NCBI GenBank assembly: GCA_031273825.1
Contig: JAISRB010000132.1
Location: 1 to 39,561, forward strand
DNA length: 39,561 nucleotides
Direction of reading: 5' to 3'
Source of the DNA: Clostridiales bacterium
GTDB lineage: Bacteria > Bacillota > Clostridia > Christensenellales > JAISNN01
The notes below the pieces were generated by a model. It was not told where the DNA came from, did not search any database, and saw only the letters and a list, made by a program, of their open reading frames with translations. Below, one piece after another: positions 1 through 39,561 of the stretch; position 1 is the stretch's first letter, and each line of letters starts with the position of its first letter. The translations under genes and the position numbers were made by a program.

Positions 1-103
1 ATCGGTTTTGCCTTAAAAAACGCGCTGCCGGGGGCAAAAACGGGAAAACGTCCTAAAAAGTCAAAAAATGTTTAAAAAAAATAAAAAAATTTTTAAAAAC
101 CTA

Positions 104-132
104 TTGAAATTTGTTTTGAAATAGTGTATAAT
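104..132 (+). promoter_or_regulatory. sigma-A-type promoter TTGAAA-N17-TATAAT
   Basis: TTGAAA 104-109, 17-nt spacer, TATAAT 127-132, upstream of the 168 ORF. Confidence 0.8.
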
Positions 133-167
133 AGTAATACCTTAGATAATGTGGAGTTGATAATAAT

Positions 168-797
168 ATGGATGCGACGGTTTTATTAAGCGACGAGGAG
201 TTGAAAGAGCGCAAAAAGACCTTGATCGGCAGGCTTGTCAGATTGGGGTTAATCTCTTTGATATTCATAGCCTTTGTAGTGTCCTTGGCCTTTCCGTATT
301 TGCAAAACTACAACCTTACTTATGTTGACGCGAACGGTCAAATCGTAAGCGAAACGGCGGACTTTACGGGCTTTGAGTTGGTGGCGGCCGCCGGAGAAAG
401 CATTCTCAAAATAGAGGACGGCGGACTTTACGGCAAATACATAATCGGAGCTTTCGAGCTAAATGTATCCACCGATTTTTCGGCGTTGGCGCTCATCTAT
501 TTGGTTCCGTTCGGGCTTTTGATATTCTTGTTGTTGTGGGTGGGCAATATCGCCATGACGGCGGCGTTGCTGTTTAACGGAAAATACAAAAAGGGAGTGG
601 CAAATCCGCTCAACGTCATACTCCTTATAGCGGGGCTTGCCGAGCTTGCGGCGTTGATGATATTCCAGACAATATATTGCGACTTATTTGCGTTGTCTTT
701 CGGCTTTTATATATTGGGAATAACCGCCTTGCTGGCGTTTATTTATCCGGCGTTTTCCGGATATTCAAAAAAGAAAATTAATGAAGAGTTAATTTAA
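168..797 (+). CDS. predicted four-TM membrane protein of unknown function
   Basis: 209-aa ORF with four hydrophobic segments and a long loop after TM1; promoter upstream. Confidence 0.8.
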   Translation: MDATVLLSDEELKERKKTLIGRLVRLGLISLIFIAFVVSLAFPYLQNYNLTYVDANGQIVSETADFTGFELVAAAGESILKIEDGGLYGKYIIGAFELNVSTDFSALALIYLVPFGLLIFLLLWVGNIAMTAALLFNGKYKKGVANPLNVILLIAGLAELAALMIFQTIYCDLFALSFGFYILGITALLAFIYPAFSGYSKKKINEELI

Positions 798-821
798 CAA
801 ATAATAAAGGAGAATACAATC

Positions 822-1034
822 ATGGCAAAGAAAAACAAAAAAGTTGAAGTTGCACCGGCTCCGGTAGTCGAGGCTCCTAAAGGCCCGACCATCGTTTACA
901 GAAGCCTTCCTAATCCGGCTCCCGTCGCGATATCGGCTCCTACGCCTATAATGCAAATCAACCCTATCGTTCAACCTATCGCTCTCGTACCTTACGGCAC
1001 GATGAATCAGCCTATTTTGCAGGTTGAGGAATAA
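822..1034 (+). CDS. small proline-rich peptide with PIVQPIALVPYGTMNQPILQ motif, copy 1
   Basis: 70-aa ORF with ribosome-binding site AAAGGAG; same protein as ORF 1229-1441. Confidence 0.8.
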   Translation: MAKKNKKVEVAPAPVVEAPKGPTIVYRSLPNPAPVAISAPTPIMQINPIVQPIALVPYGTMNQPILQVEE

Positions 1035-1070
1035 GAAAGGTTATTCGCAGCAAAAAAAGTCGGCGGTCAC

Positions 1071-1093
1071 GCCTCCCGGGCAATTCGGGAGGC
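1071..1093 (+). repeat. GCCTCCCG/CGGGAGGC hairpin after peptide copy 1
   Basis: 8-bp perfect inverted repeat, 7-nt loop, no following T-run. Confidence 0.6.
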
Positions 1094-1228
1094 AAGCCGT
1101 TCGATAGCAGACAAGCCGTTATCGGACGGCGCGCCCGAGCTTATCGGGTATCTATCATTTAAAAAACGAGGGCCGGCGTTTAATTCGGCCGAAAATAAAG
1201 TTTTAATATTTTTTTGGAGGATACAATC

Positions 1229-1441
1229 ATGGCAAAGAAAAACAAAAAAGTTGAAGTTGCACCGGCTCCGGTAGTCGAAGCTCCTAAAGGCCCGACTATC
1301 GTTTACAGAAGCCTTCCTAATCCGGCTCCCGTCGCGATATCGGCTCCTACGCCTATAATGCAAATCAACCCTATCGTTCAGCCTATCGCTCTCGTACCTT
1401 ACGGCACGATGAATCAGCCTATTTTGCAGGTTGAGGAATAA
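1229..1441 (+). CDS. small proline-rich peptide with PIVQPIALVPYGTMNQPILQ motif, copy 2
   Basis: Protein identical to 822-1034; three nucleotide differences, all synonymous; ribosome-binding site TGGAGG. Confidence 0.85.
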   Translation: MAKKNKKVEVAPAPVVEAPKGPTIVYRSLPNPAPVAISAPTPIMQINPIVQPIALVPYGTMNQPILQVEE

Positions 1442-1477
1442 GAAAGGTTATTCGCAGCAAAAAAAGTCGGCGGTCGC

Positions 1478-1503
1478 GCCTCCCGGGGTCAGCCTCGGGA
1501 GGC
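1478..1503 (+). repeat. GCCTCCCG/CGGGAGGC hairpin after peptide copy 2
   Basis: Same stem as 1071-1093 with a different 10-nt loop. Confidence 0.6.
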
Positions 1504-1568
1504 AAGCCGCTTGATAAAAAATTCTTGTTTAGAGCAAATCGTTACCGCTTTTTTGAGGAGTTGTTGGT

Positions 1569-2147
1569 ATGAATAATAAAAAAATAAAAAAAGCCGGCAT
1601 AATGTCTTCGATATTTAATATTGTCATTTGCACTATATTGATACTATTTGTCGTTATAGTGTTGTTTGGCAACGAGCTTATCGAATTATTGCCGGAGGAC
1701 GTCGGTCTTAACTTGTCGTCTTTCGCCGGATATTTGCCTACGAACGCGTCGGGCGAAGTCGACGGCGTAACATTCTATGAGATTTTCGGTGTAATTTTAG
1801 AGCCTCAAGCGCTTATACTTCAAGCGATAATTTTTGTAAGTATCGTAACGATAGTTATTTCGATTATCACCCTGATTACGCGTAAGGGCTTGGCGAGAAG
1901 ATTGTTCTCGTTCGTTTTACTCGGAGTTACGGTAGGTTCCGCCGCGTTGTTTATATACACCTACGGCTTGAATCTCGACGCTACTCTGTGGGCCGACATA
2001 AATAACTTCTTCACATCCGTCTTTTCGATAGGCTTACTCGGAGGCACGTCGTCCGAAAGTTTCGGCGCGTTCGCCGTATTCTCAACCTATCTGATGATAA
2101 GCGGATTGGGCACGGCGTCCTTTATTGCGACGCAGATCAACAAATAA
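1569..2147 (+). CDS. predicted four-TM membrane protein of unknown function
   Basis: 192-aa ORF, four hydrophobic segments, ribosome-binding site GAGGAG. Confidence 0.8.
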   Translation: MNNKKIKKAGIMSSIFNIVICTILILFVVIVLFGNELIELLPEDVGLNLSSFAGYLPTNASGEVDGVTFYEIFGVILEPQALILQAIIFVSIVTIVISIITLITRKGLARRLFSFVLLGVTVGSAALFIYTYGLNLDATLWADINNFFTSVFSIGLLGGTSSESFGAFAVFSTYLMISGLGTASFIATQINK

Positions 2148-2216
2148 ATCTCGGTTTGTTTGCGTAAAGCAAGAGTTCGGGTCGGCTTAAGATTTCGGAC
2201 AAGCTTAAAAAAAGTA

Positions 2217-2248
2217 AGCGCGCCCGAAACGGCGCGTTTGTTTTTTTT
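2217..2248 (+). terminator. intrinsic terminator-like hairpin
   Basis: CGCGCC/GGCGCG stem followed by TTTGTTTTTTTT. Confidence 0.55.
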
Positions 2249-2287
2249 AGGCGGCAAGATGCGTATTTATTTAAAGGGGTATATATT

Positions 2288-2503
2288 ATGGGAAAAAAAG
2301 ATAAAAAAATAAAAGGCGGCGCGATAAACGCGCCTCAACTGACGGCGATAGCCGAGCCTCGCGGGCTTGACGTTGACCGATTGGTTGTTGACTACAAAAT
2401 CGTGCCGTTTCCTATTCCGATAACGTTGGCTCAAACTTCGGCGAGCGTCGGAGACGGGTTCGACGATCGATATACCGCGCTTGCGCCTTATGAAACAAAC
2501 TAA
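2288..2503 (+). CDS. small Lys-rich-N-terminus peptide, possibly a divergent member of the proline-rich peptide group
   Basis: 71-aa ORF MGKKDKKIKGG... with IVPFPIPITL and ALAPYETN; sits in the same alternating array. Confidence 0.6.
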   Translation: MGKKDKKIKGGAINAPQLTAIAEPRGLDVDRLVVDYKIVPFPIPITLAQTSASVGDGFDDRYTALAPYETN

Positions 2504-2510
2504 CGGGGGC

Positions 2511-2539
2511 TTGACAAGATCCGTTTAATTTGATATAAT
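2511..2539 (+). promoter_or_regulatory. consensus sigma-A promoter TTGACA-N17-TATAAT
   Basis: TTGACA 2511-2516, TATAAT 2534-2539, 17-nt spacer. Confidence 0.85.
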
Positions 2540-2573
2540 ATAGGCGTATAAAATAAGCTAAGGGGATATAAGC

Positions 2574-3032
2574 ATGACCAAAAAGACGATAAGGGTTACA
2601 AGATTTAGTTCGATTCCGGTTTTTTTGTTTGCGGCGCTGTCAATTGCCGCGATAATTGTGCCGGATGCGGTGACGGGCTTGCCCGACTTTATCGACGGCT
2701 ACGCTCCGCTCGCGGAATATCTCAATTTTTCGCGGTTTAGCCTTGACGTCATAAAAAGCGATTGGCCGCTTGCGGCCTTTGCCTTAGGCGCGCTTTTGTC
2801 GGTCGGCGTCGCGCTTTCGTCGATATTTGGCTTTGCGGCGCAAAGACGGACGGGCAGAATGAGTCTTTCGACGCTTTCGTTCCTCTTGTTTTTGGGATAC
2901 GGAATCTACGAGACGGCGACAAGCGGACTTCCCGTTCTCGAATCGGCGGCGGCGGTAGACTACGGCTACTATTTGGTGCTCGGCTCGTCGGCGGCCGCGG
3001 CGGCGTCGGCTTATTTATCAAAAAGAAAATAA
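2574..3032 (+). CDS. predicted four-TM membrane protein of unknown function
   Basis: 152-aa ORF with four hydrophobic segments and its own promoter. Confidence 0.75.
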   Translation: MTKKTIRVTRFSSIPVFLFAALSIAAIIVPDAVTGLPDFIDGYAPLAEYLNFSRFSLDVIKSDWPLAAFALGALLSVGVALSSIFGFAAQRRTGRMSLSTLSFLLFLGYGIYETATSGLPVLESAAAVDYGYYLVLGSSAAAAASAYLSKRK

Positions 3033-3092
3033 GACCGCCGTCGGCGTAAAAAAAATATCAACGCGGCCGAAACGGCGTTTTGAACGGACAAT

Positions 3093-3118
3093 AAAAGCGG
3101 TAAAAGGCCGCTTTTTTT
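3093..3118 (+). terminator. intrinsic terminator
   Basis: AAAAGCGG-taaaagg-CCGCTTTT followed by T-run. Confidence 0.7.
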
Positions 3119-3179
3119 GACGGAACGGGAGATAAAGGCGTTTCAAAAAAATATTTTTCAGCAAAATGCGCAATAAGTA

Positions 3180-3208
3180 TTGAAATTTTTGCGGAAATGT
3201 TGTATACT
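3180..3208 (+). promoter_or_regulatory. sigma-A-type promoter TTGAAA-N17-TATACT
   Basis: TTGAAA 3180-3185, TATACT 3203-3208. Confidence 0.8.
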
Positions 3209-3241
3209 ATATATACGCTTAAGAATATAAGGAAAGGTGTT

Positions 3242-4210
3242 ATGAGCAAGAAGACTAAACAAAACGAATCGGGCTATGAAGCGGAGCATACCTGCAGTCA
3301 ATATGATTGCGGAATTTGCGCCGATAAGTTTGATTGTGATTATTACATCAACACTTTTTGCGTACCGCCCGCCGCCGGACAAAACGCATATTATCAAGAT
3401 CCCTACGGGGGATACGGTATGCAGCAAAACGGCGCGCCGCAAGACGGGACGCAACAACAGCCGCAACAGAATAATCAGCAGACGTTTAACGCAGGCTACG
3501 GAAACATTGCGGGTCAGCCTATTCCAAACCCAAATCAGCCGAACGGCGTGCAGCTTTCGCCTATAGTCATACCGGTTTCGTTTGTGCCTTATACGACGCA
3601 AAATCAGCCGCTCTATCAGGTCGAAACGGTTATGCCCGAGGTCGAGTTTGTCAAGCACCGCGGCCGCGCTTTGTTTATGCTTGTCGTCAGCGTAGCCATA
3701 TTCTTTATATTCTCGTTTCCTCTGATAGCCAATTATTCGGCAAACAACATCTTGGCCGGACTTTTTACGGGAATGCCCGTCGAGGTTCCGTTCTTTACGA
3801 ACAGCATGGGTTTTGAGGAGCTGTTTAAGTTCAGAGACATGATCGTCATGATAAGCGCGCACATCATCGCGCTAAGCTTGCTCGGAATATTTGTCACGGC
3901 GGTATACAACACCGCAAAATACATAATCAAGTCGATTACGGGAAGACTGAAAAAAGGCTCCGCGAAATCAAATAAATTTATCTTTGTATGCATACTGTTC
4001 TTGTTTGCGGGAATAGTCGTACTCAATATGAGCACGGGTCTCGGGGCGGTTGAAGCCTTTGGAAAGGTCTTAAAAAACGACTCGAGCCTTGTATACGGTC
4101 TGAACTTCGCTTATTACGCGCTAATCGGCGCGTCGATATTGTTGCTGTTTGCAACCGCGTTTATCAAAACGGAAAGATACGCTCCGGTAGAGGGCGCGCT
4201 TCCCGAATAA
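3242..4210 (+). CDS. fusion protein: Cys-rich and Gln/Pro-rich N-terminus, VPYTTQNQPLYQ motif, four-TM C-terminal domain
   Basis: Start at 3242 chosen because AAGGAAAGG precedes it; contains VQLSPIVIPVSFVPYTTQNQPLYQVE. Confidence 0.8.
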   Translation: MSKKTKQNESGYEAEHTCSQYDCGICADKFDCDYYINTFCVPPAAGQNAYYQDPYGGYGMQQNGAPQDGTQQQPQQNNQQTFNAGYGNIAGQPIPNPNQPNGVQLSPIVIPVSFVPYTTQNQPLYQVETVMPEVEFVKHRGRALFMLVVSVAIFFIFSFPLIANYSANNILAGLFTGMPVEVPFFTNSMGFEELFKFRDMIVMISAHIIALSLLGIFVTAVYNTAKYIIKSITGRLKKGSAKSNKFIFVCILFLFAGIVVLNMSTGLGAVEAFGKVLKNDSSLVYGLNFAYYALIGASILLLFATAFIKTERYAPVEGALPE

Positions 4211-4292
4211 AAGCCGCCGCATAACAAACGGCGCACATCAAAAAAATCAGCGGATAGCCGTCGTTTGACGCGTCCGACGGAGGGAAACTCAC

Positions 4293-4493
4293 ATGTTCAG
4301 AAAAAAAACGCCGCCAAAGCCCGTCAGGAGGGTTGTGTACGGCAACGCGCCCGTCAGTCAGCCGGTGCCTATAGAAAAGCCTAACGACATAATTCAGCTT
4401 ACTCCGATAGTTCAGCCGATTTCTATGGTTCCTTACGGAACGATGAATCAGCCGCTTTATCAGTATGTCTACGACGAAGACGGACAACAATAA
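4293..4493 (+). CDS. small proline-rich peptide with QLTPIVQPISMVPYGTMNQPLYQ motif
   Basis: 66-aa ORF sharing the motif with 822, 1229 and 3242 ORFs. Confidence 0.75.
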   Translation: MFRKKTPPKPVRRVVYGNAPVSQPVPIEKPNDIIQLTPIVQPISMVPYGTMNQPLYQYVYDEDGQQ

Positions 4494-4729
4494 TATTCGC
4501 GCCGGACGGTTTGACTTAAGCCCTCGCGGCTTGCTTTGACATGGGCGCGGAGTCGGCGGAGATAAGATAAGGCGTCGTTCTTGTTTCGTTTGAATAACAA
4601 AAAAAGAAGACTGTTTTGCGGTCGGTACATATTCTTGTGCCGGGCACGGCGGGCTTCTTTATTTATAAAACGGGAAATTTAGCGGCGCAAGCCAAAAGCG
4701 TATAACCGCAAAAGGCGGGAGAGACGGAA

Positions 4730-6124
4730 ATGAATACAACGACAATAAGAGAGCTTTATAACAATCAAAATCAGCAAGACAAGCGCGCGGTCGTTTTGGT
4801 CGGCTGGGTGAGGTCGATAAGAGCGTCAAAGGACTTCGGGTTTATAGAACTCAACGACGGTTCGTTTTTTAAGAACTGTCAGGTGGTTTTTGACAGAGCG
4901 GCGATATCAAATTTTGACGCAGTTTCAAGGCAGGGCGCGGGCGCGGCGTTGATTGTCAAGGGCGCGGTAGTGCCGACGCCTAACAACAAACAGCCCTTTG
5001 AGGTGGCGGCGGCGGAAATCGCCGTCGAGGGAACGTCTCCGCCCGATTATCCTATTCAAAAAAAGAGGCATTCGTTTGAGTTTTTGAGAGAAAAGGCGCA
5101 TTTGAGGCCGAGAACCAACACGTTCGGCGCGGTGTTCAAGATAAGAAGTCAGGCGGCCTTTGCCTTGCACAGCTTTTTTAACGGCAGGGGCTTTGTCTAT
5201 GTGCACACGCCGATTATTACGGCGAGCGACTGCGAGGGCGCGGGGGCTATGTTTAAGACGACTACCCTTGATTTAAATAACGTAAAAAAGACCGCGGACG
5301 GGCTTGTCGACTATAGCGGCGATTTTTTTGGCAAGCCGGCAAACCTCACGGTCAGCGGACAGCTCAACGCCGAGGCCTACGCCATGGCCTACTCTAAGGT
5401 CTACACCTTCGGCCCGACGTTTCGCGCCGAGATATCAAACACGGCGAGACACGCCGCCGAGTTTTGGATGGTCGAGCCGGAGATGGCCTTTGCCGACCTT
5501 GCCGACGACATGAATTTGGCCGAGGATACGGTCAAATATGTCATAGACTATACAAAACGGACGTGCGCGGAGGAGCTGGAGTTTTTGAACGCGTTTGTAG
5601 ACGCGGGGCTTATAGAACGGCTTGACAACATATTAAACTGCGGCTTTGAGCGTCTGCGCTACACCGACGCGATAGACATTCTCAAAAACAGCAAAAAAAG
5701 CTTTGAATACCCCGTCGAATGGGGGCTTGACCTGCAATCGGAGCACGAGCGGTATATCACCGAGGAGGTCTTTAAAAAGCCCGTGTTTTTGACGGACTAT
5801 CCCAAGGGTATCAAGGCCTTTTATATGCGCGTCAACGACGACGAAAAAACCGTCGCCGCCGCCGATCTTTTGGTCGCGGGAGTAGGCGAGCTTATCGGCG
5901 GCAGTCAGAGAGAGGAGAGGCAAGCGGTCTTGACGGCGCGAATGAAGGAGAGCGGAATAAACGCGCGCGACTATAGCTGGTATGTCGATTTGCGAAAGTT
6001 CGGGGGGTGCAAGCACGCCGGTTTCGGGTTGGGCTTTGAGCGCATGATAATGCTACTGACGGGTATTTCAAATATCAGAGACGTGACGCCTTTTCCCAGA
6101 AACTATAACAATTTGGAATTTTGA
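4730..6124 (+). CDS. asnS: asparagine--tRNA ligase
   Basis: OB-fold N-terminus ([24 protein letters not shown]), class II motifs ([28 protein letters not shown]). Confidence 0.95.
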
Positions 6125-6212
6125 GCCGCGGTAACAATAAATATTGAGCCGCGGCAGGCTTGAAGGCTAAGCCGTATAAAAAAAATCTTAAAAAAAACGG
6201 GAGGGAACTATC

Positions 6213-7214
6213 ATGAGAACGGCGATATACGGAGCGGGAGCCATAGGCACCGCGCTCGGAGCTTACATTACCAAGGGAGGCGAGCCGATAGATTTGATTA
6301 GCCGCAACGCGGCGCACATCGCGGCGTTAAAAAAGGACGGAGCGCATATCACGGGTACGGTTGACTTTTGCGTAAAGGTCAACGCGCTTTTGCCCGGGGA
6401 GATGACGGGCAAATATGACATAATCTTTTTGGCGACAAAACAGCTTGACAACGCGGCGGTCGTCGGCTTTCTCAAAGACTTTTTGAGCGGCGACGGAGTT
6501 ATATGCACTATCCAAAACGGTCTGCCGGAGCTTTCGGTGTCGGAGGTGATAGGCCAAAACAGAACCTTTGGCTGCGCCATAGCGTGGGGCGCGGAAATCA
6601 AAGACGCCGGCGTGTGCGCCTTGACGTCGGAGCCGGAGGCGTTGACCTTCGGGTTAGGCGGATTTGAGAGCGGCGACAAGGCTAAGCTACAGGAGATAGC
6701 GCGGATATTGGGGCTTATGGGGCGCGTAGACATAGAGACTAACTTCATGGGCGCGAGGTGGAGCAAGCTGTTGGTAAACAGCGCGTTCAGCGGGCTTTCG
6801 GCGGTGTTGGGCGCGACGTTCGGCGAGGTCGCCGACGACAAGGCAAGCAGATTGATAGCCCAAAAAATCATTAAGGAATGTATAGACACGGCGGCTAAGG
6901 CCGGCGTAAAAATAGCCCCTATTCAGGGCAAGGACGTCGCGAAGCTTTTGGACTACAAAAACGCCGTCAAGCAAAAGATATCCTTTTTGATTATTCCGCT
7001 CGCCATGAAAAAGCATAAGAACATAAAGGCAAGTATGCTGCAAGACATAGAAAAAGGCAAAAAATGCGAAATAGACGCAATCAACGGCGTCGTCAGCCAA
7101 TACGGCAAAAAGGTCGGCGTCCCGACCCCCTATAACGACAAGGTCGTCGAAATCGTCAAGGGCATAGAGCAAGGGAAATATAAGCCGTCACGGGATAATT
7201 TGAGGTTGTTTTAG
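6213..7214 (+). CDS. ketopantoate reductase family (ApbA/PanE-like) protein
   Basis: N-terminal IYGAGAIGTALGAYI Rossmann motif and family-like C-terminal helical domain. Confidence 0.85.
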   Translation: MRTAIYGAGAIGTALGAYITKGGEPIDLISRNAAHIAALKKDGAHITGTVDFCVKVNALLPGEMTGKYDIIFLATKQLDNAAVVGFLKDFLSGDGVICTIQNGLPELSVSEVIGQNRTFGCAIAWGAEIKDAGVCALTSEPEALTFGLGGFESGDKAKLQEIARILGLMGRVDIETNFMGARWSKLLVNSAFSGLSAVLGATFGEVADDKASRLIAQKIIKECIDTAAKAGVKIAPIQGKDVAKLLDYKNAVKQKISFLIIPLAMKKHKNIKASMLQDIEKGKKCEIDAINGVVSQYGKKVGVPTPYNDKVVEIVKGIEQGKYKPSRDNLRLF

Positions 7215-7283
7215 GGGCTTGCGCGCTACTCATGCGCGAAACTCCGCGCAACCCCGTAAAATCGCGCGGAGCGGAGGTATAAT

Positions 7284-7598
7284 ATGGCAAGCGATTTAAA
7301 TTACGTTCAATATGTCGTCGATCAAATAAAGGCCGACGGGATAATAACATATAAAAAAATGTTCGGGGAGTATTTGATATATTTGAACGGCAAACCCGTC
7401 GTGACGGTTTGTGACAATACGGCGTTTGTCAAAATTGCCGATAGCATAAGTCACTTGTTTGAAAACGCGGAGAAGGGCTTTCCTTACGAGGGGGCAAAGG
7501 AGCATTATATTATAGATGCGGACGACGGCGGGCTTTTGAGCGAAGCGGTAAATATATTGGAAAGGAACGCGCCTATACCCAAAAAGAGAAAAAAATAA
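7284..7598 (+). CDS. TfoX/Sxy N-terminal domain protein
   Basis: KKMFGEYLIYLNGKPVVTVCDNTAFVKI resembles the TfoX-N fold. Confidence 0.8.
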   Translation: MASDLNYVQYVVDQIKADGIITYKKMFGEYLIYLNGKPVVTVCDNTAFVKIADSISHLFENAEKGFPYEGAKEHYIIDADDGGLLSEAVNILERNAPIPKKRKK

Positions 7599-7699
7599 AA
7601 GGCTTTTAAATTTTATAGACGGATAAAAAAGTTTTTTTGCGGAAAAGACGAAAAAATCGGCTTTTAAAGGTTTTTTTATTTTTTAGACGTTAAAAACGG

Positions 7700-7728
7700 T
7701 TGACATTATATATAAAAAGGTATATAAT
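7700..7728 (+). promoter_or_regulatory. consensus promoter TTGACA-N17-TATAAT
   Basis: TTGACA 7700-7705, TATAAT 7723-7728. Confidence 0.85.
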
Positions 7729-7841
7729 GCATCATAGGATAAAAAGATCGGTTTGCCTTATATCTCGCTGAAAGAAAATCTCTTTAAAGTAAAATAAGTA
7801 AAACAATTCAAAAATCCGAAAACTTTAAGGAGGAAATATTC

Positions 7842-8030
7842 ATGGCAGATAAGACTTTGAAATGTAAAGATTGCGGCGAAGACTTCGTATTTACCGAAGG
7901 CGAGCAGTCATTCTACAAAGAAAAAGGCTTTGAGAACCAACCGCAGAGGTGTCCGGCTTGCAGAAAAGCAAAAAAGAACCAAAGAAGCGGCGGCGGCGGA
8001 CGCTACGGTTCTTACGGCGACAGAAACTAA
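7842..8030 (+). CDS. small zinc-ribbon protein
   Basis: CKDCGEDF...CPACRKAKK, two CxxC knuckles, Gly/Arg-rich tail. Confidence 0.85.
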   Translation: MADKTLKCKDCGEDFVFTEGEQSFYKEKGFENQPQRCPACRKAKKNQRSGGGGRYGSYGDRN

Positions 8031-8066
8031 TTTCTGTAGCTAAAGGTTTTAACAAAAACAAAATTT

Positions 8067-8098
8067 GCGCGTTTCTTTCGGGAAACGCGCTTTTTTTT
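8067..8098 (+). terminator. intrinsic terminator
   Basis: GCGCGTTTC-tttcgg-GAAACGCGC followed by T8. Confidence 0.85.
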
Positions 8099-8245
8099 GT
8101 AGGGCTTACGCATTCGCGCAAGCCCTCGTTAGGGGAAACATGCTCGTTATGCATTCGCTTGACTCGCCGAGTTTCCCCTCTTGCGCCGACAAGTAGGCGC
8201 AATTCACCCAAAAATTTAAAAATTTTTTTTGATACGCCAAATTAT

Positions 8246-8273
8246 TTGATTTTATGCGGTTTTGTGGTATAAT
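8246..8273 (+). promoter_or_regulatory. promoter TTGATT-N16-TATAAT for the hydrogenase operon
   Basis: TTGATT 8246-8251, TATAAT 8268-8273. Confidence 0.65.
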
Positions 8274-8322
8274 AAATAGGTTGTGAAAATAATGACGATC
8301 ATTTTTTTGAGGAGGAAATCAA

Positions 8323-8817
8323 ATGGCAAAGATAAAGCTGACAAAAATACCGTTTAAGGGAACGGACGGACAGGAAAGAGAGCTTAGAGCCGCGCTTGCC
8401 GAAATTAAAAAGAAAAAGGGCGCGGTCATGCCGGCCTTGCAGAGGGCGCAGGAGATTTACGGTTATCTGCCAATGGAGGTTCAGCAAATCATAGCCGAGG
8501 TTTTGGAGGTTCCGGCCGAGGAGGTGTTCGGCGTGGCGACCTTTTATTCGCAGTTTACGCTAAATCCGCGCGGACAATATAACGTCAGCGTCTGTCTCGG
8601 AACGGCTTGCTATGTCAAGGGCGCGGGCGAGGTCTTAGACGCGCTCAAGATTCAGCTCGGCATAGAGGCCGACGAGTGTTCGGAGGACGGCAAGTTTTCG
8701 CTAAACGCCACAAGGTGTATCGGTTGCTGCGGGCTTGCGCCGGTCATGACGATAAACGACAGCGTATTCGGCAAGATTACCGCCGACGACGTAGAAAAGA
8801 TACTCGCCGATTATTGA
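8323..8817 (+). CDS. hydC: NuoE-like [2Fe-2S] subunit of [FeFe] hydrogenase
   Basis: NuoE signature CLGTACYVKGA...CIGCCGLAPVM. Confidence 0.9.
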   Translation: MAKIKLTKIPFKGTDGQERELRAALAEIKKKKGAVMPALQRAQEIYGYLPMEVQQIIAEVLEVPAEEVFGVATFYSQFTLNPRGQYNVSVCLGTACYVKGAGEVLDALKIQLGIEADECSEDGKFSLNATRCIGCCGLAPVMTINDSVFGKITADDVEKILADY

Positions 8818-8819
8818 CG

Positions 8820-9371
8820 ATGAGAGAGCTTTCGCTAAACATTCTCGACATAGCCGAAAACTCTATCAAGGCCGGCGCGTCGATTATAGACATATCCCTG
8901 ACGCTTCGCGGAAAGCTTCTTGAAATTTCCGTCCGCGACAACGGTTGCGGCATGGACGCGGATTTTCTTGCTAAGGTCACCGACCCTTTCACGACGTCAA
9001 GGACGACGAGAAAGGTGGGGCTTGGCATTCCGTTGTTTAAGATGGCCGCTGAAATGACGGGCGGAAAATTTGAAATTTCGTCAAAAAAGGGCGAGGGAAC
9101 TCTGACGAAAGCCGTATTTGTCATCGACAGCGTAGATTTTATGCCTATGGGCGACATAGGCGACACCATGGGCGCGCTCATCATGCACGCGCCGAACGTC
9201 AGCTTTTTTCTCAACGTCGATTTTGACGGGAGGGTATACGGCTTTGACACAATGGAAATAAAGGACGTGCTTGGCGACGACGTCGCCATAGACGCGGTCG
9301 AGGTTATAGACTTTATAAAGCGAACCGTAAAAGAAAATTTTGATAATATTAACGGAGGAATTATCCTATGA
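8820..9371 (+). CDS. HATPase_c-domain ATP-binding protein in the hydrogenase operon
   Basis: NILDIAENSIKA...VRDNGCGMD...GLGIPLFK; start at 8820 immediately after the hydC stop. Confidence 0.85.
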   Translation: MRELSLNILDIAENSIKAGASIIDISLTLRGKLLEISVRDNGCGMDADFLAKVTDPFTTSRTTRKVGLGIPLFKMAAEMTGGKFEISSKKGEGTLTKAVFVIDSVDFMPMGDIGDTMGALIMHAPNVSFFLNVDFDGRVYGFDTMEIKDVLGDDVAIDAVEVIDFIKRTVKENFDNINGGIIL

Positions 9372-9736
9372 AATCAATAGAGGAACTAAAAGCCATCAAG
9401 GCAAAGATGCAGGCCGAAATCGGCACGCGCGACTCTCTGACCGACGCGGACACGCGCATAGTCGTCGGAATGGCCACCTGCGGCATAGCCGCCGGAGCAA
9501 GACCCGTGCTTAACGCGCTCTTAGAGGAGGTGCAAAGCAAAAGACTGAGCGGAGTCAAGGTGACGCAGGCGGGCTGTCTCGGAATGTGCAGGCTTGAGCC
9601 TATGGTCGAGGTCTACGTTCCCGGCAAGGAAAAGGTCACCTATGTCAAGGTCACTCCCGAGGCCGTAAAAAAAATTGTGTCGGAGCATATCGTCAACGGC
9701 AACGTCGTCGCCGAATATGTCATAAAAAATATATAA
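9368..9736 (+). CDS. thioredoxin-like [2Fe-2S] ferredoxin
   Basis: MATCGIAAGA...QAGCLGMCRLEPMVEV. Confidence 0.85.
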   Translation: MKSIEELKAIKAKMQAEIGTRDSLTDADTRIVVGMATCGIAAGARPVLNALLEEVQSKRLSGVKVTQAGCLGMCRLEPMVEVYVPGKEKVTYVKVTPEAVKKIVSEHIVNGNVVAEYVIKNI

Positions 9737-9779
9737 TTGTCGATAAAAGTATAAAAAAGCAAAAGCGGAGAGATATTAT

Positions 9780-11570
9780 ATGATAAGAAACCATGTACTT
9801 GTATGCGGCGGTACGGGCTGTACGTCCGGAAACAGCAAAAAGATTTTTGAGAGGTTCAACGCGCTGATCGCGGAAAACAATCTGACGGGCGACGTTCAGT
9901 CGGTCATGACGGGCTGTTTCGGGCTTTGCGCGCTCGGCCCCGTCGTCGTAGTTTATCCCGAGGGCGCGTTTTATAGTCAGGTCAAGGAGTCCGACGTAGA
10001 CGAAATCGTATCGGAACACCTAATCAAAGGCAGAATAGTCAAAAGACTGCTCTATAAGGACACTATAAAAGAGGACGGAAGCGGCATATCGTCGCTCAAC
10101 GAGACGGGCTTTTATAAAAAGCAAATGCGTCTGGCTCTCAGAAACTGCGGCGTAATTAACCCCGAAAACATAGAGGAATATATAGCCTACGACGGCTACG
10201 CGGCTCTGGCTAAGGCTCTGACCGAAATGACCCCTCAACAGGTCATAGACGTTATCAAAGCCTCGGGGCTTCGCGGCAGAGGCGGAGCGGGCTTTCCTAC
10301 GGGAAACAAATGGCAGTTTGCAAAGGACGTAAAGGGAGATACCAAATATGTCTGCTGCAACGCCGACGAGGGCGACCCCGGCGCGTTTATGGACAGATCG
10401 GTGCTTGAGGGCGACCCTCACGCCGTGCTCGAGGCTATGGCTATAGCCGGCTATGCTATAGGCTCAAATCAGGGCTACATATATGTCCGCGCGGAATATC
10501 CTATAGCCGTGGCGCGTTTGAACGTCGCTATCGCTCAGGCAAAGGAATACGGTCTGCTCGGAGAAAAAATATTCGGAACAGACTTTAGCTTTGACATAGA
10601 AATCAGGCTCGGAGCCGGAGCGTTTGTCTGCGGCGAGGAAACCGCGCTCATGACCTCTATCGAGGGCAACAGGGGCGAGCCGCGTCCGCGTCCGCCGTTC
10701 CCGGCGGTCAAGGGGCTTTTTGGCAAGCCGACGATATTAAACAACGTCGAAACCTATGCAAACGTCGCGCAGATTATATTAAAGGGCGCGGAATGGTTTA
10801 GCGCAATCGGAACCGAAAAGTCAAAGGGAACAAAGGTGTTTGCTCTCGGGGGAAAGATTCAAAATACGGGGCTTGTAGAGGTTCCTATGGGAACGACTCT
10901 GCGCACAATCATAGAGGATATCGGCGGCGGAATACCGAACGGCAAAAAATTCAAGGCCGCTCAAACCGGCGGGCCGTCGGGCGGTTGCATACCGTCGAGT
11001 CATCTCGATATCGCAATAGACTACGAAAACCTGCTTGCCATAGGCTCGATGATGGGCTCGGGCGGGCTTATCGTCATGGACGAGGACACCTGCATGGTTG
11101 ACATAGCCAAGTTTTTTCTCGAGTTTACCGTCGAGGAGTCGTGCGGAAAGTGTACGCCCTGCCGCATAGGCACAAAGCGGCTCTATGAAATGCTTGAAAA
11201 GGTGACAAAGGGCGCCGCCACACAAAAAACTCTGGACGAGATGGAAAAGCTCTGCTATTATATCAAGGACAATTCGCTTTGCGGACTCGGACAGACCGCG
11301 CCTAACCCCGTCTTGTCGACGCTGAGATATTTTAAGGACGAATACCTCGCCCACGTCAACGAAAAACGCTGTCCGTCGGGAGTGTGCAAGAGCTTGGTGT
11401 CCTTCTTTATAACCGACAAATGCATCGGCTGTACGCTCTGCGCGAGAAAGTGTCCGGTAAGCGCGATTTCCGGCAAGGTCAAGGAAAAGCACGTCATCGA
11501 CAAGGAAAAATGTATAAAATGCGGGGTGTGCCTCGAAAATTGCAAGTTTAAAGCCGTAGAGAGAAAATAG
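9780..11570 (+). CDS. hydB: NuoF-like NADH-binding subunit of bifurcating hydrogenase
   Basis: GLRGRGGAGFPTG, SCGKCTPCRIGT and two C-terminal 4Fe-4S motifs. Confidence 0.95.
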   Translation: MIRNHVLVCGGTGCTSGNSKKIFERFNALIAENNLTGDVQSVMTGCFGLCALGPVVVVYPEGAFYSQVKESDVDEIVSEHLIKGRIVKRLLYKDTIKEDGSGISSLNETGFYKKQMRLALRNCGVINPENIEEYIAYDGYAALAKALTEMTPQQVIDVIKASGLRGRGGAGFPTGNKWQFAKDVKGDTKYVCCNADEGDPGAFMDRSVLEGDPHAVLEAMAIAGYAIGSNQGYIYVRAEYPIAVARLNVAIAQAKEYGLLGEKIFGTDFSFDIEIRLGAGAFVCGEETALMTSIEGNRGEPRPRPPFPAVKGLFGKPTILNNVETYANVAQIILKGAEWFSAIGTEKSKGTKVFALGGKIQNTGLVEVPMGTTLRTIIEDIGGGIPNGKKFKAAQTGGPSGGCIPSSHLDIAIDYENLLAIGSMMGSGGLIVMDEDTCMVDIAKFFLEFTVEESCGKCTPCRIGTKRLYEMLEKVTKGAATQKTLDEMEKLCYYIKDNSLCGLGQTAPNPVLSTLRYFKDEYLAHVNEKRCPSGVCKSLVSFFITDKCIGCTLCARKCPVSAISGKVKEKHVIDKEKCIKCGVCLENCKFKAVERK

Positions 11571-11606
11571 AGGTTTTTATAAATTACAAGGAGAATATCG
11601 GTAAAC

Positions 11607-13346
11607 ATGAGTACTATAAATCTAAAAATAAACAACATACCCGTGACGGTTGCCGCAGGCTCGACGATTTTGGAGGCCGCGAGAGCCGCGGGCGTCAAAA
11701 TACCGACGCTTTGCTATCTCAAGGACATCAACGCTATCGGGGCTTGCAGGGTTTGCGTCGTCGAGGTCAAGGGCGCGAGAAGCCTTGTCGCGTCGTGCGT
11801 ATATCCCGCAAACGAGGGCATGGAGGTCTTTACTTCCACGCCTAAGGTCATAGAAAGTCGCAGGACGACCGTCGAATTGATTCTTTCCGACCACAACAAA
11901 AACTGTCTGTCGTGCGTCAGAAGCACAAACTGCGAGCTACAGAGCCTTGCCGAGGAGCTGGGTTGCAACGCGCAAAAGTTTAGCGGAGAGAGCAAGTTTT
12001 ATCCCGTGGACGCAAGCCACGCCTCGATTGTCAGAGACAACAGCAAATGTATACTCTGCAGACGCTGTGTCGCCGCCTGCAAAAACTATCAGACGGTGTC
12101 GGTCATCGGCGCGAACGCGCGCGGCTTTGACACTCACATAAGCTGTCTCTTTGAAAAGGGCTTAAACGAGGTCGCCTGCGTCGGTTGCGGACAGTGCATA
12201 AACGTCTGTCCGACGGGCGCGCTCCGCGAAAAGGACGAAATCGACAACGTCATAGCGGCGTTGAACGACCCGTCAAAGACCGTAGTCGTCGGAACGGCTC
12301 CGTCGGTCAGAATAGGGTTAGGCGAGGAATTCGGCTATCCTATAGGCGCGAACGTCGAGGGAAAAATGGCCGCTGCGCTGAGGCGTTTGGGCTTTAAGCA
12401 CGTCTTTGACGTCGATTTTGCCGCAGATTTGACCATCATGGAGGAGGGCTACGAGTTTATTTCGAGGGTCAAAAACGGCGGCAAGCTGCCGATGATAACA
12501 AGCTGTTCACCCGGCTGGGTCAAGTTTATCGAGCACAACTACCCGGAGCTTATTCCTCACTTGTCGTCGTGCAAGTCGCCGCAGCAGATGTTCGGGGCGG
12601 TCGCCAAGACCTACTATGCGGAAAAGCTCGGGGTTGACCCTAAGGACATGTACGTCGTCACGATAATGCCTTGCACGGCAAAAAAATTCGAGAAGGGCAG
12701 ACCTCATCAGGACGCCGCGGGCGTTCCCGATATCGACGCGGTGCTGACGACGAGAGAGCTTGCGCGGTTTATCAAGAGACAGGGAATTATGTTTAAGGAG
12801 CTGCCGGACGAGCCGTTTGACTCGCCGTTCGGAATAGGCTCGGGGGCCGGTCTGATATTCGGGTCGTCGGGCGGCGTAATGGAGGCGGCCTTGAGAACCG
12901 TCGCCGAGGTCTTAGACGGCAAGCCGCTCAAAAAGCTTGACTTTCAAGACGTACGCGGCATGACGGGCATCAAAGAGGCGTCCTACAAAATAGCCGGAAT
13001 AAACGTCAAGGTCGCCGTCGCGAGCGGGCTAAAAAACGCGCGCGAGCTTATGGAAAAAATCAAAAAGGGCGAGGCCGACTATCATTTCATCGAGATAATG
13101 GCGTGTCCGGGAGGCTGTCTCAACGGCGGCGGTCAGCCTATTCAAAGCGCGGAGACGCGCAACTTTACCGACTACCGCACCCTGCGTATGAACGCCATAT
13201 ATTCGGCGGACAAAAGCATGAAGCTGAGAAAGAGCCATGAAAACCCGGCGATTAAGGAAATCTATAAGGAATATTTCGGCGAGCCGAACGGCAACCGCGC
13301 CCACCACGTATTGCATACCAGGTATGTCGCAAGAAGTAAATTTTAG
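11607..13346 (+). CDS. hydA: [FeFe] hydrogenase catalytic subunit
   Basis: H-cluster motifs TSCSPGW, MPCTAKKFE and EIMACPGGCLNGGGQP; N-terminal 2Fe-2S and 4Fe-4S motifs. Confidence 0.95.
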   Translation: MSTINLKINNIPVTVAAGSTILEAARAAGVKIPTLCYLKDINAIGACRVCVVEVKGARSLVASCVYPANEGMEVFTSTPKVIESRRTTVELILSDHNKNCLSCVRSTNCELQSLAEELGCNAQKFSGESKFYPVDASHASIVRDNSKCILCRRCVAACKNYQTVSVIGANARGFDTHISCLFEKGLNEVACVGCGQCINVCPTGALREKDEIDNVIAALNDPSKTVVVGTAPSVRIGLGEEFGYPIGANVEGKMAAALRRLGFKHVFDVDFAADLTIMEEGYEFISRVKNGGKLPMITSCSPGWVKFIEHNYPELIPHLSSCKSPQQMFGAVAKTYYAEKLGVDPKDMYVVTIMPCTAKKFEKGRPHQDAAGVPDIDAVLTTRELARFIKRQGIMFKELPDEPFDSPFGIGSGAGLIFGSSGGVMEAALRTVAEVLDGKPLKKLDFQDVRGMTGIKEASYKIAGINVKVAVASGLKNARELMEKIKKGEADYHFIEIMACPGGCLNGGGQPIQSAETRNFTDYRTLRMNAIYSADKSMKLRKSHENPAIKEIYKEYFGEPNGNRAHHVLHTRYVARSKF

Positions 13347-13366
13347 AGGAAATTAAAAAAAACATA

Positions 13367-13402
13367 AAGGGCTTACGCAAAACCGCGCAAGCCCTTTTTT
13401 TT
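13367..13402. terminator. bidirectional terminator between convergent genes
   Basis: AAGGGCTTACGC-aaaacc-GCGCAAGCCCTT flanked by A- and T-runs. Confidence 0.8.
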
Positions 13403-13422
13403 AACCGTACCGATAAAGGGGG

Positions 13423-14676
13423 CTATTTGTTGTTGTGATATTCGACGACCTTGTCGGTCAGTCTCAAAAGCACGTCAAAGCCGTTGGCGACGACGCCCTC
13501 GTCAAACCTTGACGACACGTCTCTAAAGGTGTGATAGTAGCTTGACGCGACGGGGTCTTGCGCCGCGAGCGTCACCGTGTCGATGCCCTTTTTGTGAAAA
13601 GGCGTCGAATCGCAGCCGCCGATAGGGTTGTATATGCGCTTTGGATTGACTCCCGCCTCGGTCATCGCCTCAAAGGCCATGTCGCACATTTTTTTGGGAA
13701 AGAACGTCGTTTGCCATATGTCGCCCTGAACTACCTCAAAGTCGTCCTTGTCGGCTATGGAGTCGATATTCAGCACGTAGGTTTTTCCCTTAACGAGCGT
13801 GTCGTCGCCCTCCTTTCCGAAATGCTCCTTGACATAGGCGAACGAGCCGCGTAAACCCGCCTCCTCACAGCCAAGCCCCGCGAACATCAGGCGGCAGTTG
13901 TCGGGGATAGTTCCCGGGTTGTTCTTGTAATATTTGATTACCTCGAGGGCGAGACCTATTCCCGTCAGGTTGTCCATTGCTCCGGGAGAGGCCTTTTTCT
14001 TGTTGTAGGAGAGGAATATGCACAGAGGAAAAAACGTTATGCCGCATATTATTCCCGCGGCGGTCAGCCAGCCATAATCCTGCAGGCTCATGTCTCCGAA
14101 TAGCTTTATGTAGCAGATGACAAAAAACGCCAACGCGCCGACTATTCCGAGCGCGACTAAGGGAATCATTTTTGCGGGACTGCCGTATGCCGCCAGATTC
14201 CAATTCCAGCTGCTGTCGAGGTGACCGGAATATATTATTGTGAAGTCGTGCTTTCCCGAGCGGGCGGGAATAGTCGCGACGACGTTATTTGACGTAGTCT
14301 TTGGGAATAGGAAGTCAAACCACGTCTTGTTTCTGAATACGTGAGCGACGGCGAAGACCCACAAAAAGGTCATGAGTACGGCGGCGACTATGCCGAACGC
14401 CAAATTGAGAGACGGAATAGCCGAGAGAAAAAAGAACAAGAGCGCGACGTATGCCAACGCGCCGACCAGCGGAATCGAGCCTACGCCCGAATGCGGGTGA
14501 ATGACAAACTCTTCTTTTTTTGCGTCAAGCCCCGTTTGGAGCTTGATTTCCTTGACAAGCGCGTCGGCGGCTTTTTTTTCTTCGGGGCTGCCGGGCAGGC
14601 GCGGCCCGTGCTTTTCAAACTTTTTGATAAAGGTCATTACGTTTTTGCCGGCTTTTTCTTTGTAGGTTGCGTCCAT
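13423..14676 (-). CDS. M28-family metallopeptidase with transmembrane segments
   Basis: YSGHLDSSWN, GAMDNLTG, GCEEAGLRGS metal/active-site-like motifs plus hydrophobic helices. Confidence 0.85.
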   Translation of the reverse strand: MDATYKEKAGKNVMTFIKKFEKHGPRLPGSPEEKKAADALVKEIKLQTGLDAKKEEFVIHPHSGVGSIPLVGALAYVALLFFFLSAIPSLNLAFGIVAAVLMTFLWVFAVAHVFRNKTWFDFLFPKTTSNNVVATIPARSGKHDFTIIYSGHLDSSWNWNLAAYGSPAKMIPLVALGIVGALAFFVICYIKLFGDMSLQDYGWLTAAGIICGITFFPLCIFLSYNKKKASPGAMDNLTGIGLALEVIKYYKNNPGTIPDNCRLMFAGLGCEEAGLRGSFAYVKEHFGKEGDDTLVKGKTYVLNIDSIADKDDFEVVQGDIWQTTFFPKKMCDMAFEAMTEAGVNPKRIYNPIGGCDSTPFHKKGIDTVTLAAQDPVASSYYHTFRDVSSRFDEGVVANGFDVLLRLTDKVVEYHNNK

Positions 14677-14722
14677 AGATAATAACTCCTTTGTTTATTT
14701 TTTTATTTTGTTTTATAAGTTT

Positions 14723-15883
14723 TTACGCGCCAAAAAATCCCAATACGAACGACGTCAGCCACAAGAGAGCGCACGCGCCCGTCAAAATCCACGTCGAGGC
14801 GGGCAGCTTAGCGGCGTTTTTGTCTCCGTTTTTGTCCTCGAATATAAAGATGACGTCGTTTCCGATTTCCTCGTCAAATTTGTTTAGAGGGTCGTATTTT
14901 GCGTTAAATTCCTCCGCGGCGGCCTTGAACGCGCCGCCCTTAACGAGCAGTCCGACGGCGAAACGCGCCGTGTCCTTCAAGCCCGATACGGCGGCCTTCA
15001 GTTCTTTCAAGAGAGATACGCTTTGGTTTTTGTCGATTAGCCCGCATCTTTTTTGAATGTCGGCGTCGTTGAGTTTTTTAAAGGTCTTTAGCGAAACCGT
15101 CAAGATAAACGCGCCCGCGATTATCCATATGACGTACATTACGGCAAGCCCCGTCACCGTCATGCCGCCGAAGGGGATAAACACCGTCAACAGCGCGATG
15201 AGGTTGTTGAGGAAGTGGAGAATTACTCCGTAGACGATTTTGCCCGTCGTGACGGCGACATAGCCCAAAACCAGACCTAAAAGAAACTGATGAACGGTTT
15301 GCATGGGGTTGCCGTGAAAAATCATAAAGATCGCCGCCGTATATATTACGGCAAAAAAGCTTCCGCGCCGCCTCGCGCCGTTGAGCAACGCTCCGCGAAA
15401 GAGGATTTCCTCAAAAACCGCCGGAATAACCGCCACAAAAAATGTCATAAGGAGAAACGTCGCGGCCGATATACCCTCCGGAAAAATAGCTTGCTCCGCG
15501 GGGTTATAGCCGATAAGGCTCAAAACATACAAAAACAAGTCGGCGAGCGGCGAAAAGGCAAGAATCGCGCCGACGGAGATAAAGGGCAAGAGGAGCGTCT
15601 TTTGCGGGGTCAAATCAGACGCGCCGAAGTCAAACAGCTTAAGGATATTTGCCTTGCGCAAAACCAAAAGATAAAAGGCCGCGCCGATTATCATAAAGGC
15701 CTGCGTCGCTCCGTAGGTCAGCCAAACATACGCCGACGTCGCCGAAAGATCCTTTCCGTCCGTCGCCGCGGAATAGATAAAAACCGCGCTCATCATAAGC
15801 AACGCGGCGGCGGTCATGCCGCCGAGCGCAGACAAAAGCGAAACGTTACTCTCTCCGAGAGTCAAAGATTTTCTGTTACTCAT
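14723..15883 (-). CDS. CPBP-family intramembrane metalloprotease
   Basis: FEEILFRGALLNG and FMIFHGNPMQ motifs, multi-TM; ATG start chosen at 15883. Confidence 0.85.
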   Translation of the reverse strand: MSNRKSLTLGESNVSLLSALGGMTAAALLMMSAVFIYSAATDGKDLSATSAYVWLTYGATQAFMIIGAAFYLLVLRKANILKLFDFGASDLTPQKTLLLPFISVGAILAFSPLADLFLYVLSLIGYNPAEQAIFPEGISAATFLLMTFFVAVIPAVFEEILFRGALLNGARRRGSFFAVIYTAAIFMIFHGNPMQTVHQFLLGLVLGYVAVTTGKIVYGVILHFLNNLIALLTVFIPFGGMTVTGLAVMYVIWIIAGAFILTVSLKTFKKLNDADIQKRCGLIDKNQSVSLLKELKAAVSGLKDTARFAVGLLVKGGAFKAAAEEFNAKYDPLNKFDEEIGNDVIFIFEDKNGDKNAAKLPASTWILTGACALLWLTSFVLGFFGA

Positions 15884-15889
15884 TTGAAT

Positions 15890-15918
15890 ATTATAAAACA
15901 AATCCAAAAAAAATACAA
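15890..15918 (-). promoter_or_regulatory. promoter TTGTAT-N17-TATAAT giving a predicted leaderless transcript
   Basis: TATAAT lies 6 nt before the ATG at 15883, so the start site would be at or next to the ATG. Confidence 0.6.
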
Positions 15919-16001
15919 TAGATTGAGCGTCAATCTCAAAAAAATTTGCGTTTACGGGTCGAATCGGCTAAATTTTGCCATAAAAAAAACTCTCTCCGCG
16001 T

Positions 16002-17189
16002 CTAAATATCCGAATTTGCGACGGCGGTTTCGAGTTTTTTGAGGGCTTTTTCGACGGTTGAGCGCGGACAGCCGAAGTTGAGACGTTGAAAGCCCTCGCC
16101 CTCCTTGCCGAAAATCGAACCGGAATCAAGCCAAAGGCCGGCTTTGTTGATTATAAAGTCGTTCAATTCGGGTTGCGCGAGACCGAGGGCGCGCATGTCG
16201 AGCCACGCGAGATAGGTTCCCTGAGGGCGGGCGACCTTGATCGCCGGTATATTGCGCCCGATATAGTCGCAAATAAACGCGGCGTTGCCGTCGAGATACG
16301 ATACGAGCTGTCCGAGCCAGTCAAAGCCGTATTTATATGCGGCGTGCGCCGCCGTTATGCCGCAGGTATTGAGCTGACTGTAGCCCGCTTTTGCGACCTC
16401 TGCGCGGAATTTTTCGCGGAGCTTAGCGTCGCATATTATTATGTCGCTAAATTGCAGTCCCGCGATATTAAAGGTCTTTGCGGGCGACGTGCATATTATG
16501 CTGTTGGCGGCAAAGTCGCTTTTGACGTGCGCAAACGGAATGTGCTTGCCGCCCTCATAGACAAAATCGGAGTGAATTTCGTCGGATACGACGGTTACGC
16601 CGTGTTTTATGCAAATATCGCCGAGACGCGTCAGCTCCTCCTTAGAAAAAACGCGTCCGACGGGGTTGTGCGGACTGCAGAGAATAAAAAGCTTCGCGCC
16701 GCTCCTTTTGATTTTGGTTTCAAAATCGTCAAAATCTATGCGGTAAACGCCGTCGTCTCCGCGAACGAGTGGATTGGTTACGAGAGTCCTGCCGTTTAGC
16801 CCGACGACCTCGCTAAAGGGATAATATACCGGCGGCTGAATTATCACCGCGTCGCCCTCTTTTGTGTACGCCCTGACGGCGGCGGCGAGCGCAAAGACTA
16901 TGCCGGGCGTGTTGACGACGGCGGCGGGGTCGGGCTTCCAGCCGAAGCGTCGGTTCAGGCTGTCGGTCAAAACGTCATAATATTCGTCATAAGGCTCGCT
17001 GTAGCCGAATATACCGTGCTCCGCGGTTTTTTTGAGCGCGTCTATGACCTCGTCGGGAGCCTTAAAATCCATGTCGGCGACCCACATAGGAATAAGCCCG
17101 CCGGGTCTGCCGCGCCGCTCCGCAAAGTCGAATTTTAGCGAATTGGTACATCGTCTGTCTATTATTTCGTCAAAGTTATATTTTTTCAT
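16002..17189 (-). CDS. MalY/PatB-type PLP-dependent aminotransferase (cystathionine beta-lyase-like)
   Basis: GLIPMWVADMDF, LCSPHNPVGRVFS, SPAKTFNIAGLQ. Confidence 0.9.
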   Translation of the reverse strand: MKKYNFDEIIDRRCTNSLKFDFAERRGRPGGLIPMWVADMDFKAPDEVIDALKKTAEHGIFGYSEPYDEYYDVLTDSLNRRFGWKPDPAAVVNTPGIVFALAAAVRAYTKEGDAVIIQPPVYYPFSEVVGLNGRTLVTNPLVRGDDGVYRIDFDDFETKIKRSGAKLFILCSPHNPVGRVFSKEELTRLGDICIKHGVTVVSDEIHSDFVYEGGKHIPFAHVKSDFAANSIICTSPAKTFNIAGLQFSDIIICDAKLREKFRAEVAKAGYSQLNTCGITAAHAAYKYGFDWLGQLVSYLDGNAAFICDYIGRNIPAIKVARPQGTYLAWLDMRALGLAQPELNDFIINKAGLWLDSGSIFGKEGEGFQRLNFGCPRSTVEKALKKLETAVANSDI

Positions 17190-17251
17190 GGCGTTTTTCT
17201 CTTTATTTTTTTCTCGCAGCTTTATTTTTTTTCTTGCGGTTTTATTTTTTT

Positions 17252-18394
17252 TTACCGGCCGAGCGCGGCCGCCAAATCTTCTATCAGGTCGCCGGCGTTT
17301 TCTATGCCGACGGAGAGGCGCAGCAGCCTGTCGTTTATGCCGCGCGCGTCGCGCTCGTTTTTTGGCACGTCGGCGTGGGTCTGCACCGCCGGATAGGTGA
17401 CGAGCGTCTCCGCGCCGCCGAGGCTTTCGGCAAAGGCTATCAGCTTGACGCCGCCGAGAACGCGCTCTACGGTTTCAACGCTGTCGACCTCAAAGGATAT
17501 CATACAGCCAAAGCCCTCCGCCTGTCTTTTGAGAATCTCATAGCCGCCGTTAGACTCTAAGCCGGCGTAATAGACCTTTTTTACGCGCGGGTGAGCCGAC
17601 AAAAATTTTGCGATTTCAAAGGCGTTTTGCTGTCCGCGCTCCATTCTCAGGCCGAGGGTTTTGATTCCGCGCAAGACCAAAAAGCTGTCAAAGGGCGACA
17701 GGCACGCGCCGGTCGTCTTTTCGACGGTTATAAATTTTTCGGCAAGCTCCGCCGTCGCGGACGCCAAAAAGCCCGCCAGGGTGTCGTTGTGTCCGCACAA
17801 AAACTTTGTGCCGCTGTGAACGACGATATCCGCGCCGAGCGAAAGCGGCTTAAAAAAATACGGGGTCAAAAAGGTGTTGTCTACGATAGTCAATATTCCG
17901 AGAGGCTTTGCGATTTTTGCGATAGCCTCCACGTCCGAGACGAGCATCATCGGGTTTGTCGGGGTTTCGATAAAGACGGCGCGGGTATTCGGCTTTATGG
18001 CCGCCCTCACCGCGTCGAGGTCGGAGGTGTCGGCAAAATCTACGGTCAGACCGTTTTTTTGCGATATGTTGCGAAAGAGCCTTATAGCTCCGCCGTAGAG
18101 GTCGTGAGACGCGACGATTCCGTCGCCCGGCGAAAAAATTTCGCAAAGCGCGGATATAGCCGCCATTCCCGTCGAAAACGCGGACGCGCCCGCGCCGCCC
18201 TCGAGCGCGGCGACGGTTTTTTCGACGGCCAGCCTCGTCGGGTTGCTCAGCCGGGAGTAGTCAAAGCCGGTGCTTTTGTTTAGCCCCTTGTGCTTAAAGG
18301 TCGCGCTTTGATATATAGGAACGCAGACCGCCCCCGTCGGGTCGTCAAAGCCGTAATCGCCCGCGCCGTGCACGCAAACCGTTTCTTTTTTCAT
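17252..18394 (-). CDS. trans-sulfuration family PLP enzyme (MetB/MetC-like)
   Basis: YSRLSNPTR, ETPTNPMM, VVHSGTKFLCGHND; ATG at 18394 with AGGAG upstream. Confidence 0.9.
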   Translation of the reverse strand: MKKETVCVHGAGDYGFDDPTGAVCVPIYQSATFKHKGLNKSTGFDYSRLSNPTRLAVEKTVAALEGGAGASAFSTGMAAISALCEIFSPGDGIVASHDLYGGAIRLFRNISQKNGLTVDFADTSDLDAVRAAIKPNTRAVFIETPTNPMMLVSDVEAIAKIAKPLGILTIVDNTFLTPYFFKPLSLGADIVVHSGTKFLCGHNDTLAGFLASATAELAEKFITVEKTTGACLSPFDSFLVLRGIKTLGLRMERGQQNAFEIAKFLSAHPRVKKVYYAGLESNGGYEILKRQAEGFGCMISFEVDSVETVERVLGGVKLIAFAESLGGAETLVTYPAVQTHADVPKNERDARGINDRLLRLSVGIENAGDLIEDLAAALGR

Positions 18395-18417
18395 AAACAA
18401 TGCCTCTCCTCTTTAGG

Positions 18418-18479
18418 AAAAAAACGCTAAGGCAACGCCTCCGCGGTTATCGTCAGTCAAAATCGCGGTGCATTGCCCT
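18418..18479 (-). promoter_or_regulatory. 5' leader hairpin with U-tract, candidate attenuator
   Basis: Minus strand AGGGCAATGC(18479-18470)/GCGTTGCCTT(18438-18429) with inner CCGCG/CGCGG, followed by AGCG and T7. Confidence 0.6.
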
Positions 18480-18494
18480 AAAAAGCATATATAA

Positions 18495-18523
18495 ATAGTA
18501 ACATATTCGCTTTAATGTGTCAA
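18495..18523 (-). promoter_or_regulatory. promoter TTGACA-N17-TACTAT
   Basis: Minus strand TTGACA 18523-18518, TACTAT 18500-18495. Confidence 0.7.
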
Positions 18524-18584
18524 GCAAATTTCGGCAGGGCGAACGCATGAAAAGGCGTTTATTTTTGCGGACAAAAGCACGCCC

Positions 18585-18623
18585 AAAAAGCCCGCTCCGT
18601 TTTTAAGCGGGGGCGGGCTTTTT
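18585..18623 (-). terminator. intrinsic terminator
   Basis: AAAAAGCCCGC...GCGGGCTTTTT downstream of the minus-strand gene ending at 18650. Confidence 0.75.
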
Positions 18624-18649
18624 GCCGTTTTTTCTTTATTAAGGCCGTA

Positions 18650-19309
18650 TTAAGGCCGTCTGACGGTGCTCGAAGGAAACAGCGGCAGGTCAAACGCTCC
18701 CGTGCAGACCTCCTCGTTAAACTCCTGGCAAGGCGGAATAAAGCAATAGCCGTATGACGGCACAAGCAGCTCCACCTCGATGACGACCTTTGTGATGATA
18801 GTCATGCAAGCCGTGACGTTAAAGGTATTCGAGCCGATATACGAGCCTTCCGGGCAGTTGCAGTTGACGACGGTGTCGATTTCAAAGGGCATAATCGACG
18901 GCTCGGGTATAAACAAAATGATGTCGGCCGACACCGTCAGGTCGGCGGTTCCGGTATACCGCGTATTCGTCGCGTCAAAAAATATGACGTTGAGCGGCGC
19001 GGTCACGTTAAACCTACAGCGCGAGCAGCCCTTGCCCTCGGGCAGCGGCTCGATTATCAAATCCGAAAGGGTTCCGATATATGTAGAGCTTGCCGCGCTG
19101 ACAAATCTAAACGGCTCTACGGGTATAGAGGTCGTCGGCGAAAAGGAAGTAATGACAATATTTTCGTTTTCGAGAGTTTCTTGTCTTATGCAAGCGTCAA
19201 AGACCTTCTTTACCTGAATGCAGACGCGCTCGTTGAGGCCGCCCAAAGGGTTTCCGTTTATAGGGCCGGGCGTCCTTTCGGGACGCGGATTGTTATTTAA
19301 AAAAGACAT
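18650..19309 (-). CDS. hypothetical protein, possibly surface or spore-coat related
   Basis: Start MSFLNNNPRPERT with GGAGGTG upstream; beta-rich, Cys-containing sequence. Confidence 0.7.
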   Translation of the reverse strand: MSFLNNNPRPERTPGPINGNPLGGLNERVCIQVKKVFDACIRQETLENENIVITSFSPTTSIPVEPFRFVSAASSTYIGTLSDLIIEPLPEGKGCSRCRFNVTAPLNVIFFDATNTRYTGTADLTVSADIILFIPEPSIMPFEIDTVVNCNCPEGSYIGSNTFNVTACMTIITKVVIEVELLVPSYGYCFIPPCQEFNEEVCTGAFDLPLFPSSTVRRP

Positions 19310-19496
19310 AAAAAAGTCACCTCCGTTTTTCTTATAAAAACTACTATAGTATATGATAACTAAGAGGAAATAGTGATAGCCGCAAACGCTTGCGCAAAAC
19401 AAAAAAATGTGCGTCTATATGCTCGTGAGTATATAATGCGGGGTGAACGCATTTTTATGCGTTTGCCACGGATAACGGTATAATTGCCTAAACAAC

Positions 19497-19525
19497 TTGC
19501 TAAAGGGTAAATTTTGTGATATAAT
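19497..19525 (+). promoter_or_regulatory. shared promoter cassette TTGCTA-N17-TATAAT, copy 1
   Basis: acTTGCTAaagggtaaattttgtgaTATAAT; near-identical to 22369 and 23102 copies. Confidence 0.75.
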
Positions 19526-19556
19526 TGCGATATTCTGATTTTGAGGAGAAAAAATT

Positions 19557-20648
19557 GTGGCAAAGGAAAACCGATTAATCTCGGGCGGCGATATATCATC
19601 GTTTGAAAAAACGCTTGTGACGGAGGTTTCGGCGATTATAGAAAAAAGCAAGCGCGAAATTTATAGCCGGGCGAATAGTTGCGTTGTTGTTATGTTTTGG
19701 GAGGTCGGGCGGCACATAAACCGGTCGGTTTTGCAAGACAAGCGCGCCGAATACGGCAAGCAAATTGTCGCGACGGTGTCGCGACAATTGGCTGAACGTT
19801 ACGGCGCAAGCTTTGAGGAAAAAAATCTCAGGAGGATGTTGCAATTTGCCGAACAATTTGTCGATTCTAAAATTGTCGCCGCGCTGTCGCGACAATTGAG
19901 CTGGTCGCATATACGCGAGCTGCTTCCGTTAAAATCGATTGAGGCGCAGCTGTTTTATGCCGACGAAAGCGCAAACAGACAGTTGAGCGTGCGCGGACTA
20001 AGGCGGCTGATAGCGCGAAAAAGCTTTGAACGCGGAGAAATAGCCGACGCCCGGCTTTCGGACGATACCATGCTTCCCTTTAACGCCTTTAAAGACCCCT
20101 ATTTATTTGACATTTTGGGGTTGCACGGCGAGTTTGCCGAGGCCGATTTAGAAAGCGCGATTATTCACGAGTTAGAAAAATTTATTCTTGAATTCGGCAA
20201 AGGTTTTACCTTTGTGGAGAGGCAAAAGCGCATGATAATCGACGGCGACGACTTTCACTTAGACCTGCTGTTTTATCACAGAATGCTCAAAAGACTTGTC
20301 GCCGTCGAGTTGAAAGTCGGAAAGTTTGACGCAAAATATAAAGGCCAAATGGAGCTTTATTTAAAATGGCTTGACCGATATGAGCGGCAAGAGGGCGAAG
20401 GCGCGCCTATCGGCTTGATACTTTGCGCCGAGACAAAACGCGAACAAATCGAACTGCTCGAACTTGATAAAGCCGGAATCGCCGTCGCCGAATATTGGAC
20501 GGCGTTGCCGCCCAAAAAACAGTTTGAGGAAAAAATTCACGAAATCCTTGCCGAGGCAAGGGAGCGGTTGGAGCGAAAAAAGAATTTTCCCGCGCCTACG
20601 GTAAAAAGACAAATAGAAACCTTTATAGAACCCGAGGACGACGAATAG
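19557..20648 (+). CDS. DUF1016/YhcG-family PDDEXK nuclease-like protein
   Basis: YGKQIVATVSRQLAERYG, LSRQLSWSHIRELL, FHLDLLFYHRMLKRLVAVELKVGKF; GTG start. Confidence 0.9.
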   Translation: MAKENRLISGGDISSFEKTLVTEVSAIIEKSKREIYSRANSCVVVMFWEVGRHINRSVLQDKRAEYGKQIVATVSRQLAERYGASFEEKNLRRMLQFAEQFVDSKIVAALSRQLSWSHIRELLPLKSIEAQLFYADESANRQLSVRGLRRLIARKSFERGEIADARLSDDTMLPFNAFKDPYLFDILGLHGEFAEADLESAIIHELEKFILEFGKGFTFVERQKRMIIDGDDFHLDLLFYHRMLKRLVAVELKVGKFDAKYKGQMELYLKWLDRYERQEGEGAPIGLILCAETKREQIELLELDKAGIAVAEYWTALPPKKQFEEKIHEILAEARERLERKKNFPAPTVKRQIETFIEPEDDE

Positions 20649-20712
20649 TCATGCCGCCCATAGCGCTTAACCCGCCGCAAACGCTTGCGCAAAACAAAAA
20701 AATGTGCTATTA

Positions 20713-20743
20713 TATACTCGTGAGTAAATAACTCATAAGTATA
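20713..20743. promoter_or_regulatory. imperfect 31-bp palindrome upstream of the ATPase gene
   Basis: TATACT-cgt-GAGT-aaata-ACTC-ata-AGTATA. Confidence 0.5.
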
Positions 20744-20749
20744 TAAGCA

Positions 20750-22183
20750 ATGGAGATATCGGCGGATATGGATAATTTATTTTTTTCACAAGGGAGAAAG
20801 CGCGAGCTGACGGCCATGGAGAGGTCGTTCAACCGGCCGGGCTTTAAGTTTGCGGTGATATACGGGCGGCGGCGCGTCGGCAAGACGAGCCTTATCGCCG
20901 AATTCATTCGCGAGGGAAACAAAAAAGCTATATATTATATGGCGACGGAGCAAAACGACGGGGCGAACCTAAAAGATTTTTCGGAGGCGGTGTTTGAGCT
21001 TTATCCGTCGGGGAGGGCTATCGCCGACGGCTTTTTGACGTGGGACAAGGCTTTTGAATATATCGCGGCGCAAGCGGCCGGTGAAAATATCGTCGTGGCT
21101 ATCGACGAATTCCCTTATCTTGCGGGAGCAAACAAGGCTATTTCGTCGATATTGCAAAGACGCATAGATTTGACGCTTTCTAAGACTAATATAATGCTGA
21201 TTCTTTGCGGCTCGAGCATGAGCTTTATGGAAAATCAGGTGTTAGGCTACAAAAGCCCGCTATACGGCAGGCGCAGCGAGCAATACAAGATAACTCCGCT
21301 TGATTATTATGACAGCGCGGAATTTTTTGCCGGCGCGGCGGTTGAGCAAAAGCTTATAGGCTACGCGGTTACGGGCGGCATACCGCAATATCTCAACATT
21401 ATCGGGAGATATAAGACCGTAACGGAGGGAATACGCGAGAGCTTCTTTGACAAATTCGGAAGCTTATATGAGGAGCCGCAAAACCTTTTAAAACAAGAGC
21501 TGCGCGAGCCGGCCGTTTATAACACTATTATCGCGTCGATTGCAAACGGAGCGTCAAAGCTCAACGAGATAGCGACAAAAAGCGGCGAGGATAATTCTAA
21601 ATGCGGCAAATATATCAAAGGCCTCATAAGCCTCGGAATTATCGAAAAGGAAACGCCTATAGGAACGGCTAAGGGTCGAAACGGCGTTTATCGGCTCAAA
21701 GACAATATGTATAGATTTTGGTATAGATTTGTGCCGGAAAATTTAAGCAACATCGAGAGCGGAAAATCCGAGCACGTCTATGACAAAAAGGTCGCTCCGT
21801 TTTTGCCGGAGTATATGGGGCATATTTTTGAGGACGTATGCAAGCAATATATGATACGTCAAAACGCAAACGGGAGTCTGCCTTTCGTCTTTGACGCTAT
21901 AGGCAGATGGTGGGGCAACAACCCCGTGCTAAAGCGTGAGGAGGAGATAGATTTGGTTGCGGTTAGCAAGGATGCGGCTATATTCGGCGAATGCAAATGG
22001 CGCAACGAAAAAGCCGGAGTAGAAATTCTCGACGACCTCAAACGCAAGGCCGTGCTATTCAAAGCGCAAAACGCCTATTATTACATTTTTTCAAAATCGG
22101 GCTTTAGCGACGCTCTAAAGGCAAGCGCCTCAAAAGACGGCGGCATAAGCTTAATAGGGCTGAACGACCTCTTTAATAGTTAA
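20750..22183 (+). CDS. archaeal-type ATPase with DUF234-like C-terminal nuclease domain
   Basis: Walker A YGRRRVGKTSLI, VVAIDEFPYL, C-terminal EEIDLVAVSKDAAIFGECKW; start could be ATG 20768. Confidence 0.88.
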   Translation: MEISADMDNLFFSQGRKRELTAMERSFNRPGFKFAVIYGRRRVGKTSLIAEFIREGNKKAIYYMATEQNDGANLKDFSEAVFELYPSGRAIADGFLTWDKAFEYIAAQAAGENIVVAIDEFPYLAGANKAISSILQRRIDLTLSKTNIMLILCGSSMSFMENQVLGYKSPLYGRRSEQYKITPLDYYDSAEFFAGAAVEQKLIGYAVTGGIPQYLNIIGRYKTVTEGIRESFFDKFGSLYEEPQNLLKQELREPAVYNTIIASIANGASKLNEIATKSGEDNSKCGKYIKGLISLGIIEKETPIGTAKGRNGVYRLKDNMYRFWYRFVPENLSNIESGKSEHVYDKKVAPFLPEYMGHIFEDVCKQYMIRQNANGSLPFVFDAIGRWWGNNPVLKREEEIDLVAVSKDAAIFGECKWRNEKAGVEILDDLKRKAVLFKAQNAYYYIFSKSGFSDALKASASKDGGISLIGLNDLFNS

Positions 22184-22240
22184 AGGCGTGAGCGGATAGC
22201 TTAGCGACCGCCGCCGGGAATACGGCAAGCCAATTGTCGT

Positions 22241-22329
22241 CGCCCGCCGGTCACTAACCACAGCCGCCGCCACCGCACACTGCTCACCAAAACGGCGCAA
22301 AACAAAAATTTGTGCCAAGGTTTGGCATA
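22241..22329. repeat. dispersed repeat copy A
   Basis: cgcccgccggtcactaaccacagccgccgcc...aaaacggcgcaaaacaaaaatttgtgccaaggtttggcata; matches 22809-22893. Confidence 0.8.
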
Positions 22330-22368
22330 GATTCCTCGGTTTGGCATAGCTTCCGCAAAAAAAACAAC

Positions 22369-22397
22369 TTGCTAAAGGGTAAATTTTGTGGTATAAT
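22369..22397 (+). promoter_or_regulatory. shared promoter cassette, copy 2
   Basis: TTGCTA-N17-TATAAT; identical to copy 3 over the surrounding region. Confidence 0.8.
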
Positions 22398-22427
22398 GTT
22401 AATACTATAATAAGGGAGGGGCGCAAC

Positions 22428-22682
22428 ATGCAAACGGCAAGAGTCACGCCGGACGGACAAATTAGATTGCCGGCCAATATACGAAAACTACTAAACATTA
22501 ACGACGGCGGAAGGGTCGCTATTACTCAAAGAGATAACTATATCATTATTGAGAACGCGAGCATTGCGGCAATAGACGAGGTAAGAAACGCCTATAAGGG
22601 AGCCGCCGAGGAGCTGGGAATAGAAACGGAGGAGGACATAGTAAACCTCGTAAAAGAATATAGGAAATCAAAGAATGTATAA
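22428..22682 (+). CDS. AbrB/SpoVT-like antitoxin
   Basis: MQTARVTPDGQIRLPANIRKLLNINDGGRVAIT, swapped-hairpin AbrB signature. Confidence 0.85.
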   Translation: MQTARVTPDGQIRLPANIRKLLNINDGGRVAITQRDNYIIIENASIAAIDEVRNAYKGAAEELGIETEEDIVNLVKEYRKSKNV

Positions 22683-22797
22683 AAAACGCATTTTAGCTGA
22701 TATTTTAATTACAAGCGACAACGATTTTTTTGACCGAAAATATGACGATTTAGAGATTTTAAAGCCCGCCGACTTCATACAAAAACACATTTGCTAA
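22675..22797 (+). pseudogene. internally deleted PIN-domain toxin remnant
   Basis: 40-aa ORF MYKKRILADILITSDNDFFDRKYDDLEILKPADFIQKHIC matches the C-terminus of the PIN protein at 23406-23807. Confidence 0.85.
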
Positions 22798-22808
22798 ATA
22801 TCAACCGC

Positions 22809-22893
22809 CGCCCGCCGGTCACTAACCACAGCCGCCGCCGACCGCTGCTCACCAAAACGGCGCAAAACAAAAATTTGTGCCAAATTTGGCATA
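22809..22893. repeat. dispersed repeat copy B
   Basis: Near-identical to 22241-22329. Confidence 0.8.
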
Positions 22894-22961
22894 GATTAGT
22901 TGCTATTAATCTAAAAAAACTGTATAATAATAAAAAAAACGGCGAAAAAACGTCGTTTTGA

Positions 22962-23090
22962 CGCAAAAAAGCATGTCAAAAGGGTTTTTCTATGCCAAAG
23001 TTTGGCATAGATTCCGCAAAAAAGCATGTCAAAAGGGTTTTTCTATGCCAAGGTTTGGCATAGCTTCCGCGGTTTGGCATAGCTTCCGCA
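22962..23090. repeat. tandem ~53-bp repeat with palindrome TATGCCAA-N3-TTGGCATA
   Basis: Two copies of gcaaaaaagcatgtcaaaagggtttttcTATGCCAArgtTTGGCATAgmttcc plus an extra TTTGGCATAGCTTCCGC. Confidence 0.85.
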
Positions 23091-23101
23091 AAAAAAATAA
23101 C

Positions 23102-23130
23102 TTGCTAAAGGGTAAATTTTGTGGTATAAT
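23102..23130 (+). promoter_or_regulatory. shared promoter cassette, copy 3
   Basis: TTGCTA-N17-TATAAT. Confidence 0.8.
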
Positions 23131-23160
23131 GTTAATACTATAATAAGGGAGGGGCGCAAC

Positions 23161-23409
23161 ATGCAAACGGCTAAATTAATGAACGGACAAATAAAAATAC
23201 CGCTCGAGATAAGAAAAAAAATGAATATTAAAGACGGTGACGAATTTATCATAAAAACAAACAAAAATAAAATAGAAATAATCAATCCGGTTATGTCGGC
23301 GATAGAGGAAGTTCAAAAAGAGTTTGAGGGCGTGGCCGATGAAATGGGTTGGAAGGACGAGCAAGACGTAGTAAAGTTTATTAAGGATATGAGAGCAAAC
23401 AGAATATGA
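23161..23409 (+). CDS. AbrB-like antitoxin
   Basis: MQTAKLMNGQIKIPLEIRKKMNIKDGDEFII; overlaps the PIN ORF. Confidence 0.88.
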   Translation: MQTAKLMNGQIKIPLEIRKKMNIKDGDEFIIKTNKNKIEIINPVMSAIEEVQKEFEGVADEMGWKDEQDVVKFIKDMRANRI

Positions 23410-23807
23410 GAATAATATTAGATACAAATATTCTTGTTTCATTAATTTGTTTTAAAAGTCCGGCAATAAACAAAGTTATGGAAATAATATCAAAAAGTCA
23501 CAAAATCATTTTATCAAGTTATATCATAGAAGAATTAAAAAAAGTTGCCGCATATCCAAGAATAAACAAATTGAACGAAGTGGAAAATTTTTTAGATGCG
23601 CTACCGTTTGAATATCACGAATCTAATATAAATAATAACGGCAATATCAAAATAAGAGATAAGAACGATATATCAATCTTAATTGACGCAATAGATACTA
23701 AAGCCGATATACTCATCACCGGCGACAATGATTTCTTTGACCATACATACGACGGTCTCGAGATTGTCAAACCGGCCGACTTCCTAAAAAGACATGAGAG
23801 TTTTTAA
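23406..23807 (+). CDS. PIN-domain toxin
   Basis: MRIILDTNILVS...KADILITGDNDFFD, conserved PIN acidic residues. Confidence 0.9.
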   Translation: MRIILDTNILVSLICFKSPAINKVMEIISKSHKIILSSYIIEELKKVAAYPRINKLNEVENFLDALPFEYHESNINNNGNIKIRDKNDISILIDAIDTKADILITGDNDFFDHTYDGLEIVKPADFLKRHESF

Positions 23808-23928
23808 GCTTAGCGGTCACCGCTAACCGCCGACCGCCGCTCACCGACCGCTAAGCTATCCGCCGGCCGCTAAAGCGCGCCGTTTTGCGCCGTTTTTCAA
23901 TTTTTTTTAACTTTTTTTAAAAAGCCTA

Positions 23929-23957
23929 TTGACATAGGGTCAAAATAGTGATAAAAT
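23929..23957 (+). promoter_or_regulatory. promoter TTGACA-N17-TAAAAT
   Basis: TTGACA 23929-23934, TAAAAT 23952-23957. Confidence 0.75.
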
Positions 23958-24025
23958 GTATGTAACATGGTAAAATTCTTTACTTATGCCTATATAATCT
24001 TTAAAAATGCAAGGAGAAAGACTCT

Positions 24026-27000
24026 ATGAATGCGGTTTTCGGGAGAAAGATAAACAAAACAAAAACGGGCTTTGCGGCTTTGGCGCTTGCTTTCATATTT
24101 ATAGCCGGCATGTTTTTCGCTTTCGGGGCGCTTTCGGCTTTCTCGGGCGGGGAGTCTTTTGCCACCACATACACAAGCTCAAACAATAACGCAAACGACA
24201 CCCAGATAACCGTCACAAGAGACGAGCAATTGGGTTTAGTCGACAGCTATCGCGAAAACCCAAGCTTTGACGCAAGCACAATCGGAAATCAGAGCGCGAT
24301 GACTGGCGGCGGCTATGCAAACACGGGATATAGCGTGCAAACTAGTACTAGTAGTTCTGCTCAAAGTGTTACCTATACCGATCAAGCCCATATAAGAGAT
24401 ACATTTAATTTAAGTTCCGACTTGCAGACGGCGATAAATAACGACAGAGTCACCTCAATTACCATGACGGTTTACTATGCTTTATATGCCACTACACAAG
24501 GACGCGCTGCTGCTCAGAATTATAACGAATTGTATTTTCATGTATATAATTCGGACGGCGCAAGCGTCGTATTGCATGACAACTCAGCAGTGGATGTGAA
24601 TGGGTGTTTGTATACTAGCGGTCGGAGTCAGGCACAGGGTGGGAGCAATACGGTTCTTACAGCGTCGTTGCCTGTACAGGCTATTATTAATCTCCCGGTC
24701 GCCAAGTTGAAAAATAAAACGTCTATCATTATTTTAGCTAGTGCATTGGCTTACGCTAACCAAACCACTAGGAGTAGAACCACCACGGCCGGCGCGGCCG
24801 TATCCCTCTATGACACTCAATTTTCTATCACATACAACACTCCGGCGGTCGGCGTTGCCTCGACGGCGGGCGGAATCGTGACAGGCGGAGACTTGACGCA
24901 GGCCAACGCAAACGCTACTGCCACGCAGGTTCAAGCGCAGGCTCCGTCGATTAACGCTATAGCGCAACCTAATAACAACTATTACTTTACGGGTTGGACG
25001 GGACTCATTACCTCGTCGGCTTTGAACGTATCGCAGACCGCGGATCAAAAATACTTCCAAATGTCCGGTTCGTCCTTTGCCGCGACGGCAAACTTTGCGC
25101 AAATCCCCGTGACGGTTTCAAGCACAAATACATATGTCTACAACGCGGCGGGTCAGGGGGCGGAGATTACGGTCTCGGCCTTGACGGGCGGCGCGAGCGT
25201 GGCCTCTTGGATATATGAGAGCACCGACGGCGGGGGCTACTATAGCACGGAAAAGCCGACAAATATCGGCCGCTACAAATATTCGGCGATCTTAAAAAAC
25301 GGGGTTGAGGATAATGTCGGCGTGCTTACCGGAGTCGAGTTTACTATAGAAAAGAGGACGCTATACGCCTCCAACATTACCGGTCTTTGGGCGACGAACA
25401 AGGAATATGACGGCACGAATGTCATAGAGACGGGAGGTAGCTTTACCGGCTTGCCGGGCGATGACAACAACAAGATAGTCGTAGGAGCCGAGCCTCTTTC
25501 GGGCGTGGACGCGGGAACGTATACCGTCAAATTTCTCCTTTTGGGAGACACGATAAAAAATTATTCATACGAAAGCTTTATCGTGATTGACGGCAGCGTG
25601 ACAATATTCCCCAAAGAGATAGAGTTTACTTTGAACGTCAACAATAGGATATATGACGGAACGACGAGGGCGAGAGCTGGAATCGAGTTTGAGGTCACGG
25701 GTTTTAGTGGGCTTGTAGACGGCGAGAATATCACCGAAAAGCTATATAGCATAGGCATCGCGACGGGTTACGCCGACAAAAACGCGGGCAGCAAGACCTT
25801 GACGATAGTCGTCAATCTTATCGCGGGAGCTTCTGACGGCGGCACAAAGGCCGACAACTATGAGCTTATAACGAATATCTATGAGGCAACCCACGAGATA
25901 TCGCCGATAGAGCTGACGCTAAACAACGTCGAGGCTCAATCGAAATTTTATGACGGAACCGATATAATCACGCTGACGGGCAGCGTAAGCGGAATCATCG
26001 CCGGCGAGGAGGCTTTGGCGTATTTGGTCAAGGCGGTGCGGGTCGCAAGCGCAAACGCGAGCGATTTTGCTTATGCCGTAGCCGTTGAGCTTGGCGGCGA
26101 GGGCGCGGCCAACTATGTCATGGACAATACGCCGAGAGAGGCTTATATATATAAGAGAAACGTCGCGGTGACGATGACGAACGCCGCAAGCAAGCTTTAT
26201 GACGGCACGGACGCGGCCGTTTTGGGAGTCAACTATAGATTGAGCTTTGTTGATACCGTCGGAGTCTTTGCCGAGGGAGTGCAGTTTAGCGTAGACGCGG
26301 CTTACGGCACGGCGAACGTCGGAAGCGGTTATTCGATAACGGCAAATATAACGTTGCTTGACGACAACGCGATAAACTATACATTGTCAAGCTATGTGTT
26401 AGTTTCGGCGTCGACGCTGAGGATAGATCGCGCGCTTTTGACCGTCGACAAAAAGATCGGAGCGATCTTTGAAAAGATATATGACGGCACGGATGCGGCA
26501 AAGGTTTTGATAAACGGCGTTTATGTCGATTTGGCTCCTAATAATCTGACGGAGGTCTTTGACATAGCGGGAATAGTTTCCGCGGATTCGTTAGACGGAG
26601 TGCTCGCGCTGAACGCGGCGAGACCGTCGGTGTATCTGTCGGGCAAGAACGCCGGCGAAGGGCTGACGGTGTCGGTGGCGTTGGTGTTGATAAACCAAAA
26701 CTATCGCCTTGTAGGAAACGGAGCTTATGAGTTTGACGGAAGCCTGATAGCCAAAGCGAGGGCGGCGCAGCCGGAGGATATAGAGTTAGAATACGGTCAA
26801 GCCCTGCCTACAAGCTTTGTCTTAGACGGCATACCGGGCGAGACGGTGACGGGCAGCACATTGTTTTGGGGAGCGCTTGTGGGTAAGACTTATGCCGAGT
26901 ATAAGGACAGCGGAAGCTATATCGTTAGATTTACGCCGGACGACCCGAACTATACATATGTAAATTATGAGATAAACGTAACTATTCACAAGAAGCTGAT

Positions 27001-28087
27001 AACCGTCGTCCTGCCGAACGCGCCGATATATAAGACCTATGACGGCACGAACGAGACGCCGCTCGGGTGGCTTAGCTATTGCTCGGTCGAGGGGCTTGTC
27101 TTGGGCGACAAAATAACCGATTTGATAGACGGTTTGAAGTTTGAGTTTCCGGGAGTCAACGCCGGAGCAAACGGAGTAATTTTGGAGTTTAAGCTGACCG
27201 ACGCGGACGGCAACTACGCCTTTGACTTGGAGCTTGACACTATAGAATATTCGGAGACGCTTGACGGCGGCATAAACGCAATCAAGCTGACGATAGAGGC
27301 TCCGTCCGCGGAGGCGGTCTATGACGGAACCGATTTGTCGGGCTTGATAAAGGGGCAAAGCTTTGTCTATGCCGGCGGTCTGCTTGACGGCGAGGAGGGC
27401 TATGTGACCTCTGAAGATATAGCAATCGATTATGTGTATTATATCGACGTATCGGGCAATACGGTGAGAGTCGACGACGCGGCGGCGTTCGAGGCGGTAA
27501 TGGCTTATGTATACTATTATGTGCCGACGCTTAGCTATTTGGGCGAGGGAATGCAAAACTATTACGTAGACACGGCGGCGGTGCTGACCGTTACGAAAGC
27601 CGCGGCAGAATTTGGCGTGACGAGAACAAGCGGAAAGCTTACGGTTGACAATCCAAAGGGCTACACGGCCGAGTATAGCATAGACGGCGGCGACACGTGG
27701 CAGAGCGCGGCGGAGTTTGAGGTCGGCAATTTTACGGTGTACAGCGTGCAAATAAGACTTGTCGGCGACGATTATGTCAACTATGAACCGGTGCAGCCGA
27801 TAGAGTCCGAGGAATACACAAGCATATTTGTGCCGATAGGCGCGACCGGAGGCGTTGCCTCCGTCGGAGTCGGAATAGCCGTAGCCCACGCCGTCAAGCT
27901 AAAAAAGACGGCGAAAGGTATCAAGGCCGCTTCAAAGGCCGTGAGAGAAAGACTGATAGCCGCGGAGAAAAACAGAGTCCTCAATAGAAGCCAAACCGTT
28001 ATGAGGCTGTCGGACGACGGCGTAGGGGTAGGAACGCAGGTAGTCCAAAAACAAGCGCGAAAGATTTATCCTACAAACAGATATTAA
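24026..28087 (+). CDS. large surface protein with YDG/MBG-type repeats and C-terminal TM anchor
   Basis: N-terminal hydrophobic signal, seven YDGT motifs, C-terminal hydrophobic segment followed by a Lys/Arg-rich tail. Confidence 0.9.
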   Translation: MNAVFGRKINKTKTGFAALALAFIFIAGMFFAFGALSAFSGGESFATTYTSSNNNANDTQITVTRDEQLGLVDSYRENPSFDASTIGNQSAMTGGGYANTGYSVQTSTSSSAQSVTYTDQAHIRDTFNLSSDLQTAINNDRVTSITMTVYYALYATTQGRAAAQNYNELYFHVYNSDGASVVLHDNSAVDVNGCLYTSGRSQAQGGSNTVLTASLPVQAIINLPVAKLKNKTSIIILASALAYANQTTRSRTTTAGAAVSLYDTQFSITYNTPAVGVASTAGGIVTGGDLTQANANATATQVQAQAPSINAIAQPNNNYYFTGWTGLITSSALNVSQTADQKYFQMSGSSFAATANFAQIPVTVSSTNTYVYNAAGQGAEITVSALTGGASVASWIYESTDGGGYYSTEKPTNIGRYKYSAILKNGVEDNVGVLTGVEFTIEKRTLYASNITGLWATNKEYDGTNVIETGGSFTGLPGDDNNKIVVGAEPLSGVDAGTYTVKFLLLGDTIKNYSYESFIVIDGSVTIFPKEIEFTLNVNNRIYDGTTRARAGIEFEVTGFSGLVDGENITEKLYSIGIATGYADKNAGSKTLTIVVNLIAGASDGGTKADNYELITNIYEATHEISPIELTLNNVEAQSKFYDGTDIITLTGSVSGIIAGEEALAYLVKAVRVASANASDFAYAVAVELGGEGAANYVMDNTPREAYIYKRNVAVTMTNAASKLYDGTDAAVLGVNYRLSFVDTVGVFAEGVQFSVDAAYGTANVGSGYSITANITLLDDNAINYTLSSYVLVSASTLRIDRALLTVDKKIGAIFEKIYDGTDAAKVLINGVYVDLAPNNLTEVFDIAGIVSADSLDGVLALNAARPSVYLSGKNAGEGLTVSVALVLINQNYRLVGNGAYEFDGSLIAKARAAQPEDIELEYGQALPTSFVLDGIPGETVTGSTLFWGALVGKTYAEYKDSGSYIVRFTPDDPNYTYVNYEINVTIHKKLITVVLPNAPIYKTYDGTNETPLGWLSYCSVEGLVLGDKITDLIDGLKFEFPGVNAGANGVILEFKLTDADGNYAFDLELDTIEYSETLDGGINAIKLTIEAPSAEAVYDGTDLSGLIKGQSFVYAGGLLDGEEGYVTSEDIAIDYVYYIDVSGNTVRVDDAAAFEAVMAYVYYYVPTLSYLGEGMQNYYVDTAAVLTVTKAAAEFGVTRTSGKLTVDNPKGYTAEYSIDGGDTWQSAAEFEVGNFTVYSVQIRLVGDDYVNYEPVQPIESEEYTSIFVPIGATGGVASVGVGIAVAHAVKLKKTAKGIKAASKAVRERLIAAEKNRVLNRSQTVMRLSDDGVGVGTQVVQKQARKIYPTNRY

Positions 28088-28102
28088 GAACAAACGCACA
28101 AA

Positions 28103-28136
28103 ACAACGGCGGCGCAAATGCGCCGCCGTTGTTTTT
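28103..28136 (+). terminator. intrinsic terminator
   Basis: ACAACGGCGGCGC-aaat-GCGCCGCCGTTGT followed by TTTT. Confidence 0.85.
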
Positions 28137-28157
28137 GTGTTTGCCGGGAGTTAAATG

Positions 28158-29486
28158 CTACGGTTTCAAGCAAAACACCGCGTATAGCGGAATCGACTTA
28201 ATGTCGTTTTCAAAGCCGAAATTTTTTGCGGATATGCGAATTGAATATTTTGGGTCAAATTTGCAAACGTATTCTTTGAGGCTCTTTGCTTGCGTGTTGG
28301 TTTGAGCTTTTACCTCTACGGGAATAACGCCGTCCTCCGTTTGTATCAAAAAGTCAACCTCGGCCTTTCCTTGGCTCTCCCAATAGGCGATTGTGTGACC
28401 GCCGGCCACAAGCTCCTGCGCGACGTAGTTTTCGGTCATCGCGCCCTTTGCTTCGCCGCCGAGTCCGCTTTGGGTAAGCACAATATTTTTTGGAATATTG
28501 CCTTTGGCGTTGAGCAAGCCCACGTCGGAGAGATATATTTTGTAGGACTGCAAGTCTATATAACTGCTAAGCGGAAGCCTTCCCGCGCCGGCCTTGCCGC
28601 ACTTGATGATAAGGCCCGCCGCGGCGAGCCACTCTAAGCCCTCCTCATAGGCGGCGGCGCGCGCGCCGCTTTTTATGAGGCTGTATTGAAACTTTTTGTT
28701 TTCTTTTGCAAGCTGCGCCGGAACGCTCGCGTATATCGCCTTGATTTTGATTTGCTCGGCGGCGGTGGTGTATTTTGCCATATCCAAGGAATAGAGCGCG
28801 TGAATCTCGTTTTGTCTTATACGCACCGCGTCTAAATCTTTTTGTTCACAATAGGCAAAAACCGCCTGCGGCATTCCGCCGGTATAAAGATAGGCGCGGA
28901 ATAGCTCTAAGGCTTTTTTGTGGGCGATTTCGGAAAGAGGAGAGAGGCTCTCATAACGCTTTTTGATTTCTGCGGATAAGAGCGGATTGACGTTGAGCAA
29001 AAATTCCTCAAAGGTCATCGGAAACATAGTGAGGATTTCAACCTTGCCGACGGGATAAGACACGGCGGCGGCAATAGAATCGTCTTGCTTTTTGCGTCCG
29101 CGGTTTAGCGCGACGCCCAAAAGACTGCCGGCCGCGGCAATGTGATATCGGGGAGCCTCCTCGCAAAAATATTTGAGCGCGGTCAACGCCTTGGGACAGG
29201 CCTGAATCTCGTCAAAAAATATCAAGGTCGCGCCTTTTTGAAGGCTTTGCCCCGAATAGGTTTCAAGCTCGGATATAATGCGGGCGGGCGAGAGGTCGCC
29301 GTCAAAGACGTTTTGCAAGGCCTCGTTGCTCTCAAGATTAAAAACGACGGTATTTGAATATTGAGCCTTGCCGAAGTCTATGACGGTGGTGGTCTTGCCG
29401 ACCTGACGCGCCCCGAAAAGAAGCAACGGCATTTTGTTTGGCCGGTTTTTCCATGCGATTAATTTGTCTTCAATCAAACGTTTCAT
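28158..29486 (-). CDS. AAA ATPase with DUF4143-like C-terminal domain
   Basis: LLLFGARQVGKTTTVIDFG, IFFDEIQACPKALTALKYF, C-terminal KAEVDFLIQTEDGVIPVEVKA. Confidence 0.92.
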   Translation of the reverse strand: MKRLIEDKLIAWKNRPNKMPLLLFGARQVGKTTTVIDFGKAQYSNTVVFNLESNEALQNVFDGDLSPARIISELETYSGQSLQKGATLIFFDEIQACPKALTALKYFCEEAPRYHIAAAGSLLGVALNRGRKKQDDSIAAAVSYPVGKVEILTMFPMTFEEFLLNVNPLLSAEIKKRYESLSPLSEIAHKKALELFRAYLYTGGMPQAVFAYCEQKDLDAVRIRQNEIHALYSLDMAKYTTAAEQIKIKAIYASVPAQLAKENKKFQYSLIKSGARAAAYEEGLEWLAAAGLIIKCGKAGAGRLPLSSYIDLQSYKIYLSDVGLLNAKGNIPKNIVLTQSGLGGEAKGAMTENYVAQELVAGGHTIAYWESQGKAEVDFLIQTEDGVIPVEVKAQTNTQAKSLKEYVCKFDPKYSIRISAKNFGFENDIKSIPLYAVFCLKP

Positions 29487-29556
29487 TATATGCGCCTCCG
29501 GATACCCCTATAGTATAACACAAAAAAGCCGATAATGCAAGCAAAATTAAAAAAAA

Positions 29557-29618
29557 TGACAAAAAGTCGTTCGACTTTTGTCGTATATAATTGACAAAAG
29601 TGGAACGACTTTTTGTCA
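29557..29618. repeat. 26-bp inverted repeat (one mismatch), 10-nt spacer
   Basis: TGACAAAAAGTCGTTCGACTTTTGTC-gtatataatt-GACAAAAGTGGAACGACTTTTTGTCA. Confidence 0.9.
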
Positions 29619-29685
29619 AAACATAGCCGTTAAGCCCTAACCCGACGGCTATTCATTAAAAACCGCCGCCGCCGACCGCCGACCG

Positions 29686-31578
29686 CTAAACGCGACCCCT
29701 GATATAAAGCATCAACACACCGATATCCGCCGGCGAAACGCCGGAGATGCGCATAGCTTGGCCGATTGACTCGGGCTTGATTTTGGCGAGCTTTTGGCGC
29801 GCCTCGAGGCGCAGGCCGGTTATTTGAGAATAGTCGACGTCGGGGGGAATGACCTTGGCCTCGGCTCTTAGAAAGCTCTTGATATCTCCGTTTTGCTTTT
29901 CTATATATCCGCCGTATTTGATTTCGGCTTGCGCCTCGGCGAGGGCGGCGGACGAATAGCCGTCAAAGCCGGGGCAGACCGCGCCGATCGCCTCAAAGTC
30001 AAATTCGGGTCGCTTGACAAGCTCAAAAACCGTGTAGCCGCGCTCGGCAAGCTCCGCGCCGCGCTCGGCAAAGAGCGCGCGGAGCTTGCCGTCGGGGCTT
30101 AACGCCGTTTGCGCCTTTTGGGCGATTTCTCGCAGCTCGGCTTGTTTTTTGAGAAATTTTTGATAGCGTTCGTCGGTGACAAGCCCTATGTCGCGGCCTT
30201 TTTGGGTCAGGCGCGTGTCGGCGTTGTCTTGCCTTAGCGTAAGGCGGTATTCCGCGCGCGAGGTCATCATTCGATAAGGCTCGTTTGTGCCCTTTGTCAC
30301 AAGGTCGTCGATGAGTACGCCGATATAACCCTCGTTGCGCCCGACGACGAGAGGCGGCAGACCCTTGAGATAGAGCGCGGCGTTTATGCCGGCGATAAGA
30401 CCCTGCGCCGCCGCCTCCTCATAGCCGCTTGTGCCGTTGATTTGACCGGCCGTATAGAGACCGGGAAGGTTTTTGACGGCAAGCGTCGGTTTTAACTGCA
30501 GGGGGTCGATGCAATCATACTCGATAGCGTAGGCAAAACGCATTATTTCGGCGTTTTCGAGACCCTCTATCGAGCGTATTACGTCAAGCTGTATGTCGGC
30601 GGGCAGAGAGCTGCTCGCCCCCTGAACGTAGACCTCGCGCGTGTCAAGACCCTCGGGCTCAAGAAATATCTGATGACGTTCCTTGTCGGGAAACCGCATG
30701 ATTTTGTCCTCAATCGAGGGGCAATAGCGCGGTCCTACGCCCTTTATCGCGCCGTTATACATGGGCGAGCGCGATATGCCGCGGCGGATTATTTCGGCGG
30801 TATACGCCGTCGTGTAGGTCAAAAGGCATACGGCCTGATTTTCCGGAGGAACGCTATAATAGCCGTTGACAAAGGAAAAGGAGCATATGCCGCTCTCGCC
30901 CCTCTGAATTTGCGTTTTTGACGCGTCTATGCTCCGCGCGTGTATGCGCGGCGGCGTGCCGGTTTTGAAACGGCGTATCTCTAAGCCGCAGTCCTTGAGA
31001 GCCGCCGACAGCCCTCCGTCGGCGGGGAAAAAGCCCGACGGGCCTGATTTTTTGGAGTATTCGCCTATGATTATTTGAGAATCAAGGTAGACGCCCGTGC
31101 AGACGACGACAGCTCCGCAATAATAGACCTGCCCCGCGGCGGTTTTTATGCCGCAAACGCCGCCCGTGCCGTCTAATATAAGACCTGTGACCTCGTCTTG
31201 CTTGATTGTCAGACCGTCTTGGTTTTCGAGGGTTTCTTTGATTATGCGGTGATAGAGTGCCTTGTCAACCTGCCCCCTCAGGCTTTGCACCGCCGCGCCC
31301 TTGGCCGCGTTGAGCAGCTTCATCTGAATGGCGGCCTTGTCGGCGGCTATCGCGATTTGACCGCCGAGCGCGTCGGTTTCGCGGACGAGCTGAGCCTTTG
31401 ACGTGCCGCCTATGTTTGGATTGCACGCCAAAAAGCCCGCCGAATCAAGACTCATCGTCAGTAACAGAGTTTTTTGCTTTAGCCTTGCGGCGGCGAGAGC
31501 GGCTTCGGTTCCCGCGTGTCCCGCGCCGACGACTATAACGTCAAAGGCGGGGGAGGATTTTGTCGGAGTTGTTTTCAT
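29686..31578 (-). CDS. mnmG: tRNA uridine-5-carboxymethylaminomethyl modification protein MnmG
   Basis: [34 protein letters not shown]. Confidence 0.97.
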
Positions 31579-31627
31579 AATATCCGTTATCGTTTAGAGT
31601 ATTTTTATTTTTTTTTGTTTTTAATTA

Positions 31628-33040
31628 TCATTTTCCGAGACAAAAGCCGGAAAAAATTTCGTCGACGATATCCTCCGCCGCCGTTTGGCCGGTTATTTGG
31701 CCGAGCCTCGACCACGCGCCGCGCAGGTCGACGAGCACGCATTCGGCGTCCGCGCCCTTTGACATGCCGTCTAAGGCTTCGGACGCGTCGGCGAGAGCCG
31801 CGCGCAGAGCCGCCTCGTGGCGGCGGTTTGTCATGAGAGCCGCGTCGGAGTCGGCGCGGTCGCGGAGCTTAGCCGCGATATGGCCGAGCAGCGCGTCCGC
31901 GCCGTCGCCGGTATGCGCCGAAACAGAAAAGATTTTTTCGGCCTTGCCGCCGAATAGCTTGCGGGCGAGGGCAAGGCTTTTTTTGCGCGTTTCGCCGTCT
32001 TGCAGGTCGTTTTTGTTGAGCGCGATTATCACGGGAGTTTCTCCGTCCGCGGCGGCTAAGAATTCAAAAAAAGCCTCCGCGCAAGCCGCGGCGTCGCTTT
32101 GAAAGGCGGCGGAGTCTATGACGTAGACGACCGCGTCCGCGCCGCCGGCCGCAATATAAGAGCGTTCGATTCCCTTTTGCTCGACGCCGCAAGCGTCGGA
32201 GCGAAGCCCCGCGGTGTCGGTCAGATTGATTGCCGTTCCGTCAAATTCTAAGCTTTCCTCGAGGGTGTCGCGCGTCGTCCCCGGGAGATCGGCGACTATA
32301 GCCCTGTCTTTTTTGAGAAAACGGTTGAGAAGCGACGACTTGCCCGTGTTGGGCGAGCCGACAAGCGCGGCGTTGACTCCGCGCTTTATGACCGCGCCGC
32401 CCGGCGCGGCCGCCAAAAGGGCTTGCATACGGCCGCATACGGCTTTTAGGGCGGCGGCATAGCCGCCGTCGCCGCCGTCTAAGGCCGCCCCTACCTCGTC
32501 GGGATAGTCGAGCCGCGCCTCGAGCGCGGCTATTATTTTGACAAGCTCCGACTGCATGAGATGAATTTCCTTTGACAGCTCGCCGCTCATCATGCGGTAG
32601 GCCGCCTTTAAGGCCGCGCGGCTTTCGGCGTTTATCATGTCGGCGACGCCCTCCGCGTCGGACAGGCTCAGCCGCCCGTTGAGAAAGGCGCGTTTGGTAA
32701 ACTCGCCGCGCTCCGCGGGATAGGCTCCGTTTTTGCAGAGCGCGGATATAATCGCCGCGACGATTCCGCGTCCGCCGTGGCATTGAAGCTCGGCCGCGTC
32801 CTCTCCGGTAAAGGATTTCGGGGCTTTGAAAAAGACCAGATAGCCCTCGTCGCGCACTCCGTCGGCGACGATATTTCCAAAATACATGACGTTCGGCTCA
32901 AGCTTAGAAGCGTCGTCTGTTTTTGACGAAGCAAAGACGCTCAGGGCGCAATTTAGACTGCCTTGTCCGCTTATTCTGATTACGGCTACGCCGCCCTTGC
33001 CCGCCGGAGTGGCGGACGCTACGATGATTTTATTTTCCAT
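31628..33040 (-). CDS. mnmE: tRNA modification GTPase MnmE
   Basis: GSPNTGKSSLLN, DLPGTTRDTLEE, C-terminal FCLGK. Confidence 0.97.
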   Translation of the reverse strand: MENKIIVASATPAGKGGVAVIRISGQGSLNCALSVFASSKTDDASKLEPNVMYFGNIVADGVRDEGYLVFFKAPKSFTGEDAAELQCHGGRGIVAAIISALCKNGAYPAERGEFTKRAFLNGRLSLSDAEGVADMINAESRAALKAAYRMMSGELSKEIHLMQSELVKIIAALEARLDYPDEVGAALDGGDGGYAAALKAVCGRMQALLAAAPGGAVIKRGVNAALVGSPNTGKSSLLNRFLKKDRAIVADLPGTTRDTLEESLEFDGTAINLTDTAGLRSDACGVEQKGIERSYIAAGGADAVVYVIDSAAFQSDAAACAEAFFEFLAAADGETPVIIALNKNDLQDGETRKKSLALARKLFGGKAEKIFSVSAHTGDGADALLGHIAAKLRDRADSDAALMTNRRHEAALRAALADASEALDGMSKGADAECVLVDLRGAWSRLGQITGQTAAEDIVDEIFSGFCLGK

Positions 33041-33105
33041 TGCTTAAATTTTAAATTATTTGGAGAAAATTTGCAAGCGATTTAAAAATATTTTTTGCCG
33101 AACTA

Positions 33106-33134
33106 TTGACAAAGCGTCTCGTTTGTAGTATAAT
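33106..33134 (+). promoter_or_regulatory. consensus promoter TTGACA-N17-TATAAT
   Basis: TTGACA 33106-33111, TATAAT 33129-33134. Confidence 0.85.
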
Positions 33135-33165
33135 ATTAAAACAAAGATAGAAGGAGAGTGGCGGT

Positions 33166-33879
33166 ATGTACTGCTCCGAATGCGGAAAACCCATAAAAGA
33201 TCACGCCCAATACTGCGGCTCGTGCGGAAAGGTCATCGACACGGGCGTCAAATATTGCAGCGTTTGCGGTTTTCAATCGTCAAAACACGCCTCATATTGC
33301 TTGAATTGCGGAGTGAAATTTAGCCGCAAAACAAAAAAAGGCCTCGAAATAGCCGGCGCGGCGTCTTATCCCGTTACCGTTCAATATCAAAAGGCCGTGT
33401 ATGAATACGTCAAGGGTTCGTCCGTCAACGGTCAGGTGTTGCTTAGCGGCGGCGCGGTAGATTATCAGGCGCAGGCCTGTCTAAATCAAGGCGACGGCGG
33501 GTGCTCCCGCGATTCGCAATATTTCGGCGGCGAGACGCCGGCGTGCGAGCCTTGCTATATCGACGAAAACGGAATCGAATACGACTATGTTCCGGCGATG
33601 AGCTTTATGCCTTCGCCTTACGCGCCTTATCAATACGCCGGCGCGCCTATGTATCCTTACGCTTATCCGCAATATCCGCAGTACGGCGGTTATTTCGGGG
33701 GATATTCCCCTTATCAGCCGTATTACGGCGCGCCGTTGCCGCAGCCTTATCAGCAGTATTACGGCGGCGCGGCCTACGGCAGAGGCCCCGGAGCCGACTG
33801 CTTCAGACCTATGCGCATTCCTTGCCGCGACAGAGCCGCAGCGCAGCTTCAGCAAGGCCGTTCGGACAAAAAGAAATAA
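33166..33879 (+). CDS. double zinc-ribbon protein with Tyr/Pro-rich C-terminal region
   Basis: Four CxxC knuckles in the first 50 aa; C-terminal PYAPYQYAGAPMYPYAYPQYPQYGGY. Confidence 0.85.
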   Translation: MYCSECGKPIKDHAQYCGSCGKVIDTGVKYCSVCGFQSSKHASYCLNCGVKFSRKTKKGLEIAGAASYPVTVQYQKAVYEYVKGSSVNGQVLLSGGAVDYQAQACLNQGDGGCSRDSQYFGGETPACEPCYIDENGIEYDYVPAMSFMPSPYAPYQYAGAPMYPYAYPQYPQYGGYFGGYSPYQPYYGAPLPQPYQQYYGGAAYGRGPGADCFRPMRIPCRDRAAAQLQQGRSDKKK

Positions 33880-33907
33880 AAAAACGTCAAACGACACAAA
33901 AAAACTC

Positions 33908-33945
33908 CGCGTCGAAAATTAAAAGCTTTCGACGCGTTTTTTTTT
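33908..33945 (+). terminator. intrinsic terminator
   Basis: CGCGTCGAAA...TTTCGACGCG followed by T9. Confidence 0.85.
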
Positions 33946-33986
33946 GCTTTTTTTGCGCATGATAAATAGGGGAAAGGAGGAAAAAC

Positions 33987-34160
33987 ATGAAATTTAAAGA
34001 TATTTTTGCAAGACACAAAGACAAAAGCCGTTCGGCGGGCGGAGCCGTCGGGCAAACGGCTGTCGGCGATATGACCTCGCAAAACTATGACCCGCTCGGT
34101 ATGTATACCGGCGCGCCGTCGGTCGCCGAAACGCCGGAGCAGGACGCGGACGACCTGTAA
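33987..34160 (+). CDS. small hypothetical protein (57 aa)
   Basis: MKFKDIFARHKDKSRSAGGAVGQTAVGDMTSQNYDPLGMYTGAPSVAETPEQDADDL with GGAAAGGAGG upstream; absent from the ORF track. Confidence 0.65.
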   Translation: MKFKDIFARHKDKSRSAGGAVGQTAVGDMTSQNYDPLGMYTGAPSVAETPEQDADDL

Positions 34161-34251
34161 GGAATTTTTGACCGACTCAAAAAACGCCGCCGCAATCGAT
34201 AAGGATTGGGAAAAATTAGCAAAAATAACGGCAAGTTTTTTGCGCTTTTTG

Positions 34252-34280
34252 TTGACAAAGTTTTTTAATTATAGTATAAT
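34252..34280 (+). promoter_or_regulatory. consensus promoter TTGACA-N17-TATAAT for the aro operon
   Basis: TTGACA 34252-34257, TATAAT 34275-34280. Confidence 0.9.
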
Positions 34281-34289
34281 AACAACAAT

Positions 34290-34370
34290 ATGAAAAAAAT
34301 AATCAATAATGTCTATTTTGTTTACCGTTTCTTTTTCGGCTGGTTTTACTTTAGCCGCGGTTTACTATAG
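34290..34370 (+). CDS. aromatic-rich leader peptide, MKKIINNVYFVYRFFFGWFYFSRGLL
   Basis: 26-aa ORF with 10 Phe/Tyr/Trp, 10 of them within residues 9-21; between promoter and terminator of the aro operon. Confidence 0.8.
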   Translation: MKKIINNVYFVYRFFFGWFYFSRGLL

Positions 34371-34371
34371 A

Positions 34372-34422
34372 CATATATTGACAATTTTAAGCACAACAAT
34401 GCGAGGGAGTTGCCGATGTATG
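34372..34422 (+). promoter_or_regulatory. candidate antiterminator
   Basis: CATATATTG-a-CAATTTT (34372-34388) pairs with GGAGTTG-c-CGATGTATG (34406-34422): 16 pairs, one mismatch, G-U pairs allowed. Confidence 0.65.
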
Positions 34423-34444
34423 GCGACTCCCTTTAATTTTTTTT
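34404..34444 (+). terminator. attenuator terminator upstream of aroF
   Basis: AGGGAGTTGCC-gatgtat-GGCGACTCCCT followed by TTAATTTTTTTT. Confidence 0.9.
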
Positions 34445-34459
34445 AGGAGAGAAAAAGCA

Positions 34460-35290
34460 ATGGAACTCAAAGAAAAGGCATTCAAGAGCGTCAGCCGGAA
34501 GGCTCATCCCGAGGACACCGTAATAGATATCGGCGGCGGAGTCAAATTCGGCGGCGGAAATTTTACGGTAATAGCCGGCCCGTGCTCCGTCGAGTCGGAG
34601 GAGCAGATTGTCGGCATAGCCAAAAGCGTCAAAAAATCGGGCGCGCGCGCCCTGCGCGGCGGAGCCTTTAAGCCGCGCTCGTCGCCTTACGCCTTTCAGG
34701 GGTTAAAGGCTCTAGGAATGGACTACCTGTTGGAGGCAAAGCGCGAAACCGGCCTGCCGATTGTCACGGAAATTTTGAATATAGCGCACCTTAGCCTCTT
34801 TCGCGACGTGGACGTCATTCAGGTGGGCGCGAGAAATATGCAAAACTTTGAGCTGCTTAAGGAGCTTGGCAAAACCGACAAGCCTATACTTTTGAAGCGC
34901 GGGCTTGCCAACACCCTGCAGGAGCTGATGATGAGCGCGGAATACATTATGTCCGAGGGCAACGCGAGGGTCATACTCTGCGAGCGCGGAATAAGAACCT
35001 TTGAGGGCGTGACGAGAAACACTCTCGACCTGTCGTGCATTCCTATTATAAAGGAGGCGACGCATCTGCCCGTCATAGTCGACCCGAGCCATTCGACGGG
35101 AATAGCGCGGCTTGTCGCGCCTATGTCCTATGCGTCGATGGCGGCGGGCGCGGACGGATTGATTATAGAGGTTCACAACGACCCGGAAAACGCGCTTTGC
35201 GACGGCGACCAATCGATTTTGCCCGCGGAATTTGATTTTATAACGCAAAAGCTAAAAATGATGGCCGGGTTGTTTGACAAAAAGCTTTGA
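34460..35290 (+). CDS. aroF: 3-deoxy-7-phosphoheptulonate synthase
   Basis: VIAGPCSVESEEQI, LRGGAFKPRSSPYAFQG, PVIVDPSHSTG. Confidence 0.95.
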   Translation: MELKEKAFKSVSRKAHPEDTVIDIGGGVKFGGGNFTVIAGPCSVESEEQIVGIAKSVKKSGARALRGGAFKPRSSPYAFQGLKALGMDYLLEAKRETGLPIVTEILNIAHLSLFRDVDVIQVGARNMQNFELLKELGKTDKPILLKRGLANTLQELMMSAEYIMSEGNARVILCERGIRTFEGVTRNTLDLSCIPIIKEATHLPVIVDPSHSTGIARLVAPMSYASMAAGADGLIIEVHNDPENALCDGDQSILPAEFDFITQKLKMMAGLFDKKL

Positions 35291-35350
35291 AAGAGTCTAA
35301 GGACTTCAAGGACAAAAAAATATGAGATTAAGGATTACGGGTTGGTATAA

Positions 35351-36409
35351 ATGAAAAAACTGCGTGTAAATATCGCCGCCGGTTATGATATAATTATATC
35401 TAAGGGCGCGCTCGACGCGATAGGCGAAACCGTGTCGGCCGTCGCTAAAAGAGCCGAAAAAATCGCTGTCATATGCGACGACATAGTCGACGGGCTTTAT
35501 TCGGAGCGCGTTATGAATTCGGTTGAGGCAAGCGGAAAACTGCCCTTAAAATACGTTTTCAAAAACGGAGAGGCCTCAAAAAACGCCGCCGAATACATAA
35601 AAATTCTCGAATTTTTGGGGCGGAGCAGGCTGACGCGAACCGACGCGGTCATAGCCCTTGGCGGCGGCGTTACCGGCGACATGGCCGGCTTTGCCGCGGC
35701 GACCTATCTGAGGGGAATAACCCTCGTTCAGGCTCCGACGACGCTCCTTGCCGCCGTCGATTCGTCGGTGGGCGGCAAGACGGGAATCAATCTTTCGACG
35801 GGCAAAAATCTCGCGGGCTGTTTTTTTCAGCCGTCGGCGGTCGTCTGCGATTTAGATACGCTAAAAACTCTGTCGGACGACCTCATAGCCGACGGAATGG
35901 GCGAAATAATAAAGCACGCCGTGCTAAAGGGCGGCGGTGACTTTGACCTGCTGTCGGGCTTTTCGGCCTCCGCCGACGCGGATTTTGAGGAGATAATCGC
36001 CCGTTCGGTCAAAATCAAGCGCGACGTCGTGCAGGCCGACGAAAGGGAAAGCAATTTGAGAAAGCTTCTCAATCTCGGGCATACCGTCGGTCACGCCGTG
36101 GAAAAGCTGTCCGAATACAAGCTTCATCACGGCAAATGCGTGGCTATAGGGCTTGCGTATATAGCCGAATTGTCCTTTAAAAAAGGCTTTTTGCAGGCCG
36201 CCGACCGTCAAAAAATCTTTAAGGCAATCGAAAATCAGGGAATCGACGCCGCCTGCCCTTATAGCGCGGAGCAAATGGCAAAGGTAATTGCCGGCGACAA
36301 AAAGGTCAGCGGAAAAAAACTGACGCTCGTCATGATTAAAGGCATAGGAGATTGTTTTTTGCACGACATAGAAACGCGCGAAGCGGGGGAATATCTCTCG
36401 TTGGCCTAA
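35351..36409 (+). CDS. aroB: 3-dehydroquinate synthase
   Basis: ALGGGVTGDMAGFAAATYLRGI, PTTLLAAVDSSVGGKTGIN. Confidence 0.97.
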   Translation: MKKLRVNIAAGYDIIISKGALDAIGETVSAVAKRAEKIAVICDDIVDGLYSERVMNSVEASGKLPLKYVFKNGEASKNAAEYIKILEFLGRSRLTRTDAVIALGGGVTGDMAGFAAATYLRGITLVQAPTTLLAAVDSSVGGKTGINLSTGKNLAGCFFQPSAVVCDLDTLKTLSDDLIADGMGEIIKHAVLKGGGDFDLLSGFSASADADFEEIIARSVKIKRDVVQADERESNLRKLLNLGHTVGHAVEKLSEYKLHHGKCVAIGLAYIAELSFKKGFLQAADRQKIFKAIENQGIDAACPYSAEQMAKVIAGDKKVSGKKLTLVMIKGIGDCFLHDIETREAGEYLSLA

Positions 36410-36435
36410 AGAGAAAGCAAAGGATAGAAACGCAA

Positions 36436-37698
36436 ATGGTTGAGGTTATAAAAAAGACATTTTTGAAGGGCAGGCTGCCGGTCATAACGTCAAAGTCCGC
36501 CGCTCACCGCATAATGATATGCGCGGCGGCGGCAGACAAGCCGACCGCCGTGACCGGCTTGAACGACTCCGCCGACGTCGCCGCGACAAGGCGGTGTCTG
36601 ACGGCTCTCGGCGCGTCCTTTGACGACGCCTGCGGCGGCGTGACCGTCGTTACGCCGATAAGGCTGTCGGAGTCGAAAAAGCCTGCCGAGTATGTCGATC
36701 TATACTGCGGCGAGAGCGGCTCGACGCTGAGGTTTTTGTTGCCGTTTGCGGCGGCTATAGGCGCGCGCGCGCGGTTTTTTTGCGAGGGACGGTTGCCCGA
36801 GCGGCCTATTGACGACCTTATCGCCGTCATGACAAAAAACGGCGCAAAGATAACAAGAGAGGGCGGCGCGATCGTCGTCGGCAACGGTATAAGCGCGGGT
36901 CTATACCGCGTCGGCGGCAAGGTAAGCTCGCAGTTTACCTCCGGGCTTTTGATGGCTCTGCCGACGCTTTGCGGTCAAAGCAAGATAATTTGCGACGCGG
37001 ACGCGGAGTCTAAGGGCTATATAGACCTGACCTTTGACATAATCAAAAAATTCGGCGCGGACGCGGAATTTGCCGACGGGATATACGACGTGAGGGGAGG
37101 GCGGCCCTACGTCTCTCCCCAAAAAATCACCGTCGAGGGCGATTGGTCAAACGCGGCGTTTTTTATCGTCGCGGCGGCGTTAAACGGAGACGTGACGCTT
37201 TGCGGGCTTGACGTCAATTCGCGCCAGCCCGACAAAAAAATTTTGGAAATCATACGCCGAATGGGCGGTGACATAAAGATAGAGGCAAACGGAGATATCG
37301 CAATAAAAAAATCGCGGCTGACCGCCGTCGATATCGACGCGGGAGAAATTCCCGACCTCGTTCCCGTGCTTAGCGTCGCGGCGGGCGCGGCCAAGGGGCG
37401 CGCGGTCATATATAACGCGGGGCGGCTCAGGCTCAAAGAAAGCGACCGTCTTGCCGCCGCCGCCGCCATGATAAACATTGCCGGAGGCCGCGCCGCAATC
37501 GACGGCGACAGCCTGATAATAGACGGCGCGGACGCTTATAGGCCGGCCGTCATAGACAGCGTAAACGACCATCGCATGGCCATGTCGGCGGCGGTTTTGG
37601 CCTATGCCGCCGACGGAGAAATAACCGTGACAAACGCGCGGGCGGTAGAAAAATCTTACCCTAAGTTTTTTGACGACTTAAAAAAACTCGGGGAATAA
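36436..37698 (+). CDS. aroA: 3-phosphoshikimate 1-carboxyvinyltransferase
   Basis: CGESGSTLRFLLPFA, RLKESDRL, NDHRMAMS. Confidence 0.95.
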   Translation: MVEVIKKTFLKGRLPVITSKSAAHRIMICAAAADKPTAVTGLNDSADVAATRRCLTALGASFDDACGGVTVVTPIRLSESKKPAEYVDLYCGESGSTLRFLLPFAAAIGARARFFCEGRLPERPIDDLIAVMTKNGAKITREGGAIVVGNGISAGLYRVGGKVSSQFTSGLLMALPTLCGQSKIICDADAESKGYIDLTFDIIKKFGADAEFADGIYDVRGGRPYVSPQKITVEGDWSNAAFFIVAAALNGDVTLCGLDVNSRQPDKKILEIIRRMGGDIKIEANGDIAIKKSRLTAVDIDAGEIPDLVPVLSVAAGAAKGRAVIYNAGRLRLKESDRLAAAAAMINIAGGRAAIDGDSLIIDGADAYRPAVIDSVNDHRMAMSAAVLAYAADGEITVTNARAVEKSYPKFFDDLKKLGE

Positions 37699-37746
37699 AA
37701 ACGCGTAAGCCGCAAAAAATAAAAGCCGTCAAGGAGAAAGAAAAAA

Positions 37747-38832
37747 ATGTCGCTATTCGGAAAAAACTACGTCGTCGACATATTCGGCGAATCGCATTCG
37801 CGGGCAATCGGCGCGGTCATAAGCGGCCTGCCCGCGGGGACCGATATAGACGAGAGTCAAATAAGAGCCTTTTTAGACAGGCGCAAGCCGTCAAGCGCGG
37901 CGTTTTCGACAAAACGGCGCGAGGGCGACGTATTTAAGATATTGTCGGGAGTTTTAGACGGCAAAAGCACAGGCGCGCCTATAGCCCTCATAATCGAAAA
38001 CGCCGACACGCGCTCCGCCGACTATGAAAGCTTAAAGAGAACGTTCAGACCGTCGCATTCCGACTACGCCGCCTACGTCAAATACGGCGGCTTCAACGAC
38101 TACAGAGGCGGCGGACAGTTTTCGGGACGGCTGACCGCGCCGCTTTGCGCCGCCGGAAGCATAGCCCTTTCGGTTCTGGCAAAACGCGGCGTAGAGGTCG
38201 TCGCCTATATTTCGTCGATAGGAAAGACCTCCGCGGCCTCGTATAACGGCTTATCGGCGGCTTTAAAGGAGCTTGATTGCGAAAAAATAAGAGAAATTAA
38301 GCAAGCCGATTATCCGTTGCTTGACAAATCCCGCAAAGACGCTATAATAAAAGAGATAGAAAACGCGGCTAAAGGCGGCGACTCCGTCGGCGGCGTAATC
38401 GAATGCGTCATCAAAGGGCTTCCGGCCGGCTTCGGCGGCGCGATTTTTGACGGCTTAGAGAGCAAGCTGTCGGCCGCGATATTCGGAATTCCCGCCGTCA
38501 AGGGCATAGAATTCGGCGCGGGCTTCGGCGTATCGGCCATGAGAGGGAGCGCGGCAAACGACGCGATGTTCTTTGACGGCGGCGTTATCGTCACGCGGAC
38601 AAACAACTGCGGAGGAATAACCGGCGGAATATCAAACGGAATGCCCGTAACCTTCAGGACGGCCTTCAAGCCCGTTCCGTCGATAGCCTTAGAGCAGGAC
38701 ACGATAGACATAGACCGCCGCGAAAATACAAAAATCAAAATAGCCGGACGGCACGATAGCTGCATAGTTCCGCGCGCCGTGCCCGTAGTCGAGGCCGCCG
38801 CCGCGTGCGTGTTGCTGGATATTTTATTATAG
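37747..38832 (+). CDS. aroC: chorismate synthase
   Basis: GESHSRAIGAVISGLPAG, RPSHSDYAAYVKYG, GGGQFSGRLTA. Confidence 0.97.
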   Translation: MSLFGKNYVVDIFGESHSRAIGAVISGLPAGTDIDESQIRAFLDRRKPSSAAFSTKRREGDVFKILSGVLDGKSTGAPIALIIENADTRSADYESLKRTFRPSHSDYAAYVKYGGFNDYRGGGQFSGRLTAPLCAAGSIALSVLAKRGVEVVAYISSIGKTSAASYNGLSAALKELDCEKIREIKQADYPLLDKSRKDAIIKEIENAAKGGDSVGGVIECVIKGLPAGFGGAIFDGLESKLSAAIFGIPAVKGIEFGAGFGVSAMRGSAANDAMFFDGGVIVTRTNNCGGITGGISNGMPVTFRTAFKPVPSIALEQDTIDIDRRENTKIKIAGRHDSCIVPRAVPVVEAAAACVLLDILL

Positions 38833-38886
38833 AGCTTTGACGCTTATTATCAGGAAACTAAAAAACATAAAAAGGAGACAAGACAG

Positions 38887-39561
38887 GTGAGCATAGACGA
38901 TTTGAGGAGCAAAATAGACCTTATCGACGACAAAATAGCCGCCGAATATTCGGAGCGGCTGAGGCTCGTCAAAAGCATGGGCGAGGAAAAAAAGGCCGAC
39001 GGCGCGGACGTTTTGAACGTAGAGCGCGAAAATAAAATTTTGGAGCGTCTGACGCGCGGCAAGGACTTTAAAACGGCGGGCTATATAAAGGAATTGTATT
39101 CGATCATCTTTGAGACGAGCCGCCGGATTCAGTCGGAATATCTCAATTTTACCATATTCGACGAGATACGGCGGATTGTGTCGTCAAATATGCCGCCGTT
39201 CCCAAAAAAGATGAAAACGGCGTGTCAGGGCGCAAAGGGCGCGTTTTCTCATATCGCCGCCGGCAAGATATTCAAAGACCCCGACATAACCTTTTACGAT
39301 ACCTTTGAGGACGTATTTAAGGCCGTCGAAAGAGGCGAGTGCGAGGTCGGAATTTTGCCTATCGAAAACAGTATCGCAGGCTCGGTAAACGAGATATACG
39401 ACCTCATGAGACGCTATAAGCTATATATAATCCGCAGCGCAAAAATAAAGGTCGAGCACAGCCTGATTGCCAACAAGGGCGTCAAGCTTGAGGATATCAA
39501 GGAGGTCTACTCAAAGGAGCAGGCTCTCGCCCAATGCGGCGGCTTTTTGAAGGCCAATAGC
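38887..39561 (+). CDS. pheA: bifunctional chorismate mutase/prephenate dehydratase, partial at window edge
   Basis: GTG start; MSIDDLRSKIDLIDDKIAAEYSERLRLV then CQGAKGAFSHIAA...GILPIENSIAGSVNEIYDLM; open at 39561. Confidence 0.9.
   Translation, partial: MSIDDLRSKIDLIDDKIAAEYSERLRLVKSMGEEKKADGADVLNVERENKILERLTRGKDFKTAGYIKELYSIIFETSRRIQSEYLNFTIFDEIRRIVSSNMPPFPKKMKTACQGAKGAFSHIAAGKIFKDPDITFYDTFEDVFKAVERGECEVGILPIENSIAGSVNEIYDLMRRYKLYIIRSAKIKVEHSLIANKGVKLEDIKEVYSKEQALAQCGGFLKANS

Follow-up and report, generated by a model that had tools for sequence, protein, structure and literature searches.

A Clostridiales genome (GenBank assembly GCA_031273825.1) encodes an array in which predicted four-transmembrane (four-TM) proteins alternate with small proline-rich peptides that share a motif. 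The system is novel, lineage-restricted and without a described counterpart, and its motif peptides and four-TM proteins are probably parts of an undescribed membrane assembly. The stretch analysed (the window; 39,561 nucleotides) is the entire contig JAISRB010000132.1 (C66 of genome G000).

The gene array and its motif

The cluster in the source genome is laid out as follows; genes are named below by their first nucleotide.

168..797, + strand: four-TM protein A, 209 aa, without the motif
822..1034, + strand: motif peptide, twin copy 1, 70 aa
1229..1441, + strand: motif peptide, twin copy 2, 70 aa
1569..2147, + strand: four-TM protein B, 192 aa, without the motif
2288..2503, + strand: diverged motif peptide, 71 aa
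2574..3032, + strand: four-TM protein C, 152 aa, without the motif
3242..4210, + strand: fusion of motif and four-TM domain, protein D, 322 aa
3539..3625, + strand: motif inside protein D
4293..4493, + strand: motif peptide, 66 aa, nearest the family-wide consensus

Every listed open reading frame has this start and a sensible ribosome-binding site, confirming the alternation of four-TM genes and small peptides proposed in an earlier sequence-only reading. The first gene of the cluster, for a zinc-ribbon four-TM protein of 461 aa, is on another contig of this genome, at the end of C15, and faces outward. Protein D consists, from N- to C-terminus, of a Cys-rich tail, a Q/P-rich linker, the motif (residues 103-127) and a four-TM domain from residue 140.

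The motif is real and common to 822, 1229, 3242 and 4293, as first proposed (profile matches of E 1e-16 to 6e-21 per genome), but it is longer than described, extending over about 45 residues with the core QLTPIVQPIxxVPYSTQxQPLxQ. The products of 822 and 1229 are one identical 70-aa protein; their genes differ by three synonymous changes and lie within a direct repeat of 272 nt (98% identity). Peptide 2288 had been placed outside the motif group, and this is contradicted by a profile of the motif peptides, which scores it at 11.3 bits against a maximum of 8.0 in 2000 self-shuffles; intact motif peptides occupy its syntenic position in sister genomes. Judged by score and position, 2288 is a diverged sibling of the motif peptides.

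Codon differences between twin peptides (synonymous to non-synonymous) are 32:0 in G002, 20:0 in G001 and 24:0 in G005, with dN 0 and dS up to 1.5; by this codon-level measure the motif peptides are under extreme purifying selection. Among 58 fused proteins, pairwise identity is 70% in the motif and 25% in the attached four-TM domain, as expected of a binding motif. The motif has no match among PDB sequences up to E 1. One weak match in the source genome (contig C121, E 0.17) was rejected as chance because it lies on the minus strand amid plus-strand ribosomal-protein-like genes.

Candidate control elements accompany the genes.

104..132, + strand: promoter-like site TTGAAA-17-TATAAT ahead of 168 (11/12 matches, by consensus match only)
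1071..1130, + strand: strong RNA hairpins after twin copy 1 (GCCTCCCGGG...), without a U tract
2202..2254, + strand: long terminator-like hairpin with a U tract (fold of 2148-2287, z -3.3)
2511..2539, + strand: promoter-like site TTGACA-17-TATAAT with extended -10 (12/12, full consensus)
3095..3120, + strand: terminator-like hairpin with a U tract (fold of 3030-3130)
3180..3208, + strand: promoter-like site ahead of 3242 (10/12 matches)

The near-consensus promoters reported earlier are thus borne out at 104, 2511 and 3180, and promoter-like sites number 16 against 7.2 +/- 3.2 expected. The strong expression read from them is not: codon usage of homologous genes in four loci shows no shift towards that of ribosomal proteins, leaving strong expression without independent support. 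The hairpins at 1071..1130 belong to a -41 kcal/mol fold (z -4.8), and a matching hairpin follows twin copy 2 at about 1478-1503; no Rfam family was found in the window.

Distribution and pairing with membrane proteins

The motif was found in 66 of the 396 genomes sampled from the order, all of them in three related families, and in no other genome among 392 sampled from the class and 399 from the phylum; one genus, g3, lacks it. In one family the system is present in all 15 sampled genomes (in one of these by a weak match only). The carriers are uncultured gut and digester Clostridia. Gene order is strongly conserved across the three families, with the zinc-ribbon four-TM protein first, followed by four-TM proteins alternating with motif peptides, and the cluster occupies a fixed chromosomal position adjoining aminoacyl-tRNA synthetase genes. 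In one family it lies directly upstream of acpP-rpmG-secE-nusG; a link to this Sec/NusG operon was considered and rejected, since the secE neighbourhood is not kept in the other two families, and the adjacency is treated as one of position.

The proposal that the peptide acts with a membrane partner is supported by gene pairing and recurring fusions. A same-strand four-TM frame lies no more than 450 nt downstream of 86 of 98 motif peptides (median gap, 61.5 nt). Four motif-peptide loci were found off-cluster, in three genomes, two of them syntenic (L107, L109, L093 and L132); in all four the peptide is followed 10-36 nt on by a four-TM gene, and the pair at L132 had been predicted in advance. 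Membrane proteins of the three off-cluster loci compared belong to the same superfamily as those of the cluster (hhalign 96.9 against X1). That these loci are all peptide-then-four-TM pairs supports the pairing. Fusions carrying the motif in cis were found repeatedly, in all three families, and four-TM profile matches occur only in genomes that also bear the motif, at cluster positions. Homologs scattered without membrane partners were looked for and not found. Peptide 4293, the last in the genus of the source genome, has no four-TM gene after it. Shared regulation, rather than contact, could also account for the pairing.

The four-TM proteins and known families

Four TM regions had been predicted for each membrane protein; Kyte-Doolittle counts agree for 168 and 3242 but give three for 1569 and two for 2574. 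Orthologs of the latter two have 3-5 by the same count, and the low values are attributed to helices that drop below the cut-off. Scores linking pairs of four-TM families (hhalign 52-194) exceed those of unrelated membrane families, which reach 29 at most, though some pairs are not significant (for example, A-B, 15.7); on these profile comparisons the four-TM domains are one superfamily. Mean net charges across 148 proteins (N-tail +3.2, loop 1 -11.8, loop 2 +3.8, loop 3 -2.8, C-tail +2.1) and median loop lengths (56.5, 13 and 24) give a predicted N-in/C-in topology with a long extracellular loop 1, and the charge profile therefore places the motif in the cytosol. The AlphaFold model of the 168 protein (pLDDT 88, pTM 0.82) has a beta hairpin plus helices in this loop. 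In the model of the 3242 fusion the motif segment is of low confidence (pLDDT about 55-58), so that the model offers no sign of the motif docking onto the four-TM domain of the same protein.

The earlier failure to recognise any family holds for the four-TM proteins and peptides of the array, which fall below curated Pfam/NCBIfam cut-offs; the exception is the zinc ribbons of the cluster's first gene (PF13240, 25.5 bits against a cut-off of 25 for the copy in the source genome). Matches of the relatives to Pfam/NCBIfam are scattered and weak, and no family recurs beyond a small number of members (the best match, in one member of 58, being 3.8e-06). The first gene shares N-terminal zinc ribbons with bacterial zinc-ribbon membrane proteins (Zn_Ribbon_1, PF13240; DZR, PF12773) and differs from them in that its membrane part falls within the four-TM superfamily of the cluster itself (A-Z1 hhalign 86) and that in other families it bears a variant motif, such as VVQPFVVVPY.

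The best-known members of the claudin fold serve cell junctions and act as receptor accessories in animals. The cluster proteins resemble claudins and TARPs (stargazin, GSG1L) in their four TMs, N-in/C-in orientation, long extracellular loop 1 with beta strands, short intracellular loop and medium loop 2. In Foldseek searches with two separate models, GSG1L (E 0.077, probability 0.90) heads one list and a GluA2-TARP gamma-5 chain (E 0.070, probability 0.80) the other; the list for the second model contains many further claudin/TARP chains. The best E-values are 0.07-0.08, none is at or below 0.001, and TM-scores are about 0.50 or lower. A structure search in viral models gave no coherent family. 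A PDB profile search returned claudin-4, claudin-3 and TARP gamma-7 among weak matches (claudin/TARP chains, E 0.09-0.95). The claudin W-GLW signature is absent from all 148 proteins, and only 2 of the 148 have two or more loop-1 cysteines. Unlike claudins and TARPs, these proteins are bacterial, and they carry the docking motif at the N-terminus instead of a PDZ ligand at the C-terminus. The SUR7/PalI family comprises fungal four-TM organisers of the MCC/eisosome membrane domain; the likeness is in the four TMs and a PF06687 match in one member of 35 (E 0.035), which is single, sub-threshold and found among many unrelated weak matches. Motif peptides are not known from that system. Literature searches turned up neither the present system nor a claudin-like family in bacteria.

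Models for a proposed membrane assembly

The cluster may encode the subunits of a single hetero-oligomeric inner-membrane platform, a reading to which we give about even weight. Its building block would combine a four-TM protein from a single paralogous superfamily, claudin-like in topology, with a cytosolic docking motif of about 25-45 residues, borne in cis within the N-terminal tail of a membrane protein (3242) or taken in trans from a small soluble peptide encoded alongside (822/1229, 2288, 4293). The motif would dock on a common site, whether another subunit, the cytosolic face of a four-TM protein or a cytosolic protein; repeated motifs would render the assembly multivalent, and the zinc-ribbon protein may be a regulatory or cytosolic-contact subunit.

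A possible but somewhat doubtful alternative is that the motif recruits a separately encoded soluble enzyme or cytoskeletal protein, with the four-TM proteins as anchors and the free peptides as competitors or adaptors tuning recruitment. In the 3242 model the motif is extended or disordered, and it is conserved above its carrier, as expected of a peptide that binds a folded domain; the zinc-ribbon partners could bind protein or RNA; however, the cluster encodes no globular candidate, and no significant motif-enzyme fusion was found, by position and frame length, in 40 genomes of the two other families.

Auxiliary or chaperone-like claudin/TARP-like subunits, setting the assembly or gating of a channel, translocon or transporter with the peptides as small regulatory subunits, are unlikely. 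TARP or GSG1L chains rank first for both models and the cluster adjoins the secE genes in one family, but the structural matches are as weak as given above and that neighbourhood is not kept in the other two families.

Small basic peptides next to membrane proteins, in identical twin copies, might also be secreted bacteriocins or pheromones whose exporters, immunity proteins or sensors are the four-TM proteins; this is very improbable, as the peptides have no visible signal peptide or double-glycine leader, the cluster lacks an ABC transporter or peptidase, membrane proteins carry the motif as part of their cytosolic tail, and selection on the peptides is purifying rather than diversifying. 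Least credible is a defence, toxin-antitoxin or phage-derived module, which a small gene adjoining a membrane gene and displaced pairs at new sites might suggest: none of 10 proteins matched PADLOC (at E 0.01) or PHROGs, no relative was found in viral contigs, and the system sits at its fixed site by aminoacyl-tRNA synthetase genes and in 15/15 sampled genomes of one family, one of them by a weak match only.

A bolder form of the platform reading, which we consider rather unlikely, is a membrane-strand or platform system of claudin-like type in bacteria: paralogous proteins of claudin topology, assembled and cross-linked on their cytosolic face by a dedicated multi-copy docking peptide rich in proline. 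Such a system would have been invented or retained in this one lineage of Clostridia and might be remotely related to the eukaryotic claudin/TARP fold. Peptide and membrane partner are separate here and fused elsewhere, so that two small genes would suffice for a direct test of binding. A multi-gene membrane system under extreme sequence constraint that matches no described family would escape annotation; the claudin-like fold, if true, would be a bacterial counterpart of a fold known from animal junctions and receptor accessories.

Genes and peptides of the array

The open reading frames proposed for the array were all found, and are listed here with the regulatory elements predicted around them (positions in the window).

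168, + strand: four-TM protein A
822 and 1229, + strand: twin motif peptides
1569, + strand: four-TM protein B
2288, + strand: diverged motif peptide
2574, + strand: four-TM protein C
3242, + strand: protein D, a fusion of motif and four-TM domain
4293, + strand: last motif peptide
104, 2511, and 3180: promoter-like sites (at least three)
near 2202-2254 and 3095-3120: terminator-like hairpins
1035-1130 (z -4.8) and 1442-1530 (z -3.7): very stable RNA hairpins without a U tract, one after each twin peptide

The products of 822 and 1229 are one identical 70-residue protein; both genes lie in a 272-nt direct repeat (98% identical), and their codons show three synonymous and no non-synonymous differences. 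Twin copies are also present in sister genomes, where 32 codons differ in G002 (32/32 synonymous; dS 1.47, dN 0), 20 in G001, and 24 in G005, every one synonymous in the latter two. Because differences between twins are exclusively synonymous, and dN is low (0.02-0.08) relative to dS (about 0.9-1.4) when the peptides are compared across genomes, the twins are real proteins under strong constraint. The hairpins behind them are possibly mRNA stabilisers or attenuators setting peptide dose.

The sequence-only reading counted 2288 among the peptides, correctly, but left it out of the motif set. It is a diverged member: it sits where G001, G003, and G004 have an intact motif peptide, its ending (ALAPYETN) corresponds to ALVPYGTMN in those genomes, and it scores against the family profile above 2000/2000 shuffles of itself. 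The cytosolic tail of protein D carries a Cys-rich stretch conserved in the genus (C-x4-C-x2-C-x5-C...C; residues 17-40, window 3290-3361) that may bind metal.

Distribution and gene order

Alignment of relatives extends the motif to roughly 45 residues, [VSA][FYW][RKQ]-x-[VIM]-x-N-x-x-P-V-P-V-A-x-P-x-x-[FI]-I-Q-L-T-P-I-V-Q-P-I-x-x-V-P-Y-[SG]-T-[QM]-x-Q-P-L-x-[QM]-[FY], in most cases with a Lys-rich start on the N side and an acidic tail on the C side. A 45-position profile was compared with samples of whole genomes. It matched 66/396 genomes of the order, confined to three families: that of the genus itself (6/6 genomes), f24, and f3. Samples of the latter two families gave matches in 15/15 genomes of f24 (one weakly at E 0.0013, 68% complete) and 21/25 of f3 (genus g3 being among those lacking it). 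The class (392 genomes) and phylum (399 genomes) samples gave no match besides the source genome. Named records place Clostridiales bacterium DTU072 and Candidatus Stercoripulliclostridium in f24; those of the genus itself are "Clostridiales bacterium" MAGs, and isolate codes suggest an insect gut origin.

Read across the loci, the cluster opens with a small acetyltransferase-like gene, glnS, or both, followed by the zinc-ribbon four-TM protein. A four-TM protein and a motif peptide then alternate twice, and after them come a four-TM protein that has the motif, a motif peptide of about 125 aa, a second motif-bearing four-TM protein, and acpP. The genus itself has zinc-ribbon four-TM, A, the peptide twins, B, peptide, C, D, and peptide; asnS follows downstream both in the window and in several sister genomes. 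In the reduced cluster of f3, two four-TM proteins accompany a soluble protein that combines zinc ribbon and motif. The window begins within the cluster, whose first gene was found at the end of another contig of the same genome (C15), preceded by the small acetyltransferase-like gene. The names glnS, acpP, rpmG, secE, nusG, and acetyltransferase-like were read from sequence; asnS is backed by a PF00152 match.

Elsewhere, the window encodes a 1353-aa surface protein (24026-28087) with four YDG repeats and, at its C-terminus, a TM segment followed by a cytosolic tail that is basic; large one-TM proteins resembling it occur on C15 (L127:5059-7704) and next to the array in locus L084. A 250-aa protein with no Pfam family (18650-19402), beta-rich and containing cysteines, by eye resembles spore-coat or exosporium type proteins. 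An ARAGORN call of tRNA-Phe (anticodon AAA, 97 nt, 18353-18449) overlaps the start of a protein gene and is probably false.

Pairing of peptide and membrane protein

The proposal that the peptide acts with its membrane partner is now backed by independent genomic evidence. Of 98 motif peptides, 86 have a same-strand four-TM ORF no more than 450 nt downstream (median gap 61.5 nt); the remaining 12 are the first of two twins, the last peptide of the cluster in the genus itself, at a contig end, or followed by a four-TM ORF slightly past 450 nt. Copies outside the cluster were rated a better test than those within it. Three such loci (L107, L109, and L093), entered in an initial table as orphan peptides or a peptide-less locus, proved on inspection to have four-TM genes 36, 10, and 28 nt downstream of the peptide, respectively; at a fourth (L132, on G756:C155) a four-TM gene predicted beforehand was present 31 nt downstream. 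These four loci represent three genomes of one genus, and L093 and G756:C155 are counted as one event since they have common neighbours. The three off-cluster membrane proteins that were compared fall within the superfamily of the cluster (hhalign 96.9 to family X1). A four-TM profile (A5, E 1e-6) matched only 14/151 genomes of the order, at cluster positions, and 14/14 also have the motif. Off-cluster pairs and recurring fusions together provide two-way evidence, from gene sequence and arrangement, that peptide and four-TM protein would form one functional unit. A displaced pair in two genomes of one genus (L093:7905-8877 and L132:1413-2364) adjoins genes for rubredoxin-like, FprA-like flavoprotein, and Crp-like regulator proteins.

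The four-TM superfamily and a putative membrane platform

Alignment comparison links the four-TM families of the cluster (A-D, X1-X4, and Z1, the zinc-ribbon first gene) into one superfamily. Scores were 194 for X1-X2, 123 for D-X4 and 110 for D-X3 (both raised partly by the motif common to D, X3, and X4), 86 for A-Z1, 74 for C-X3, and 52 for B-C; seven unrelated membrane families gave a mean of 17.5 and a maximum of 29.3 against the same sets. Because some pairs fall short of significance, the superfamily is joined partly by transitive links. Judged by these alignments, the membrane parts of the cluster proteins are of common descent.

As the sequence-only reading held, neither component has a recognised family: the window proteins match none in Pfam, NCBIfam, PADLOC, or PHROGs at cut-off, and their relatives, zinc ribbons excepted, give only scattered weak matches. 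In the predicted structure of 168 (pLDDT 88, pTM 0.82), loop 1 contains helices and a beta hairpin (43-53, 59-67); in that of 3242 (mean pLDDT 68.6), confidence is good for the TM helices and low for the tail with the motif. The top Foldseek matches in the PDB were GSG1L for one model and a GluA2-TARP gamma-5 chain for the other, with more claudins and TARPs lower in the lists, mostly for 168. No single PDB match reached significance (E-values of 0.07 or more, TM-scores up to about 0.50), a viral structure library gave no coherent set, and the claudin sequence signature is absent; the models therefore suggest a claudin-like topology, not membership of the claudin family. Several f24 four-TM proteins lacking the motif (L100, L105, L091; L093:8161, L107:4447, L132:1666) have a second short N-terminal motif, approximately [ST]-P-Y-x3-Y-x2-A, possibly a counterpart of the peptide motif.

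The charge profile of 148 proteins indicates an N-in/C-in arrangement, which places the motif in the cytosol, and among 58 fused proteins pairwise identity is 70% in the motif versus 25% in the attached domain. A cytosolic motif could serve to recruit a cytosolic protein, the strongest rival explanation. We found no described counterpart of a motif-peptide/four-TM system. The original observation is thus confirmed and enlarged, and the function that we infer for the cluster is most likely that of a multi-subunit membrane platform: four-TM subunits would dock through a cytosolic motif, carried in cis by some and supplied in trans to others by adjacent peptides, the repeated motifs would make the assembly multivalent, and the zinc-ribbon protein would be a further subunit.
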